Below are positions 1-64,000 of a stretch of DNA of 64,000 nt, piece after piece (the first letter of the stretch is position 1; each line of letters opens with the position of its first letter). A program made the translations under genes and the position numbers. Source of the DNA: Flavimarina sp. Hel_I_48 (GTDB lineage Bacteria; Bacteroidota; Bacteroidia; Flavobacteriales; Flavobacteriaceae). The stretch lies in contig NZ_JPOL01000002.1 of NCBI RefSeq assembly GCF_000733945.1, forward strand, positions 3,608,894-3,672,893. Reading direction: 5' to 3'. A model generated the notes under the pieces. That model did not search any database. It was not told where the DNA came from and saw nothing but the letters and a program-made list of their open reading frames with translations.

Positions 1-817
1 TGGGATGATGCGTAAAAGTTTTTGCACCACTATTGGCCGCAAGTTTTTGATATCCCTTGCCTTGAAGTCTTCCTGTTTCCTGATTAATGGAAACAAAAAA
101 TCCGCCGGCTCCAGCATTATCTACCACATTGTCACCTACTCCAAAACGGATATAACTGGAAACTATATGTGACTTTTTTTCTTTGTCAATATAGGTTTCA
201 AACCGTATCGTGTTGAGGCAACTGGAGTTGATTGCGTTGAGACTATCATGCTGCTTTATCGTTTCCTGATAAATGAATGACCTTTTTAAGAGTCTAGGAC
301 CAATTTTCTCAAGCTGATCCCGAAGACCTTCTTTTTTGATTAGATAACATCCCGCTCCACCACTTTCTGCAAACTCTTTTACAAAAAGACTCTCATGGTT
401 TTCATCTTCAAAAACGCCTGACAAAAGGGAATAAAGATCATCTAGAGTATGAATTTCGATTGTTTTTTCCTTTGTAAAGAAAACCTGTTCTACGTTGTAA
501 AGTGGCATTTTTGGAATAGGAAGTCCACATTCTTCAAAATAAAGAGCACTTGATAATTTATTTTTTAAAAGCGTATGATAGCCTATAGAATGTAGATTTT
601 TTGAGAAACGTACCTGTACTTCCTCTTCAAGTGTCAAATAATTAGCATAATCACCAGAGTCTGATCGGTACAAGAATTTGGAGGCGTAATGAAAAGGGAA
701 TTTTTTTTCTGAAAGAATACTTTTAGTTAATTCCCGACTAATTTTTAAGGCACTTTTCTTCTTGCTATCATCTTTTATGATCATACGCAACCTACCGGTG
801 TAATTGTTTAAACTCAT
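1..817 (-). CDS. Sugar-transfer-associated ATP-grasp protein, C-terminus cut by window edge
   Basis: This open frame starts at an ATG at 817 and runs off the left edge of the window, so about 272 residues are visible and the C-terminus is missing. It is a clear paralog of the next gene: both begin M-(S/T)-L-N, then have a KKKS stretch, a (Y)KFLYR-type segment, LLKNKLS(S/F)ALY, a KE-F/I-A-x-x-GG-x-GCYL glycine loop, NTIRF, and VDNA(G/S)-GG. The asparagine/glycine-rich motifs are typical of ATP-grasp ligases of the sugar-transfer-associated family, which are often found in bacterial glycan loci and whose substrates are mostly unknown. The lysine in the KEF segment and the GG-x-GCYL loop should contact ATP. 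The conserved EGN-NP metal-binding end would lie outside the window. Family call is firm; the reaction is unknown. Confidence 0.8.
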   Translation of the reverse strand, partial: MSLNNYTGRLRMIIKDDSKKKSALKISRELTKSILSEKKFPFHYASKFLYRSDSGDYANYLTLEEEVQVRFSKNLHSIGYHTLLKNKLSSALYFEECGLPIPKMPLYNVEQVFFTKEKTIEIHTLDDLYSLLSGVFEDENHESLFVKEFAESGGAGCYLIKKEGLRDQLEKIGPRLLKRSFIYQETIKQHDSLNAINSSCLNTIRFETYIDKEKKSHIVSSYIRFGVGDNVVDNAGAGGFFVSINQETGRLQGKGYQKLAANSGAKTFTHHP

Positions 818-834
818 TGTAGAAGTTTTGGGTT

Positions 835-1881
835 TTATTTCTGGCTGTGAATGTCATTCATGATTCTCCGCATTACAGGATTTTTCAAAAGTCCACCGTA
901 GGCAATATCAGCAGTTTGCATACCGGGATTTTCATTGCCTTCTATAAGTAGCGGACCAGTGGGTGTAATGGCAATATCCCAACCTGTAAACCCATCCGGG
1001 ATATAGCTTAATGCATCAAAAACCATTGCACAAGCTTCCTGAAAATAAGGAATTTTAAAATCTTTGAAGATAAAGTTGGTATCGGGATGTTGAAAGTATA
1101 AATTTCCCCCGGCTTTCATAGACTGGTGTGCATCCTCTTTAAGCATTCCTTTCTCCATGTCAACTGCTACATACATACCACCGCCACTGGCATTGTCTAC
1201 AATATTTCCACCTCTACCAAAACGCATAAATGCTGAGATTATATGAGATTTACCTTCTTGGTCTATATGTGAAATGAAACGTATCGTATTTATGCTATGT
1301 GGATAAATTTCACTTATTGCAGGATGCTGTTTTGCGATTTCCTGATGTACAAAGCTACGAAGATAAAAATTTTGGTTCCTGATGGATTCCTCGAGGTTTT
1401 GTAGTGTTAATAAATAACAACCTTTTCCCCCATGGGCAGCAATTTCTTTTATAAAAACACCTTTTTCGCCTGTTTTTTCCAGGACATTTCTATAGAATTC
1501 TATTACCTTTTCATCATTATCTAAATGACGAATCTGATTGTTAAATACAAAAGATCTGTTTAAATTATAACTGATTAATCTGGGGACAGTAAGCGCGTTG
1601 TTCTCACAGTAAAGAGCAAAACTTAATTTGTTTTTTAGTAAAGATGAAGTTTCAAAATTGTGTAAAAATTTTGCGCTTTTTAACAGATAGAATTCTTTTA
1701 TGCTAAGATAATCTTTGTAGTTTTTTCTATCAGCTCTATATAAATATTTCCCGCCGTAATAGAAGGCAAGTTCCTTTTTTGCCAGACTAAGCACTAAAAC
1801 CTCTTTTGCTATTTTAAAGAGGCTTTTTTTCTTGCTTTTATCCTTCAGTATTAGTTTTACCTGGTTGAAATTAAGTGTCAT
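835..1881 (-). CDS. Sugar-transfer-associated ATP-grasp protein
   Basis: A complete ATP-grasp family protein of about 348 residues. Visible motifs are KEIAAHGGKGCYL (ATP-binding glycine loop), SINTIRF, VDNASGGGMYVAVD, DGFTGWDIAITP and the terminal LIEGNENPGMQ, where the acidic and asparagine residues normally bind Mg-ATP. The open frame extends to 1920, but I place the start at the ATG at 1881: from there MTLN aligns with MSLN of the downstream paralog and the 13-residue hydrophobic extension has no counterpart. Only 17 bases separate it from that paralog, so the two form an operon with the minus-strand glycan genes upstream. Proteins of this family are inferred to ligate an amino acid or other acid to a sugar or carrier; the sequence does not say which. 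Confidence 0.82.
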   Translation of the reverse strand: MTLNFNQVKLILKDKSKKKSLFKIAKEVLVLSLAKKELAFYYGGKYLYRADRKNYKDYLSIKEFYLLKSAKFLHNFETSSLLKNKLSFALYCENNALTVPRLISYNLNRSFVFNNQIRHLDNDEKVIEFYRNVLEKTGEKGVFIKEIAAHGGKGCYLLTLQNLEESIRNQNFYLRSFVHQEIAKQHPAISEIYPHSINTIRFISHIDQEGKSHIISAFMRFGRGGNIVDNASGGGMYVAVDMEKGMLKEDAHQSMKAGGNLYFQHPDTNFIFKDFKIPYFQEACAMVFDALSYIPDGFTGWDIAITPTGPLLIEGNENPGMQTADIAYGGLLKNPVMRRIMNDIHSQK

Positions 1882-2123
1882 GCGTAATAATGTCAGAATT
1901 GTAATTTTTTGGGTCAGCAAATCTACTTTAGCGTGTTTTTATAAAGACAACATTGAAAGGAATATGCTCAACTTAAATATTATAGTAGCAGTTGAATACT
2001 ATCGTTTGCGTGAATGTAAACATCTATAAAATAAAAGATTAAATTGTAGGTAGTAGTATATTATAGTTGTTAAGCATATTTATCCCGATTATCAGCCTCA
2101 TAGTTTACAAATGAGTCTTTTTT

Positions 2124-2738
2124 TTAAGAATTCTTCGCTGTTCCCATAAATTCTTCCATAGTTACTTCTTCCGAAGCGGAGATACCTTCTGATTTAAATA
2201 CTTTAATAACTGTTTTGAATAATATCTGTAAATCTAGCATAAAGCCTATATTATTCACGTACCAGACATCGTATTTAAATTTTTCCTCCCAGGAGATGGT
2301 ATTCCTCCCATTGATCTGTGCCCAACCCGTAATACCTGGACGCACATCGTGCCTATGTTGTTGTTGTTCATTGTAACGCGTTAAATAGGCGACACGTAAA
2401 GGTCGTGGTCCCACGATACTCATCTGCCCTTTTATAACATTGAGTAGCTGGGGGATCTCATCAAGCGAGGATTTGCGTACAAAAGCACCAAGTTTTGTAA
2501 TACGCAAATGGTCAGGAAGTAAGTTACCATTGGCATCCTTTTTATCGTTCATTGATTTGAACTTGATAATATTAAATACCTTACCGTTCAATCCCGGTCT
2601 AGGTTGATAGAAGAAAGGTTTCCCTTCATTACTTCTATAAAGAAGTACACATACAACAAGGAAAATAGGGGATAAGAGAATAAAGGCAATGCTTGCGCAC
2701 AATATATCTAAAGCCGGCTTTATTAATTTTACGTACAT
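2124..2738 (-). CDS. Initiating sugar phosphotransferase (PglC/EpsL-type monotopic phosphoglycosyl transferase)
   Basis: The protein has 204 residues, the size of the minimal catalytic form of bacterial sugar transferases, without the four extra membrane helices of WbaP. One hydrophobic segment near residues 7-33 would form the re-entrant membrane hairpin. Downstream motifs are characteristic: KPFFYQPRPGLNG, FNIIKFKSM, KSSLDEIPQLLNV (the Asp-Glu catalytic pair), MSIVGPRPL, RHDVRPGITGWAQINGR and DVWYVNN. It should move a sugar-1-phosphate from a nucleotide sugar to undecaprenyl phosphate, starting a lipid-linked repeat unit on the cytoplasmic face. It sits 40 bases downstream of a GT4 gene that probably adds the next sugar. 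Sugar specificity cannot be read from the sequence. Confidence 0.9.
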   Translation of the reverse strand: MYVKLIKPALDILCASIAFILLSPIFLVVCVLLYRSNEGKPFFYQPRPGLNGKVFNIIKFKSMNDKKDANGNLLPDHLRITKLGAFVRKSSLDEIPQLLNVIKGQMSIVGPRPLRVAYLTRYNEQQQHRHDVRPGITGWAQINGRNTISWEEKFKYDVWYVNNIGFMLDLQILFKTVIKVFKSEGISASEEVTMEEFMGTAKNS

Positions 2739-2778
2739 AAGGATTTATATATAGAATTGAAAGAAAGATTACGTTAGA

Positions 2779-3939
2779 TTACGCATCCTCTTTTTCCAGA
2801 TTTTTGTATTCCTGTAAAATCGCTTCCCAAACCTTTTTTTGGTCAAAAAGCCTTACAATACGTTCTCTGGCAACGTTTTTCATTTGTGTGGTTATCTCAG
2901 GGTTCTCTATCATTTTTTCAATAGCAGCTTCAATGGCAGAAGCATCTTTAACAGGAATGATCGTACCATTGATACCTTCTTCAATAATCTCATTGCAGCC
3001 GTTGATATCACTTACTATGCTAGCTAGGCTCATCGCACCGGCCTGCAGCACAACATTGGGAAAACCTTCGCGGTAACTAGGGAAAACCAGCACATCGCTC
3101 ACTGCAAAAAAGGGTCTCACATCATCCTGCCAACCTAAAGAAATAATAGCTTTGTTAGTGGCTATTTCTTCTTCGGCTTCTGGACTGATGGGGTCAAGGT
3201 CCTTTTCATAGGGCCCTACCATGAGCAATTTAAGGTGATCATACTTTTTGCTCAATTTATGAAAAGCTTCCATAAGTTCATTGATCCCTTTGTCACGCAC
3301 AATCCTACCCACAAAAACCAAAATGAGATCGTTTGGTTTAATGCCCAATTTATTTTTTAATTGCTCCTTTTCTTCCGTCGTACTTACATCTGGGCTGAAA
3401 ATGCTGGTGTTTATACCATTTGAACTTCCATTCGCCAGTACCTTAAGTTTTTCAGGTTTAGTGAATTTGTGTTCCAATATTATGTCTTCAAGGCCTTTTG
3501 AGTTGGGGTACACTTTTGTGGCACAGGCATAGGTAAGGCGTTCCACTTGATTTAGGATAGTGCGTTTAGTACCTGTCGCTTCAACAAGTGGTAATCCTGC
3601 AACCGTATGTAACCTGTGCTTTACGCCAGCCATTTTTGCTGCCATCATACCCACAATACCCGCTTTTGGGGTATGGGTATGTACAATAAATGGTTTTTCA
3701 CGTTTTAATACTTTGTATAACTTGAAAAGGGAGGAGAGGTCCTGGACAGGTGTTATTACGCGGGTCATTTCCAGATCAATGGTGTCTATCCCTTCATTAT
3801 CGCGTACTTTTTGCATATTTTCCTTAGCCCCGGCAATACCAATAACGTGATAGAACTGATTCATAAATCGCAATTGTCCCTTTAACAAGATCCATAGGGA
3901 TCCTGAAACGGTAGTAATTCTAATCAATTTCTTTTTCAT
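2779..3939 (-). CDS. Glycosyltransferase family 4 (PglA/CapM-like)
   Basis: A GT-B fold retaining glycosyltransferase of 386 residues. The N-terminal domain carries PFIVHTHTPKAGIVGMMAAK, and the C-terminal nucleotide-binding domain carries LVFVGRIVRDKGI and SYREGFPNVVLQAGAM. In the usual E-x7-E motif the second acid is glutamine here (EGFPNVVLQ), a variant I recall in this subfamily of capsule enzymes. The gene lies directly upstream of the initiating phosphoglycosyl transferase on the minus strand, so it most likely adds the second sugar to the undecaprenyl-linked unit. It is the first gene of the leftward group; a near-consensus -7 element (CATATTTG on the minus strand, plus coordinates 3963-3970) lies 24 bases upstream of its ATG. 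Confidence 0.88.
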   Translation of the reverse strand: MKKKLIRITTVSGSLWILLKGQLRFMNQFYHVIGIAGAKENMQKVRDNEGIDTIDLEMTRVITPVQDLSSLFKLYKVLKREKPFIVHTHTPKAGIVGMMAAKMAGVKHRLHTVAGLPLVEATGTKRTILNQVERLTYACATKVYPNSKGLEDIILEHKFTKPEKLKVLANGSSNGINTSIFSPDVSTTEEKEQLKNKLGIKPNDLILVFVGRIVRDKGINELMEAFHKLSKKYDHLKLLMVGPYEKDLDPISPEAEEEIATNKAIISLGWQDDVRPFFAVSDVLVFPSYREGFPNVVLQAGAMSLASIVSDINGCNEIIEEGINGTIIPVKDASAIEAAIEKMIENPEITTQMKNVARERIVRLFDQKKVWEAILQEYKNLEKEDA

Positions 3940-4305
3940 GGGCCTTAACTGATTTGGATTTGCAAATATGCAAGAATTAATTAAAACTGTCTAATAGCTT
4001 ATTGGCTTTCACTTTTATTTTTAAAAAACATTGAAACATTTGATTATCAAAATATTGTCTGCTTTGTATAATATGATAATACTGGTTCAGTGTAATAAAC
4101 TTTTTGAATTCCCTTATCGCATTTAAAAAAAATGCAAAATAGGTTGGTTGAAACTGTAGCTTCAAATATTAAAACCGAAATTCTTTAGCACCGGTCATAG
4201 AAATCATAAGAACATATTCATCCTGCTATTTCACAATTGATTTATTACATTTTTGATGGTTCTATTGCGATGTTGTTTTATATATAAACGCTAACTTTCC
4301 ACATA
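3940..4305. other. Divergent intergenic region between glycan operon and PKS cassette
   Basis: This 366-base AT-rich stretch separates the leftward glycan genes from the rightward type III PKS cassette, so it should hold promoters for both. The only element I can point to is CATATTTG on the minus strand at 3963-3970, one base off the TAnnTTTG consensus. A 62-codon frame on the minus strand at 3977-4165 is low complexity, matches no family I know, and is not called. I see no RNA gene, repeat or strong hairpin. Confidence 0.5.
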
Positions 4306-5427
4306 ATGGAATCACAAGAAGTTCATATAGTGGGTGGCGGTCTCTCCGGCCTCATAACGGCGATGCACCTTTTAAAAAATGGTTTTGAGGTGACCGTATA
4401 TGAGCGTAACCCATACCCCAAGCATAAGGTTTGCGGGGAGTATATTTCAAATGAAGTCCTTCCCTATCTTAAAAGTCTTGGTATTGACCCACAGCGTCAT
4501 GGTGCGGTAACACTAAAAAAATTGCAGTGTAGTAGCGCAAAGGGCAGGGGGGTGGTCGTTGATCTTCCTCTGGGAGGTTTTGGGCTTAGCCGTTATACTC
4601 TAGATCATATTATTTACAAAGAGGTACTTCTGGCCGGCGGAAAAGTTTTAAAGGAACAGGTGGAAAATATTCTGTTTTATGACCATACGTTTGAGATCAA
4701 AACATATTCTGGCAAAACATTTAAAGCGGATATTGTTGTGGGAGCTTACGGGAAACGTGCCAACCTTGATATCACGCTTTCGCGGAAATTTATTCAGCAG
4801 AAATCACCCTGGATGGCCGTAAAATCGCATTATAAGGCTGATTTTCAGTCAGATTTGGTGGGTTTGCATAACTTTGATGGTGGTTATTGCGGTATTTCAA
4901 ATGTGGAACACGGCCTCGTCAATGTATGCTATCTTGCACAGTTGAATTCCTTTCAGCAGTATAAAGACCTTACTATTTACCAGGAGCAAGTACTTCGGAA
5001 AAATAAATATTTAAATGATTTTTTCAAAAATGCGATTTCCGTTTTTGAAAAACCATTAACCATAAGTCAGATTTCCTTTGATCGCAAAGAACGGGTTGCA
5101 AATCACATTTTGATGTGTGGCGATAGCGCAAGTTTAATTCATCCGCTTTGTGGTAATGGTATGGCCATGGCAATCATGGGGGCACGCATTCTAAGTACCT
5201 GCATCATAAAAAACCGACAAAATAGAGGTACCCGCCAGGAGCTAGAAAATGCATATACCCAGCAGTGGGAAAACGAATTTAGAGCACGGTTGCAATGGGG
5301 CAGAGGGCTACAGCGCATCCTGATAAAGCCAATGGCGGCAAATCTGGGTATAGCCACCATGCAACATACGCCCCGGCTTTTTAAAAAGCTAATAGAACAA
5401 ACCCACGGAAAAATGGAAAGCGTATGA
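4306..5427 (+). CDS. FAD-dependent oxidoreductase of the geranylgeranyl reductase/monooxygenase type, PKS cassette
   Basis: A 373-residue flavoprotein of the PHBH-like fold. The N-terminal Rossmann motif GGGLSG (residues 10-15) is followed by VYER (the acid that binds adenosine ribose), and by PKHKVCGEYIS, typical of the geranylgeranyl reductase/halogenase-like subgroup. The second FAD motif is MCGDSASLIHPLCGNGM, with Asp273. The stop overlaps the next start as ATGA (5424-5427), so this gene and the methyltransferase should be translationally coupled. In type III polyketide cassettes such an enzyme is expected to hydroxylate or oxidise the aromatic product, for example a resorcinol to a quinone; this is inferred from context. 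It is the first gene of the rightward cassette. Confidence 0.82.
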   Translation: MESQEVHIVGGGLSGLITAMHLLKNGFEVTVYERNPYPKHKVCGEYISNEVLPYLKSLGIDPQRHGAVTLKKLQCSSAKGRGVVVDLPLGGFGLSRYTLDHIIYKEVLLAGGKVLKEQVENILFYDHTFEIKTYSGKTFKADIVVGAYGKRANLDITLSRKFIQQKSPWMAVKSHYKADFQSDLVGLHNFDGGYCGISNVEHGLVNVCYLAQLNSFQQYKDLTIYQEQVLRKNKYLNDFFKNAISVFEKPLTISQISFDRKERVANHILMCGDSASLIHPLCGNGMAMAIMGARILSTCIIKNRQNRGTRQELENAYTQQWENEFRARLQWGRGLQRILIKPMAANLGIATMQHTPRLFKKLIEQTHGKMESV

Positions 5428-6125
5428 AAACCCGTATTCTAAAACCAGAACTGATGGATGATCCACAGTTGGAAGAGTCAAAGCTTCATGCGGCTTTACA
5501 GGATGTGACCCTGGTCAATAAATGGTTGGGTGGTCAGCAAATTACCTTAGACGGAATAGACTATTTTTTCAAGAAATACCCTCAAAAATCCTATACGATT
5601 GCTGATTTGGGCTGCGGAGATGGCGAAATACTTCGGAAAATGGCCGTTTTTTGCCAAAAAAAAGGTATAAATGCGAGTTTTGTAGGTTTTGACCTTAATG
5701 CGAAAAGTATCGTCCTTGCCCAAAAGCGGTCTATAGAGTTTCCTGAGATCAGTTTTAGGCAACAGGACATCCTAAAACTTGGCGAGAAAGAGGAAGTTTT
5801 TGATATCATGACAAGTACCTTAACCATGCACCATTTTACAGATGAAGAAATCCTGAATTTCCTTCGCTTTTTTGAACAACGTTCCACTTTGGGATGGGTA
5901 ATCAATGATTTACAGCGAAGCCGGACGGCTGCGGTGCTTTTCCGCGCATTTAGCGGTGTATTTATGAAAACGAAAATTGCACGTTACGATGGCCTTGTTT
6001 CCATAGGGCGCGCATTCACAAAAAAAGAATTGATAATTTTCGCCACTAAGCTCGGTTTAGAGCATTATAAACTGAAATGGCGATGGGCTTTTAGATATTT
6101 ATGGATAGTAGACAGCAAAGCGTAA
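5424..6125 (+). CDS. SAM-dependent methyltransferase, PKS cassette
   Basis: A class I methyltransferase of 233 residues. Motif I is IADLGCGDGE (about residues 59-68), the following strand ends in VGFD with Asp90 placed to bind the ribose of SAM, and LTMHHFTDEEIL fits motif IV and its helix. The start overlaps the oxidoreductase by four bases and the end overlaps the polyketide synthase by 25 bases, so the three are probably co-translated. The expected role is O- or C-methylation of the polyketide ring. Similar trios of type III PKS, methyltransferase and FAD enzyme are known in other bacteria; the product here is not predictable. Confidence 0.8.
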   Translation: MKTRILKPELMDDPQLEESKLHAALQDVTLVNKWLGGQQITLDGIDYFFKKYPQKSYTIADLGCGDGEILRKMAVFCQKKGINASFVGFDLNAKSIVLAQKRSIEFPEISFRQQDILKLGEKEEVFDIMTSTLTMHHFTDEEILNFLRFFEQRSTLGWVINDLQRSRTAAVLFRAFSGVFMKTKIARYDGLVSIGRAFTKKELIIFATKLGLEHYKLKWRWAFRYLWIVDSKA

Positions 6126-7174
6126 AAATTGTAGGGGTAACTAAAGAACTACCTCAATTTTCCCGGGAAACACCAGATATAATGCCGTTATTGGACGGTT
6201 GGTTGGTAAATAAAGACGAGCGTTTCAAACGAAAAGTAAAAAAGATTTTTGGCAATGCAGCGGTAGATAAGCGCTATAGTATCATGTCACCAGAGGAGGT
6301 TTTTTCTGCTACTTCTTTTGAGGAAAAGAATGACATTTATATACGAGAAGTCATAAAACTAGGGGAAAAGGTACTTGACAAAGCCCTAAAAAAAGTACAA
6401 TGGAACGCTACGGATCTTGACTATATCATCACGGTGAGCTGCACTGGCATAATGATCCCTTCACTTGACGCTTATCTTATCAACAGCTTACAACTGCGTC
6501 AGGATGTGGTACGCTTGCCGGTAACTGAAATGGGTTGTGCAGCCGGAATTTCTGCAATGGTATATGCTAATGAGTTTTTAAAGGCCAATCCGGGTAAACG
6601 CGCTGCGATCATTGCTGTTGAAAGCCCCACCGCAACGTTTCAGCTTGATGATTATTCCATGGCAAATGTGGTGAGTGCGGCTATCTTTGGAGATGGTGCT
6701 GCCTGTGCCTTACTTTCTTCTCACGAGGAAGATCACGGCCCACAGATTGTTGATACTGGGATGTATCATTTTTATGATGCGGAGCAGATGATGGGATTCA
6801 GTCTTACGAATATGGGACTTAAAATGATACTTGATCCTGCTGTTCCCGATACTATTGCTGAACATTTCCCTATGATTATCCATCCGTTTTTAGAGAAAAA
6901 CGCACTAAAAATTGAAGATATTGACCATTTAATTTTTCATCCTGGCGGAAAAAAAATTGTGCAAACGGTGGAAGCGCTTTTCGGTGAAATGGGTAAAAAT
7001 ATAGATAACACTAAAGAGGTTCTTCGCCTGTACGGCAATATGAGCAGCGTTACCGTTTTGTACGTTTTAGAACGTTTTATGGAACGCGGCATGCAGCCGG
7101 GCGACCACGGACTTATGTTGAGTTTTGGCCCTGGCTTTTCCGCGCAGCGGGTTTTACTGAAATCCCCTGATTGA
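6101..7174 (+). CDS. Type III polyketide synthase (chalcone synthase superfamily)
   Basis: A 357-residue homodimeric ketosynthase family member. The catalytic triad is visible: Cys146 in EMGCAAGISA, His280 in FHPGGKKIV and Asn313 in LYGNMSS; the C-terminal loop is SFGPGFSAQ. The His-to-Asn spacing of 33 residues equals that of plant chalcone synthase. The enzyme condenses a starter acyl-CoA or acyl-ACP with malonyl-CoA and cyclises the chain to a pyrone, resorcinol or phloroglucinol. It is embedded by overlap in a cassette with a methyltransferase and FAD enzyme, and a FabL-like reductase follows after 55 bases. That company favours an alkyl-aromatic product subsequently methylated and oxidised, but this is inference. 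Confidence 0.93.
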   Translation: MDSRQQSVKIVGVTKELPQFSRETPDIMPLLDGWLVNKDERFKRKVKKIFGNAAVDKRYSIMSPEEVFSATSFEEKNDIYIREVIKLGEKVLDKALKKVQWNATDLDYIITVSCTGIMIPSLDAYLINSLQLRQDVVRLPVTEMGCAAGISAMVYANEFLKANPGKRAAIIAVESPTATFQLDDYSMANVVSAAIFGDGAACALLSSHEEDHGPQIVDTGMYHFYDAEQMMGFSLTNMGLKMILDPAVPDTIAEHFPMIIHPFLEKNALKIEDIDHLIFHPGGKKIVQTVEALFGEMGKNIDNTKEVLRLYGNMSSVTVLYVLERFMERGMQPGDHGLMLSFGPGFSAQRVLLKSPD

Positions 7175-7229
7175 AAAAAGACGATTATAGGCTGTTTCTT
7201 ATTACTTATCATTTTATGGATTACTATTT

Positions 7230-8036
7230 ATGAGCACCAGAAATTTCAATACAGAAGAAAAAAATAATTACTGGGCACTTATTCTGGGAGGAAGTTCAGG
7301 ATTGGGTCTTGCCTCTGCAAAAAAATTAGCTGCTCACGGTATGCATATTTGCATAGTACATAGAACACGGCGCAGCAAATTGGCCGTCTTTGAAGCAGAA
7401 AAACAAAGTATACGTTCTTATGGAAATCAGGTGACTGATTTTAACTGTGACGCCCTTGATCCTGTAGCGCGCGAGAAAATACTTGATTTTTTAAAAAAGG
7501 AAAAAGCACGGGTTTATGTTTTATTGCACAGTATAGCAAAGGGAAATCTTAAACCAATATATTCAGAGGAAAAGGTTGAAAATACGCTTAATGGGAAGGA
7601 TTTTTCATTAACGGTAGATGCAATGGCGATAAGTCTATATGACTGGAGCAATGTTTTGAGGAATGCCGGGCTATTTTCTGATAAAGCCCGCATACTTTCA
7701 TTTACCAGTATGGGCAGTCGCAAACCGCTTCCCAACTATGCCGCGGTTTCCACTGCAAAAGCTGCCCTGGAGGCGATCACGCGAAGTCTCGCTTACGAGT
7801 TGGCACCACTGGGCATAACCGCAAACTGCATACAGGCCGGCGTAACAGATACCGAAAGTTTGCGTCTAATTCCCGGTAACGAACGTTTAAAGCAGGAAGC
7901 CCTAAAATTAAATCCAAATAACCGCCTTACCACGCCAGAAGATGTTGCCGCGGTAGTGTATTTATTATCCCTGCCAGAGGCGCGGTGGATCAATGGGGCT
8001 ATCATCCCGGTAGATGGTGGGGAGCACTTATTGTAG
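7230..8036 (+). CDS. Short-chain reductase resembling FabL-type enoyl-ACP reductase, PKS cassette
   Basis: A 268-residue SDR protein. The nucleotide-binding motif is GGSSGLG (residues 20-26), and the catalytic pair is Tyr170 and Lys177 in NYAAVSTAKAAL, a Y-x6-K spacing as in enoyl-ACP reductases rather than the Y-x3-K of classical SDRs. FTSMGSRKPLPNYAAVSTAK and QAGVTDTESL resemble the FabL enoyl reductase of Bacillus. It could reduce the acyl starter chain or an intermediate for the polyketide synthase 55 bases upstream, or serve fatty acid synthesis in general. The isolated position behind the PKS favours a dedicated role. Confidence 0.8.
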   Translation: MSTRNFNTEEKNNYWALILGGSSGLGLASAKKLAAHGMHICIVHRTRRSKLAVFEAEKQSIRSYGNQVTDFNCDALDPVAREKILDFLKKEKARVYVLLHSIAKGNLKPIYSEEKVENTLNGKDFSLTVDAMAISLYDWSNVLRNAGLFSDKARILSFTSMGSRKPLPNYAAVSTAKAALEAITRSLAYELAPLGITANCIQAGVTDTESLRLIPGNERLKQEALKLNPNNRLTTPEDVAAVVYLLSLPEARWINGAIIPVDGGEHLL

Positions 8037-8158
8037 ATTACCTTCCCTATGGACAAATAATTTTACAAATAGCATTGTAATTTTCAGTCTTGTGTTAAGT
8101 GTTTAAGCGAAATTTTCTATTTTATATACCAATAGATAACCAGAATAATAAATGAATA

Positions 8159-9193
8159 ATGAGAATAGATTTAAGAAGTGATACCCTGACCCGTCCTACG
8201 CCAGCAATGCTAGATGCTATGATGACCGCAAAAGTGGGGGATGATGTATATAAGGAAGATCCCACGGTAAATGCACTTGAAGAAAAAATAGCAGATCTTT
8301 TTGGCATGGATTCCGCTTTATATTTTCCTACCGGAAGTATGACCAATCAAGCGGCTATTAAAATGCACACCCAGCCCGGTGAAGAACTTATTGCCGATAA
8401 ATATGCCCATATTTATAATTATGAAGGGGGCGGTATCTCCTTTAACAGTGGAGTTTCCTGTAGGCTAGCCGATGGAAAGCGTGGAATGATCACTGCAGAT
8501 CAGGTGAAAACGTGTATAAATCCGCCAGATTTCTATCATAGTCCGCTTACTTCCCTGGTCTGTCTTGAGAATACGACCAATAAAGGTGGCGGAGCATGTT
8601 ATGATTTCAGTGAAATTTTAGAAATTAGAAAAGTGTGCGACGATCATGGCCTGGGCCTTCACCTTGACGGTGCGCGGCTTTGGAATGCGCTGGTAGCCAC
8701 GGATGAATCTCCTAAAGACTATGGGAAAGTTTTTGATACCATCTCGGTATGTCTTTCCAAAGGCTTGGGAGCTCCCATGGGTTCGGTTCTCGTAGGAAAG
8801 AAGGAACTAATGAAAAAAGCGATGCGAGTACGCAAAGTCCTGGGTGGTGGTATGCGACAAGGTGGTTATATGGCCGCTGCCGGTATTTATGCAATTGATA
8901 ACCACTGGCAGCGTATGGAGGAAGATCATCAACGCGCTAAAGAACTTTCTGAGCTATTGAATAAACATGAAGCGGTCGCTAGTGTTGATCCCGTGGAAAC
9001 AAATATCCTTATATTCAATTTAAAGCAGGGTGTTGATGAAAGTTCTTTTTTAGAATCTTTAAAGAAAAATGATATTTATATCAGTAATCTTGGTCCTGGC
9101 AAACTACGTATCGTGACACATTATGATTATACTCAGGAAATGCATGAAAAACTGCTTGATTTCTTTAAAAATCAAACGATTTTCGCTCAATAA
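8159..9193 (+). CDS. ltaE: Low-specificity L-threonine aldolase
   Basis: A 344-residue PLP enzyme of fold type I that cleaves threonine or allo-threonine to glycine and acetaldehyde in the cytosol. It begins IDLRSDTLTRPT, a hallmark of the family, and has VGDDVYKEDPTVNALE, FPTGSMTNQ, HLDGARLWNA (Asp that binds the PLP ring nitrogen) and SVCLSKGLGAPMGS with the Schiff-base Lys201. Length is typical. It lies 122 bases after the PKS reductase; there is no sequence reason to tie it to polyketide synthesis beyond sharing a strand. Confidence 0.92.
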   Translation: MRIDLRSDTLTRPTPAMLDAMMTAKVGDDVYKEDPTVNALEEKIADLFGMDSALYFPTGSMTNQAAIKMHTQPGEELIADKYAHIYNYEGGGISFNSGVSCRLADGKRGMITADQVKTCINPPDFYHSPLTSLVCLENTTNKGGGACYDFSEILEIRKVCDDHGLGLHLDGARLWNALVATDESPKDYGKVFDTISVCLSKGLGAPMGSVLVGKKELMKKAMRVRKVLGGGMRQGGYMAAAGIYAIDNHWQRMEEDHQRAKELSELLNKHEAVASVDPVETNILIFNLKQGVDESSFLESLKKNDIYISNLGPGKLRIVTHYDYTQEMHEKLLDFFKNQTIFAQ

Positions 9194-9223
9194 ATACTGT
9201 TTATTTACCTAAAAAGCCATTTT

Positions 9224-10096
9224 ATGAGATTAAATATATCCCTACTACTTTTATTAATAGGTCCATTGATATATGCACAACAACTGGAAGAGCCCGTGAT
9301 TGTTCCGTTTCAATTATCACCTAACGGACATATTATGATAAGTGCAAAAATAAATGGTGTGGAAGGCAATTTTATTTTTGATACAGGAGCCGGGTTACAT
9401 TTATTGACCAAAAAATTTGCGGATAAGGTTAAAAATTTAAATAAAACCCAACATTTTTATACAGGTCACCGCGCCACCGGTGAAGCATTGGAAATTGATT
9501 TATGGAAAGCCGAAAGTTTAACTATAGAAACATTGAACTTAAAGAATCAGATTGTTGCTGTATATGATATTGATTTTCCACTGGATGGATTAATTTCCCT
9601 CACGTCATTTAAAGAGCGTGCGGTAACGATAGATTATAAGGAGAAACATCTTGTTTTAGAAACACAGAATTCGCTTGATAAACGCGAAAAAAAATCCGCT
9701 TTTCAAATGCCTTTGCAGATTACTAATGTTCGGGATATCGAGATAGGTATTTCAACAGCAGTTGTGGTCAATGATAGTTTGGTACTTGATGTGGGATTAG
9801 ATAGTGGTGCAGGCAATGATGTATATCGCTTTAACGCGCGTTATATGCCGATTTTAGGAGTTGATTCCACTACGATAGATAATCAGTTTAGGCCCAGTTA
9901 TTTCAACCCTGAAGAGGGAAATATGTATTATACAACAACACTATCAAACCTGAGCAATTCTGGCAAAAATGTGGATAAAAAACAATTTAAAGCTACCTTT
10001 ATACAAGGATTGCTTTATGAGGGGATTATGAGTATTAACTGGATAGGTGAAGTACTTACCATTGATATCGCAAACAAAAGATTACTTGTTCAATAA
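9224..10096 (+). CDS. Secreted retropepsin/pepsin-like aspartyl protease family protein with two active-site motifs
   Basis: The protein has 290 residues with an N-terminal signal peptide (hydrophobic residues 4-17, cleavage near YAQQ). Two aspartyl protease motifs are present: FIFDTGAG with DTG at 53-55, and VGLDSGAG with DSG at 193-195, about 140 residues apart. This is the layout of a single-chain pseudodimer, each half supplying one aspartate, rather than a retroviral-type monomer. Bacterial clan AA proteins of this kind are common in Bacteroidota and are located in the periplasm or outer membrane; substrates are generally unknown. The gene starts 30 bases after threonine aldolase and ends 23 bases before the Tat-exported oxidoreductase. 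Confidence 0.78.
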   Translation: MRLNISLLLLLIGPLIYAQQLEEPVIVPFQLSPNGHIMISAKINGVEGNFIFDTGAGLHLLTKKFADKVKNLNKTQHFYTGHRATGEALEIDLWKAESLTIETLNLKNQIVAVYDIDFPLDGLISLTSFKERAVTIDYKEKHLVLETQNSLDKREKKSAFQMPLQITNVRDIEIGISTAVVVNDSLVLDVGLDSGAGNDVYRFNARYMPILGVDSTTIDNQFRPSYFNPEEGNMYYTTTLSNLSNSGKNVDKKQFKATFIQGLLYEGIMSINWIGEVLTIDIANKRLLVQ

Positions 10097-10119
10097 ATCA
10101 ATTATTAAAATTTCAAATT

Positions 10120-11472
10120 ATGGTCAATAATAGACGTCATTTTATTAAAAAAAGCGCTGCTGGGGTATTGGGCGGCAGCCTTTCTTTCTTTTTTCCAATG
10201 GAACTTATAGCCGCAATGCGGAAAAATGTAAGTCCTAATGATCGTATACAGGTTGGTTTAATAGGATGTAAAGGTATGGGTTTTTCTGATTTAAGTTCTA
10301 TGCTGAAAATCAACGAAATCGATGTCGTTGCGCTTTGTGACATAGACGATAGTGTACTTGCAGAACGAACTAAGGATCTTGAAAAAGCAGGCATAAAACC
10401 GCCTAAAAAGTATAAAGATTACCGAAAATTATTAGAAGATCAAGATATTGATGTTGTCATCATTGGTACTCCAGACCATTGGCATTGTTTGCAGCTTATG
10501 GATGCCCTTGAAGCAGGTAAAGATGTGTATTGTGAGAAACCCATCGCAAATACCATTGAAGAAAGTATGCTCATGCGGCAAAAAGTCAATGGTAGTGATA
10601 AAATCGTGCAAATAGGGCAGTGGCAAAGGAGCCAGCCCCATTTTAGGGAAGCTATAGATTACGTCCATTCGGGAAAATTGGGGAATATTCGGTTGGCAAA
10701 AGCATGGGCGTATCAAGGTTGGATGCAATCCATTCCTGTACTTCCAGATGCGCCCGTTCCTCAAGGGGTAGACTACGATATGTGGCTTGGTCCCGCTCAG
10801 CAGCGTCCATTTAATCCCAACAGATTTCATTTTAACTTTAGATGGTTTTGGGACTATGCCGGTGGTCTCATGACAGATTGGGGCGTCCATCTGCTTGATT
10901 ATGCGCTATATGGTATGAAGGCCGGAACGCCAAAATCTGTTATGGCCATGGGAGGTAAATTCGCGTACCCAGATGATGCCGCTCAAACCCCAGATAGTTT
11001 GCAGACTGTTTTTGAATATGATGATTTTTCTATTTTATGGGAGCATGCCACGGGTATAGATAACGGTAATTATGGGCGTGATCACGGGATTTCATTTATT
11101 GGCAACAATGGTACTTTAGTTTTAGATAGGAACGGTTGGGAAGTAATCCCAGAAGTAGGTCACGATAGTTGGAACAAATTAAAAGATCAACCAAAACTAG
11201 AGCGTATTCCTCTTCAAAAAAGTTCGGCCAGCGGGCTTGACTTGCATACAGTAAACTTTATTGATGCAGTTCAAAGTAGAGATGCTTCTAGCCTCAACGC
11301 ACCTATTCAAGTAGGTTATGACGCAGCACTCATAAGCCACTTTGGCAATGTTGCCTATAGGACAGGAGATAGATTGTACTGGGATACGGCCAAGAAGCGT
11401 TTCACTGACAACGAGGCCAATAAATATGTCAAAGCCAAGTACCATAATGGATGGGAGTTACCTAAAATTTAA
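10120..11472 (+). CDS. Tat-exported Gfo/Idh/MocA family oxidoreductase
   Basis: A 450-residue NAD(P)-dependent oxidoreductase of the inositol dehydrogenase/glucose-fructose oxidoreductase family. The N-terminus NNRRHFIKKSAAGVLGGS is a twin-arginine signal (Arg5-Arg6 and a short hydrophobic run), so the enzyme is folded with cofactor before export. The Rossmann motif is VGLIGCKGMG and the family hallmark CEKPIA has Glu139-Lys140-Pro141, the lysine being catalytic. RWFWDYAGGLMTDWGVHLLD is typical of the exported Bacteroidota subgroup. Likely substrates are sugars or their derivatives in the periplasm. A long perfect hairpin (11675-11724) lies downstream. Confidence 0.9.
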   Translation: MVNNRRHFIKKSAAGVLGGSLSFFFPMELIAAMRKNVSPNDRIQVGLIGCKGMGFSDLSSMLKINEIDVVALCDIDDSVLAERTKDLEKAGIKPPKKYKDYRKLLEDQDIDVVIIGTPDHWHCLQLMDALEAGKDVYCEKPIANTIEESMLMRQKVNGSDKIVQIGQWQRSQPHFREAIDYVHSGKLGNIRLAKAWAYQGWMQSIPVLPDAPVPQGVDYDMWLGPAQQRPFNPNRFHFNFRWFWDYAGGLMTDWGVHLLDYALYGMKAGTPKSVMAMGGKFAYPDDAAQTPDSLQTVFEYDDFSILWEHATGIDNGNYGRDHGISFIGNNGTLVLDRNGWEVIPEVGHDSWNKLKDQPKLERIPLQKSSASGLDLHTVNFIDAVQSRDASSLNAPIQVGYDAALISHFGNVAYRTGDRLYWDTAKKRFTDNEANKYVKAKYHNGWELPKI

Positions 11473-11674
11473 ATAATTCGCTTATTCCGTCAAAAATCAG
11501 GAATTATATATAGCAAAATAAAGAAGACTTATTCCTTTTCTCACGTATGTGTTGAGAGTATATGTCTTAAATAATATAGATGTACTGCTAAGGCGCTATA
11601 GTTTGCTTGCGGTATAGTGTTATACCTATATTATAGAAATTGGGACGCTTCGGTTTTGTTCCGTAAACTTCTAA

Positions 11675-11724
11675 ATAATAGAATCCCGGATTAAAACATT
11701 TGTTTTAATCCGGGATTCTATTAT
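11675..11724. terminator. Long perfect hairpin, bidirectional terminator
   Basis: The arms 11675-11698 and 11701-11724 are perfect 24-base inverted repeats separated by two bases, with a GC core GAATCCCGGATT and AT-rich flanks. It lies between the convergent ends of the Gfo/Idh/MocA gene (ending 11472) and the malectin gene (ending 11758) and would work in both directions because the AT-rich arm bases supply A and T runs. The stem is longer than an ordinary intrinsic terminator. Confidence 0.75.
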
Positions 11725-11757
11725 AAAAATATTTCCGTTTAACGGAAACCCTGACTA

Positions 11758-14700
11758 TTAGTTTTTAATAAACTTGATTACTTTCTTAGAAGATGCATCT
11801 TTTACAATCTCAACAAAATAAATACCCGTCTGTAGAGAACTCGTTTCAAGAGTATATGAGGTATCAAAGGCGTTATATTTTTTAGAAATCAATGTTGCCC
11901 CGTTTATATTTTTGACAGCTATCTCTAGGGAACGCTCCGTATCACCAATTCCTGTAAGGGTAATATTATCTTTAGTGGGATTTGGATATACTGTAATGGA
12001 TTCCCCAAAACGATCTCCATTAGAAAGATTTGCATCTTCTTCAATAGTACTTAGCGTTGTTTCTGGCTCTATGCGCAAGAAGCGTGTATTATCCCTTAGA
12101 TCTGATTCGCTATAACCACCATTTGCTACTATTAATTTATCATCAAAAATTCCCGCTACAGGAGCCAATAGTCGTTCTGGGAGTTCGCAACGCTGCGTCC
12201 ATTGATCAATAGCTGGATCGTATTCTGTAATATCATCGAAAAAGAAAATACCGCGACGACCTCCTATAATTATAATTTTACCATTATGGACAAGGGTACA
12301 CGGTTCAAAATGAGAACGGTCTGCGAATAAATTTCGTTTCCGTGTCCAGGTATCAGTTGCAGGATCATAAACATGAAGGTAGCGCAAGTACTGTTTTTCA
12401 TAATCGTGGCCGTATTGACCACCAATTGCATAAATAAGACCATTAACAGTAGCCGCGCTCAAGTGGTTTCGTCCATAAGGTAATGGAGCAGCAGGAATCC
12501 AACCTGCGGCAAGATTTTCGGGGTCTAGTACGTAGTGTTCATCAACATCTGTGGTACGATCTGGTAAAAGGCCACCAAAGAAATGGATTTTACCATTTGC
12601 ATATGCTGCAGCACCTGATCCACGCGGTGCGGGTAGGGATGGTCCTGCCCTCCAGGAATCCGTTGAGGTACTGTAGATTTGAACCTTAGCTGTTGCGACA
12701 CCTGGATTGTTACCAATAAAACCGCCTATAAGCCAAACATCGTCATTAACTTGGGCTTTCCCCATATGAGTTGCGGGAAATGGCATAGGAGCACCTGTAG
12801 TCCAAGTATTATTTTTCACATCGTAAATTTCAGTCACACCCGTAATAATAAAATTATCGAGAAAACCTGCAAACGAGTATAATTTATCTCCTACAGTAGC
12901 AGATTGTGCTTCAAGCTTTTTTAGTTTACTGGGAGCTAATTCTGTCCATGCACAAGGATCTTGTCCCTCTTCACCAAGTTCACCATTGCCGTATAACTGA
13001 ATACCGCAAAGTTGGGGTCTGTTTACAGTGGCGCCAAAATTTAAATTGAGTTCGCCATCGCTTACATTGACAGTATATGTTCGCGTGAGGGCAGTTCCCG
13101 TGCCCACTTCTTTGGTAATATCAAAACCTTCAATTGCACTCTCGTTCTCTAGTTTGTAATTGAAAACACGTTTTCCTATTCCGCCTGGCCCACTTTTAGG
13201 AGCACCAAACCACAATTCAGCGAAATGCAATTTGACCTGATAGGTACCATTAGTTACTGGAAATGCATAGCTAAAATTGCCCTGATCATTGTTTGTGCTA
13301 CGTTCAGATTTATAAAGTGCCTGTATATTCGTGTTTTTGATTTCGTTAAAGGTAGTAGTGCTGGTTTTGGAAGAGCCCGTAGTGTATGCATCCTTCTGAA
13401 ATACAGTACCGTTTAGGGTTAAGCTAGGACCCCCTACATTAAAGCTAGCCATTAGTGGAAATTCATCTTCCTTACGCTCATTTTCTTTGAAAACTTCGAT
13501 CGCCGCAATTTTTGGACGATCTTTAGAGGCACTAAAGTCAATGTTTAGAATCCCGTCTTTAACAGATGTACTATATGTTTTTATTGAAGCTGTCATAGTA
13601 CCCAACTCCTTGATCATATCTAAATCTACCAGTTTAGCTTTATTTTCAACATTTACACTGAAGATGCGTTTGTTTACGCCTCCTGAGCCACCACCCGGAA
13701 CACCCCAGTAGATTTCGGCAAAATGGAGCGCAACACGATATTCTCCATTTTTTACCGGTATGGCGTAGCCAAAACTTCCCTTATCAACACCTGCTGAACG
13801 CTCAGATTTGTAAAGTTCGTCTTCCGTAGTATTTTTGATATCTTCAATTTGTTGATTTTCAAATACTGAGGTTTTCCCCGTAAAGTAAGTATCGGCAAGA
13901 AAATTTTTTCCATTTACAACGAGGGCAGAGCTTCCGGCATTTATACGAGTTACCGCTGTATCATCAACCGGATCTACTTTGATGATCTCGATGGCAGAAA
14001 TTTTAGGTTCGTCTTTTGTGGATGTGAGATCTATGTTTAACTTACCATCTCTAACATTTACGCTATAAGATTTGATTAGAGCGGTTTCTGAACCCACTTC
14101 TCTTATAATATCCAGGTCTGACAACCTCTTTTGATTTTCAATGGAAATATTGATGAGCCGTTTTCCTTTGCCTCCTGAGCCACCTCCCGTTGCGCCCCAG
14201 TAAATTTCGGCAAAATGGCATTTAACTTTATAGTTGCCATTTTCAACAGGGATAGTATAGGAAAATCCACCACTGCCGGTACCTGTAGATCGCTCTGACC
14301 TGTAGATTGCATCTTTCTCAGTATCATGTATGGCAGGAATACCATAATTTGTATACTTTCTTCCACCATTAAAATAGCTATCTGCACTAAAGCTCATACC
14401 ATCAATTTCGATTTGCGGTCCGCCCGTATTGATACGTATTGCTTCTGGTTCATTAGCCTCTGGTTCTTCAATAATTTCCAGTGCAGAAAGTTTAGGTTGG
14501 TCTTTAGAGCCGATAAAATCTATATTGAGGATACCATCTCGTACAGTGACCAAATATTCTTTTTGCAGGGCATTCATAGTTCCCACTTCTTTAATGATAT
14601 CAAGACTGTTGAGAACTTTTTGGTTTTCTAAGGTTGCGCTAAAAACACGTTTGCCATTGCCACCAGAACCGCCGTTTGTGGATCCCCAATAAATTTCAGC

Positions 14701-15078
14701 GAAATGAAGTTTAACCTTAAATGTTCCATTTGGAACGGGTATGGCATAATTAAAGGTATTTTTATTGGCAATCGTACTGCGTTCAGTCAAATAAAGGTCA
14801 TCGCGAGTGGTATTCCCTATATCCTTGATATGGTCATTTTTAAAAGTTTTACCATCACCCTTGTAGTAATTATCTTTGATGAAATGTTCATTCCCATACC
14901 GTATCTCATCACCACCACTATTAATCCGTAACACAAAAGGATCATCCTTAATCTCTGAAGTAGTATCAGATGTGTCATTTGTAGAAGGGTTATTGGATAT
15001 GTTAGAGAAAGACGTCACTGAAGTGAAGGAGGTGACCGTAATGGTAAATAAAAGAATGTAATTTGAAAAAAATCTCAT
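11758..15078 (-). CDS. Secreted tetra-malectin, kelch-propeller protein with type IX secretion sorting domain
   Basis: An 1106-residue modular surface protein. After a signal-like N-terminus come four malectin domains at about residues 49-203, 213-366, 376-530 and 543-696. Each has the pattern INxGG near its start, SERS, (K/R)V-LHFAEIYWG (LHFAELWFG in the fourth), GKR-(V/I/L)(F/I) and a closing strand with D-x-P-K/Q-(L/I/C). A kelch beta-propeller follows (about 710-1000; repeated YxxGGF/L, D-P-A-x-x-x-W). Residues 1028-1106 (VYPNPTKDNITL to GIYFVEI) are a type A C-terminal sorting domain for the type IX system. Malectins bind diglucose or other glycans, so the protein likely binds polysaccharide outside the cell. 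It sits alone between a PKS region and the polysaccharide locus starting at 15449. No enzymatic motif was seen. Confidence 0.9.
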   Translation of the reverse strand: MRFFSNYILLFTITVTSFTSVTSFSNISNNPSTNDTSDTTSEIKDDPFVLRINSGGDEIRYGNEHFIKDNYYKGDGKTFKNDHIKDIGNTTRDDLYLTERSTIANKNTFNYAIPVPNGTFKVKLHFAEIYWGSTNGGSGGNGKRVFSATLENQKVLNSLDIIKEVGTMNALQKEYLVTVRDGILNIDFIGSKDQPKLSALEIIEEPEANEPEAIRINTGGPQIEIDGMSFSADSYFNGGRKYTNYGIPAIHDTEKDAIYRSERSTGTGSGGFSYTIPVENGNYKVKCHFAEIYWGATGGGSGGKGKRLINISIENQKRLSDLDIIREVGSETALIKSYSVNVRDGKLNIDLTSTKDEPKISAIEIIKVDPVDDTAVTRINAGSSALVVNGKNFLADTYFTGKTSVFENQQIEDIKNTTEDELYKSERSAGVDKGSFGYAIPVKNGEYRVALHFAEIYWGVPGGGSGGVNKRIFSVNVENKAKLVDLDMIKELGTMTASIKTYSTSVKDGILNIDFSASKDRPKIAAIEVFKENERKEDEFPLMASFNVGGPSLTLNGTVFQKDAYTTGSSKTSTTTFNEIKNTNIQALYKSERSTNNDQGNFSYAFPVTNGTYQVKLHFAELWFGAPKSGPGGIGKRVFNYKLENESAIEGFDITKEVGTGTALTRTYTVNVSDGELNLNFGATVNRPQLCGIQLYGNGELGEEGQDPCAWTELAPSKLKKLEAQSATVGDKLYSFAGFLDNFIITGVTEIYDVKNNTWTTGAPMPFPATHMGKAQVNDDVWLIGGFIGNNPGVATAKVQIYSTSTDSWRAGPSLPAPRGSGAAAYANGKIHFFGGLLPDRTTDVDEHYVLDPENLAAGWIPAAPLPYGRNHLSAATVNGLIYAIGGQYGHDYEKQYLRYLHVYDPATDTWTRKRNLFADRSHFEPCTLVHNGKIIIIGGRRGIFFFDDITEYDPAIDQWTQRCELPERLLAPVAGIFDDKLIVANGGYSESDLRDNTRFLRIEPETTLSTIEEDANLSNGDRFGESITVYPNPTKDNITLTGIGDTERSLEIAVKNINGATLISKKYNAFDTSYTLETSSLQTGIYFVEIVKDASSKKVIKFIKN

Positions 15079-15448
15079 TTTTTGGGGGTGTAATAGTTTT
15101 GAATATAATAAATGCTTAGAATACTTCGTTTTCTATTTTCAGTAAAAACAGTGCGAAGATAACTGAAAAATTTTCCTACAAATATTTTTTAGCTAAAACG
15201 CACATTTCTTTGATTAAGTGATAATTTTAAGCTATAAAATTTTAGAATGTCAGCAAAGTGTCTTATGTACAGAGTAAAGAAAAGCATTTTCAATTTGTTT
15301 TGAATTAATAAAAATTGACTGCTATCAAAGGTTTGTTATAGGTATATATCCCTTGATTTTACGAAAAATGTAAAAAGGAAATGAATTAGCGTAGGGCTTA
15401 TTTCAAATTTATTATTCATCTTTGCGCCGTATTTGAAAAATAAATTCA
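15079..15448. other. Divergent intergenic region upstream of polysaccharide locus
   Basis: This 370-base AT-rich stretch separates the leftward malectin gene from the rightward wbpP-like gene. On the minus strand there is a candidate promoter at 15154-15184. On the plus strand CATCTTTG at 15417-15424, one base off the Bacteroidota -7 consensus, lies 25 bases upstream of the epimerase ATG. I see no open frame, RNA gene or repeat in the remainder. Confidence 0.5.
15154..15184 (-). promoter_or_regulatory. Candidate Bacteroidota promoter for the malectin protein
   Basis: Read on the minus strand this is TTTG, 17 bases, then TATCTTCG, which matches the -33 TTTG and, with one mismatch, the -7 TAnnTTTG of Bacteroidota promoters. 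It ends about 76 bases upstream of the ATG at 15078. The spacing is slightly short of the usual 19-20 bases. Confidence 0.4.
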
Positions 15449-16456
15449 ATGAATGTTAACTCTTTTAAAGAGCTTGAAAGCAAGCATGTTCTGGTTACAG
15501 GTGGTGCAGGCTTTATAGGTTCCAATCTGGCTGAAAAGCTAATAGATTTAGGTGCTCATGTCGTATGTCTTGATAATTTTGCTACAGGTCATCGTAGAAA
15601 TTTAAACAGACTTATTAATAATGAGCGTTTTAAGCTTATTGAAGGAGATATACGCGATCTTGAAACTTGTAAAAAAGCCTGTGAGGGGATTGACTTTGTT
15701 TTGCATGAAGCAGCTCTGGGCTCTGTTCCTCGTTCACTTAAAGATCCTATTACAAGCAATGATGTAAATGTGGGAGGTTTTCTAAATATGCTAGTGGCCG
15801 CAAAAGAGGCAAATGTTAAACGTTTTGTTTATGCGGCAAGTTCATCAACGTATGGCGATTCTAAAGCATTGCCAAAAGAAGAAGATAATATAGGTAAACC
15901 GTTATCCCCTTACGCGATTACAAAATATGTCAATGAACTATATGCTGATATTTTTCATAATGCCTATGATTTAGACACTGTAGGATTGCGTTATTTCAAT
16001 GTTTTTGGAAGAAAACAAGATCCTAATGGAGCCTACGCGGCTGTTATCCCTAAATTTGTTATGCAGCTAATGGCGCATGAATCACCGGTTATAAATGGAG
16101 ATGGAAACTTTTCAAGGGATTTTACTTACATTGATAACGTGGTGCAGATGAATTTGCTTGCACTTACTGTTAAAGATTCAAAAGCACTAAATCAGATATA
16201 CAATACTGCATTTGGAGAGCGAACGACCCTTAATGAGCTCGTTGTTGCCTTAAAGAAAAACCTATGCAAGTTTGATACAAAGATTGCTGATATTGACCCG
16301 ACTTATGGTGAGAACCGGGCAGGGGACATACCACATTCCCTTGCGTCTGTGGACAAAGCCAAGAGGTTATTAGGTTATGCGCCAGAATATGACATCCAAG
16401 AAGGACTGCAGGAGGCTGTTACCTGGTACTGGGAAAATTTAAGTGATAAAAAATAA
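15449..16456 (+). CDS. wbpP: UDP-N-acetylglucosamine 4-epimerase (WbpP/TviC-like)
   Basis: A 335-residue extended SDR epimerase. The NAD motif is GGAGFIG (residues 18-24), the catalytic pair is Tyr155 and Lys159 in [11 protein letters not shown], and [14 protein letters not shown] is the signature of the WbpP/TviC group that interconverts UDP-GlcNAc and UDP-GalNAc or their uronic acids. [20 protein letters not shown] also fits. It is paired 32 bases upstream of a WbpO/TviB-like dehydrogenase; together the two make UDP-GalNAcA, a common acidic donor for capsules and O-antigens. It opens the main polysaccharide locus. Confidence 0.88.
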
Positions 16457-16488
16457 TACCCCATTTTTATAAATTTGAATATTACAAA

Positions 16489-17769
16489 ATGAAAGAAATT
16501 AAAATCGCTATTATAGGTCTGGGCTACGTGGGACTTCCTCTCGCACGATTATTTGCTACTAAGTATGCAGTTGTTGGCTTCGATATTAATCAAAAAAGGA
16601 TTGCATCGTTACAAAAAGGGCACGATGATACTCTAGAAGTTGAAGATGATGTGCTACAGGGTGTAATGAAGAAAGGGTCTGACGACAAAAATGGCCTTTA
16701 TTGTTCTGCACAGCTTGAGGATATTGAGGATTGTAACTATTATATTGTTACTGTCCCTACTCCAGTAGATAAAAATAACAGACCAGACCTCACTCCCCTT
16801 TACAAAGCCAGTGAAACAGTAGGCAAAGTGCTTAGCAAAGGTGACATTGTTATCTATGAATCCACGGTTTATCCAGGAGTTACGGAAGAAGATTGCGTTC
16901 CTGTTCTTGAACGCCAAAGTGGATTGAAGTACAATACTGATTTTTTTGCTGGTTATTCCCCAGAACGTATAAATCCAGGTGATAAAGAACATACAGTTGA
17001 TAAGATACTTAAGGTAACATCAGGATCAACACCTGAGGTTGCTGAGAAAGTAAATGCATTGTATGCAACGGTCATTACAGGAGGGACATATCTTGCAGCA
17101 TCAATAAAAGTTGCGGAGGCCGCGAAAGTAATAGAAAATTCACAACGCGATATTAATATCGCTTTCGTAAATGAACTTGCTAAAATCTTCAATCTTATGA
17201 AGATAGATACTTCCGAAGTTCTTGCAGCGGCTGGTACAAAATGGAATTTCCTGCCTTTTAAGCCTGGTCTAGTGGGTGGGCATTGTATAGGTGTAGATCC
17301 CTACTATTTAGCACAGAAAGCTCAGGAATTTGGTTACCATCCAGAGATTATTTTAGCCGGAAGACGTCTTAATGATAGTATGGGACAATATGTAGCTTCT
17401 GAAATAATTAAACTAATGGTGCAGAAGGATATTAAAATAAAGGCTTCTAAAGTATTGATTTTAGGTTTTACATTTAAAGAAAATTGTCCTGATGTTCGCA
17501 ATACACGTGTAGTTGATGTGGTTGAAAGTTTGAAAGAATTCGGGGTTGATATTACTATTTTTGACCCTTGGGCAAGTTCAGAAGATGTACATCATGAATA
17601 TGGTCTTACAACAACCAAGCAAAAACCTACAGATAAATTCGATGCAGTTGTTCTTACAGTCGCGCACAACGAATTCCTAGCAATGGACCTGAAAGATTTT
17701 ATGAAGGATGAAGCAGTCCTTTACGATGTAAAATCTATTTTGACAGAGCCTGTTAGTGGACGTCTATAA
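16489..17769 (+). CDS. wbpO: Nucleotide sugar dehydrogenase (WbpO/TviB-like)
   Basis: A 426-residue UDP-sugar 6-dehydrogenase. The N-terminal NAD motif is IIGLGYVGLPLA, VTVPTPVD is the usual central motif, and the catalytic thiol is Cys266 in GGHCIGVDPYYLA. The C-terminal domain has ILGFTFKENCPDVRNT. It oxidises the 6-hydroxyl of UDP-GlcNAc or UDP-GalNAc to a carboxylate in two NAD-dependent steps. With the epimerase directly upstream it should supply UDP-GalNAcA or UDP-GlcNAcA, so the polysaccharide is probably acidic. Substrate choice between WbpO (GalNAc) and TviB (GlcNAc) activity cannot be decided here. Confidence 0.9.
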   Translation: MKEIKIAIIGLGYVGLPLARLFATKYAVVGFDINQKRIASLQKGHDDTLEVEDDVLQGVMKKGSDDKNGLYCSAQLEDIEDCNYYIVTVPTPVDKNNRPDLTPLYKASETVGKVLSKGDIVIYESTVYPGVTEEDCVPVLERQSGLKYNTDFFAGYSPERINPGDKEHTVDKILKVTSGSTPEVAEKVNALYATVITGGTYLAASIKVAEAAKVIENSQRDINIAFVNELAKIFNLMKIDTSEVLAAAGTKWNFLPFKPGLVGGHCIGVDPYYLAQKAQEFGYHPEIILAGRRLNDSMGQYVASEIIKLMVQKDIKIKASKVLILGFTFKENCPDVRNTRVVDVVESLKEFGVDITIFDPWASSEDVHHEYGLTTTKQKPTDKFDAVVLTVAHNEFLAMDLKDFMKDEAVLYDVKSILTEPVSGRL

Positions 17770-18115
17770 ATCTAGTAAAGAAATAATATATTAATTTAAA
17801 TTGATTAAGCACTATTTTGTTTACTGACTTATCTTTTGTTTATTTATGCTGTTTGCGTATTGTCTATGTTTGGTGTGAACCGTTAAATAAGAATAAATAA
17901 AGATTTATGTGATCTTTTTCAAAAGATAATAAACGGGAAGTCTGCACATCTAATACACTTGCTTTCAAGTTTAAGTAGGAGGGTTCTGAGGTTAACTTTA
18001 TCATTCTAATATAAGCTTCAAATTGCAACGATATGTATCTTTGAAAATTATCGTTACTTTTAAACCCCGCAAATCATACTATGAATATTGACGATTATAA
18101 ATTTACTACAACGCT
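17770..18115 (+). other. Intergenic region with promoter and short leader frame before flippase
   Basis: This 346-base AT-rich gap divides the nucleotide-sugar pair from the assembly genes. It carries a perfect TATCTTTG element at 18036-18043 and, after it, a 12-codon frame (18081-18119) that ends across the flippase start. No terminator hairpin is evident after the dehydrogenase. Nothing else was recognised. Confidence 0.5.
18036..18043 (+). promoter_or_regulatory. Candidate -7 promoter element before flippase operon
   Basis: TATCTTTG fits TAnnTTTG exactly and lies 37 bases before the leader ATG at 18081. A matching TTTG at -33 is not present, so this rests on one element and on its position at the head of a long co-directional gene run. 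Confidence 0.4.
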
Positions 18116-18119
18116 TTGA
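18081..18119 (+). CDS. 12-codon upstream frame overlapping the flippase start
   Basis: An ATG at 18081 opens a frame encoding MNIDDYKFTTTL and stops with TGA at 18117-18119. The stop overlaps the TTG start of the flippase (TTGA at 18116-18119), the arrangement used for translational coupling. It lies directly downstream of the candidate -7 element. Its translation is not proven; it could be a leader that delivers ribosomes to the weak TTG start, or a chance frame. Confidence 0.3.
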   Translation: MNIDDYKFTTTL

Positions 18120-19639
18120 GTCAAATTAAAAAGGGCGCTGCGCTCAATTACATAAATATTGTTTTGACCAACATCGTTGGTCTGGTTCTTACTCCCTTCA
18201 TAATTTCCCAACTGGGACAATCTGAATATGGATTGTACATTATGGTGGGTGCACTGGTCAGTGGTTTATCTGTTTTAGACATTGGTATTGGTAATGCTGT
18301 GGTGCGTTTTACTGCTAAGTATAGAGCTGAGGAAGATAAAAAAGGTGAAGAGAACTTCTTAGCCACTGTCTTTTACATATATACCGCGATTTCTTTAATC
18401 ATCTCCATCGCAGGTATCGTACTCTATTTCAATCTGGATTTGCTATATGATCAGACCTTCACCTCGGAAGAGTTAAGGAAGACAAAAATCATGTTTGCTA
18501 TACTTATATTCAACCTTGCACTAACCTTACCTGGAAGTGTTTTTGGTGCATATTGCTCAGCCTATGAGCAATTTGTATATCCTAAAACGGTTAAAATAAC
18601 GAGGTATATAATTCGTTCGCTACTTGTAGTGGGTATCTTAATGTATGGTGCCGGCGCTATTAGTCTTGTAATAGTTGATACTTTAATGGGAATTAGCGTA
18701 GTGGTTGCAAATGCCAATTATTGCTTTAAGAAACTTGATATAAAGATTAAATTACATAGTCTTCAAAAATCCCTTATTTTCAGTATTTTTTCATATTCGA
18801 TTTGGATATTCGTTTTTGCAATCGTGAGTCGCTTACAGTGGCAGGCGGGTCAAATAGTGCTAGGTACTGTAGATAGCCCTGCGGTGGTAGGTATATTTTC
18901 GGTAGGTGTGACCTTAGGTACATATTACGGGGCCTTTTCAACAGCTATCTCAAGTGTGTTTTTACCTCGTGCCACAAAAATGTTTGTAAAGAGTGCTAGT
19001 GGTGAGGAGCTTACAGATATGATGATCAAAATAGGTAGGATTTCATTATTGGTTTTGTTCTACATTCTTATCGCATTTTTCCTCTATGGAGAGCAATTTG
19101 TATATTTATGGGTGGGATCTACCTATACTGATACTTTTTCCGAAATTTATTGGATCGCTGTATTGATCATGCTAGCTTATACAATACCATTAGTACAAAA
19201 TTTTGGAAACGCAACACTTGAAGCTCAGAATAAATTACGTTTTAAGGCTATATTATATCTTGTATTTGCAGTACTAGGCGCTGGATTTGGATATTACTTA
19301 GCACAGTCTTACGGTGCAATAGGTATGATCTGTGGTACTATTAGTGGATGGGTCGTTGTTCAAATAGTAATGAATTTTTATTATCATAATGTTATTAATC
19401 TTAATATTATAAGGTTTTTTAAAGAATTAGCCCATAAAATTTTGCCAAGTGCACTTGTTGCATTGGCCTTAGGTTATGCTATACGCTATATACCGGGCGA
19501 AGGATGGTTGAATTTTGTGTTAAAGGCCGTTTTATTTAGTATTTGCTATATGGGCATTATTTATAAGTTTGGTACTATTCCCTACGAAAAGAACCTCTTT
19601 CAAAATTCTTTTAATACGCTAAGAAAAAATAAATTTTAA
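18116..19639 (+). CDS. Polysaccharide flippase (Wzx/MATE-like)
   Basis: A 507-residue integral membrane protein with about 12-14 hydrophobic helices and the N-terminus SQIKKGAALNYINIVLTNIVGLVLTPFII typical in pattern of polysaccharide-export flippases. It should move the undecaprenyl-linked repeat unit across the inner membrane. The start is a TTG at 18116: upstream in frame there is a stop at 18098 and no ATG or GTG between, and the family usually begins a few residues before the KKGA motif. It is the first of a tight run of plus-strand genes (gaps of 3-35 bases, or overlaps) through 26374. Confidence 0.85.
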   Translation: MSQIKKGAALNYINIVLTNIVGLVLTPFIISQLGQSEYGLYIMVGALVSGLSVLDIGIGNAVVRFTAKYRAEEDKKGEENFLATVFYIYTAISLIISIAGIVLYFNLDLLYDQTFTSEELRKTKIMFAILIFNLALTLPGSVFGAYCSAYEQFVYPKTVKITRYIIRSLLVVGILMYGAGAISLVIVDTLMGISVVVANANYCFKKLDIKIKLHSLQKSLIFSIFSYSIWIFVFAIVSRLQWQAGQIVLGTVDSPAVVGIFSVGVTLGTYYGAFSTAISSVFLPRATKMFVKSASGEELTDMMIKIGRISLLVLFYILIAFFLYGEQFVYLWVGSTYTDTFSEIYWIAVLIMLAYTIPLVQNFGNATLEAQNKLRFKAILYLVFAVLGAGFGYYLAQSYGAIGMICGTISGWVVVQIVMNFYYHNVINLNIIRFFKELAHKILPSALVALALGYAIRYIPGEGWLNFVLKAVLFSICYMGIIYKFGTIPYEKNLFQNSFNTLRKNKF

Positions 19640-19642
19640 AAA

Positions 19643-20920
19643 GTGGAAAGTTTTAAATTATTAAATATCTCTTTTAGTCTTGAAGGTCGAAAGATTAATT
19701 ACGAGTATGAATATAGTAAAGGACTATCTTTTTACTTTGTAGATAAACATAGATATTATACTACCTACGATACTGATATTTCAGACACACCACGTTCCTT
19801 AGCTATAATTCCATTGTTGGCTAATATAATGCCCATTTCTTGGTTGGTAGGATTTGATGTGTATGTGGATGAAATTGATGAAAATTTTGAATCCTCTTTA
19901 AATGTTCTAAAAGAGCAATTTAAAGGATTTCACCCTGATAAGGAACTCGGTGGGAAATTGCATTATAATAAAAAAGTAAAAAATGTCATCAATAATGATG
20001 GTGTTGCTCAGCTTTTTAGTGGAGGTTTGGATTCTTGGGATACTTTTACGCGTAATTATGATAAAGATCCATTTCTTATCTCTATTCACGGCGCAGATGT
20101 TCCTATAAAGGATACGGCAACATGGGAAAAGTTTAAGCGTTTTAATTCTCAGGAACCTATAGTAAATCAGGACAAGCTACATTATATCGAAACCAATTTA
20201 CGGGACTTTTACACCTATAAATTGGATGTTTTGGCAGATCTTGGCTGGTGGGGAACTGTACAACATGGCATGGCCCTTATAGGGGTCTTAGCACCACTAA
20301 GCTACAAATTTGGCTTTAGGTTTATAAATATTGCAGCTTCGGCAACCTCGGAAGTTACTTATACCTGGGGATCTTCTCCAAAGATTGATGAAAATATGCT
20401 CTGGGCAAACACGGTGGTATATCATGAAGGGTATCACCTAAACAGAACCCAAAAGGTTGAAAATGTTGTTGATTTTGTTAAAAGTCAGAATGTTCCACTC
20501 AAATTGAGAGTTTGCTATTCAGACTTACGGGATGGCTATAATTGTAATATTTGTGCCAAATGTCAACGTACCATTCTAACCCTCATATTGCTTAATGAAG
20601 ATCCTAAAAAATACGGTTTTCATATCGTTAAAGATTTCTATAAAAGACTTATGGATAATTTTAACGATGAAACTGTAATGACAGAGGGTGTCAAATATCA
20701 ATGGCAATGTCTTCAGGACATGGCAAAAAAATCAACTGATTTTTTTGTAGCCTATGATCAGGAAAAAGAGGCTAAAGGTATTGCAGATTTTGCTGCGATA
20801 GATCTTGATGAAGTAGTAAATAAGAATGCTAGTAGCGTAAATAGAAAAAAACATTTAAAGTTTATTCTGCGTAAGAAATTCTCAGGCCTTTATAATATAT
20901 ATCAAAGATTAAAAAAGTAA
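19643..20920 (+). CDS. PP-loop ATP-pyrophosphatase-like protein with QueC-like cysteine cluster
   Basis: A 425-residue protein that starts with GTG three bases after the flippase. I do not recognise a named family, but two signatures are clear: a PP-loop LFSGGLDSWDT (SGGLDS at 126-131), and a cysteine cluster Cys291-x9-Cys301-x2-Cys304-x2-Cys307 followed by QRT. The same pair of motifs occurs in QueC, 7-cyano-7-deazaguanine synthase, where the PP-loop adenylates a carboxylate and the four cysteines bind zinc. The N-terminal 120 residues and C-terminal 100 residues have no counterpart in QueC (about 220-250 residues). Placed inside a locus that makes a uronic acid donor, it might activate a sugar carboxylate for amide or nitrile formation; this is inference. 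The next gene is a pyruvyl transferase. Confidence 0.72.
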   Translation: MESFKLLNISFSLEGRKINYEYEYSKGLSFYFVDKHRYYTTYDTDISDTPRSLAIIPLLANIMPISWLVGFDVYVDEIDENFESSLNVLKEQFKGFHPDKELGGKLHYNKKVKNVINNDGVAQLFSGGLDSWDTFTRNYDKDPFLISIHGADVPIKDTATWEKFKRFNSQEPIVNQDKLHYIETNLRDFYTYKLDVLADLGWWGTVQHGMALIGVLAPLSYKFGFRFINIAASATSEVTYTWGSSPKIDENMLWANTVVYHEGYHLNRTQKVENVVDFVKSQNVPLKLRVCYSDLRDGYNCNICAKCQRTILTLILLNEDPKKYGFHIVKDFYKRLMDNFNDETVMTEGVKYQWQCLQDMAKKSTDFFVAYDQEKEAKGIADFAAIDLDEVVNKNASSVNRKKHLKFILRKKFSGLYNIYQRLKK

Positions 20921-20931
20921 AGTCATAACTT

Positions 20932-21915
20932 ATGAAATACGGTTTATTAACATACACGGGACAGCATACTTATAATGTAGGTGATTATGTTCAAAGCCTT
21001 GCTGCAAGACAGTATTTGCCAAAGGTAGATCTACTTATGAATCGCGAAAAACTAGGGGAGTATAAAGGCGATCCTATTAAGCTTATAGCAAATGGATGGT
21101 GGACCCACAATATTCATCACTGGGTACCTAGTGAAGCTATAGATCCATTATTTGTATCTTTTCATATGAATAATACTGCCGCTCCATTTATGTTAAGCGA
21201 AAAGGGTATTGCATATCTTAAAAAACACGCTCCAATAGGTTGTAGAGATAAATTTACAGCACAGATTTTGAATGAAAAGGGTATTGAAGCTTATTTTACC
21301 GGCTGCCTAACCCTGACACTTGATAATTACAAAGTGGATGATTCGCTTAGAGGTGACGATATCTATATTGTAGATCCTTTCTATAACTATCCTAACAGCT
21401 CAGATATCACGGCAAACTTGAAGAATGCTGCACGCGGTGTAGTGAGTGGCGATATATTTAATCTTGGGAAGATCAACAAGACTTTAAAAAAAATCATAGA
21501 TCCTGAGCTTTTAAAATCCGCCAATTATGTAACTCAGGTATTGCCAGAAGGAAAGCAAACTGATGAAGAAAAATTCGCTTACGCTGAGGACTGTCTTAAA
21601 AAATATGCTAAAGCTAAACTTGTAATCACTTCACGTATACATGCTGCTTTACCATGTCTTGCAATGGGAACTCCAGTAATATTTATGAATGCCTTCAACT
21701 CTTTTGTTGACACTTGCAGATTTGATGGAATTTTGGAATTATTCAATCGTGTTGACGTTGCTGATGATGGTAGCTGGACGACTAATTTTGATCTAAAGGG
21801 CAAAATTAACAAGGATACCATGGTAACCAATTATGGATTACACACAAAACTTGCAGAACCTTTAAAAGAGAAGTGTCGTGCCTTTATTGCTTCCGAAAAA
21901 AATGCCGAGAAATAA
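20932..21915 (+). CDS. Polysaccharide pyruvyl transferase family protein
   Basis: A 327-residue protein of the WcaK/CsaB-type family, which transfers a ketal-linked pyruvate from phosphoenolpyruvate to a sugar. Evidence is the N-terminal GLLTYTGQHTYNVGDYVQSL, the CRDKFTAQILNEKGI and YFTGCLTLTL segments, and the C-terminal VITSRIHAALPCLAMGTPVIF, all usual for the family. It follows the PP-loop protein by 11 bases and precedes a GT4 gene by 6 bases. A pyruvate ketal would add a second acidic group to the repeat unit. Confidence 0.85.
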   Translation: MKYGLLTYTGQHTYNVGDYVQSLAARQYLPKVDLLMNREKLGEYKGDPIKLIANGWWTHNIHHWVPSEAIDPLFVSFHMNNTAAPFMLSEKGIAYLKKHAPIGCRDKFTAQILNEKGIEAYFTGCLTLTLDNYKVDDSLRGDDIYIVDPFYNYPNSSDITANLKNAARGVVSGDIFNLGKINKTLKKIIDPELLKSANYVTQVLPEGKQTDEEKFAYAEDCLKKYAKAKLVITSRIHAALPCLAMGTPVIFMNAFNSFVDTCRFDGILELFNRVDVADDGSWTTNFDLKGKINKDTMVTNYGLHTKLAEPLKEKCRAFIASEKNAEK

Positions 21916-21921
21916 AAATCT

Positions 21922-23028
21922 ATGCGTTTACTTTATATAACCAATCAAATCTGTGGTTCTGGCGGTCTTGAGAGAGTACTTTCAATAAAAGCCAGTTATT
22001 TAGCTGATGTTTTAGGTTATGAGGTTCATCTTATCACATTAAATCAAGGGAAAGCATCACTTTTCTATAAGTTTAGTGAGAAATTGCAATACCATGACAT
22101 AAGTGTAAAGGGAAATGCGCTAAGTTATACATATAGGTATGTATCAAAAATCAACCAAAGTATAAAGGAAATCGAACCAGACATAATTTCGGTTTGTGAT
22201 GATGGTTTAAAGGGAATGCTGCTGCCCTTGGTAGTAAACAAGGATATAGCTAAAATCTATGAAAGGCATGTTTCAAAAAATATTGAGATAAAAAGCGAAA
22301 CCCCAACCTTATTTCAGCGTCTTAAAACGCGTCTGGTATTCTCCTTGATGCATTATGGAGCTAAAAAGTTTGATCGCTTTATCGTATTGACTAAAGGGAA
22401 CGCCAAAGAGTGGAAACTATCCAATATTCAGGTAATTTCTAACCCTCTTTCCTTTTATCCCGAGCTGCCCTCAAATTTAGAAGGGAAAAAAGTACTCGCC
22501 GTGGGTAGGCATGCATTTCAAAAAGGTTATGACAGGCTCTTACAGAGTTGGAGTCTTGTAAATAATTCTGGAATAGGGAATTGGAATCTGAATGTTTATG
22601 GGAAAATTGACAACGCATTAGGGTATATTAAGCAGGCACAGGAAATGGATATAGAAGATTCTGTTTCCTTTCATAATCCTGTTAAAAATATAGAAGAAAA
22701 ATATCTTGAATCATCCATTTATGTTATGTCCTCCCGTTACGAAGGATTTGGGATGGTTCTCATAGAGGCAATGGCTTATGGTATACCTTGTATTTCTTAT
22801 GATTGTCCGTATGGTCCAAGTGATATTATAACAGACGGTAAGGATGGTTTTTTAGTTCCAAACGGGGATATTGAAGTTTTCTCTGAAAAATTGATTCTTT
22901 TAATGAACAATGAGTCTCTAAGGAAAACAATGGGAGAGAAAGCCAGAAGCAAAGCATTAAATTATTCTCCAGATCAAATTATGCCTATTTGGGATAATTT
23001 ATTTAAAAATCTTATACATGTATCCTGA
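21922..23028 (+). CDS. Glycosyltransferase family 4
   Basis: A 368-residue GT-B enzyme. The N-terminal segment ITNQICGSGGLERVLS includes the glycine loop that contacts the acceptor side, and the C-terminal domain has VLAVGRHAFQKGYDRLL and SRYEGFGMVLIEAMAYGIP with an intact E-x7-E motif. It ends with an 11-base overlap into the next GT4 gene. It should add one sugar to the lipid-linked unit at the cytoplasmic face; donor and linkage are not predictable. Confidence 0.88.
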   Translation: MRLLYITNQICGSGGLERVLSIKASYLADVLGYEVHLITLNQGKASLFYKFSEKLQYHDISVKGNALSYTYRYVSKINQSIKEIEPDIISVCDDGLKGMLLPLVVNKDIAKIYERHVSKNIEIKSETPTLFQRLKTRLVFSLMHYGAKKFDRFIVLTKGNAKEWKLSNIQVISNPLSFYPELPSNLEGKKVLAVGRHAFQKGYDRLLQSWSLVNNSGIGNWNLNVYGKIDNALGYIKQAQEMDIEDSVSFHNPVKNIEEKYLESSIYVMSSRYEGFGMVLIEAMAYGIPCISYDCPYGPSDIITDGKDGFLVPNGDIEVFSEKLILLMNNESLRKTMGEKARSKALNYSPDQIMPIWDNLFKNLIHVS

Positions 23029-24247
23029 AGTAGTTAATAAGAGAATTCTTTTAATACTTCCTTACGGTAGTGTAGGGGGTATGGAGCGTCTTGCACTAAC
23101 GTTTTATGAATATTACAAATCCTTGGGTTTTGTGGTAAAAGCAGTTAAATTTATAAAACTGGAGAGTGATATTATAAATTTTTATGAGGATGAAATTTTC
23201 CTCAGTTCTAAAGATTTTAGTGATATGTCCTCCTTTGAACGCTACGCATTTTATTTAAAAAGCCCTATTGCCCTTAGAAAAGTTATTAAGAATAATGCCA
23301 TCACTCATTCGATTGCATTTGGGGATATGGCTAATTTATTCAGTTCACTTACTTTTACAAAAGAATTTAAGATAGGGAGCATACATGCATTAAAAAGTGT
23401 AGAGTTATCAAGTTCAACTCCTTTTAACCATTTAATAAAGATGGGGTACAAATCGAGTTATAAGCATTTAAATAAACTGGTATGCATAAGCAAATCCATT
23501 AATAAGGATTTAGTCGAAAATTGTGGATATCGATTTAAAAATATTGAGGTTATATATAACCCTCATGACATAAAGAAAATAGTTACGCTTAGTGAAGAAG
23601 CAATAGATGATAGTCAGGAGTTTGAGCTATTTAGTAAAGCTTCAATACTATTTCTGGGTAGGCTTTCGGTACAAAAGGCTCCCTGGCATTTGATCAATTC
23701 CTTTAAGTTAGTTGTGAAATCGCATCCTGACGCTAATCTTGTTTTCATAGGGGACGGGGATTATCAGGTTTCAAACTATATAAAAAAGCTTGCAAAATTT
23801 TTAGAAGTAGATAATAAGATATTCTTTTTAGGAAGAAAGAAAAATCCATACAAATATCTTAAAAAGGCAAGTTGCCTGGCTCTTACATCTAATTATGAAG
23901 GAACGCCAAATGTTATTGTAGAGTCTATCGCCTTAGGAACTCCTGTAATATCCTCTTTTTGTACAACGGGTATACTGGAATTAATGGCTATTGATGACAC
24001 CCTCACGTACAACAATGAAGGAATTTTAAGGACAGATGCCGGAACGATAACTCCTAATTTTTATGAAGGTACACTAGAAGTTCCTCAGTCATTACCAGAT
24101 CATCCTTCCAAAAAGGAAATATTATTTGCAGAAGGCTTGAAAGAAATTTTAAGTGCTCAGGAGATTGAAAATACAGCGGTTAAACAGCAACAACAACTTT
24201 TAAATAAATTTAATCTTGAAATTATTGCACAGCAATATCTCAATTAA
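23018..24247 (+). CDS. Glycosyltransferase family 4
   Basis: A 409-residue GT-B enzyme. It has GSVGGMERLALTFYEY near the N-terminus, ILFLGRLSVQKAPWHLI and VFIGDGDY in the C-terminal domain, and SNYEGTPNVIVESIALGTPVI with an intact E-x7-E motif. The start overlaps the preceding GT4 by 11 bases, which indicates coupled translation. It differs enough from that enzyme in its N-terminal acceptor domain to act on another bond. Confidence 0.87.
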   Translation: MYPEVVNKRILLILPYGSVGGMERLALTFYEYYKSLGFVVKAVKFIKLESDIINFYEDEIFLSSKDFSDMSSFERYAFYLKSPIALRKVIKNNAITHSIAFGDMANLFSSLTFTKEFKIGSIHALKSVELSSSTPFNHLIKMGYKSSYKHLNKLVCISKSINKDLVENCGYRFKNIEVIYNPHDIKKIVTLSEEAIDDSQEFELFSKASILFLGRLSVQKAPWHLINSFKLVVKSHPDANLVFIGDGDYQVSNYIKKLAKFLEVDNKIFFLGRKKNPYKYLKKASCLALTSNYEGTPNVIVESIALGTPVISSFCTTGILELMAIDDTLTYNNEGILRTDAGTITPNFYEGTLEVPQSLPDHPSKKEILFAEGLKEILSAQEIENTAVKQQQQLLNKFNLEIIAQQYLN

Positions 24248-24281
24248 TTTATCTCAAGTTAACTGGTTATAATTATAATTC

Positions 24282-25361
24282 ATGATTGATTTTATACCTC
24301 TTGAGTATTACTCTAAAATTTATATTAACTTCTGTTTGCTATTGGTCGTATTAACAGTAGTTCATGCTTACCTGCTTGACCTTGATGATAAAAGAAATCT
24401 AGTTTATTTAAATATCACAGGCTATACCTTACTTGTATTTATTGTTATTTACATGGGTTGGCGTCCTGTAAGTGGTAAGTATTTTATAGATATGAGTACT
24501 TATGCGCATCATTACCGTTATTATCAAGCCGGTAATCCCATCATTTCGCAGAAGGATGTCTTTTTCCATATTTTTATGTTGACCTGCTCTAAGATCATGA
24601 CGGTCAACAATTTCTTTTTGGTTTGCGCTATGGTCTATATCTTACCCATGTATAGGGTGTCAAAAAAGCTCTTCAAGGAATATTGGTTTTATGCATTTTT
24701 GGTTTTTATCGTCTCCTTTCAATTTTGGCCATACGGAGTAAATGGAATTAGAAACGGAATGGGAACATCGCTGTTTTTGTTGGGTGTCTCTTTTTATGAT
24801 AAGAAATTTTGGATGGGCATAGCATTATTATTTGCTGTTCTCGTGCATCAGAGTTTATTGCTTCCCGTTCTGGCGTTTCTCGGGACTTTCATTTATAATA
24901 AGCCTAAATCTTTCTTGATAGGTTGGCTTATAACCATTCCCTTATCTCTAGGGGCTGGAAGTGTTTTTGAAACCATATTCACGGCTATGGGATTTGCCGA
25001 AGATCGCCTGGGTGCCTATCTCAATGGGGAAGAGTCTTCTGGGGGTTTCCGTTTTGATTTCCTTCTTTATAGTGCCTCGGCTGTTTTTACAGGTTGGTAC
25101 TTTATTTTTAAAAGAGATTTTAATGATAAAGTGTACAATCATATATTCAATACCTATTTATTGATAAATGCCTTTTGGATTTTAGTCATAAGGGCCAATT
25201 TTTCTAACCGTTTTGCATATTTGTCTTGGTTTATGATTGGCCTGGTAATTATATATCCATTCTTAAAAGAGCGATTCTATATTTATCAGCATGTCGTCAT
25301 AGGTAGGGTATTGCTTCTTTATTTTGGTTTCACGTATTTCATGTATACCATCTATTACTAA
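24282..25361 (+). CDS. EpsG-family polysaccharide polymerase (Wzy-like)
   Basis: A 359-residue membrane protein with about ten hydrophobic helices. The segment VIYMGWRPVSGKYFIDMSTYAHHYRYY after the second helix, with an Asp and Tyr in the periplasmic loop, and FWPYGVNGIRNGMGTSLFLLG (the R-N-x-x motif) are typical of the EpsG family. This family joins exported repeat units in Wzy-type pathways. Its position between GT4 and GT2 genes and downstream of the flippase supports that role. It should sit in the inner membrane. Confidence 0.85.
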   Translation: MIDFIPLEYYSKIYINFCLLLVVLTVVHAYLLDLDDKRNLVYLNITGYTLLVFIVIYMGWRPVSGKYFIDMSTYAHHYRYYQAGNPIISQKDVFFHIFMLTCSKIMTVNNFFLVCAMVYILPMYRVSKKLFKEYWFYAFLVFIVSFQFWPYGVNGIRNGMGTSLFLLGVSFYDKKFWMGIALLFAVLVHQSLLLPVLAFLGTFIYNKPKSFLIGWLITIPLSLGAGSVFETIFTAMGFAEDRLGAYLNGEESSGGFRFDFLLYSASAVFTGWYFIFKRDFNDKVYNHIFNTYLLINAFWILVIRANFSNRFAYLSWFMIGLVIIYPFLKERFYIYQHVVIGRVLLLYFGFTYFMYTIYY

Positions 25362-25372
25362 AATTCATTACC

Positions 25373-26374
25373 ATGCTACAAGTAAGTATTATCATACCCA
25401 TGTATAATGTGTCTCATTTTCTAAAAACATGCGTGGAATCTGTATTAGATCAACATATGGATGATAACGCATTTGAGGTTCTAATGATTGATGATGGCTC
25501 CCCGGATGATAGCAAAATAGTTGCAGAGAAACTTGCTGAAAAACATGCATTTATAAATGTTTTTTCTCAGGAAAATAAAGGTTTGGGAGGTGCCCGAAAT
25601 ACGGGAATAAAAAATGCCAGTGGTAAATATCTCGTTTTTTTGGATGCAGATGATATTTTGATCTCTGATCAATTATTAGATATTATTCAAATAGCACAGG
25701 TGAATGCGTTGGATATCCTTGAATTCGGTGCGCAGCATATCAATGAAAGTGGAGAAGTTCTAACGACCATTGCAATAGATGGTAAAGGAGAGGTATTGTC
25801 AGGCATGAATTATTATAATGCTACTAAATACATGAATTCAGCCTGTAACAAGCTATACAGGACAGAATTCATGCGTAATAATAACCTACTGTTTCTGGAA
25901 CAGATTTATGCCGAAGATTTTGAATTTAATACAAGATCTTTATTCTTTGCCGAAAGGGTTATGGCAACTAACACTATTGCAGCGCAATTTTTGCAGTCTA
26001 CGGGTTCCATAACAAGAAATAGGGATAAGGATAAAAAAGACAAATATGTAGAGGATCTACAAACCATATTGACAAAAATTGATAGTTTCAGGCAGGATCA
26101 GAAGAGCAATACTTCCGTAGATAAAAAGCTAATGGATAACTACTTTATGGAGCGAATATCTATGGGTAACCTGGGTCTTTTCTTTTTTCTTTTCAAAAAC
26201 AACTACTCTTATAAAGAAATAAAAGAAATTCGTAAAAATTTAATAGAAAAGAATTTGTATCAAAATTCCTACAAAGTCTCAGATAAAAATCGGGATCTAT
26301 TTAGAAGAGTATTACTAAAAAATTTCTTCTTATTTAGATTCATACAGCCACTCAAAAAAGCTATTGGTCAATAG
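25373..26374 (+). CDS. Glycosyltransferase family 2
   Basis: A 333-residue inverting GT-A enzyme. It opens with VSIIIPMYNVSHFLKTCVES, has the nucleotide motif MIDDGSPDDS, the acceptor-side GLGGARNTGI, and the metal-binding FLDADDIL. It starts 11 bases after the polymerase gene and ends the plus-strand run; only four bases separate its stop from the stop of the convergent CapK-like gene. It lacks the C-terminal YPIK block shared by the GT2 genes at 32783-36031. Confidence 0.9.
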   Translation: MLQVSIIIPMYNVSHFLKTCVESVLDQHMDDNAFEVLMIDDGSPDDSKIVAEKLAEKHAFINVFSQENKGLGGARNTGIKNASGKYLVFLDADDILISDQLLDIIQIAQVNALDILEFGAQHINESGEVLTTIAIDGKGEVLSGMNYYNATKYMNSACNKLYRTEFMRNNNLLFLEQIYAEDFEFNTRSLFFAERVMATNTIAAQFLQSTGSITRNRDKDKKDKYVEDLQTILTKIDSFRQDQKSNTSVDKKLMDNYFMERISMGNLGLFFFLFKNNYSYKEIKEIRKNLIEKNLYQNSYKVSDKNRDLFRRVLLKNFFLFRFIQPLKKAIGQ

Positions 26375-26378
26375 GCCG

Positions 26379-27752
26379 TTATCCTATAAGATGCTTTACT
26401 GAATTTTTTACTAATCTAAATTTCCCACTTTTTTCTACATCTATGGTATCCACCTCAGAAATGGTTATCTGCATTTTTCTACCTACGCGTAATTTTATAT
26501 TCTCAATCAGCTTACCCTCTTCCTTTTTATTGTAAATGATGGGATTCGTCTCAATTTTGACAATGATCGCATTTAATTCATCCTGTATGATTTGCATTCT
26601 GTGAACGCCTTCAATATCCTTCAATACGTTAGAAATGTTTCCTAGATTTATTTTTCCATTCTCTGGAGAATATATAAAGTCATCAATTCTTCCCAGTATT
26701 TTTTCTACTAATGGATTATTATTGCCACAAGAACAGGTGTTTTGAGAAAGTTTTATTCTATCACCTACATCGTAGCGAAGTAGGGGAGTACCATAAGAAG
26801 TAAAGGATGTTACAATGAGTCTACCTTCCTGTGCATCATTATCATTGTTATCTAAAACTTCAAGAATCCCACTTTGCATCTCAATATGTAGGTTGTGGTT
26901 TTTACATTCAAAAATAAAAGGGGCGCCTTCAGAGGCAGAATATTGATCATACAAATTGGTATTAAAAAAGCGTTCAATATTTTGTCGTATCTGCGGTGTT
27001 ACCGTTTCTGAAGTCGTAAAAACAGCTTTGATCGTATTTTCAGGAAAATCCAGGTTGTTTTTAAGACCATAGAGGGCAATTTCTGCAATAGAACTGGGAA
27101 AACCTGAAATATACTCTGGCTTAAACTTTTTAAGATTTTCTATATAATATTTTAAATACTCATTCTTAATATGGAATGTGGAGTAGTAGCGTACATTGTG
27201 GTAATGGTCTGTTTTCCAAAAACGATCCTTTTTGAGATCATTTTCCGTTAGAATGTCCTTACCTGAAAACCAGGCGGTTTTTTTTCCCAGTTCGTAACCA
27301 TACCAGGACCTAAAATAATCCAGTAAAGCAAAACGTTCTTCAATATTTTCATGCGTATAATAAACTTTTAGGGATTTTCCCGTTGTGCCACCGGTCTGAG
27401 AAGTTATTCCTTCTTTGTTTATCGTATTAAGAGTGTCAATATTTCTAATAAGTTCCTGCTTAGTCAGTATGGGCAGTTTTTTTAGGTTACTAATTTTATT
27501 AGCTTTAGGTATAGCCTTTAAAATAGGATTAAAATACTCACTGTTTTTACTAACATAGTCTATAAAGGCAGTATATTTTTTAGATTGATTGCTTTTTAAT
27601 TGCTCTAATGAACTGTGGCGATTGGCTTCAAATTCTGCTTTGAACTCCTTGTATTTCCCTCCAAAACGCGCCTTATTTGCTTTTAAATTGTAAAGAGTTA
27701 TAAGTAGGTCCTGAATAAAATAAGGTGCTTTTTTATATATAGAATATTTCAT
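26379..27752 (-). CDS. CapK-like adenylate-forming enzyme (phenylacetate-CoA ligase family)
   Basis: A 457-residue member of the ANL adenylating superfamily, in the CapK branch often found in capsule loci. The phosphate-binding loop is SQTGGTTGKSLKVYYT, then FTTSETV, DQYSASEGAPF and the hinge-side LLRYDVGDRI; a cysteine cluster CSCGNNNP follows, as in phenylacetate-CoA ligase relatives. It likely activates a carboxylic acid for transfer to sugar or lipid, though CapK homologs are poorly characterised. It is transcribed toward the GT2 gene with a four-base gap and lies downstream of the two beta-helix lipoproteins on the same strand, so it may share their transcripts. Confidence 0.82.
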   Translation of the reverse strand: MKYSIYKKAPYFIQDLLITLYNLKANKARFGGKYKEFKAEFEANRHSSLEQLKSNQSKKYTAFIDYVSKNSEYFNPILKAIPKANKISNLKKLPILTKQELIRNIDTLNTINKEGITSQTGGTTGKSLKVYYTHENIEERFALLDYFRSWYGYELGKKTAWFSGKDILTENDLKKDRFWKTDHYHNVRYYSTFHIKNEYLKYYIENLKKFKPEYISGFPSSIAEIALYGLKNNLDFPENTIKAVFTTSETVTPQIRQNIERFFNTNLYDQYSASEGAPFIFECKNHNLHIEMQSGILEVLDNNDNDAQEGRLIVTSFTSYGTPLLRYDVGDRIKLSQNTCSCGNNNPLVEKILGRIDDFIYSPENGKINLGNISNVLKDIEGVHRMQIIQDELNAIIVKIETNPIIYNKKEEGKLIENIKLRVGRKMQITISEVDTIDVEKSGKFRLVKNSVKHLIG

Positions 27753-27968
27753 AGTAGTGAATGAAGAAGCAAACCAGGTTTAACAAATGGATATAGTTGC
27801 TTCAGTAATAAATAGCCAGCAAAATTAAATCTTATAGTACAAACAAACTGAAAAATTTGATCAATAAATCATCTCATTCTTAAATATTGAGAAGGAGCTC
27901 AGATACTTAAATCTAAACTCCTTTTCAAAATGAAAATTAATAGTCCAGTACATTACTGGAGGTCTTTA

Positions 27969-29906
27969 TTAAAGACATTCATTGTTTTGTTCCTCAATAT
28001 CCTCCCATTTAGTGCTTTCCTGTACTCTTATACATTGTTTGTTAGAAGGTACTGCAATAGCATTGTTCAGAAGTGCAATATCTTTGTTTTCATTTATGAG
28101 GTATATACCATCTCTATTCTCTGAGGAAATAAAGTTGTCCTCAATTATCGAATTTTTAGAATCCCAAATTTGTATTCCGGTATTCACGGTGTTTTTCATC
28201 AAGGAAACTCCATTACTGTTAGATATTAAGCCGTGGTATGAGGAATTAAACTCATTGTCTACTAGGTGCGTGCAAAATTTTTCTTGCCCTTCTTTCAAAT
28301 TAATTAAATCAAATCTGAAAGGGTTATTAACAACATCTATAGTATTGTTCTTGAAGAGTACACGGTTAACCGAAGTATAATGTATAAAGATACCACGACT
28401 CTTAGGATCTGTACTTGTGATGGTGTTATTAATGATTTTTGTATTAGAGAAATCCTTACCACTTATTCCTGTCCCGCAATTTTTTATGGTATTATTAGAA
28501 ACCATGTGATCGTCTCCATATATCGACATGGCAACATTAAAGCCTTCAATATAATTACCGGTAACAGTGTTGTTAGAAATCGTGCGAGAGTCTCTCATTC
28601 CCAGTCCCATAGCAAGTTCACTTTCTTTGCGGGCTACCATTCTATTATTTCTTATGATCGAATTGTTGGTATATTTATAGCCTATACCATCTTCTACGTC
28701 ATTGTTTTCAATTGTTATGTTATCGCCCACAGCAATTAGAAAACCACCTCTTGCACCTTCACGCTCAATATTGTTTCTCAATATGACATTTTTAATTTTT
28801 TCATAAGGTACTATTTTTCCATTTTCGCGTTTTCTATAAGCTTCAATATCGATAGCAAATTTTGGGTTAGTTCCTTTTGATTTAGGAGTATCAACCCCAG
28901 ATCTATAGAACTCACTGTCTTCTACAATAATATTGTAACCATCAGTAATGGCCAGATTATTACGTCTACTAGAATCAAATACACAATTTTTGATCACAAT
29001 ATCGTGAGCGGGTATATAATTGGATTTAAAAGCAAATCCTAAACTGTGAACAACTAGACCATCTCCGGTTGCATTAATCATTTTTACACCATCCACAACC
29101 GCAAAAGTAGCAGAATGTAAATCTAAAAGATGTCCCCATTCATGGCTGCCGTATCCTACATACTCGTGTTCATCACGATCTCCATGTAACACACCACCCT
29201 TAATAGTAGCATTTGAGACATTTCTAATAGCTAATAAGCTAGTTTTTTTGGAACTATTTGGAAATGTCCTTAAGTGCGTATTATCGGTCATTTCCAATGT
29301 AAAATCACCTGGAACATTAATAGCCTCTACGGAAGGGTAGAAATTGGGGTTTGTAGGATGCGTAACTTCTGTAATTTCAAAATAGGCATCAAATTCATCA
29401 ATTTTAAAAGTGTGTGCTCCCATACCTTTTACTATTTTCATCAATTCTTCTAAACGGATGCGGTTGTGAAGTGCATTTCTAAAAGTTGTCCTTCCTTGAG
29501 TAAGGTCCCAGCGATCAGCTTCAAAATTGAAGACAGGTTGGATCAGATCTGCGCTTCCTTCAATTTCTAAATCCTTATTTAATAATTGGCCATCTATTTT
29601 ACCGTTATCAAAGACTAAAACACCATTTACGATATCACCTCCATCGTATGTCAAGGTTACATTCTTCTTCAACTGTATAGTTTTGCCATCCAGATCAATG
29701 ATACAGTTTATGGCTTTTTCAGTTCCCTCTTTGATATTGGAAAGTTCAAAATCGCAGTTCTGTACGGTACCAGATTTTTTTTCATGAAGTTCTGCAGTGA
29801 TTGCGTTTAATTCTTCGTTTGTTAGATCTACAATAGACTCTTCTGCACATGATGCTAGAAATAAGGAGCTTAATGTTAAAATGAAGTAATACTTAAAATT
29901 GCTCAT
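27969..29906 (-). CDS. Right-handed parallel beta-helix lipoprotein (copy 1)
   Basis: A 645-residue protein with a lipoprotein signal: hydrophobic N-terminus then LFLASCAEES, with acylated Cys20 and acids after it, which in Bacteroidota favours outer-membrane or surface placement. From about residue 200 on there are short repeats of I-x-N-N-x-I/V, the stacked coils of a pectate-lyase-like helix. It is a paralog of the gene at 30191-32134 along its entire length. Strongly shared blocks are LHGDRD with GSHEWG, FDSSRRNNLAITDG, GTNPKFAIDIEA and YTNNSIIRNN. Acidic and histidine residues in these blocks could form a catalytic or calcium site. Likely a polysaccharide lyase, epimerase or binding protein for the locus product; not proven. 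Confidence 0.82.
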   Translation of the reverse strand: MSNFKYYFILTLSSLFLASCAEESIVDLTNEELNAITAELHEKKSGTVQNCDFELSNIKEGTEKAINCIIDLDGKTIQLKKNVTLTYDGGDIVNGVLVFDNGKIDGQLLNKDLEIEGSADLIQPVFNFEADRWDLTQGRTTFRNALHNRIRLEELMKIVKGMGAHTFKIDEFDAYFEITEVTHPTNPNFYPSVEAINVPGDFTLEMTDNTHLRTFPNSSKKTSLLAIRNVSNATIKGGVLHGDRDEHEYVGYGSHEWGHLLDLHSATFAVVDGVKMINATGDGLVVHSLGFAFKSNYIPAHDIVIKNCVFDSSRRNNLAITDGYNIIVEDSEFYRSGVDTPKSKGTNPKFAIDIEAYRKRENGKIVPYEKIKNVILRNNIEREGARGGFLIAVGDNITIENNDVEDGIGYKYTNNSIIRNNRMVARKESELAMGLGMRDSRTISNNTVTGNYIEGFNVAMSIYGDDHMVSNNTIKNCGTGISGKDFSNTKIINNTITSTDPKSRGIFIHYTSVNRVLFKNNTIDVVNNPFRFDLINLKEGQEKFCTHLVDNEFNSSYHGLISNSNGVSLMKNTVNTGIQIWDSKNSIIEDNFISSENRDGIYLINENKDIALLNNAIAVPSNKQCIRVQESTKWEDIEEQNNECL

Positions 29907-29943
29907 AAGACTTGGGGTTAAGAGTAAATATTAATTTATACGA

Positions 29944-29975
29944 CAATAGTACAACTAATATCGTTTAAAAGCAAA
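29944..29975 (-). promoter_or_regulatory. Candidate Bacteroidota promoter for beta-helix lipoprotein 1
   Basis: On the minus strand the sequence reads TTTG, 20 bases, TACTATTG, matching the -33 TTTG and the -7 TAnnTTTG with one mismatch, at the expected spacing. It lies 37 bases upstream of the ATG at 29906. Together with the terminator at 30142-30171 it suggests that the two beta-helix genes have separate transcripts. Confidence 0.5.
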
Positions 29976-30141
29976 TACATCTTAATAAAATCTTAAATTT
30001 TAACATAATTTAATATTAACGTCTATAAATTAGTGTTAACGATATTCTTAATATTAACAAAAAAATTAACAGGTATACAATTTTATTATTCGTTTTTTGA
30101 ATGGTCTGCAGTTATTTCAGAAAAAACTGTTTAAACAAAAA

Positions 30142-30171
30142 AAAGCGGGATATCTGATGATATCCCGCTTT
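30142..30171 (-). terminator. Intrinsic terminator of beta-helix lipoprotein 2
   Basis: A 13-base perfect stem (30142-30154 and 30159-30171, core GCGGGATATC) with loop TGAT. Read on the minus strand it is followed by a run of eight T (A run at 30137-30144 on plus), so it is oriented to end the leftward transcript from the gene at 30191-32134, 19 bases beyond its stop. Confidence 0.85.
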
Positions 30172-30190
30172 GACTTTAAAAAGATTAATC

Positions 30191-32134
30191 TTATCTATTC
30201 ATATACCTCCAGGTGTTGCCCCGTTCTGTAATTTCACCGTCATCTTGTGAAGAGTCTTCAACGGTACCTTTATTGGTTCTATGAGCAATAATAGTATTGT
30301 AGAATACTTCTATATTCGTACTGTTTCCTCTAAAATGCAGTGTAGGATAGTTATCACTGCTGCCATCTATTTCATTTCTTTTAAAAGATACATTTCCTGC
30401 ATCTTGAATACGTACTGAAGTACTTATCTCATTGTTTTCGAACGTTAGATTGTGCGCATTGAAAATCTGGGAATAATACCAAGCAGAGGTGAAACTGTTG
30501 TCTTTAACAAGGATGTTGTAGTTTTTCTCCTTTGATGTTCTATTCACATAGGTGAAATTGAATGGTGCTCCTAATACGTCAATTTCGTTAGAATTGAATT
30601 CGCTATCCTCAATAGTCGTAAAGTGTGCGAAAATACCCCTGCTTCCATTAATATCACTTTTAACAACATTACCATTGATCTTGTTGAATTTAATATCCTT
30701 GACAAAGATACCTTCATTACAGTTGATTATTTTATTGTCATAAACTGTATTCTCTCTACCATAAAGGATAATTCCAAGATCATAATCTTCCATGGTATTC
30801 CCATAGATTTTGTTGTTGCTGATAGTTTCAGTACCGCTAATACCACCTCTAATAGCGTTTAGGTTGCCTTTCTTTTTAGCTTTAAAAGTATTGTTTCGAA
30901 TTATGGTTCCTTTAGAATACTTATAAGATATGGATTGTTCCATCTGATTTCCTTCAAAAACCACATTGTCACCAATAGATACTAAGAAACCACCACGCTG
31001 ACTTCCTGATTCTACATTGTTTCTTATTATCAATCCATCTACTCTTTCGTAGTATTTGATTTTACCGTTTACGCGCTCTCTGTGAGCCTCTACGTCAATA
31101 CCAAATCTCGGATTTGTTCCTTTAGATTTATCGGTGTCAACACCAGCATCTTTAAAGGTGCTGTTCTCCACGATCAAATTCTGACCGTCTGTTATGGAAA
31201 GATTGTTGCGTCGGTTTGTATCAAATAAACAGCCGTCAATCGTTATATTTTTTGCTGGTTGGTAATCATCCTGCCACGTGAATTTTAGACTGTGAATGGT
31301 CATACCATCACCAGCCGCTTCGCTCATACTAACGTTTTGTACTGTAGAATTTTGCGCACCTTCAATTTCAAAAAGAATACCCCACTCATGGCTACCGCCT
31401 CCGTAGGTATGGCTATCCCTATCACCGTGTAAGTGACCTCCTTCTACTTTAGCATTAGTAACGCCTCTCATACCTAGTAAAGCATAACGCTCGTGGTTAT
31501 TTGGATATACACGTAAATGAGTATTGTCACTCATCTTAAGGGTAAAATTCGAAGGTATTGATACCCCTTCTTCAGCAGAATACCAGTTGGGATTGTCATA
31601 TTCATTACCAACGTAAAGGTAAGCGTCCATTGTGCCAATTTCTAGAGTGTTTCCACCTAGCTCTTTTACTTGATCAATAGCTTCACGTATCGCTAGTTTA
31701 TTTTCCTTGGCATTATTTCGACTCGTCCATCCTTGAACGATTCCCCATTGTGAAGGATTGAATTGTACTGTATTATTAGATAACTGAACATTGCCTGTTA
31801 TTTTAAGTCCTTTACTCAACAAACGACCATCTATAGTACCACCATCAAAATTTAATATTCCATTGGAAAGGCTACCACCATCGTATTTGAGATTAGCTCC
31901 TTTTGGAAGATTTATAGTTTTACCACCTAGATCAGATAAACAATCTAAATCTAAAGTAGTGTTACTTACCATTGCTAAGAGGTTTTCTCCACAAGGGCTT
32001 GATGAGCGATTTTTTTCTAGAGATAAGTCTGCAGTTTGTATTGCCAACTCATCACTAGCTAAATCGTCAGACGAGCAAGATGATAGTGCGAACACGATAA
32101 GAGTGGCGAATAATGATGTGAGATTTTTTCTCAT
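30191..32134 (-). CDS. Right-handed parallel beta-helix lipoprotein (copy 2)
   Basis: A 647-residue lipoprotein: the signal ends in IVFALSSCSSDD with acylated Cys20, followed by Ser-Asp residues usual for surface export in this phylum. It is collinear with copy 1. An N-terminal domain (about 50-200) carries LDCLSDLGGKTINLPKG and DGGTIDGRLLSKG. A beta-helix follows with blocks LHGDRDSHTYGGGSHEWG, DGMTIHSL, FDTNRRNNLSITDG, GTNPRFGIDVEAHRER and YSKGTIIRNN. The retained blocks differ from the freely varying coils, which points to a shared active or binding face. Its own terminator follows. Likely role: modification or retention of the exported polysaccharide at the cell surface; inferred from fold and location. 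Confidence 0.82.
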   Translation of the reverse strand: MRKNLTSLFATLIVFALSSCSSDDLASDELAIQTADLSLEKNRSSSPCGENLLAMVSNTTLDLDCLSDLGGKTINLPKGANLKYDGGSLSNGILNFDGGTIDGRLLSKGLKITGNVQLSNNTVQFNPSQWGIVQGWTSRNNAKENKLAIREAIDQVKELGGNTLEIGTMDAYLYVGNEYDNPNWYSAEEGVSIPSNFTLKMSDNTHLRVYPNNHERYALLGMRGVTNAKVEGGHLHGDRDSHTYGGGSHEWGILFEIEGAQNSTVQNVSMSEAAGDGMTIHSLKFTWQDDYQPAKNITIDGCLFDTNRRNNLSITDGQNLIVENSTFKDAGVDTDKSKGTNPRFGIDVEAHRERVNGKIKYYERVDGLIIRNNVESGSQRGGFLVSIGDNVVFEGNQMEQSISYKYSKGTIIRNNTFKAKKKGNLNAIRGGISGTETISNNKIYGNTMEDYDLGIILYGRENTVYDNKIINCNEGIFVKDIKFNKINGNVVKSDINGSRGIFAHFTTIEDSEFNSNEIDVLGAPFNFTYVNRTSKEKNYNILVKDNSFTSAWYYSQIFNAHNLTFENNEISTSVRIQDAGNVSFKRNEIDGSSDNYPTLHFRGNSTNIEVFYNTIIAHRTNKGTVEDSSQDDGEITERGNTWRYMNR

Positions 32135-32782
32135 GTTTTAAATTAATTAAGGTTTTAGTTTGATTTTTACATTCTATTACCAATAATTTAAATGCTATAC
32201 ATTTAAAAATTATGGGGTTACTAAAAATGAGATATTATAATTATATCTTAATAAGTCATTTGATGGATTAGAAGTGAAAACCGTACCATTAGAACAAATT
32301 TCCGGTAATTTATATAAGTATTTGATATACAGGTATTTATAAATTAATTTAAAAAAAGTTATATATGTGTATATTGATGATTTGTGTGGAATTTGATCTA
32401 TATGTGTAGAAATAGACCACACTGTGTGAAGAAAATGGATTATATGTAAATGCACATAAACCTAATAATATGTCATTTTGTCGATATTATTTATAGATTT
32501 TTGTCGGTACATCTAATGATTATAACTAGTGATCCTTATATTTGGCACCTAAGGATCGTAAGAATTTTCTTTGATGTAGTATTTGAGGTTATTTATATTT
32601 AGTAATGACTGTTGATCATTAAAAATAGGCTATTATTAAGAATCTCTGAGGTGATCCAATTTTCTAAATATCATTTTAGGTAGTATGTTTGTTGACTTGA
32701 AATAAAAACTATATCAAATCCTTGAGCAGTGAGTTTTAAATAATAAGACACGCAGAGCTTTAATAAAAATTAACCGCCTTTC
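32135..32782. other. 648-base gene-free, AT-rich divergent region
   Basis: This is the longest gap of the window, between the leftward beta-helix gene 2 and the rightward GT2 trio. It is very AT-rich. An 81-codon minus frame at 32210-32455 has no family features and is not called. The one structured element is an inverted repeat GATCCTTA / TAAGGATC (32531-32538 and 32550-32557) whose left arm runs into TATATTTG (32537-32544), a perfect Bacteroidota -7 box. It may be a regulated start site for the GT2 genes, about 240 bases upstream of their first ATG. Confidence 0.45.
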
Positions 32783-33802
32783 ATGAAGTTAAGTATATTG
32801 ATACCTGTATATAATGCTGAGCTATATATAGGGCGTTGTTTAGATAGCTTGCTAGATCAAAATATACCTTATAAGGATTATGAGATTCTATTGAGGGATG
32901 ATGGTTCGACTGATAAAAGTATAGAGGTTATAGAATCTTACGTAAGGAAGACATCTAATATAAAACTGGTAAAAGATACTAATAAGGGCGCTTATGTACA
33001 GCGTAACTTGCTTATAGAGCAAGCCGAAGGGGACTATATATATCTTATGGATGCGGATGATTATTTATTGCGCAATAGTCTTAAGGTGGTTTTGGACATG
33101 GCGCTTAAGTATGATTTAGATCTTTCCTGTTTTGATATGAAATTAGCATCTTGGGATGATGCTGTAGATCCTCAGTTACAGCAGGATGATCTTATAAATT
33201 TTAAAGAGGAAATTATTTCAGGCGCAACCTTTTTAGAGGAGAATCCAGTTATGCGCTATGAGATCTGGTGGTATATTATAAGGAAAGAGTTTTTAAAGGA
33301 TACTGGCATAGTGTTCAATGAAAATAGATATCACCAGGATGTTCTATTTACCATAAACCTGCTATTAAAAGCAGAAAAAATAGTATTTGTACCTATCGTA
33401 ATATACTATTACTTTCAGTCTACTGGTTCAATCATGCGCACCCAAAGTCGAGAACATGCTAACCGATTGATTGATGCGAGTAAAAGATTGATTTTTGATC
33501 TCAATGAGTTGATAAAAAAATCAAGGGACGATTATCAGAGAAAATCCCTCACACAGAGTTTGATGGCTACGCGTGATAAATTTTCTTTTTATCTACTTGT
33601 TAAATTAATTAAAGCAGGATATAAACTGAAAGATATAGATAAACTCTCTAGTTATCTTCAGACTGTTGATAGCTATCCCATAAAATACTATAATGGTGCG
33701 GATATGAGTTCGAAAAAATTCAAAAAACTGAATTTACTAATTCATAATAGATTTTTATTGCAAATATATTTGTCTGTAATGAAAACTGGTTTGATAAAAT
33801 AA
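32783..33802 (+). CDS. Glycosyltransferase family 2, trio member 1
   Basis: A 339-residue GT-A enzyme: SILIPVYNAELYIGRCLDS, LLRDDGSTDKS, and the metal-binding YLMDADDYLL. The catalytic half is followed by MRYEIWWYIIRKEFL and a C-terminal helical part with SYPIKYYNG and HNRFLLQIYL. These last features recur in the next two genes and in the truncated gene at the right edge, so the four are one family. The stop is followed after five bases by the second member. Confidence 0.88.
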   Translation: MKLSILIPVYNAELYIGRCLDSLLDQNIPYKDYEILLRDDGSTDKSIEVIESYVRKTSNIKLVKDTNKGAYVQRNLLIEQAEGDYIYLMDADDYLLRNSLKVVLDMALKYDLDLSCFDMKLASWDDAVDPQLQQDDLINFKEEIISGATFLEENPVMRYEIWWYIIRKEFLKDTGIVFNENRYHQDVLFTINLLLKAEKIVFVPIVIYYYFQSTGSIMRTQSREHANRLIDASKRLIFDLNELIKKSRDDYQRKSLTQSLMATRDKFSFYLLVKLIKAGYKLKDIDKLSSYLQTVDSYPIKYYNGADMSSKKFKKLNLLIHNRFLLQIYLSVMKTGLIK

Positions 33803-33807
33803 TCGCG

Positions 33808-34836
33808 ATGACCTTAAGCATAATTATACCTGTATACAACTCGGAGAAATTCATAGAACGCGCAGTTGCCAGCTTAATGAGACAAAATTTAAATGAAGAT
33901 CAATTTGAAATTCTCCTTGTAAATGATGGTTCAAAAGACGATTCTTTAAAAATTTGTAAACATTTAGAGCATAACCACACTAACATACACGCTTATACCA
34001 AAGAAAATGGAGGTACAGGGGATACTCGTAATTTTGGTTTAGATAGGGCATCTGGTAAATACATCTATTTTCTAGATGTAGATGATTATCTGGCAGATGA
34101 TACCCTGCCGAAGGTTCTAAAAAACTTAGAAGAGAATGAACTTGATATTATAACCTTTCAGTCTATTAAAACAACCTCAATAGATCGCAATAAATCACAA
34201 CCAATTAATCCTATTGAAGGTAATTCAAACGTCATGGACGGAATTTGCTATTTGGCTAAGAATAGTTTTGATTTTGAGGTATGGCGTTTTATTACAAATA
34301 GGAAATTCCTTATAAAGACTGATCTCCGTTTCGAGTCTGATCGATTATTGGAAGATGCGTATTTTACCATTAGGCTTTATATGGCTGCCAGACGTGCTAT
34401 GAAGCTACCCCTAGACGTACATCGCTATGTGCAGGAATCTACTTCTGCGTTACATCGTACTGGTGAGGAACAAAATAATAGAATTATAAACGACCTCGTT
34501 GTAATTGCCAGTCAATATGAGAATTTAATCAATGAGTATAAAAATATCGATCACATTTGTAAGAGCGGCTTTCTGGAAGTTTTAGAAAGGAAAAAACAGT
34601 TTTTCATATATTATAGTGTTGTGCGTGCTTATAGCGGAAATGTACCTTTTGAGAGGGTCTGGTCAATGTTACAACAAATGAAAAAAATTGACGCATATCC
34701 ATTTGATAAGATAGAAACCATGGACGATCCCCTTGCAAAAAAGCTTCAATATATATTCAATCGAAAAGCACTTTTATATATATTATTTAATGGGTTTAGG
34801 CCCGTTTTAAACCTCAAAAAGAAACTTCGTGGTTAA
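33808..34836 (+). CDS. Glycosyltransferase family 2, trio member 2
   Basis: A 342-residue GT-A enzyme: SIIIPVYNSEKFIERAVAS, LVNDGSKDDS, TGDTRNFGLDRASG and FLDVDDYLA. The shared C-terminal elements are FEVWRFITNRKFL (one W in place of the WW of its neighbours), AYPFDKIE and FNRKALLYIL. It starts five bases after member 1, so they are co-transcribed. Divergence within the DXD-like loop (DVDD against DADD) and the acceptor half suggests different linkages. Confidence 0.88.
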   Translation: MTLSIIIPVYNSEKFIERAVASLMRQNLNEDQFEILLVNDGSKDDSLKICKHLEHNHTNIHAYTKENGGTGDTRNFGLDRASGKYIYFLDVDDYLADDTLPKVLKNLEENELDIITFQSIKTTSIDRNKSQPINPIEGNSNVMDGICYLAKNSFDFEVWRFITNRKFLIKTDLRFESDRLLEDAYFTIRLYMAARRAMKLPLDVHRYVQESTSALHRTGEEQNNRIINDLVVIASQYENLINEYKNIDHICKSGFLEVLERKKQFFIYYSVVRAYSGNVPFERVWSMLQQMKKIDAYPFDKIETMDDPLAKKLQYIFNRKALLYILFNGFRPVLNLKKKLRG

Positions 34837-34960
34837 TAATTCGAGATATTTTTATCTGTAATTTTTGATTTCAATTCTTTTACAAAGCATTTGAAAATAA
34901 TTATAACAAGGATGATCGTATAAATTATGGTGACCTTTTACTTCTTCTTTGTTTATAATT

Positions 34961-34968
34961 TATGTTTG
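34961..34968 (+). promoter_or_regulatory. Candidate -7 promoter element for third GT2 gene
   Basis: TATGTTTG fits TAnnTTTG exactly, 53 bases upstream of the ATG at 35021, inside the 184-base gap that separates this gene from members 1 and 2. No TTTG at a proper -33 distance was found. Confidence 0.4.
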
Positions 34969-35020
34969 CAGTTATAGCCTACACCTAGTGTGTTTTTTAA
35001 TCCTTTATCCTAATTAAATT

Positions 35021-36031
35021 ATGTTATTAAGTATTGTGGTTCCAGTATATAATGGAGAAAAATATCTTGGCCGTTGTGTAGATAGTCTGCTTGATCAAAA
35101 CATTGATGCAAAGGATTTTGAAATAATACTTATCAATGATGGCTCTAAAGACAATTCCTTACAAATAGCCAGGGAATATGAAAAGAAACATGATCAAATA
35201 AGAGTAATTGATCAAACGAATATTGGCCTTGGGGCGACCCGCAACGTAGGGATTAAACAAGCTGCGGGTATATATCTTTATTTTATAGATGTTGACGATT
35301 ATCTGGCTGCTGGCATGCTCAAAACAGTCTTGGATCAGGCAATTAAGAATAAGCTTGAAATTATAACTTTTAAGACCTTAATGGTTACCGCAGATTCCTA
35401 TCACCCTAAATCTCAAAATTCAGGAAATCGATCCCCAGAGCTTACAGTGACAGATGGTATGACATATATAGGTGATTTAAGCTATAAAAATGAAGCCTGG
35501 TGGTATATGGTGAAACGTGATTTTATTCTTGATACAGGACTTTCTTTTGTAGAGGGTAAATGGATGGAGGATGCTGTGTATACTACAAGTCTCTTTATGG
35601 AGGCAAAACGTATGGCGCATATCCCCTTTGATGTGCACAGATATGTGAAAGCCCCCAATTCTATTTTAACTAACAAAGAGCCTTCTCACTATATAAAGGT
35701 GATTTACGATACGGAGTACGTGATTAAGGAATTTGGTCGGCTAATTGAGCAAGCCAAAAAACATCCTAAACAACAAAAATGCATCAATAGACTGCAGACA
35801 CGTCAGGATTCATTTGTCTTCTTTGTAATTATTCGCGTTTTAAAGTCGCAACTTACTTTTAAAGAGCTTTGGGAAATGTTGATGCGAATAAAACAAGTTG
35901 GGGGATACCCAATAAAACATTTTATAGGAGAAGAATACAATAAACCTGTCTATAAAGTTCTTACCCCGCTTTTCAATAATAAAATCACGCTTAAAGCGCT
36001 TTTCCATTCCTTCCGACTTGCAAAGCGTTGA
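35021..36031 (+). CDS. Glycosyltransferase family 2, trio member 3
   Basis: A 336-residue GT-A enzyme: SIVVPVYNGEKYLGRCVDS, LINDGSKDNS, GLGATRNVGI and FIDVDDYLA. It carries the family C-terminus: NEAWWYMVKRDFI, GYPIKHFIGEEYN and FNNKITLKALF. Of the three, this C-terminus is the closest to the truncated GT2 at 63431-64000 (YPIKNFIGPEYN). It has its own upstream gap and candidate promoter. It is the last gene of the polysaccharide locus; the next gene is a convergent metal transporter. Confidence 0.88.
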   Translation: MLLSIVVPVYNGEKYLGRCVDSLLDQNIDAKDFEIILINDGSKDNSLQIAREYEKKHDQIRVIDQTNIGLGATRNVGIKQAAGIYLYFIDVDDYLAAGMLKTVLDQAIKNKLEIITFKTLMVTADSYHPKSQNSGNRSPELTVTDGMTYIGDLSYKNEAWWYMVKRDFILDTGLSFVEGKWMEDAVYTTSLFMEAKRMAHIPFDVHRYVKAPNSILTNKEPSHYIKVIYDTEYVIKEFGRLIEQAKKHPKQQKCINRLQTRQDSFVFFVIIRVLKSQLTFKELWEMLMRIKQVGGYPIKHFIGEEYNKPVYKVLTPLFNNKITLKALFHSFRLAKR

Positions 36032-36136
36032 TTTTTTAAACAAAGTTATTTGGAAAATTCAATAGAAAATTCTTCTTTTCTGAATATAGTGATTTAAAAT
36101 TTATATAGGTACTTTTTCTATAAGTTATCAGTAGTT

Positions 36137-36811
36137 TTACAACAAATAAGCAAGGCCTATTCCTACCAGTATGGCGGCAAACTTTGAAGTGTTAAATTGA
36201 TGGTTTTTAGAGCTTTCAAAAAGAATAGTAGTTGAAATATGTAGTAGTACACCCACAACCATGGCACTTATCCTAATTTTCCACAACGTGCTCCATATTG
36301 ATAATGTTGCCAGATAACTTCCCAATGGTGTCATTAATGCAAAAACAATCAGAAAAAATGCGATCTGCGTCTTGCTTATATTTGAAAGCAATAAAAAGGA
36401 ACTGATTATTACCGCAATAGGTATTTTGTGTATGACAATACCGTAAAGTAAATCTGTATTGTCTGTAAGCGGAAATCCTTCCAATAGACTGTGAAGGCTA
36501 AGGCTTAATAAAAGCAGCCAGGGTATCGTGGTTCTGCTGGCATCTGCATGCATATGGCCGTGTTCTGCCCCATGGGAAAGAAATTCAAGCAATAATTGCA
36601 ATACAAGGCCCAGCATTATAAAAATCCCCACATCTTCTATACCAGAGCTATACAGTTCTGGTAAAAATTCAAAAATCGTAATGGATAGTAAAAATGCACC
36701 ACTAAAGGATAATAGTAATTTTACTCCCTTAGAAACACTGGGTTTGAAAATTAAAGTAATGGCAAAGCCAGCAACAACTGCAATAATGGGCAGGATAAAG
36801 GTCAAATTCAA
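36137..36811 (-). CDS. ZIP family metal transporter
   Basis: A 224-residue membrane protein with eight probable helices. The cytoplasmic loop after the third helix holds a histidine-rich HGAEHGHMHADAS, typical of ZIP proteins. The metal-site helices read LHSLLEGFPL (helix 4) and IHKIPIAVI (helix 5); the second has Lys where many ZIPs have Glu or Asn, so the binuclear site is altered. It would import zinc or other divalent cations. Convergent with the last GT2 gene and divergent from the RNA methyltransferase gene. Confidence 0.85.
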   Translation of the reverse strand: MNLTFILPIIAVVAGFAITLIFKPSVSKGVKLLLSFSGAFLLSITIFEFLPELYSSGIEDVGIFIMLGLVLQLLLEFLSHGAEHGHMHADASRTTIPWLLLLSLSLHSLLEGFPLTDNTDLLYGIVIHKIPIAVIISSFLLLSNISKTQIAFFLIVFALMTPLGSYLATLSIWSTLWKIRISAMVVGVLLHISTTILFESSKNHQFNTSKFAAILVGIGLAYLL

Positions 36812-36949
36812 TTTGAAATTTTCTTTTTTACGCTTGATTGATTTAAAATATCAACCTTAGCAGCATTGTTTAAACGGTGAATGAAGTAAGTTATTTCAAG
36901 TCTGCAACATTACAATTGCTGCAAGCCCTGTAAGCATACAAAATTAACC

Positions 36950-36957
36950 TATTTTTG
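36950..36957 (+). promoter_or_regulatory. Candidate -7 promoter element for RNA methyltransferase
   Basis: TATTTTTG fits TAnnTTTG exactly and lies only 17 bases upstream of the ATG at 36975, implying a short leader, which is common in Flavobacteria. The -33 element is not clear. Confidence 0.45.
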
Positions 36958-36974
36958 CAACCTAAATTTTTATA

Positions 36975-38126
36975 ATGGAAGCAAACTTTAACATGCTGGC
37001 CAAAACGCTTTTCGGTTTTGAAGATCTTTTGGCGGGAGAGCTACGCCAGTTAGGCGCAAGTAATATTGAAACAGGCGTGCGCAGCGTTAGTTTTAGTGGA
37101 GACAAAGGGTTTATGTACAAAGCAAACCTTTGTTGCCGCACCGCTATAAAAATTTTAAAACCTATTGCCAACTTTACGGTCCGTAATGAAGAGGATCTTT
37201 ATAAAGCGGTAAAAAGTATTGACTGGAGCGAGTATATGGCCCTTGATGATACCTTTGCAATAAACGGTACTGTTAACGGCCCTCATTTTACCCATAGCCA
37301 ATACGTTGCGCTCAAGGCGAAAGATGCGCTGGTAGATCAATTTAGGGAGCGTTCTGGAGCGCGGCCTAATGTAGATCTCAAATTTCCTGATCTCAGTATT
37401 GATATCCATATCAATTACAATAGCTGTACGATTTCACTTGATAGTTCTGGTGTTTCCCTGCATCAGAGAGGTTACCGTCTTGCAACTAATATTGCCCCTA
37501 TCAACGAAGTTCTGGCAGCGGGATTACTTATGATGAGTGGCTGGAAAGGGCAAACGGATTTTCTGGACCCCATGTGTGGTAGCGGTACCATGCTTATAGA
37601 AGCAGCAATGATCGCATGTAATGTTCCGCCTAATTTAAACCGAAAGCAATTTGGTTTTGAAAACTGGAACGATTGGGATCCAGACCTATTTGATACTATT
37701 GAAGAAGCCGCACTTCAAAAAATCCGTGAATTTCATTTTACCATAAAAGGATATGATAAAGCTCCTTCTGCAATAGAAAAAGCCCGCGAAAACATAAAAA
37801 ATGCAGAGCTTGAAGAATTTATTACCGTAGAACACGAAGATTTTTTCAAGACTGAAAAAACTACGGAGCGTAGGCTTCAAATGGTCTTTAACCCTCCTTA
37901 TGGAGAAAGACTTGCCATTGAGATGGAATCCTTTTATAAAGAGATAGGGGATACCTTGAAGCAGAATTATCCCGGTACACAGGCTTGGTTCATTACCTCT
38001 AACCTTGAAGCTTTAAAGCATGTAGGTTTACGAACCTCTAAAAAAATCAAAGTTTATAATGGCAAACTGGAATCTCGTTTGGTTAAATACGATATTTATG
38101 AAGGGACTAAAAAAGATAGGGAGTAG
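36975..38126 (+). CDS. THUMP-domain SAM-dependent rRNA methyltransferase (RlmL N-terminal-like)
   Basis: A 383-residue protein matching the m2G-forming half of RlmL/YcbY. Residues 5-160 include a THUMP RNA-binding domain (GFEDLLAGELRQLGA near the start). The Rossmann-fold catalytic domain has DPMCGSGT (198-205) for SAM binding and the amino-methylating motif NPPYGERL (306-313). It likely methylates guanine N2 in 23S rRNA. Unlike the enterobacterial protein it lacks the C-terminal RlmK half, as usual in Bacteroidota. Confidence 0.9.
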   Translation: MEANFNMLAKTLFGFEDLLAGELRQLGASNIETGVRSVSFSGDKGFMYKANLCCRTAIKILKPIANFTVRNEEDLYKAVKSIDWSEYMALDDTFAINGTVNGPHFTHSQYVALKAKDALVDQFRERSGARPNVDLKFPDLSIDIHINYNSCTISLDSSGVSLHQRGYRLATNIAPINEVLAAGLLMMSGWKGQTDFLDPMCGSGTMLIEAAMIACNVPPNLNRKQFGFENWNDWDPDLFDTIEEAALQKIREFHFTIKGYDKAPSAIEKARENIKNAELEEFITVEHEDFFKTEKTTERRLQMVFNPPYGERLAIEMESFYKEIGDTLKQNYPGTQAWFITSNLEALKHVGLRTSKKIKVYNGKLESRLVKYDIYEGTKKDRE

Positions 38127-38237
38127 AAGAACTACAGATCATATCTACAGCTAGTATTTAGACAGAAGTATCTATCTGCTTTTTGTTCCAATTAATTATT
38201 GCTAATTGTTTTAGTGCGATAATCAACAAATTACCAC

Positions 38238-38245
38238 TATATTTG
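38238..38245 (+). promoter_or_regulatory. Candidate -7 promoter element for typA
   Basis: TATATTTG fits TAnnTTTG exactly, 23 bases upstream of the ATG at 38269. A GTG at the expected -33 spacing (21 bases) is a weak partner for TTG. The same geometry (box, GC, short leader) is seen upstream of the methyltransferase gene. Confidence 0.5.
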
Positions 38246-38268
38246 CGCCCTCAAAAAAGGCCATCCTT

Positions 38269-40062
38269 ATGAATATCAAAAATGTAGCGATTATTGCCCA
38301 CGTTGACCACGGTAAAACCACACTGGTGGACAAAATAATGTACCATTGTCAACTTTTTCGTGAAAACGAAAATACCGGTGATCTTATCCTCGATAACAAT
38401 GATCTGGAACGCGAACGTGGTATTACCATCACCTCAAAAAACGTTTCGGTAATCTATAAAGACACAAAAATTAATATTATTGATACCCCTGGTCACGCCG
38501 ACTTTGGCGGGGAAGTTGAAAGGGTATTGAACATGGCAGACGGTGTTTTGCTGCTAGTGGATGCCTTTGAAGGACCCATGCCGCAGACACGTTTTGTACT
38601 ACAAAAAGCGATTGACCTTGGTTTAAAACCTTGCGTTGTCGTAAATAAAGTTGATAAGGAAAATTGTACTCCGGAAGAAGTTCATGAGAAGGTTTTTGAC
38701 CTTATGTTTGAATTGGGTGCTGAAGAGTGGCAGCTTGATTTTCCAACCGTTTATGGTTCGGCCAAAAACAACTGGATGAGTGAGGACTGGGAAAAACCAA
38801 CCGACAATATCGAGCCTCTTCTTGATATGGTTATTGAGCATATACCGGCACCTACTATTAAGGAAGGTACAACGCAAATGCTCATTACTTCTTTAGACTT
38901 TTCTTCGTTTACCGGTCGTATTGCCATAGGTCGTTTACAGCGAGGCGCTTTAAAAGAGGGGATGAATATATCACTCGTTAAGCGTGATGGTACCATTAAG
39001 AAATCAAGAATTAAAGAGTTACACACTTTTGAAGGTCTGGGCCGTTTAAAAGTTGAAGAGGTACAGGCAGGAGATATTTGTGCACTTGTGGGCCTTGAAG
39101 GTTTTGAGATAGGCGATACCGTTGCCGATGCTGAAAATCCCGAAGCCTTGCAAACTATTGCTATTGACGAGCCTACTATGAGTATGCTTTTCACCATCAA
39201 TGATTCACCGTTCTTTGGTAAAGATGGTAAATTCGTGACATCACGTCATATCAAAGACCGTCTGGCAAAAGAACTTGAAAAAAACCTTGCACTTCGTGTT
39301 GAAGAAACCAATAGTGCAGATAAATTTATGGTTTTTGGACGTGGGGTATTGCACCTTTCTGTCTTGATCGAAACCATGCGTAGGGAAGGTTATGAACTTC
39401 AGATAGGTCAGCCACAGGTAATTATCAAAGAAATTGACGGTGTTAAATGTGAGCCTATTGAAGAGTTGACTATAGATTTACCGGAGAATGTTTCTGGTAA
39501 AGCGGTTGAGTTCGTTTCTATCCGTAAGGGTGAAATGATCAGTATGGAAGCTAAAGGTGATCGTATGGTCTGCCAGTTTTTAATCCCTTCCCGTGGTATT
39601 ATCGGTTTGCGTAATCAATTGCTTACCGCAACTGCCGGTGAAGCGATCATGGCGCACCGTTATAAAGAATACCAACCATTAAAAGGTGATATTCCTGGAC
39701 GTAACAACGGTTCATTGGTTTCTATGGAAAAAGGTCAGGCGATTCCTTATTCAATTGATAAACTGCAGGACCGTGGTAAATTTTTCGTTGATCCAGGTGA
39801 AGATATCTACGAAGGTCAGGTGATAGGTGAAAACAGCCGTCAGGATGATATGGCCGTAAATATTACCAAAACCAAAAAACTTTCTAACGTACGTTCTTCG
39901 GGAGCTGATGACAAAGCGAAGATCGTTCCTGCAATTAAATTTTCTTTAGAAGAAGCTTTGGAATATATTCAAAAAGATGAATATGTTGAAGTAACACCTA
40001 ATCACTTAAGGTTACGTAAAATTTACTTAACGGAAAACGATAGAAAACGTAATAAAATCTAG
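38269..40062 (+). CDS. typA: Ribosome-associated GTPase TypA/BipA
   Basis: A 597-residue translational GTPase. G1 is AHVDHGKT (residues 10-17), ERGITIT is the switch I motif, [16 protein letters not shown] is G3 and NKVDKENC is G4. Beta-barrel, EF-G-like domain and the BipA-specific C-terminal domain follow ([38 protein letters not shown]). It binds the ribosome and helps large subunit assembly and growth under stress. Length and motifs are standard. It has its own candidate promoter and a strong terminator. Confidence 0.97.
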
Positions 40063-40097
40063 TATTATTATTTAATAATCAGTCATTTATATATAGA

Positions 40098-40125
40098 AAA
40101 AGCACCCCTTAGGGTGCTTTTTTTT
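40098..40125 (+). terminator. Intrinsic terminator after typA
   Basis: A 10-base stem AAAAGCACCC / GGGTGCTTTT (40098-40107 and 40112-40121) with loop CTTA and a T run to 40125, 36 bases after the typA stop. Confidence 0.9.
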
Positions 40126-40307
40126 GTTATAGGCTGCCCATTTTGATTTGTCAATATTCTGACCTTAAAGGCGATTTATAGCCTGTTTTCACTACTTTTT
40201 CGATCAAGTTCTGGGCTATAATAATTAGATGGAACTTGTTCAAAAATATTTTACATAAATTGATGCAACTTTTTAAGGATTTGAACATCTATTAATAAAT
40301 ACATTAT

Positions 40308-40667
40308 ATGAAAAAAACATATACAAGTATACGTATTGCTTTATTTGCAATAGTTGTCTTTAGTTGTTCTGATGACGACGACAGTTCTTATCCCGTATAC
40401 GATCGCGAGGTTACCGTAGCGCAAAATGACAGTATTCTTGTAGATCTTGGAGCCTATCCCATTGAAGGTGGAAGAGAAATTAGTGAGGAAGCACGCCATG
40501 CAAAAACAAGTGAACTCCGCGCAGGAAACTATTTCTATAAACCCGAAATAGACTTTATGTGTGAAGATCAAGTGGAAATCACAAGTTATGGTTCTACAGG
40601 GGGGAATGATATTTTTCCAACGGGCGTAGTGCGAATAACGTTACTTGTGAGTGTAGCAACCGATTAA
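40308..40667 (+). CDS. Small lipoprotein of unknown function
   Basis: The predicted 119-residue product starts with a lipoprotein signal: a hydrophobic stretch, then VVFSCSDDDDSS with acylated Cys20 and a run of acids that in this phylum favours surface export. The mature part (about 100 residues) is acidic, has a single further cysteine (FMCEDQ), and no motif I recognise. It stands alone between two terminators, with 245 bases of leader region and no clear promoter box. Family unknown. Confidence 0.65.
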   Translation: MKKTYTSIRIALFAIVVFSCSDDDDSSYPVYDREVTVAQNDSILVDLGAYPIEGGREISEEARHAKTSELRAGNYFYKPEIDFMCEDQVEITSYGSTGGNDIFPTGVVRITLLVSVATD

Positions 40668-40688
40668 TAAATTAAAGTAGAGAACATA

Positions 40689-40725
40689 AAAAAAGCCCTT
40701 TTGCAATATGCAAAAGGGCTTTTTT
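40689..40725. terminator. Bidirectional intrinsic terminator
   Basis: A perfect 17-base inverted repeat (40689-40705 and 40709-40725) with loop ATA, GC core GCCC/GGGC, an A run on the left and a T run on the right. It lies between convergent genes, the small lipoprotein and OsmC, and should stop both. Confidence 0.92.
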
Positions 40726-40744
40726 GAAGTATATATTCTAAATA

Positions 40745-41164
40745 CTAGGACTTAAAAGTTACTTTTAAGCTTATGTCTGCATTGAAAAGTTTTGATACAG
40801 GACATACTTTCTTAGCCTTTTCAGCATATTCTGTAAATTTTGCTTCATCTATACCAGATACTTTACCGGTAACGTCCAGTTCGATTTTAGTGATTTCACC
40901 ATCCTCAAAGGTTACATGCGCTTTAGTATCTAAGCTATCAGCCTTGATATCATCTTCGGTCATTAGACCGCTCAATTGCATTGTATAGCAGCCCGCGTGT
41001 GCAGCACCTAACAATTCTTCTGGGTTTGTACCTGCGTCATCTTTAAAACGGGTTTTGTATTCATAACGGGCATCATTTAGCGCTCCACTTTCTGTAGATA
41101 AGCTGCCTGTTCCATCTTTTATCTTTCCTTCCCAGTGTGCTGATGCATTTCTTGTAAACTTCAT
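40745..41164 (-). CDS. OsmC family peroxiredoxin
   Basis: A 139-residue OsmC/Ohr-type thiol peroxidase. The two redox cysteines are Cys59 in GAAHAGCYTM and Cys121 in KKVCPVSKLF, and GTNPEELLGAAHAGC is the family hallmark. It detoxifies organic hydroperoxides in the cytoplasm. Length is normal. The sequence fits OsmC somewhat better than Ohr, but the two are close. Confidence 0.9.
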   Translation of the reverse strand: MKFTRNASAHWEGKIKDGTGSLSTESGALNDARYEYKTRFKDDAGTNPEELLGAAHAGCYTMQLSGLMTEDDIKADSLDTKAHVTFEDGEITKIELDVTGKVSGIDEAKFTEYAEKAKKVCPVSKLFNADISLKVTFKS

Positions 41165-41296
41165 ACTATATTGTTTAAATTATTATCTATTTATTGATAA
41201 CAAATTAGAGAAAACAAACTTCAATTTTATAAAATTGAAGTTAATTGAGATAGTATTAATATTTAACCTCACACGCATCACTGCAACAATCCAGAG

Positions 41297-42922
41297 TTAA
41301 TGTACTTTCTTCCCACCTATAAATGTTTCCGAAACTTTTAATTGTGGCAATTGTTCTTCTGATGCGTTCATGAGATCCGTATCCATTACAATAAAGTCGG
41401 CAAATTTTCCTGGTTCAATACTTCCCTTTTCTTTTTCCTCGAAATTGGCATGGGCCGCCCAGATTGTCATTCCGCGTAATGCTTCTTCGCGGCTCAATTT
41501 GTCTTCTGGCTGAAAACCTCCTTCGGGAAACGCCTCAAGATCTTTACGTGCTACGGCGGCATAAAAAGTATAAAAGGGATTGACCTGTTCCACAGGAAAA
41601 TCTGTTCCCAGAGCCACCGTTCCAGATTCATCCAGTAATTTCTTATACGCGTATGCACCTTCCATACGGCGTGCGCCCAGCCGATCTTCTGCCCAGTACA
41701 TATCGCTCGTTGCATGTGTGGGCTGCACACTTGGGATAATATTGTCATCAAAATAGTCAAAATCTTCATTTGATATCACCTGTGCATGCTCCACACGCCA
41801 GCGAGCGTCTGTTTTATCCGCAAGTGCCTCGGCATATGCTTTGAGGACTACCGTATTGGCACTGTCGCCTATGGCGTGTGTGTTCATCTGAAAATCAGTC
41901 TCTGCTATTTTCTGGGCGAGATCGTAAATGCTATCTACTGGAGTGACCATGGCACCTAGATGATTTTCCCTATCGGAATAAGGTTCGCGCAGGGCAGCAC
42001 CACGTGATCCCAAAGCGCCATCGCCATAAACTTTTACGGAGCGAACATTAAGTTTTTCCGTTTTATAAATGCCATTTTTAAGGTAAAAGTCGCGATCTTC
42101 TGGTGTATTGCTCACCATAGCATAAATACGCATTTTTAGTGCATCTGTTTTTTGCAGACTATCCATAAGTTCTATGGTTTCCCGGGAGATTCCCGCATCG
42201 TCCACGGTCGTGAGCCCATAATTAAAACAATACTCCTGAGCATCCAGTAAGGCCTGGATTTGCTTTTCCCGACTCATTTTTGGCATTATCGCATCAATCA
42301 GTCCCATGGGGCTGTCAATGAGAACACCTGATATCTTATTGTCAATTTTGACGATTTCACCCCCATTTACGCTGGTTTTTGAGTCGATTTTTGCCATATT
42401 CAGCGCTTTTTGATTGACTAAATACGCGTGACCGTCTATGCGTTGCAGCACCACGGGAATATCTGGGAATATGGAATCCAGTTTTTCCTTCGTCGGAAAG
42501 TTTTTTTCTATCCAGTCGTTCTGGTCCCATCCGCGGCCGTAAATAAAATCGGCTGGTTTTTCTTTTTGAAACGCAACAACTCGGTCAATGACGTCATCAT
42601 AACTTTGAGTTCCTACCAGGTCAACGGACTGTAAACTGGTTCCAAAGCGATAAAAATGACAGTGGGCATCTATAAGGCCCGGATAAATCATTTGGCCTTT
42701 ACCATCTATGTTTTCCCCGGCAGTATAGGTTTCATTAATTTCCTTAGAAGTTCCCACGGCAATAAACTTCCCGTCCTTGACGGCAAAAGCTTCCGCTTTT
42801 GAGAATTTGGAATTCACGGTGTATACCGTGGCATTGGTGAGAATTAAATCAGCTTCTTGTTTTTCTTTTTGGTTACAGGAAATAATCAAAAGGCTAAATA
42901 GCGCTAGGTAGAGGTATTTCAT
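41297..42922 (-). CDS. Amidohydrolase family lipoprotein (YtcJ-like)
   Basis: A metal-dependent hydrolase of about 541 residues. I start it at the ATG at 42922 rather than the longer frame to 42976, because only there does a proper lipoprotein signal begin: MKYLYLALFSLLIISCNQ with acylated Cys16. The amidohydrolase fold is shown by LIDAHCHFYRFG (metal-binding H-x-H), VDDAGIS, NTHAIGDSAN, RVEHAQ and ALGTDFPVE, and the end by KFADFIVMD. YtcJ-like proteins act on amide or N-formyl substrates that are rarely identified. It should sit on the periplasmic side of a membrane. A palindromic repeat follows upstream of its start. Confidence 0.88.
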   Translation of the reverse strand: MKYLYLALFSLLIISCNQKEKQEADLILTNATVYTVNSKFSKAEAFAVKDGKFIAVGTSKEINETYTAGENIDGKGQMIYPGLIDAHCHFYRFGTSLQSVDLVGTQSYDDVIDRVVAFQKEKPADFIYGRGWDQNDWIEKNFPTKEKLDSIFPDIPVVLQRIDGHAYLVNQKALNMAKIDSKTSVNGGEIVKIDNKISGVLIDSPMGLIDAIMPKMSREKQIQALLDAQEYCFNYGLTTVDDAGISRETIELMDSLQKTDALKMRIYAMVSNTPEDRDFYLKNGIYKTEKLNVRSVKVYGDGALGSRGAALREPYSDRENHLGAMVTPVDSIYDLAQKIAETDFQMNTHAIGDSANTVVLKAYAEALADKTDARWRVEHAQVISNEDFDYFDDNIIPSVQPTHATSDMYWAEDRLGARRMEGAYAYKKLLDESGTVALGTDFPVEQVNPFYTFYAAVARKDLEAFPEGGFQPEDKLSREEALRGMTIWAAHANFEEKEKGSIEPGKFADFIVMDTDLMNASEEQLPQLKVSETFIGGKKVH

Positions 42923-42959
42923 AAGTTGAATTGTTTTTGTGAAAGTACGAAAAAGTTCC

Positions 42960-43073
42960 CCACCCAACCTCCCCAAAGGGGAGGAGCTACTATTATGAGA
43001 TTTCTTCAGTTGGAATCTCCCCTCCTTAGGACTCGCATCCTACGAGCGCAGGGAGAGGAATGCGCAAGGGAGG
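42960..43073. repeat. Palindromic intergenic repeat (copy 1)
   Basis: The gap between two minus-strand genes contains CCTCCCC-AAA-GGGGAGG (42968-42984), and then CTCCCCTCCTTAGG with a degenerate GGGAGAGG and AAGGGAGG ending at the next stop codon. The pattern of C-rich and G-rich arms resembles the second element at 52231-52376 and the REP-like units scattered between flavobacterial genes. It would form hairpins in RNA or DNA. Confidence 0.55.
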
Positions 43074-43074
43074 A

Positions 43075-44829
43075 TTACCAGTCAAATTTATAAGTAGCGC
43101 CCAGCAGTGCCTGGAAGCCCTGTACGGGTGTGTTTAGCCATTTTTCATAAGAATTATCAAGAATGTTATTCACCCTGGCAAAAACCGATAGTTGCTCATT
43201 AAAGCGGTAACCCAGATGGGCGTTTGCATCAAAGTAGCTGTCTAACGTGACCGTGGTTGCATTAGGACTTATAAATGGACCGGTAATGGCTGTTTGATCT
43301 TTACGCTCGCCCATTAAAAACAATGTTGTTCCCGCATACCACTGTTCCGAAATCTGGTAGTCACCAAAAAGGGATGCTTTGTAGTCTGGTCTGTTCCATG
43401 CTTCGGCGATGCCATCTGTGTCGTAAGAGAAATATTCGGCATTCAGACGTAGCTTAAAGTTGCTGTTCACATCGGCATTGATTTCCCCAAAAAAAGAAGT
43501 GGTGCGTGCATTGGCAAAAATTACCCCATAGGAATTTCCGTATTGATAATCCTGATTCCCTAGATTTCCGGCACCGTCTTCATAGCGCGGGTTGTTCAGG
43601 AAAAAGGCTTCATTATCCTGAGCACCGTAACTACCACGTAGGTTATAGCTAAGGGCATTGGAGAGTTTACCTTTTACCCCTAAATAGGCAGTGTATTTTT
43701 CATCTGTAGGCGCCATATTCTGTAAAGTAGGCGATACGAATGGATTTTGCTGTACAAAGTCACGGTAACTGTTTTGCTTGAGCCCACCTTCTACACCGGC
43801 ATAGGGTGTGAAATATTCATCTGCGAGGCGATACGATGCCGAAACTTGAGGATAGAAATAAAAGTCGGTATCACTATTTTCTGTATCGAGATCTACCGCT
43901 ACGGTAACGCCCATATCTAAAGTGAGGTTATCCCGTAATATTTGCAAGGATGGCGAACCTGAAACAAGCAGGTGACTGTAGTTTATTTCCTGAGAATTGT
44001 TGTAGTTACGGTCAAAGCTTCCGTTTACATAATCTGCTTTAAAATTCAGGTTTATCTTCTCATCAGTAATCGGGAACTCTATTTTGGGTTCTATGATAGC
44101 GCGTATTTCAGAAGAATTTTCGCTATCGCCAAAGTAACGTACCGTTGCCGTGGCACCGTCAAAAAAGGATTCCTGCACATCTACCGTAGTGGTAAGCCCG
44201 GCGCCGTAAAAACTGTGGGTGGGATCAATACCATTGATAAGTTGTGGCGTTGCCAGGCGGGTTAGTTCATCAATACCGTACCAGTTGTAAAGTTGATGTT
44301 CAAGCTCCAGATCTGTGATCCAGTTTACATAACGATCACGTGAAGTGTAGTTGAAGTTAAGGTTCGTATCATAAAATTTATCATCAAGCAATACATCTTC
44401 AATACCTCCCTGTGACGAATTGTGATTAAGGTAAATGCCAAAATTGCGATCACGGTCTATCTCAAAGTTGGTATAAAATTCGGCCAGCGCGCTTTGATAG
44501 GTGCCAAAGCCCAGCGTGGCGTAATTATCATACAATTTAGGCGGCTTTATTTTTTCGATCTCTTCCGCACGGCCTTTTGCAGGAGTAAACGTAGAGGCTA
44601 CCGGTACTGAAAAGATTCCGTAAGTGACTTTCTTCTTTGCGGTATTTACAGAATCGCTTAATTGTGGAGTGGCTTTGACCTTGAATGCATCGCCTATTTC
44701 TGGAGTGTAAGGTTTTACAACATTAACCACTTCTGTGCCCAGATTGTCCTTGTCCTGCGCAAAACCGGGCAGGGTGAAAAGGAGTAGGGTGGCTGCGGAA
44801 ATATATAAAGGCTTCAAATTTATAATCAT
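43075..44829 (-). CDS. Outer-membrane beta-barrel protein, TonB-receptor-like without plug
   Basis: About 584 residues from the ATG at 44829, chosen because the eight residues of the longer frame precede a normal signal peptide (LLLFTLPGFAQD). After a 60-residue linker (KPYTPEIGDAFKVKATPQL) the rest alternates polar and hydrophobic residues with many aromatics in strand-like stretches and ends in FQALLGATYKFDW, the aromatic C-terminus recognised by the BAM complex. A TonB plug domain and TonB box are not evident, so it is more a barrel of the receptor superfamily than a full receptor. It lies 94 bases downstream of the TPR gene on the same strand; the pair probably act together. Confidence 0.75.
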   Translation of the reverse strand: MIINLKPLYISAATLLLFTLPGFAQDKDNLGTEVVNVVKPYTPEIGDAFKVKATPQLSDSVNTAKKKVTYGIFSVPVASTFTPAKGRAEEIEKIKPPKLYDNYATLGFGTYQSALAEFYTNFEIDRDRNFGIYLNHNSSQGGIEDVLLDDKFYDTNLNFNYTSRDRYVNWITDLELEHQLYNWYGIDELTRLATPQLINGIDPTHSFYGAGLTTTVDVQESFFDGATATVRYFGDSENSSEIRAIIEPKIEFPITDEKINLNFKADYVNGSFDRNYNNSQEINYSHLLVSGSPSLQILRDNLTLDMGVTVAVDLDTENSDTDFYFYPQVSASYRLADEYFTPYAGVEGGLKQNSYRDFVQQNPFVSPTLQNMAPTDEKYTAYLGVKGKLSNALSYNLRGSYGAQDNEAFFLNNPRYEDGAGNLGNQDYQYGNSYGVIFANARTTSFFGEINADVNSNFKLRLNAEYFSYDTDGIAEAWNRPDYKASLFGDYQISEQWYAGTTLFLMGERKDQTAITGPFISPNATTVTLDSYFDANAHLGYRFNEQLSVFARVNNILDNSYEKWLNTPVQGFQALLGATYKFDW

Positions 44830-44923
44830 GGAATTGGTTTGGATAATTATCATTATAATGCGCTAAAAACTAGTATTTGGGGCAGTTTTTTGACCTTTTA
44901 AGGTCGAAAACAGCTTCGTATTT

Positions 44924-47900
44924 CTAGTTTTCCTGTACGGAAGCATTGGTTTTTGATTCGGCTGCTTTGATTTTGACCTGTTCTGCTCTTGCGGCGGCAA
45001 CAAGTTCTGGATAGTCACTAAAGTTGCTGATCACGTTATCAAGGATGTACGTGGCCTGATACGCGTCTTTGAGGGCGTAAAAGTTTTTGGCCATAAGTAA
45101 AAGTCCTTTTCCGCCATAAACTTTATAACCGCTGTAATCTTTAGCAAGCTTTTGTACCGCGTCGTTAGATCCTTTAAAATCGTTTTCTTTGTTTTTAAAA
45201 TACGCATCGTAATAAAGTGCTTCCGCTCCCAGTTCGCCGGTGGCGATTTTTTGTACTTGCGCGTAGGCTTCTTTTGCTCGGGGTTCATTTCCGGTTTGCA
45301 TGGCGCTGCGGGCGATAATCACCTGCGCATCACTTTTAACGTTGTTGTCGATCTTGGAATTCGCCAGTACTTTTTCCGCATACGCCACCGCTTTATCATA
45401 TTGCTTTCCTTCGGAATAGGATTTCATCAGGTTGCTCTGTGCAAAAATGGTGTTCTGCGCAATGTCAGACTCTTTTTCTAAACGGCTCAGGACAGGAATG
45501 GCAGCGGTATAATTTTTTTCGCTCAGATAAACTTGTCCCAGACGGGCAAGTGCCTGCTCTGTAAACTCGCTGCGCTCTTTAGCAAGTACAAACTTGTAAT
45601 GTGGAATGGTCTTTTCAAACTGGTTTTCTGAAAAATAGAGTTGACCCAGATAAAAATGAGCCTCCAGGGCACGTTGTCCAGTAGGATATTGTTGCAGGTA
45701 TTCTTCAAACTGCGCACGGGCATTGTCACCTTTGTTTTCCACAAACTGCTTTTCCGCGGAAGCGAAAGCGGCATCATCCAACTCTGAATCTTCTACAGAA
45801 ATATAGTTTAGCGTATTTGCCCAGCGGCCAAATTCATCCACCTGACCCAAGTCAATATAGATTAACTTGGCAGAAGCAACCGCTTGCACCCCTTCTGGCG
45901 TACCGGGAAAATCTGTGGCAACCTTTTTAAAGATATTAAGCGCCTCATCGCTACGGCTGGTATTATCATAAATAAGGGCTTTTTTAAGTAATGCTTTTGA
46001 AACAAACTTGCTCTGCGGAATCTCTGCGACCAATTTATCATAGGCATCAATCCCTTCCTGATTCTTTTGTAGGGAAACATAGGTATTTCCCAGTTCATAA
46101 AGGGCATCATCACGATAACTTGATGCTGGGAAACGCGAGGTAAAATCACGCAATCCCTCAATTTTATCGTTCTTGCGATCCACAAAACCATAACTGATGG
46201 CTTTTTGAAAAGCGGCATAGTCCCGCTCTGCACCAGGGATTTCAAGAGCAGCATTGTATGCTTCCATCGCTGGCCAGTATTTGCTATCTATAAAGTAACT
46301 GTCGCCCAGGCGCATGTATGCGTCACCTTTGCGTACCTCGTCAGCAATCCCAGACTTTGCATAGCGATCAAAGTACCGGGCTGCTTCACTATAATTTCTT
46401 TTTTTGAAATAGGCGTAACCTAAATTATAGGGAAGGTTTTCATATTCTGGTAGGCTACGGGCAGCACTGCTGGCTTCAAATTGATTGAAGGTTGCAATGG
46501 CCGCGTCAATACGGTTTACATTGTATTCACTTTCTGCTTTCCAATAGAGCGCTTTTGAGTTCAATTCGGCATTTTCGGGATATTTTAGTGCTTTTGTAAA
46601 GCTTACCACGGCATCATCATATTTACCGGCATTGTACTGATCAATACCGTAATAAAAAGCAACTTGTTGAAAAGCGGCAGGATCTTTAAAGTCTGCGCTG
46701 CTTTCAAAGAGGCCCATGGCCGCCTCATAATTTTTAGAAGTCAGGTAACTGTCTATCAGAAGGGATTCCATTTCCTGCTTTTGCGGTGCATCCTGATATG
46801 TGGCGAGAAAGCTGGTAATAACTTTTGGTGGTGCCTCATAGGCATTACCGATTTCATAGCTCAACTTGGCATAATTATAATAGCTGTCTTCTTTGATTTT
46901 AGCATCAAAATCCATCTCTGAAGCATTCCTAAAGGCATTTAAAGCTTCTTGTTTGCGACCAGTTTTCAAGTACGCGTCGGCCAAATGGTAGTATGCATTT
47001 TGAGCCACACTGTTCTTTCCATCCACAATTTTATTAAATTCGCTGATGGCCTGTTCAAATTCTCCTTGCTTGTAATAGGTATATCCTAGCTGATAATAGT
47101 CGGTATTGGTCCATTTACCGCGATCTCCTTTATATTCTTTAAGGTAGGGAAGCGCTTCGGCATATTGTTCAAGGTTGAAATAACTTTCACCAATGATTTT
47201 GTTCAGTTCTGAAACTTCGCGGCGATCTGCCGTGGCAAGTTTTTCTTTCGCCTGGGTAATGGCTTCCTGAAAGTTGCCCGATTTAAAAGCAAGGTCTGAC
47301 TTAAAGTAGGAAAGTTCTTCCTGCTCGCCCTCTTCAGCTTCTACTTCTTCAAAAAGCTCTTTTGCCTGATCATAATCGTCGTTGCCATAAGCAATAAAAC
47401 CTTCGTAATATTTTGCGCGCGGGCCATATTTTTCAGAATCGTGCACACGGGCAAAGTAGGCAAGTGCTTCTTCTGGCTGGCGGGTTTTAAAATGTACATA
47501 CCCCATATTAAAGTTGTAGCGTTCCTGCTCTTTACCACTCAAATTGCCTACCTGGGTCTGCTCGTACCACTTTTTGGCTTTGCCGTAATTCCCATTTTCA
47601 AAATAGTAATCGGCAACATCTTTAAAAGCTGAATTGCGCTTGGTGCTTGTAGGATAATCCTCAACAAAGTGCTGCATAAGCTGATCTGCACCTTGTTGAT
47701 TCAAACGTACCGCCGCATTTGCAATATAGTATGCACAGTCTGCTTTTACGGTTGCATCTGTTGCTTGTTCCTTAACTTGTTCAAAAAGTGCCTGTGCCGG
47801 CAGGTATTGCTGGTTGCTGTATAGCGTAAGCGCCTTGTTATACTGTACCAGGTCGTTAGTAAAAGCGGCCGATTGCTGGGCGCTCAGTGGCTCCACGCTT

Positions 47901-47941
47901 AGGAGTATAAATAGGGAAAACGTGAGAAATCTATAAATCAT
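44924..47941 (-). CDS. Periplasmic tetratricopeptide repeat protein
   Basis: A 1005-residue protein with a signal peptide (MIYRFLTFSLFILLSVEPLSA-QQ) and TPR units along its entire length, about 20-25 copies. Typical units are YNLGYAYFKKRNYSEAARYFDRYAK and YQLGYTYYKQGEFEQAISEFNK. TPR solenoids serve as protein-protein scaffolds. Its role is unknown; the link to the barrel gene 94 bases downstream, on the same strand, suggests an outer-membrane complex. The C-terminus is charged and not a sorting signal. Confidence 0.85.
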   Translation of the reverse strand: MIYRFLTFSLFILLSVEPLSAQQSAAFTNDLVQYNKALTLYSNQQYLPAQALFEQVKEQATDATVKADCAYYIANAAVRLNQQGADQLMQHFVEDYPTSTKRNSAFKDVADYYFENGNYGKAKKWYEQTQVGNLSGKEQERYNFNMGYVHFKTRQPEEALAYFARVHDSEKYGPRAKYYEGFIAYGNDDYDQAKELFEEVEAEEGEQEELSYFKSDLAFKSGNFQEAITQAKEKLATADRREVSELNKIIGESYFNLEQYAEALPYLKEYKGDRGKWTNTDYYQLGYTYYKQGEFEQAISEFNKIVDGKNSVAQNAYYHLADAYLKTGRKQEALNAFRNASEMDFDAKIKEDSYYNYAKLSYEIGNAYEAPPKVITSFLATYQDAPQKQEMESLLIDSYLTSKNYEAAMGLFESSADFKDPAAFQQVAFYYGIDQYNAGKYDDAVVSFTKALKYPENAELNSKALYWKAESEYNVNRIDAAIATFNQFEASSAARSLPEYENLPYNLGYAYFKKRNYSEAARYFDRYAKSGIADEVRKGDAYMRLGDSYFIDSKYWPAMEAYNAALEIPGAERDYAAFQKAISYGFVDRKNDKIEGLRDFTSRFPASSYRDDALYELGNTYVSLQKNQEGIDAYDKLVAEIPQSKFVSKALLKKALIYDNTSRSDEALNIFKKVATDFPGTPEGVQAVASAKLIYIDLGQVDEFGRWANTLNYISVEDSELDDAAFASAEKQFVENKGDNARAQFEEYLQQYPTGQRALEAHFYLGQLYFSENQFEKTIPHYKFVLAKERSEFTEQALARLGQVYLSEKNYTAAIPVLSRLEKESDIAQNTIFAQSNLMKSYSEGKQYDKAVAYAEKVLANSKIDNNVKSDAQVIIARSAMQTGNEPRAKEAYAQVQKIATGELGAEALYYDAYFKNKENDFKGSNDAVQKLAKDYSGYKVYGGKGLLLMAKNFYALKDAYQATYILDNVISNFSDYPELVAAARAEQVKIKAAESKTNASVQEN

Positions 47942-48212
47942 AGAATAATATTTGCGGTTGTTTTGTCAGTATTGCAATATAAACGGCCCAAAGTTAGTGG
48001 CTTTTTGATTGCTATAACGCTACAAAAGTGCGATAATTATGTTAAGATGAAGATTGGTTTTGTATGAGAATAGTTATCAATGTAAAGAGACGTTAGAAAT
48101 GATGTTCTCTATCGCGTTTTCTTTGTTGGAAGTGATATACAGGATGTAGCTTTGAACTTTTTAATTGTATTTTGGACGGCTCAATGCATATGCCTCTGTA
48201 AAATGGGATTTA

Positions 48213-49550
48213 ATGACTAGAAAACAGGCGATTTTTATTCTTTTAGGCTTGGGGATATTGTGTCGAATAGCCAGTTGGTTTGCCTACACCTGGTCTGTTT
48301 CTATTTTTAATGACACGGAAACCTATACCTTACTTGCACAAAAAATTATTGATGGAGCGCTTATAGGTTACAATGGGGAGCGCACGCCTATGTATCCTTT
48401 GATCATCGTATTAAGTGGGCTAAACCTGCACCTGGTCGTTCTGATACAATGTATTTTCGGACTTTTATCTTCTTATTTTGTGTTTGATTCCACGAGCAGG
48501 ATAACCTCTAATTTAAAGGTTGGTTTAGCTGCGGGAGTCGTTTTTACTTCTTTTCTTAATATCATTTTCTTTGAATTTTCCATTCTTAGTGAAACGCTGA
48601 GTTTATTTCTTTTCACCTGCGTAGTATGGCTCTATATTCGTTTTGAGTTTTATAAAGGAATTTTTAGCCTAAAAGGTTCAATTTATTTAAGTTTATCCTT
48701 GGCGGCGTTGTTTCTGACTCGTCCATTCTTTCTTTATTTTTCACTGGTTATTTCAGGAACAGTATTTCTTCGCTACATTTTAACCCGATGGAAATTTTCT
48801 GTACTACACGCCACGGTAATCTTATTGCCTACAATGCTCTGTTTCCTGAGTTGGAGCAGCCTCAATTATAAAAATACGGGCGCTTTTGTGGTGACTTCTT
48901 ATTATGGAATAAACCTCTCCCAGGCCACAATGCCATTTTTTGAAAAAGCGCCAGATGAGCACCGGCTGATCAGGGATATTTATGTGGCGCACCGCGATAC
49001 CATGTTAGCAAACGAGGAAGATGCAGCGATGGCCATTTGGCGGGCGCTTCCAGAACTTGAGGAGAAGACGGGCAAGGATTTACCGCAGCTATCGGCAGAA
49101 CTCGCAAGTATTTCCCGGAACCTGATCAAAGAACATCCTATAGATTATCTAAAATTATCCGCGCGTTCCTGGGTGCTGTTTTGGCGCAGTTCCTTTTATA
49201 TGGTTCCAGAAAACTTCAGAAATAGCAACTGGCGGACCGCTTTTGATAATTTTTGGTCGCTGCAGCGCAAAGGTGTGGTTCTCGCGCATATTTGCCTTTT
49301 GTGTGGTTTTTTACTACTTATTTACAAGGTTTTTAAGCAAAAAGCGCATTTTTTTGATCCCCTTTTTCTCATTGCCATAAGTGTGGTACTTGCTTCTGTG
49401 GCGCAGGCGCTCGTTACTTATGGGAACAATAGCCGGTTTGCCGTTCCGTTCTTTGGTGCGGTGCTTGTTTTTGCTTTTGTTTTTATTTTTAGAATGTACA
49501 CTTTCTTTCGCCAAAAGCGGAAAACCATAAAGAAGGGATCAGGCTCCTGA
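48213..49550 (+). CDS. Membrane glycosyltransferase-like protein (GT-C/PMT-like)
   Basis: About 445 residues with roughly ten hydrophobic helices. The first periplasmic loop holds IFNDTETYTLLAQKII, where the Asp/Glu are placed like the catalytic acid of GT-C enzymes such as ArnT and PMT, and GERTPMYPLII follows. I start at the ATG at 48213; the upstream in-frame TTG at 48165 adds 16 residues of no typical character. It would transfer a sugar from a polyprenyl-phosphate donor on the periplasmic side. It begins the second glycan locus. Confidence 0.75.
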   Translation: MTRKQAIFILLGLGILCRIASWFAYTWSVSIFNDTETYTLLAQKIIDGALIGYNGERTPMYPLIIVLSGLNLHLVVLIQCIFGLLSSYFVFDSTSRITSNLKVGLAAGVVFTSFLNIIFFEFSILSETLSLFLFTCVVWLYIRFEFYKGIFSLKGSIYLSLSLAALFLTRPFFLYFSLVISGTVFLRYILTRWKFSVLHATVILLPTMLCFLSWSSLNYKNTGAFVVTSYYGINLSQATMPFFEKAPDEHRLIRDIYVAHRDTMLANEEDAAMAIWRALPELEEKTGKDLPQLSAELASISRNLIKEHPIDYLKLSARSWVLFWRSSFYMVPENFRNSNWRTAFDNFWSLQRKGVVLAHICLLCGFLLLIYKVFKQKAHFFDPLFLIAISVVLASVAQALVTYGNNSRFAVPFFGAVLVFAFVFIFRMYTFFRQKRKTIKKGSGS

Positions 49551-49559
49551 AATTTATGC

Positions 49560-49567
49560 TATTTTTG
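49560..49567 (+). promoter_or_regulatory. Candidate -7 promoter element for ftsE
   Basis: TATTTTTG fits TAnnTTTG exactly, 29 bases upstream of the ATG at 49596, just after the stop of the GT-C-like gene. This suggests that ftsE has its own start site although surrounded by glycan genes. Confidence 0.45.
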
Positions 49568-49595
49568 ACGTGAATTTCTTTAATCCCTGTTTTTT

Positions 49596-50282
49596 ATGTC
49601 CCAGACGGAAGTACTTCACCTTAACAATGCCTCCATTTTTCAGCGTGAAAACCTGATTCTTTCTAACGTGAGCATTACCATAAACAAGGGCGAATTTGTC
49701 TATTTGATAGGAAAAACAGGTTCTGGAAAGAGCAGTTTTATGAAAACCCTGTATGGCGATCTTCCACTTCAGGAAGGGCAGGGGCGCATCGTAGACTTTG
49801 ATCTCGCCGAATTGAAAGAACGTCAAATCCCTTTTTTAAGACGAAAGTTGGGCGTTGTATTTCAGGATTTTAAATTGCTCAATGACCGTAATGTGGCAGA
49901 TAATCTGGGATTTGTTCTTAAAGCGACCGGCTGGAAGGACAAAAAGGAAATGCAACAGCGCATCGATACGGTACTTGATAAGGTTGATATGAAAACCAAA
50001 GGTTTCAAGTTTCCGTACCAGCTTTCGGGAGGGGAACAGCAGCGTGTGGCAATTGCCCGTGCCTTGCTCAATAATCCCGAGCTTATCCTTGCAGATGAAC
50101 CTACCGGAAATCTGGATCCGCAGACGTCGGTTGAAGTAATGGGCGTACTGCGCGACCTCAATAAAAACGGCAATACCATTTTAATGGCTACCCACGATTA
50201 TGCACTATTGCTAAAATTTCCCTCAAAAACATTAAAATGCGACGGGAGCAAGATTTTTGAAGTGGTGCAAAAAACCATTTAA
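49596..50282 (+). CDS. ftsE: Cell division ATP-binding protein FtsE
   Basis: A 228-residue ABC ATPase. Walker A is GKTGSGKS (39-46), Q-loop FQDFKLL, signature LSGGEQQ (143-149), Walker B LILADEP (163-169) and H-loop [25 protein letters not shown] is the hallmark that separates FtsE from LolD-type ATPases. With the membrane partner FtsX it controls peptidoglycan hydrolases at the septum. FtsX is not encoded within the window; the neighbours are glycosyltransferase genes. Confidence 0.9.
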
Positions 50283-50365
50283 TGAGCTCATCGCGCAACT
50301 GGTCATGAACAGTTCCATATCTTGGTAGGACTTAAATTGCTTATACATCAACAAACCACCACGTA

Positions 50366-51253
50366 GTGATTTCTATTCTGATCCCTGTCTTTAATTACAA
50401 TGTGGTGCCCCTGGTTTATGCGGTCAATGAGCAGATAAAAAATCTACAGCATCCCTATGAGATTATTGTTCTGGATGATCATTCTACTAATCTCAATATG
50501 GAAAGTGCCAATAGTAAAATTGGAACAATCCCGCAGGTAACATATCTAAAAGCTCCCAGAAATAAAGGTCGGTCAGCAACACGACATGCGCTCGCACAAG
50601 CCGCAACTTCAGAATGGCTTCTTTTTCTGGATGCTGATGTCATGCCTTCTTCTCCCCAGTTTATTAAAAAGTATCTCGAAAATCATAAAAAAGCATCCAT
50701 CGTTTATGGCGGAATCACTTACACTTCCCAAAGTCCAAAAGATCATATTTTACGTTACAAATATGGTAGGGAGCGAGAAGCGCAACCCGTAGCGCAGCGT
50801 TTGAAAAATCCTTATATCAGTATAATTTCGCAAGGGTTTTTAATTAACAAAAACCTCTTTTTAAAAGTGAATCCGTATAAAGAAAACCGCTACGGACTTG
50901 ATGTGCTTTTTACCCATAATTTGAAAAAGGAGGCGGCCAGCGTTTTACATATTGACAATCCTGTTGTTCATGAAGGGCTGGAAACCGGTCAAAAATTCAT
51001 TGAAAAGTCCGAAAAAGCAGTGCAATCGCTGCTATTTTTAACTGAAAACGGCCAAATTCCCGAAGATCATTATCGCATTCAAAAAGTGGCTTTAAGACTT
51101 AGAAAATGGAAGCTAAGTGGTTTATTTACTAAAAGTCTAGCTATCTTTAAAAAGAAAATGGTCAAAAACCTTCTTTCTAAAAACCCATCACTCTTTATTT
51201 TTGATGTCTATCGTTTGCATAAATTTCTAGAAAAACAAAAGCCCCATGCCTGA
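50366..51253 (+). CDS. Glycosyltransferase family 2
   Basis: A 295-residue GT-A enzyme starting at a GTG: SILIPVFNYNVVPL, VLDDHSTNLN, GRSATRHALA and the metal-binding FLDADVMPSS. It is shorter and divergent from the trio at 32783-36031. It overlaps the next GT2 start by eight bases. The start codon is chosen because the family begins 1-3 residues before the SILIP strand and no ATG lies upstream in a suitable place. Confidence 0.85.
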   Translation: MISILIPVFNYNVVPLVYAVNEQIKNLQHPYEIIVLDDHSTNLNMESANSKIGTIPQVTYLKAPRNKGRSATRHALAQAATSEWLLFLDADVMPSSPQFIKKYLENHKKASIVYGGITYTSQSPKDHILRYKYGREREAQPVAQRLKNPYISIISQGFLINKNLFLKVNPYKENRYGLDVLFTHNLKKEAASVLHIDNPVVHEGLETGQKFIEKSEKAVQSLLFLTENGQIPEDHYRIQKVALRLRKWKLSGLFTKSLAIFKKKMVKNLLSKNPSLFIFDVYRLHKFLEKQKPHA

Positions 51254-52184
51254 AATTTCGGTAGTTGTTCCCATTTTCAATAAAGCGGCATATTTAAAAC
51301 AGACGATACAATCGGTTTTAAACCAGACATTTTCTGACTTTGAAATCCTCGCGGTCAACGACGGTTCCACAGATGGAAGCCTTCATATTTTGAAAGATTT
51401 TCAGGATGCGAGGTTGCGTATAATCGATCAAGAAAACAGCGGACTCTCCAGTGCCAGGAATGTGGGAATCAGGGAAGCCACAGGTGAAGTTATTGCATTG
51501 CTAGATGCAGATGATCTCTGGAAGCCACAACATCTCAACAACCTCATTTTTCTAAGTCAGCATTTTACGGAAGCGCATCTTTATGGTACCGGCTATGAGG
51601 AATATTTTCCGAAAGGAAAAGTGGTAAAACCGAATATTAATCGGCCAAAACAGACCGAAAAACCCCATATTATCACTGATTTTTTTGAAGCCAACATACA
51701 GCAACCGCTCGTCGTGCCCAGTAGTTTTGCTTTCAGGAAGGTTATAGTAAATGAAATAGGTGGATTTGACCCTAAAATCTCTTATTCTGAAGATGTGGAT
51801 TTCTACATTCGGGCCAACTTAAAATACCGTTTTGCCTACCAACCAGAAATTACCTGCCGCTACATCATGGAATCTGTGAATCAGATCACGCGCAGCCGAA
51901 AAAGCGACCGGATTATTCCAGAGTTTCAGCGGTATCTGGACGAAAACCCAAGTCATTTAAGCTTAAAACAGTACATCAACCTTAAACGCTATTTCCTGGC
52001 GATTTTCTATAAAATTGAAAACCGGCCAGATCTTTTCCGCGAAATGCGTGCTACAATAGATACCTCTTTATTGAACACAAAGCAACGCCAACTTTTAAAC
52101 GCGCCTAAATTTGTTGTGATTGTTCTACGTTTTGTGAAGGGTTTAATATTGAAAAGCGGTAAACGGATTACGAGTTTTGATTAG
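51246..52184 (+). CDS. Glycosyltransferase family 2
   Basis: A 312-residue GT-A enzyme: SVVVPIFNKAAYLKQTIQS, AVNDGSTDGS, GLSSARNVGI and LLDADDLWKP, then SYSEDVDFYIR (the ED motif that holds the catalytic base). It overlaps the previous gene by eight bases, so the two are coupled. It is convergent with a cupin gene; a repeat-rich gap follows. Confidence 0.9.
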   Translation: MPEISVVVPIFNKAAYLKQTIQSVLNQTFSDFEILAVNDGSTDGSLHILKDFQDARLRIIDQENSGLSSARNVGIREATGEVIALLDADDLWKPQHLNNLIFLSQHFTEAHLYGTGYEEYFPKGKVVKPNINRPKQTEKPHIITDFFEANIQQPLVVPSSFAFRKVIVNEIGGFDPKISYSEDVDFYIRANLKYRFAYQPEITCRYIMESVNQITRSRKSDRIIPEFQRYLDENPSHLSLKQYINLKRYFLAIFYKIENRPDLFREMRATIDTSLLNTKQRQLLNAPKFVVIVLRFVKGLILKSGKRITSFD

Positions 52185-52230
52185 AATTTTGGGTTGTAAT
52201 ACAAATCCACGTTTGAACCCTTCTGAACGC

Positions 52231-52376
52231 CATGCTCTCCCACCTTCCTTGCTAAGGGAAGGAGTTTTTAGTTTTGGATAAAAGTTTTGTTCCTACTTAA
52301 ATTTTAAGTAAGAAACATAAAGCTCCCTTCCTTTAAAAGGAGGGGAAAATTTCCGCTTTGGGGAAAGAGGGGTGGT
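52231..52376. repeat. Palindromic intergenic repeat (copy 2)
   Basis: Between convergent genes there are three hairpin-prone units: CCTTCCTT-GCT-AAGGGAAGG (52243-52262), TACTTAAA-T-TTTAAGTA (52294-52310), and CTCCCTTCCTTTAAAAGGAGGGGA (52323-52346), followed by GGGGAAAGAGGGGTGG. The C-rich and G-rich arms resemble copy 1 at 42960-43073. They may also act as terminators of both convergent genes. Confidence 0.55.
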
Positions 52377-52387
52377 TGCGAACGCCA

Positions 52388-52783
52388 CTAACTACTTTTA
52401 TAATCCACATAATCATTATATTCTCTAATATAATCATCTTCATCAAATTCTTCGGAAGCCAATACCAGGCAGATGCCCGCGGAAGAAAAATTCTCCAGTT
52501 CGCGCCAGTATCCCGGCGGGATAAGCAGGCCTTCATCGGGACGGTTTAGGGTAAAAGTATTTTTCATTTTACCGTCATCAAGAACCACGTCAAAACTGCC
52601 GCTAAGCGGGATCAGAAACTGATAGAGGTTTTTATGGGCATGCCCGCCACGGCTGGCGCCGCTGGGAACATCAAAAAGATAATACACCCGTTTTGAGACA
52701 AAAGGGATCACGTCTTTTTCAATAACGGCAAGATTTCCGCGACGGTCTTCGATTTTTGGTATTTTTATTTTGTGAGGTGTCAT
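52388..52783 (-). CDS. FdtA/WxcM-like sugar 3,4-ketoisomerase (cupin)
   Basis: A 131-residue cupin. I start it at the ATG at 52783, which overlaps the stop of the upstream GT4 gene as ATGA; the longer frame to 52870 lies inside that gene. The motif SRGGHAHKNLYQFLIPLSGS carries the H-x-H histidines used as acid/base in FdtA and WxcM, and DRRGNLAVIE, LLIPPGYW and LASEEFDEDDYIREY also fit. The enzymes isomerise TDP-4-keto-6-deoxyglucose to the 3-keto sugar on the way to aminodeoxy sugars such as Fuc3NAc. No aminotransferase or TDP-glucose genes are in the window, so the pathway is completed elsewhere or the activity differs. Confidence 0.85.
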   Translation of the reverse strand: MTPHKIKIPKIEDRRGNLAVIEKDVIPFVSKRVYYLFDVPSGASRGGHAHKNLYQFLIPLSGSFDVVLDDGKMKNTFTLNRPDEGLLIPPGYWRELENFSSAGICLVLASEEFDEDDYIREYNDYVDYKSS

Positions 52784-53880
52784 GAAGCTGAATTTAATAG
52801 TTTTTCCCAGGCTTTGCCCACTTCCTGCAAACCATGATCCTGTATACTCGCTTTTGCATAGCGCGCGCAACGTGTTCTAAGTTCGTAATTTTCCGTAAAA
52901 AAATTCAGTGCGTTTTTGAGCGCTGCAAAGTCATTTTCGGGCAATAGTATTCCGTTTTTATGCTGCTGAACAATTTCTGCCGGCCCCGTGGGACAGTCCA
53001 TCGCAACAACGGGCGTACCGCAGGCAAGACTTTCAAGCAATACGCGTGGCGAACCTTCAAACTTGCTGCAAAGTACCGTAAAGAGGGCGTTTTTAAAATA
53101 TGGAAACGGGTTTTGTTTAAAACCTTCAAAGTGTACAAGTTCGGCAATTTGTAGCTCCGCGGCACGTTTTTGATATTCGGCAAGGTACTTTCCTTCCCCC
53201 AAAAGCTTGAGCGCGATCCCCTTTTGTGGAAGATCTGAAGCTGCGTATGTTGCTATAAGTTTATCAAATTGTTTGATATCCAGGCTCATCCTTCCCGCGG
53301 CGAGAATATAGTTCTGCTCAAGGTTGCTTTCTTCGTTGGCAAGAAGTTCTATTTCGTCAAAAGCTACCGGATTCTTTATAAAACTAACGTTATTGAGTTT
53401 ATAATAGGTCTCGATATTTTCTTTTATTCCGTGGGAAACGCAATTGATGTTGAATGCCTGTGAAAACAGCTTTCTTGTTCGAACATCGTTTTTCGGAAAA
53501 TAATAATTCAGGTGCGAACTTCTGACCATATAAATGACCTTTAGGTCTTTATAAAGAAAATTGGCAAGCAGCCATTCCTTAAAATAATTTTTTCTTAACC
53601 GAAAATCCAGTAAAAAATCAACCTCTTTCTGCTCTAGAAACCCTTTAAAATGTGTAAAACGTTTGAGTTTATTGAATACATCGTTTTGCTTGTTTTTTAG
53701 CAATCCCAGGTTTACCAACTCGCCCGAAAAGGGATACGCGACCGCATCTGTGATCGTCACGACATACACCTCATGTCCCAGATCTTCCATTATTTTAGAC
53801 AACAAACCCGCCGAACGTTCTGCGCCACCATTGCTGAGCGCTTCTATAAGAATGGCAATTTTATAGCGGGGTTGTGACAT
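52780..53880 (-). CDS. Glycosyltransferase family 4
   Basis: A 366-residue GT-B enzyme: ILIEALSNGGAERSAGLLSK in the N-terminal domain, YILAAGRMSLDIKQFDKLI and KFEGSPRVLLESLACGTPVVAMDCPTGPAEI in the C-terminal domain, with an intact E-x7-E motif. It lies upstream of the ketoisomerase-like gene with an ATGA overlap, so both should be made together. Its 3' neighbour on the plus strand is divergent. Confidence 0.9.
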   Translation of the reverse strand: MSQPRYKIAILIEALSNGGAERSAGLLSKIMEDLGHEVYVVTITDAVAYPFSGELVNLGLLKNKQNDVFNKLKRFTHFKGFLEQKEVDFLLDFRLRKNYFKEWLLANFLYKDLKVIYMVRSSHLNYYFPKNDVRTRKLFSQAFNINCVSHGIKENIETYYKLNNVSFIKNPVAFDEIELLANEESNLEQNYILAAGRMSLDIKQFDKLIATYAASDLPQKGIALKLLGEGKYLAEYQKRAAELQIAELVHFEGFKQNPFPYFKNALFTVLCSKFEGSPRVLLESLACGTPVVAMDCPTGPAEIVQQHKNGILLPENDFAALKNALNFFTENYELRTRCARYAKASIQDHGLQEVGKAWEKLLNSAS

Positions 53881-53918
53881 AGTTTTTTATCTTTCGACTT
53901 CAAAAATAGGTTAATCAT

Positions 53919-55061
53919 ATGAGAATATTGCTGGTAGGGGAGTACAGCAACCTGCACAATTCGCTCAAGGAAGGACTGCAAAAGAACGGGCATGAGGTAA
54001 TCTTGCTGGGCAGTGGCGATGCGTTTAAAAAATTCCCTGTAGATATCAATGTCCGCGGAAAATATGTAGAGGATCTATTTTTGCCAAATGCGTTTCGGCA
54101 ATTGCTTTTTCGCTTTTTCAAGTTCGATATCGCCTATCTGGAAACGTATCTGCGGGTCAGATATAGTCTACAAAAACTGGGGCAGTTTGACGTGATCCAG
54201 CTTATCAATGAATATCCTTTCAAAACGCCATATTTTTTAGAACGTAAATTGGTCACAATACTACGAAAAATGACCTCAAAACTGGTGATTTTAGGCTGTG
54301 GGGATGATTATTTGTACTTAAAAAATCGTCAAAAACTACCATATCACCCTATGGACGCGCTGCGCGGAAAACAAAATTTCCCGTGGAGCGAACGTTATTT
54401 GACTAAAAAGCATAAACACTTCCATCAATGGATTTTTGAGCAAAAGGATCTGCTCATTACGACCGATCTGGATTACCACACGATCTATAAAGAGGAAAAT
54501 CTACCCGATTATTTTGGGCTGATCCCCAATCCAGTAAATCTGGATAAATTGGGTACGGTTCCTTTTCCGGAAATTAATGGGAAAATCATTATTTTTCACG
54601 GTATTAACCGAAGCAATTATTATAAAAAAGGAAATGATCTTTTTGATGCGGCGCTGCAGAAAATTCAGGCAGAATTTGGCGAAAAAGTAGAAATGATAAC
54701 CGCCGAAAGTTTGCCGTACGAGGAATATATAATGAAATATGATTCCGCCCACATCGTACTTGATCAGGCGTACGCTTTAGATCAGGGCTACAATGCGCTG
54801 GAAGCGATGGCCAAGGGAAAAGTGGTCTTTACCGGTGCCGGAACCGAATTTTGTACCTATTACAATATTCCTATAAATAGTGTAGCGATTCATACCATTC
54901 CTACTGTTGAAAATATCACTGAAAACCTTAAAAAAATGCTCAAAAATCCTGAAAAGCTGATTAAAATTTCGGAAAATGCTAAGCGATTTATAACTGAAAA
55001 TCATGATTACGTGAAGGTTGCTCAGGATTATGTAAAAGCGTGGGAATCTATCAAGATTTAG
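53919..55061 (+). CDS. Glycosyltransferase-like protein (GT-B fold, divergent)
   Basis: A 380-residue protein with the outline of a GT4-type enzyme: ILLVGEYSNLHNSLKEGLQKNGHEV at the N-terminus, LLITTDLDYH, LIPNPVNLDKLG, IIIFHGINRSNYYKKGND and a C-terminal QGYNALEAMAKGKVVFTG. The E-x7-E motif has lost the first acid (DQGYNALE). It is transcribed opposite to the GT4 gene 38 bases away and ends just before the convergent membrane protein. A sugar transfer role is likely; the donor is unknown. Confidence 0.75.
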   Translation: MRILLVGEYSNLHNSLKEGLQKNGHEVILLGSGDAFKKFPVDINVRGKYVEDLFLPNAFRQLLFRFFKFDIAYLETYLRVRYSLQKLGQFDVIQLINEYPFKTPYFLERKLVTILRKMTSKLVILGCGDDYLYLKNRQKLPYHPMDALRGKQNFPWSERYLTKKHKHFHQWIFEQKDLLITTDLDYHTIYKEENLPDYFGLIPNPVNLDKLGTVPFPEINGKIIIFHGINRSNYYKKGNDLFDAALQKIQAEFGEKVEMITAESLPYEEYIMKYDSAHIVLDQAYALDQGYNALEAMAKGKVVFTGAGTEFCTYYNIPINSVAIHTIPTVENITENLKKMLKNPEKLIKISENAKRFITENHDYVKVAQDYVKAWESIKI

Positions 55062-55076
55062 TAGCCAGGTGAGCGT

Positions 55077-56372
55077 TTATTGCCAGCGAATCATATTTCT
55101 AATTTTATCCACAAACCTCCAGTACACAAAGTAAAGGGACAGGAGAAGATACAAAATCAAGTTGGCAGTGGTCACCCATTTTGTGGCGTGTGTTGCAAGG
55201 ATATCAGAGAAATTATCTTCTCCAAAAACAGCGAAAAAGGGATAGGAAACGCCTTCATAATCCAGATAATATTGAGGTATTTGCCAGAAAACGCGCAGCG
55301 TAAGTACGAGGCTGATCAATGTGGGGATCCATACACGTTTCCGAAGAAAAAACGATTTGTTATCTACCAATACCTGCCCAATGACCAGAAAATAAATGGG
55401 ACAATACCACAAAATAAAACGCTCTGTATCACCGCCGCTTATCCAGGCCAGTGCCAGTGCAATTGCCAGAATGGGTACTAAATACACGTGTTTTTTGAAA
55501 ACGGAAACCGCACTTTTTGGAAACAAAAATGGAAAAATCAGTAGTATTCCCAGTGTGTAAAAAAATCCTGCAAGCAGCATAAAAACAGATTTCTGGTGCA
55601 TCCACCTGTAGATCGCATGTATAAAACCATAACCGTTTTCTAAAGTGATTACCAGAAGATGGGTAATCCAGATACCCAGCAAACTAACGATAAAAACCGG
55701 TAAAAAAGCCTTTAAATTTCGTATAAATAGGGCTTTATTGATCGTTATTTGGCCGTTTTCAATTTTAAAACAATTCCCGAGAAATGGAATTCCAAAGGCG
55801 ATGGAAAGTATAAATTCCCGCTGAAAAACGCCAATAAAGATAAGCGCGGAAAGCAACATGACTTTTTTCCATGTGAAATGCTCATTGAGTTTTTGTAACA
55901 GAATAAGTCCAAGCATCACAAAAATAATTGCCAGCGGATCGCAGTCCGCGGGATAAAATACGGTAAAACGAAGCGAAGCCTGCCAGTGCAAAAACAGATA
56001 TATTACAAACCCGAAGGCGACGAGAGGTTTTCCCAGGGTTTTCTTTAGCCAATAAAAAAGGAGCAATCCAGAGATCAGCGCGAAAAAACTGTTTATTATA
56101 AAATAGGAATTTAAAATAGAGTAGGGTAGCAACGAAGTTAGGTAGGGCGTGGCCAAACGATATACAAACGGCGCCGGACCCGCGACTGGTTCACCTGCGC
56201 GCATTTGTTCTACAACATCCACGTATTTTACACCATCAAAACCTTCACCATTATTAAACGTGATAGAATCTTGCGTTTGATTATATAAAGCAAGCAGGAC
56301 AAAGAAAATAACGCTAAGGATTACGTAGCCATAGCGACCTAAAAAGTCAATTTGTTTTGTGGTTTTTTTCAT
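55077..56372 (-). CDS. Polytopic membrane protein, possible GT-C-like glycosyltransferase
   Basis: A 431-residue protein with about ten to eleven hydrophobic helices. After helix 1 the loop has NNGEGFDGVKYVDVVEQM, with an Asp/Tyr arrangement like the catalytic loop of GT-C enzymes, then FVYRLATPYLTSLLP; the next loop has FYPADCDPLAII. I cannot assign a family with certainty. It starts with a TAATG overlap on the flippase stop, so it is in one operon with it and the GNAT-like gene, and belongs to the second glycan locus. Confidence 0.6.
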   Translation of the reverse strand: MKKTTKQIDFLGRYGYVILSVIFFVLLALYNQTQDSITFNNGEGFDGVKYVDVVEQMRAGEPVAGPAPFVYRLATPYLTSLLPYSILNSYFIINSFFALISGLLLFYWLKKTLGKPLVAFGFVIYLFLHWQASLRFTVFYPADCDPLAIIFVMLGLILLQKLNEHFTWKKVMLLSALIFIGVFQREFILSIAFGIPFLGNCFKIENGQITINKALFIRNLKAFLPVFIVSLLGIWITHLLVITLENGYGFIHAIYRWMHQKSVFMLLAGFFYTLGILLIFPFLFPKSAVSVFKKHVYLVPILAIALALAWISGGDTERFILWYCPIYFLVIGQVLVDNKSFFLRKRVWIPTLISLVLTLRVFWQIPQYYLDYEGVSYPFFAVFGEDNFSDILATHATKWVTTANLILYLLLSLYFVYWRFVDKIRNMIRWQ

Positions 56373-57676
56373 TAGATAAGTTCTTCTGTCCTGTTGCTAA
56401 AAAGTGCTTTTCTAAATAGTATGAGTACAACGACGAGGTAAATAAAATAGCTAAAAAGGTGTCCCATTCCCGCGCCCACAAAGCCATAGCGCTCTATAAA
56501 AAAAACGAAGCTAAAATAGATAACCGCCAGTGAAAAAACCTGCGTCCCTATAAACGTCCAGAACATATTTTTAGCGAGAAACTGGTAGGCCAGAACCATA
56601 GAAGCCACCCGTAAAAAATCACCGCCCAGCTGCCAGGCAAAAATAGGGGACATGGCAAGAAAATCTTCGGTAAAAACCAGGTTGATCAATGGCTTTTTTA
56701 ATAAAAATACTAAGATACAGCCCAAACCAAAAAGCGGTAATATCGTCTTGTAAAAGTTGAATATTTCCCTTCTAAAGCCTTTTACAGTATGGGTTTCAGC
56801 CAGTTTAGGCAATATATAAAGGGTAAGGATCGTGGTTACAAACATCAGGTAATAATCAGACAAACGCAACATTGCATCCCAATAACCCGCATGGGTTAGA
56901 CCGTCAACATTGATGATATGTTGCCTTATAGCTATAAAAATCAGCGGTGTACTCATTGCGGAAAAAAGCGCCATCCCGGTGTAGGACGCTAATTTTTTAG
57001 CGAACGCTATTTCAAAATTGGCAAATTTGAAAAACCGTAAAAAGTGCCTTTTTTTAAGCAGTGCGATAGCCGTAATAAGCAGTGCGACAGATGGAATGGT
57101 GACCACGGCGATAAAAGCACCTTCTATATTGCGGGTGTAAATTAAAAAGACGGTTATGATAAGCCCAAGAATATTTGTGGTGGCATTGATCAGGATTATC
57201 CACTTGAATTTTCCAAAACCGTTAATTACTGCAACGAGCAGCGCATTTAGACCATAAAAAGGAAGCGCTAGTCCCAGTATCTCGAAAATAAAGGTAAAAT
57301 TATTGTCTGTACCAAATAGAAATGTATTCCAATAAGAAGCCCCAAAAAAAAGCACCAATGCTGTCAATATTGTTGCGATGCCCCCTAATAAAAAAGACGT
57401 AGTGAGCACTTTGCCCAGCAGCTGCGGCTTCCGTTTATATTGTGAGGTGTATTTTACAACACCATTGTAAATTCCCAGAGTGCTCACTCCTTGTACGGAA
57501 GTCATAAAATTGCGCAAATCACCCAGAAGCGCCATTCCCGGGGCACCAAGATAAAACGCGATAACCTTGGAACTGATAAGTCCTGCGACAATGCGCACAC
57601 CAATAGCGATGGCGTTAAAGGAGGTGATCTTTAGTAAAACATTGCCTCCTATGAACTGTCTCAGGTGCTTTATCAT
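56372..57676 (-). CDS. O-antigen translocase/polysaccharide flippase (WzxE-like)
   Basis: A 434-residue membrane protein with about 12 hydrophobic helices. The opening LLKITSFNAIAIGVRIVAGLISSKVIAFYLG and GMALLGDLRNFMTSVQGVSTLGIYNGVVKY in pattern match WzxE-type flippases that export lipid-linked enterobacterial common antigen-like units. It overlaps the upstream gene by four bases (ATGA) and the downstream gene by one (TAATG). It differs from the flippase at 18116-19639, so the window encodes two export routes. Confidence 0.85.
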   Translation of the reverse strand: MIKHLRQFIGGNVLLKITSFNAIAIGVRIVAGLISSKVIAFYLGAPGMALLGDLRNFMTSVQGVSTLGIYNGVVKYTSQYKRKPQLLGKVLTTSFLLGGIATILTALVLFFGASYWNTFLFGTDNNFTFIFEILGLALPFYGLNALLVAVINGFGKFKWIILINATTNILGLIITVFLIYTRNIEGAFIAVVTIPSVALLITAIALLKKRHFLRFFKFANFEIAFAKKLASYTGMALFSAMSTPLIFIAIRQHIINVDGLTHAGYWDAMLRLSDYYLMFVTTILTLYILPKLAETHTVKGFRREIFNFYKTILPLFGLGCILVFLLKKPLINLVFTEDFLAMSPIFAWQLGGDFLRVASMVLAYQFLAKNMFWTFIGTQVFSLAVIYFSFVFFIERYGFVGAGMGHLFSYFIYLVVVLILFRKALFSNRTEELI

Positions 57677-58653
57677 ATAAGAACCGAATCTAGTAACACA
57701 TGCTGCGCTGTTGCTATGCGAAAGCTTTTGTGGGCAAACGACCGCGCACCAAAACTTTCTTTCCAGTATTGTAGCCCGGCATTGAGGTTTTTTCCCTGAT
57801 TTTCATTTGAAGTCCCAAAATCAAAATACCGTTTATCCTTAAAACCAACTGTAATCAAATAATGGAATAAAAAGTCAAGGCTTCCCAGTTGCTGTTTATT
57901 TTCATCTCCTGAAATATACTGAACATGTGCTACATGCTCAGTTTCAAAAATTGTGGTCCCGGCTACGATCTTTCCCTTTGCATTGAAGACATTGTACTGA
58001 TGAATATGATCTGGGAAACGCTGCTGGAGCAGCGTAATTTCTTCAAGGCTGTGAACGGGTTTAGCGTTGTGGGTTCTGGCTAAATTGGGTATCAGAATAT
58101 CTGTCCAAAAGGAGGTAAAATCGGTTGTTTTTATGACTTTTAGAGCCTGTTTTTCAGCTTTTTTGACACCTTCCAGTCGGTTTTTCTGAATGGTAAGCTT
58201 ATTTTCTAAATTGATTACCGATGCAATATCCACGCGGTTTATTTCAGCTTTTACCAAAAAAGCGAGATATTCCATTTCTTCTGCCGGCAGTAGGTTGTAA
58301 AAGGAAGGAATATTTTTGATTTCCAAAAATTCAAAACCCTGCTTTTCCACAAATAACAACAATTGCTTAAAAGCCTCAAAAACATCCTTAAACTTAAGTT
58401 TTTTGGCTAAAAGGAGTCCGCCGTAAGTCAATCCCTGATGAGAATGCAAGATTTTTCCTTCGGCATGGGCGGGAAGCACAGCGATCAATTGCCCCTTTTT
58501 ATAAAGCAGCAGGCTGTAGTCTGTAAAGCGTTCCGCGTGATAGTCCATAAAGTCCCGGTAGAACAAAAAGGTTTTGTTTTTCGCGGAAGCGATAAAGTCA
58601 TCCCATAAGATTTTCACTTCTGGTTGATAGCGCTTTATGGAATACTCAGACAA
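57673..58653 (-). CDS. FemAB/GNAT-like acyltransferase
   Basis: A 326-residue protein with the GNAT-fold outline of the FemAB group used in glycan and peptidoglycan loci. Features are FLFYRDFMDYH, a central QGLTYGGLLLAKKL, then VAGTTIFETEHVAHVQYISGD and a C-terminal DFLFHYLITVGFKDKRYFDFGTSNEN, which is the usual GNAT acceptor core of this type. It may add an amino acid or acyl group to a sugar amine. It is the first gene of the minus-strand operon with the flippase and the membrane protein, and overlaps the flippase start by four bases. Confidence 0.75.
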   Translation of the reverse strand: MSEYSIKRYQPEVKILWDDFIASAKNKTFLFYRDFMDYHAERFTDYSLLLYKKGQLIAVLPAHAEGKILHSHQGLTYGGLLLAKKLKFKDVFEAFKQLLLFVEKQGFEFLEIKNIPSFYNLLPAEEMEYLAFLVKAEINRVDIASVINLENKLTIQKNRLEGVKKAEKQALKVIKTTDFTSFWTDILIPNLARTHNAKPVHSLEEITLLQQRFPDHIHQYNVFNAKGKIVAGTTIFETEHVAHVQYISGDENKQQLGSLDFLFHYLITVGFKDKRYFDFGTSNENQGKNLNAGLQYWKESFGARSFAHKSFRIATAQHVLLDSVLI

Positions 58654-58788
58654 TGGCTGCTTTTTATTGGGGAAATGTACAAAAAAGGATTACAATTTAG
58701 CATAGGTCACGTTTGATCTCTAAACCAATAAAATGGTTGACGTTGCTTTTATTTTGCTATTTTTAAAGAATAACCAAATTTCAGCCAC

Positions 58789-60825
58789 ATGAAAAGAATT
58801 AAACTCTTTCCCCTGTTTTTTCTCTTAATCACTTTACCAGATCACTTTTATGGCCAGGTGAAAACCAACCTGGAACCTATCGATATTTTTGATATGGAAT
58901 TTGTTTCTGATCCTCAGATTTCGCCAGATGGAGAGAAGATCATTTATGTGCGGAATTTTAAGGATATCATGACCGATAAAAATCTTTCCAATTTATGGAT
59001 CATAAATAAAGATGGTTCGCAAAACCGACCTTTAACCACCGGAAATCAAACCGATTTTGCGCCACGCTGGTCGCATGATGGGAAAATGATCGTTTTTAAA
59101 TCCACAATGGGAGATGACAAGATGAAGTTATACCTCATGTGGCCAGAAACCAAGCAGATTAACGCCCTCACGAATACGCCAGAGTCGCCCGGGAATATTT
59201 CCTGGTCCTGGGACGATCGCCAGCTCGCCTTTACTATGTTTGTGCCCAGCGAGCATAAATCCATCATAAACCTGCCCGCAAAACCGGAGGGCGCTCAGTG
59301 GAACAGTCCGCCAAAATACATAGATGACCTCAATTACCGTGCAGACGGAGCCGGCTACCTTAAAAGTGGAAACGACCAACTTTTTATAATTTCCCTGGAC
59401 GGGGGAACGCCGCACCAACTTACCCATGACAAGCATGATTATGGAAGTCCCATTTGGTCAAAAGACGGCAAGAAACTCTATTTCTCTGCGAACCTGCATG
59501 AAGATCAGGAGCTGGAACCCAACAATTCAGAAATCTACAGTTTAACGCTTTCCGATGAAAAAATAACCGCGCTTACAGACCGAAAAGGTCCAGACAGCGA
59601 CCCAGTACTTTCGCCAAAAGGAGACAAGATTGCCTATACCGGTTATGACGATACCTATCAGGGCTATACGGTGACTAAAATGTATGTCATGAACACTGAT
59701 GGTTCATCACCTGAAGTACTGACCAATGCTTTGGATAGGGACATCACAAACCCGCAATGGGAGGATAATGGCAAAGGTGTTTATTTTCAATATGATGAAC
59801 GTGGCGATACAAAAATAGGACACGTTGCCCTTACCGGAAAAATAAGAACGATAACCGATAACCTGGGCGGACTTTCGCTGGGGCGGCCCTACACGGCAGC
59901 GTCCTACTCGGTTTCTGGTGAGCATACTTTTGCCTTTACGCTGGGAGGGACAGCGCATCCGGCAGATCTGGCGGTCTGGGACAATGGAAATGTGGAACGG
60001 CTTACCGCGCTCAATGAGGATTTATTTTCCTTTAAAACTGTTGGAAATGTGGAAGAGCTGACGTGGAAATCTTCTTATGACGGGCGTGAAATCCAGGGGT
60101 GGGTGGTGACGCCGCCCAATTTTGATCCCAATAAAAAATATCCCTTTATCCTTGAAATTCATGGAGGTCCTTTTGCCAGCTACGGTTCGGTATTTTCAGC
60201 AGAAATTCAATTGTATGCCGCAGCTGGTTATGTTGTACTGTACTCTAATCCCCGGGGAAGTACCAGCTATGGCCAGGAATTTGGCAACCTGATTCATCAT
60301 GATTATCCCAACCATGATTACGATGACTTGATGTCTGGCGTGGATGAAGTGTTGAAGAAAGGTTATGTGGATGAAAACAATCTTTTTGTTACCGGCGGTT
60401 CCGGTGGGGGCGTGCTCACTGCATGGATTGTGGGCAAAACCGACCGCTTTAAAGCGGCGGTAGTCGCAAAACCGGTAATCAACTGGTACAGTTTTGTACT
60501 TTATGCAGATAATCCCGCATTTTTCTATAAATACTGGTTTGGCGATAAACCCTGGGAAAATCCCGAAGCCTATCTAAAACGTTCCCCACTTTCTTATGTG
60601 GGCAATGTGACTACGCCCACCATGCTGATTAGTGGCGAAGAAGATTACCGAACGCCCACCGCAGAAGCGGAACAGTTTTATGCAGCCTTAAAAATTGAAG
60701 GTGTGGAAAGTGCTTTATTACGCATTCCGGGTGCTTCTCACGGAATTGCCAACAGGCCCAGTAATCTCATAGCCAAAACTGTGAGTATTCTGACCTGGTT
60801 TGAGAAATATCGTGACGTCAAATAA
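58789..60825 (+). CDS. Secreted prolyl oligopeptidase family peptidase (S9)
   Basis: A 678-residue protein with a signal peptide (LFPLFFLLITLPDHFYGQ). A WD-like beta-propeller (TolB-type repeats such as ISPDGEKIIYVRN, FAPRWSHDGKMIVF, SPIWSKDGKKLYF) occupies residues 40-420, and an alpha/beta-hydrolase domain follows. The catalytic triad is Ser538 in GGSGGG, Asp619 in EEDYRTP and His651 in GASHG. It should cleave short peptides in the periplasm. It stands alone, divergent from the glycan operon at 58653. Confidence 0.92.
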   Translation: MKRIKLFPLFFLLITLPDHFYGQVKTNLEPIDIFDMEFVSDPQISPDGEKIIYVRNFKDIMTDKNLSNLWIINKDGSQNRPLTTGNQTDFAPRWSHDGKMIVFKSTMGDDKMKLYLMWPETKQINALTNTPESPGNISWSWDDRQLAFTMFVPSEHKSIINLPAKPEGAQWNSPPKYIDDLNYRADGAGYLKSGNDQLFIISLDGGTPHQLTHDKHDYGSPIWSKDGKKLYFSANLHEDQELEPNNSEIYSLTLSDEKITALTDRKGPDSDPVLSPKGDKIAYTGYDDTYQGYTVTKMYVMNTDGSSPEVLTNALDRDITNPQWEDNGKGVYFQYDERGDTKIGHVALTGKIRTITDNLGGLSLGRPYTAASYSVSGEHTFAFTLGGTAHPADLAVWDNGNVERLTALNEDLFSFKTVGNVEELTWKSSYDGREIQGWVVTPPNFDPNKKYPFILEIHGGPFASYGSVFSAEIQLYAAAGYVVLYSNPRGSTSYGQEFGNLIHHDYPNHDYDDLMSGVDEVLKKGYVDENNLFVTGGSGGGVLTAWIVGKTDRFKAAVVAKPVINWYSFVLYADNPAFFYKYWFGDKPWENPEAYLKRSPLSYVGNVTTPTMLISGEEDYRTPTAEAEQFYAALKIEGVESALLRIPGASHGIANRPSNLIAKTVSILTWFEKYRDVK

Positions 60826-60895
60826 ATAAAACATTATAAATTTCAATTTCCTTGTACTTTGTCAATAGGGTTCAAGGGAATTGTTTTTCTATAAA

Positions 60896-62638
60896 TTAAA
60901 AACCTACCGCAGTATCATCACCACGGCGGTCTGCGCCACCTTCCAGCGTTCCGCTAGGTAATACCCGTATACCATCTACTTTTCCCAGGATAACGGAGTT
61001 TTCTTGCTCGGTGTGATACCCTTTTTCTTCCAGGCTTTTTAAAAGCTGTGCACTAAAAGCATTGGGTTCAAACACAACCACATCGGGCATCCACTGGTGG
61101 TGAAAACGGGGCGCATCTACTGCTTCCTGCATGGTCATATTGAAGTTGTTTACGTTTAAAATGGTTTGCAGCACCGAGGTAATAATGGTAGACCCGCCCG
61201 GAGTTCCTACGCTCATCCAGAGTTTGCCCTCTTTTTCAACAATTGTGGGCGTCATAGAACTCAACATGCGTTTTTGCGGTTCGATACTGTTTGCTTCTGC
61301 ACCAATAAGTCCAAACATATTAGGATAGCCTGGCTTGGCGCTAAAATCGTCCATTTCATTATTGAGAAAGAAACCAAGTTCGTCTACATATAATTTAGAA
61401 CCGTAAGCACCATTAAGGGTTGTCGTTACCGCGATTGCATTTCCCTGCTGATCTACTATGGAATAATGAGTGGTTTCCATAGATTCATAGCCGGTAATTT
61501 CGCCATGTTGAATTTCAGAGGAGGGAGTGGCTTTTTTGAATGAAAAATCATCCATTCGATCTTCTAAATAGGCATCGCTAATAAGTGTAGCCACGGGAAT
61601 TGCATTAAAATCAGGATCGCCAAGAAAGAAACTACGATCGGCATAGGCTCGGCGTTCGGCCTCTACTATAACCTGAATGGCCTTTTCAGAATTGTGACCG
61701 TATTTTTTAAGCTTATAATTTTCAAGGGTTTTAAAAATTTGGGCTAAAGCCACCCCACCGCTGCTGGGAGGAGGCATGCTGATAATTCTCAGGTCGTCGT
61801 AGTTAAAAGTTACCGGATCCCGCCAAATGGCCTTGTAAGATGCAAGATCCTCAAGGGTGATGATTCCACCTTTTGCCTGTAGGTAATTCACAAATTTTTC
61901 TGCGGTTTCGCCACGGTAGAATTCATCTCTTCCGTTTTCGACGATGCGGGACAGGGTTTCTGCCAACTGTGGGTTTTTTATGGTGTCACCACTTTTTTTA
62001 TGTACGGAATCGCTTTCCCTGAAACCTATGGAATATAGGGTCTCTCTGCCATTGACCTTATCAAAGGTTTCGGCATAATTTTGATAACGCTCCAATTGAT
62101 TTTCTGTAACCGCGTAACCTTTTCGCGCCAGTGCGATCACCGGTTCAAGGATTTCGTTTAGCGGAAGCGATCCCAATTTTTCATGTACGGCAAACATGCC
62201 GGCGATGGTACCGGGAACGCCCACTGCGAGTCCTCCCTGTCGGCTCAAAGAATCTATGGGTTCACCAGTTTCATCCTGATACATTGTTTTTGAGGCGGCC
62301 ATTGGCGCCTTCTCCCGGTAATCAAGCGATCCAATCTCGCCGTTGGCTTTGCGGTATACCATAAAGCCACCACCGCCCAGGCTTCCTGCAAAGGGATAAG
62401 TAAGGTTGAGCGCCATATCTGTTGCGATCATCGCATCAAACGCATTTCCTCCTTTTTTTAATATTTCGATACCAATTTTTGAAGCTTCTTCACGCGCGGA
62501 AACCACTATCGCTTTATCTGCCAGCAGCCCGTATTGCGGGATTTTGGAGAGCGTTTTCGGCCGGCTGGATTTACAAGCAGTGAGCAGTATAAACGAAAAA
62601 AGCAAAAGAAGCAGGGAAAGGTAGTTTTTTATATTCAT
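60896..62638 (-). CDS. ggt: Gamma-glutamyltransferase, lipoprotein form
   Basis: About 580 residues from the ATG at 62638, chosen over the longer frame to 62719 because it gives a lipoprotein signal (LFSFILLTACKSS, acylated Cys22); the longer frame overlaps the upstream gene. The self-cleavage site is before Thr389 in METTHYSIVD, giving the nucleophile of the small subunit, and PPPSSGGVAL, LNNEMDDF and PGGSTIITSVLQTI fit the family. It removes the gamma-glutamyl group of glutathione or peptides in the periplasm. Length is typical. Confidence 0.92.
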   Translation of the reverse strand: MNIKNYLSLLLLLFSFILLTACKSSRPKTLSKIPQYGLLADKAIVVSAREEASKIGIEILKKGGNAFDAMIATDMALNLTYPFAGSLGGGGFMVYRKANGEIGSLDYREKAPMAASKTMYQDETGEPIDSLSRQGGLAVGVPGTIAGMFAVHEKLGSLPLNEILEPVIALARKGYAVTENQLERYQNYAETFDKVNGRETLYSIGFRESDSVHKKSGDTIKNPQLAETLSRIVENGRDEFYRGETAEKFVNYLQAKGGIITLEDLASYKAIWRDPVTFNYDDLRIISMPPPSSGGVALAQIFKTLENYKLKKYGHNSEKAIQVIVEAERRAYADRSFFLGDPDFNAIPVATLISDAYLEDRMDDFSFKKATPSSEIQHGEITGYESMETTHYSIVDQQGNAIAVTTTLNGAYGSKLYVDELGFFLNNEMDDFSAKPGYPNMFGLIGAEANSIEPQKRMLSSMTPTIVEKEGKLWMSVGTPGGSTIITSVLQTILNVNNFNMTMQEAVDAPRFHHQWMPDVVVFEPNAFSAQLLKSLEEKGYHTEQENSVILGKVDGIRVLPSGTLEGGADRRGDDTAVGF

Positions 62639-62708
62639 AAGGCGGTTTTTGGTAAAATAAGTGGAATTATTGCTTAAAAATCGGTTGAAAATAGTCGATT
62701 TTTGGCAG

Positions 62709-63323
62709 TTATTGACCATTTTTTATATCAAATTGTTGATGAATTTCCCGAAGCCTTTCTGCCGAAAAACGCTCTAAATCAGAAAAAAACTTGGTAAATT
62801 CGGCTTCAAAAGCGATATAATGATCAAGAAGATCTTCCACCGCATGGCGCATCCCACTGTTGTTTTTAGTTCGCCGATCCATATTGCGCAAGACAGTGGC
62901 AATACCATCTATATGGGCATAGCTTAAAAGCCAGTTATCAGCAATCATATAGGGCATCATTTGCAAAATGGACGGGGTAAGCTTATCCGAATTTTTTTCT
63001 AAGAGCGCATAGAAGTCCGCCACGTAATCAGCCAGCGGCGTTTTACAGTAAACCGACCAGTTTTTAGCGAGAAAATGATCATACAGTATATCTACGATAA
63101 TGCCGCTGTAATGGTGATATTTAGGGTGCAGTCGTTTTGTGCTCTTCCGTACCGTAGGATGCGCATCTGTATAGGTATCTATCGCCCGGTGCAGTAGTAT
63201 ACCTTTTTGCAGGGGAAGGGCATATTTTTTATAGCTTGATCCTTTAATGGCATCTGCCATAAAATTGCCTATGCTAACCTGCTCGTCACCTTCTGAAAGA
63301 AAAATATGTGCTAGAAAATTCAA
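62709..63323 (-). CDS. acpH: Acyl carrier protein phosphodiesterase
   Basis: A 204-residue protein starting MNFLAHIFLSEGDE, the hallmark of AcpH, and with GNFMADAIKGSSY, GILLHRAIDTYTDAHP and YSGIIVDILYDHFLAKNW. These His and Asp residues belong to the HD-like metal site that removes phosphopantetheine from ACP in the cytosol. It lies 70 bases upstream of the gamma-glutamyltransferase start on the same strand; a functional link is not evident. Confidence 0.9.
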   Translation of the reverse strand: MNFLAHIFLSEGDEQVSIGNFMADAIKGSSYKKYALPLQKGILLHRAIDTYTDAHPTVRKSTKRLHPKYHHYSGIIVDILYDHFLAKNWSVYCKTPLADYVADFYALLEKNSDKLTPSILQMMPYMIADNWLLSYAHIDGIATVLRNMDRRTKNNSGMRHAVEDLLDHYIAFEAEFTKFFSDLERFSAERLREIHQQFDIKNGQ

Positions 63324-63430
63324 GAGGTAAATCTAAGAAATATACTGCAATAGAAGTTTTATTTACTACGGAATAAAGCCTAACTATGTGTAGGATGCTT
63401 ATTGATTCATCCTTTGGTAATAATATTTTG

Positions 63431-64000
63431 TTAGGACTGCATTTTTTTATACACCGGGGCAAGATTGAGCAACAGGGATTTTCGGTTGAAAATGAAATTA
63501 AAAGCTTTCCATTTTTTACTATTGTATTCAGGGCCTATAAAATTTTTAATGGGATAGGCCTCTTTTTGCTTTAGCAGTTCGAGTTGGTCACTAATTTCTT
63601 TTTTCGAATAATCCCCGCGTATCATAAGGGAGATATAGTAAAAAACAAAATAGTCCCTTCTATGGGTCAAATTGTCCCATAGCTGTGGGTCTACAGTTCC
63701 GCTTTCGTTTTTGAGCTGCAATAAGATTTCAGAAAAGCCAATAGAGGTTTTATTAAAATCGCGGAGCATTCTCGCGATATAGGTTTTGTCCTTTTTATCC
63801 CGTGTCAAAGAGGTAGGGGCATCGTAATAGCGATAAATCTCCAAGGGATAATACGCCATTCTCTCTGCGCGTAGAAAATGCTCCAGCATATAAAAAGTGT
63901 CTGAACAGGCATTGTGGGCATCAAAGCGTACGCCCGTTTGATCCAGAAAACTACGTTTTGTAATAAACCACCAACTCTCAAAACGGGTATTGCGGTTGGT
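63431..64000 (-). CDS. Glycosyltransferase family 2, N-terminus cut by window edge
   Basis: The frame is open to the right edge of the window, so only about 189 C-terminal residues are seen and the catalytic half is outside. The visible part matches the C-terminal half of the GT2 trio: FESWWFITKRSFLDQTGVRF (compare YEIWWYIIRKEFL), CSDTFYMLEHFLRAER in place of the ED block, and EAYPIKNFIGPEYN with FNRKSLLLNL. The closest relative in the window is the third member (35021-36031). Its presence 27 kb away indicates duplication or a further glycan locus to the right. Confidence 0.85.
   Translation of the reverse strand, partial: TNRNTRFESWWFITKRSFLDQTGVRFDAHNACSDTFYMLEHFLRAERMAYYPLEIYRYYDAPTSLTRDKKDKTYIARMLRDFNKTSIGFSEILLQLKNESGTVDPQLWDNLTHRRDYFVFYYISLMIRGDYSKKEISDQLELLKQKEAYPIKNFIGPEYNSKKWKAFNFIFNRKSLLLNLAPVYKKMQS

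Follow-up and report, generated by a model that had tools for sequence, protein, structure and literature searches.

A lineage of QueC-like PP-loop proteins is real, is tied to polysaccharide loci, and is undescribed in the literature searched. One member is encoded in the stretch of DNA analyzed here (the window), 64,000 nucleotides from Flavimarina sp. Hel_I_48. It is a four-cysteine (zinc-type) protein of predicted QueC fold with QatC-like extensions. Our main reading, with a probability of roughly 0.4, is that it modifies a glycan, or a lipid- or nucleotide-linked precursor, alongside a pyruvyl transferase of the PS_pyruv_trans family, at the same pathway step.

The gene in its polysaccharide locus

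The two motifs that the first-pass annotation noticed, a PP-loop and a four-cysteine cluster, are both present in the translated open reading frame (Table 1). Its placement of the gene between a flippase and a pyruvyl transferase is borne out by profile matches to PF01943 and PF04230, with gaps of 3 nt and 11 nt. Because key motif residues, among them G128, D130 and the four cysteines, are invariant in 58 aligned family members and small gaps recur in other loci, the motif pair with this tight spacing is more than chance. Enzymes for a UDP-uronic acid had also been claimed for the locus, and the best matches of its dehydrogenase and epimerase, TviB and TviC, both below cut-offs, are in line with UDP-GalNAcA.

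Table 1 Features of the QueC-like gene and its surroundings in the window
Feature	Position	Strand	Basis
Epimerase	15449..16456	+	Best NCBIfam match TviC, 393.1 bits vs cut-off 760
Nucleotide-sugar dehydrogenase	16489..17769	+	TIGR03026 above cut-off; best NCBIfam match TviB, 566.4 bits vs cut-off 592
Wzx-type flippase	18116..19639	+	PF01943; directly upstream of the QueC-like gene in the Bacteroidota cassette
QueC/QatC-fold PP-loop protein	19643..20920	+	425 aa, GTG start; open reading frame, family alignment, fold matches
N-terminal extension, residues 1-117	19643..19993	+	
PP-loop SGGLDS, residues 126-131	20018..20035	+	
Zinc-type cluster C291-x9-C301-x2-C304-x2-C307	20513..20563	+	Motif, conservation, profile alignment to QueC; metal predicted
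PS_pyruv_trans, recurrent partner	20932..21915	+	PF04230, E 4.3e-17
Glycosyltransferase	21922..23028	+	PF00534
EpsG-family protein, probable polymerase	24282..25361	+	PF14897
Glycosyltransferase family 2	25373..26374	+	PF00535

At the end of the locus, a PaaK/F390-synthetase-like adenylate-forming protein, under NCBIfam cut-offs, is encoded on the minus strand (26379-27752). Two related large proteins that adjoin the locus on the same strand (27969-29906 and 30191-32134) appear to resemble parallel beta-helix lipoproteins. Upstream, also on the minus strand, 11758-15078 encodes a 1106-aa protein with what look like four malectin-like repeats, Kelch-like repeats and a C-terminal sorting-type tail.

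Fold and relation to known PP-loop systems

The window protein has no match in Pfam, NCBIfam or PADLOC at E ≤ 1, and this includes PF06508 (QueC), NF041925 and PADLOC QatC, and the NCBIfam N-acetyl sugar amidotransferase. The profile search against PP-loop families that had been suggested leads to QueC, as the family is matched to it with a profile-profile E of 1.6e-6 and a probability of 90%. The predicted fold is firmly of the PP-loop/QueC type with the cysteine cluster in the same domain, rather than a fold without a PP-loop ATPase or a cluster of another domain type, either of which the first-pass annotation had named as refuting it. The best fold match is QatC, over model residues 1-387, and it is loose (Foldseek TM 0.40 by query length; VIA rmsd 5.5).

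QatC, of the qatABCD anti-phage defence (NF041925), is like the window protein in its length of ~430 aa, its PP-loop and four cysteines, and its N- and C-terminal extensions around a QueC core; such extensions make up the near doubling of QueC length that had been remarked on. However, the cysteine spacing is longer in QatC, which serves phage defence, whereas the window protein belongs to polysaccharide loci. Among the 58 members, weak matches are found to NF041925 in 5 (best E 0.036) and to PADLOC QatC in 3 (best 0.0023). Within the N-terminal extension, P57, W67 and D79 are invariant in 53 aligned N-termini; folded alone, the extension is without a significant PDB match.

With QueC (PF06508) the window protein has in common the PP-loop, the C-x8/9-C-x2-C-x2-C pattern and the core fold, although its Cx9CxxCxxC is one residue longer than the C(x)8CxxCxxC of QueC, and 13 of the 58 members match PF06508 at E ≤ 0.1 (best 0.0014). 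Contrary to the first-pass annotation, the motif pair does not define QueC: the core occurs in QatC and Cap9 as well, and the window protein lacks the remaining catalytic motifs of QueC. According to one study (PMC13329287), the QueC signature also takes in YxQxHxxE, VPxRN and YPDC, and Tyr35, Arg99 and Tyr131 of QueC are required for activity. The window protein and the 58-member consensus lack all three motifs. Anchored on neighbouring motifs, Tyr35 would map to position 149, where 57 of 58 members carry H, W, L, Q, R or K, and YPDC would map to W242-G243-S244, although the profile alignment puts this loop elsewhere.

QueC proper is thus ruled out by the missing motifs and the lack of a PF06508 match. 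It is not the host's own QueC either, given the place of the gene in a polysaccharide operon, its absence from 12 searched genomes of the same genus and its lack of the QueC motifs. Cap9 of type IV CBASS is ~185 aa long and retains the CDG-recognition residues, in contrast to the 425-aa window protein without YPDC. Among nine neighbouring window proteins, neither Qat partners nor a CD-NTase is matched in PADLOC at E ≤ 1e-5, and Cap9 and Qat defence are rejected on length, missing motifs and the lack of partner-gene matches.

Other enzymes of surface polysaccharides were compared. The uronamide synthases WbpS and WbqG carry out ATP-dependent amide formation on sugar acids in polysaccharide loci, a chemistry like that proposed here for the QueC-like protein. 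However, they belong to the asparagine-synthase family, and the window protein has no glutaminase or Asn-synthase match in Pfam or NCBIfam at E ≤ 1, so that a WbpS-like amidotransferase is ruled out; 2 of 58 relatives give weak matches to the Asn-synthase model (best E 0.016). Like the window protein, WbpG, an N-acetyl sugar amidotransferase, is a PP-loop protein in a surface polysaccharide context. In PMC13329287, it is needed for a surface polysaccharide, is placed in Cluster 5 of PF06508 and has the motif CxxC(x)6CxC. Ten of the 58 members match DUF6395 (PF19932) weakly, with a best E of 0.0014, and our search found no literature on that family. A DUF6395 protein with a PP-loop-like stretch shares a Priestia plasmid with two QueC-like genes (L005, 17045-18361), where the pairwise match is limited to the PP-loop region and non-significant (E 0.34).

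The map of PF06508 covers QueC, QatC, Cap9, LarE, WbpG-type and GMP synthase clusters and, in the part available, makes no mention of this family (PMC13329287). A term search of the main text of that paper gives no word-start matches for polysaccharide, glyco, capsul or pyruvyl, though lipopolysaccharide is mentioned for WbpG. The family is also unnamed in the literature matches listed for QueC-like/polysaccharide, pyruvyl transferase, amidated-pyruvyl, uronamide and deazaguanine/capsule topics.

Conservation and neighbourhood of the family

Members were collected by a degenerate-pattern scan with one genome per species, giving at least 372 confirmed relatives, from which 79 loci were kept. 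The family is sparse: of 99 related genomes 3 contain it, as do 3 of 395 from the phylum, the host's own genome counted in both. A protein search of plasmids gave 22 records; among the 20 matches listed, all are annotated as hypothetical. Two loci, L007 and L008, are the Priestia plasmids pS3 and pS2 of one strain; one is a 2.6-kb record in which a complete member and a partial one are the only annotated genes, while the other carries one partial member, possibly an assembly artefact. Paired QueC-like copies lie close by in L005 (8443-11056), L064, L083 and L086, possibly as paralogues with different substrates.

The residues F125, G128, D130, W202, R268, C291, N300, C301, C304 and C307 do not vary among 58 aligned members, 57 of which also have S126, K271 and K306. 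The window protein ends its SGGxDS motif in Ser, but 35 of these members and 59 of 94 loci have Ala there instead. This replacement is the main ground for doubt over ordinary ATP chemistry in some members of the family. Trp conserved at 85% or more occupies 6 of 48 columns in the family versus 1 of 85 in QueC and 3 of 60 in QatC, from alignments unequal in depth, which may hint weakly at a sugar substrate.

PS_pyruv_trans adjoins the QueC-like gene in 66 of 94 loci (in two on the opposite strand) and lies within 5 kb in 71. The recurrent order in Bacteroidota is epimerase, dehydrogenase, flippase, QueC-like gene, PS_pyruv_trans and glycosyltransferase, and in 45 loci with all four cassette partners the median gap is 4 nt on the flippase side and 13 nt on the PS_pyruv_trans side. 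On a tree of 92 members, linkage within 5 kb is found in Bacteroidota, Pseudomonadota, Bacillota, Acidobacteriota, Cyanobacteriota and Bathyarchaeota, and the linkage label changes 12 times as compared with a shuffled mean of 19.9, where several of the most divergent rows are long-branched and unsure in placement. No PS_pyruv_trans is in view in 21 of the 94 loci, some of which are on truncated contigs and which include all six haloarchaeal loci counted; none is annotated in L009, a haloarchaeal locus outside the 94. By annotation, the haloarchaeal L004, L009 and L010 are near a flippase or other sugar genes.

Within 2 kb, 61 mostly Bacteroidota loci contain PS_pyruv_trans in 57, epimerase in 6, GT4 in 21, flippase in 54 and UDP-sugar dehydrogenase in 41. 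In 33 distant loci the same counts are 13, 4, 3, 2 (flippase of the cassette cluster) and 0, an uneven comparison in that the PS_pyruv_trans profile had distant seeds and the other four had none. With seeds from the 61 loci alone, PS_pyruv_trans is found in 4 of the 33, because the family is too divergent for such a profile, and the others stay at 4, 3, 2 and 0. The count of 13 is nevertheless supported by a neutral Pfam scan of 87 neighbour proteins at 27 distant loci, where PF04230 leads with 14 (the next family has 6), and by the reach of the dehydrogenase profile, which detects dehydrogenases at E 1e-137 or better in loci of Priestia and Cohnella, each at a distance of over 6 kb. The 25 Pfam families shown for the distant loci, down to those with 2 members, include no nucleotide-sugar dehydrogenase family. 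Since the neutral scan carries the same point, the recount with local seeds leaves the odds of the substrate readings unchanged.

As background, 60 related genomes sampled from the host's order contain 37 PF04230 genes and 182 flippase matches (column sum). At least 5 of the PF04230 genes are within 3 kb of a flippase, three of them being the QueC-like cassette (G000, the host, with G027 and G031), and a sixth is at 3.02 kb. Co-divergence with the QueC-like protein does not single out PS_pyruv_trans (Pearson 0.695 vs 0.670 for the flippase). In the PS_pyruv_trans proteins, N15, G17-D18, R105, R235 and H237 are kept in 72 or 73 of 73 aligned rows (R235 in 73, H237 in 72), and such residues presumably bind the donor. 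Altogether, PS_pyruv_trans as the partner is well but not perfectly supported.

Candidate reaction and competing explanations

In QueC, two ATP-dependent steps with ammonia take a carboxylate first to an amide and from there to a nitrile (PMC13329287). Cap9 attaches the same acid to the N-terminus of a protein, and the QatC reaction is unresolved (PMC13279940). Activation of a different acid by our family fits, because the PP-loop and four-Cys site are kept and the base-recognition motifs are gone. In the reaction that we infer, the PP-loop would bind ATP and AMP would be transferred to a carboxylate, from which ammonia or another amine would displace it to leave an amide; a second ATP could lead to a nitrile, as in QueC. 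A sugar-carboxylate amide or nitrile, as hypothesized in the first-pass annotation, is reasonable as candidate chemistry. The leading candidate for the acid, given the pyruvyl transferase linkage across phyla, is a pyruvyl-derived carboxylate put on by or handled with the neighbouring enzyme, and a uronic acid would come second. We therefore suggest, tentatively and as a possibility well short of even odds, a new glycan modification in bacteria and archaea, in which a pyruvyl carboxylate or its precursor acid becomes an amide or nitrile by an ATP-dependent QueC/QatC-fold enzyme with a PF04230 partner. Carbamoylethylidene, pyruvamide and lactamide were not found in the literature matches listed on amidated-pyruvyl terms.

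The UDP-uronic acid that had been suggested as a substrate is not favoured, because the dehydrogenase is near none of the 33 distant loci within 2 kb, as compared with 13 for the differently seeded PS_pyruv_trans. Amidation of a uronic acid, such as GalNAcA to its uronamide, by a non-orthologous replacement for WbpS/WbqG is thus rather unlikely, although the TviB/TviC-like genes are in the same operon and a UDP-sugar dehydrogenase is within 10 kb in 48 of the 61 mostly Bacteroidota loci. A uronamide also occurs in a Bacteroidota glycan, where it is made by an asparagine-synthase-type WbpS (PMC7468200). On the other hand, the window protein has no glutaminase domain, and only 2 of 33 distant loci have the dehydrogenase even within 10 kb, while its profile reaches Bacillota. 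Another PP-loop reaction on a glycan substrate, such as sulfur transfer or amidine or ester formation, is unlikely, given the higher scores of QueC, QatC and Cap9 and the likeness of the four-Cys site to those of these enzymes; LarE instead has one or three conserved Cys (PMC13329287).

Loss of ATP chemistry, leaving a scaffold or specificity factor for PS_pyruv_trans, would explain the frequent Ala in the PP-loop and the faster divergence of the QueC-like protein than of its partner (mean distance 0.459 vs 0.229, 45 loci). The invariance of D130, R268, N300 and all four Cys, with the near-invariant S126, K271 and K306, argues against this and makes it improbable. A further reading, prompted by QatC as the nearest fold and by the gene content of the host, is that the protein couples 7-carboxy-7-deazaguanine, or an acid related to it, to an amino sugar or a protein, as Cap9 does and as is proposed for QatC. 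The host (L104-L106) has a QueE homologue and two QueD/PTPS-type proteins, under curated QueE and QueD cut-offs, with no PF06508 QueC match at E ≤ 0.001. However, of 25 genomes from the host's family only 2 show a QueC match over the full length, so that the missing QueC is not tied to the QueC-like gene. Furthermore, the three QueC motifs are absent, no PADLOC match is found in the nine neighbours, and Met-Gly is not among the commonest N-termini listed for the PS_pyruv_trans and flippase clusters, making deazaguanylation very improbable.

QueC-fold enzymes produce a nitrile base, and they can attach a base to a protein (PMC13329287, PMC13279940). That another lineage of the fold lies in polysaccharide loci, close to pyruvyl transferases in six phyla, suggests an undescribed charge change on surface glycans, for which the QueC-like and PS_pyruv_trans genes are a concrete pair. 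A QatC-shaped enzyme outside phage defence would also give a means to work out the role of the extensions.
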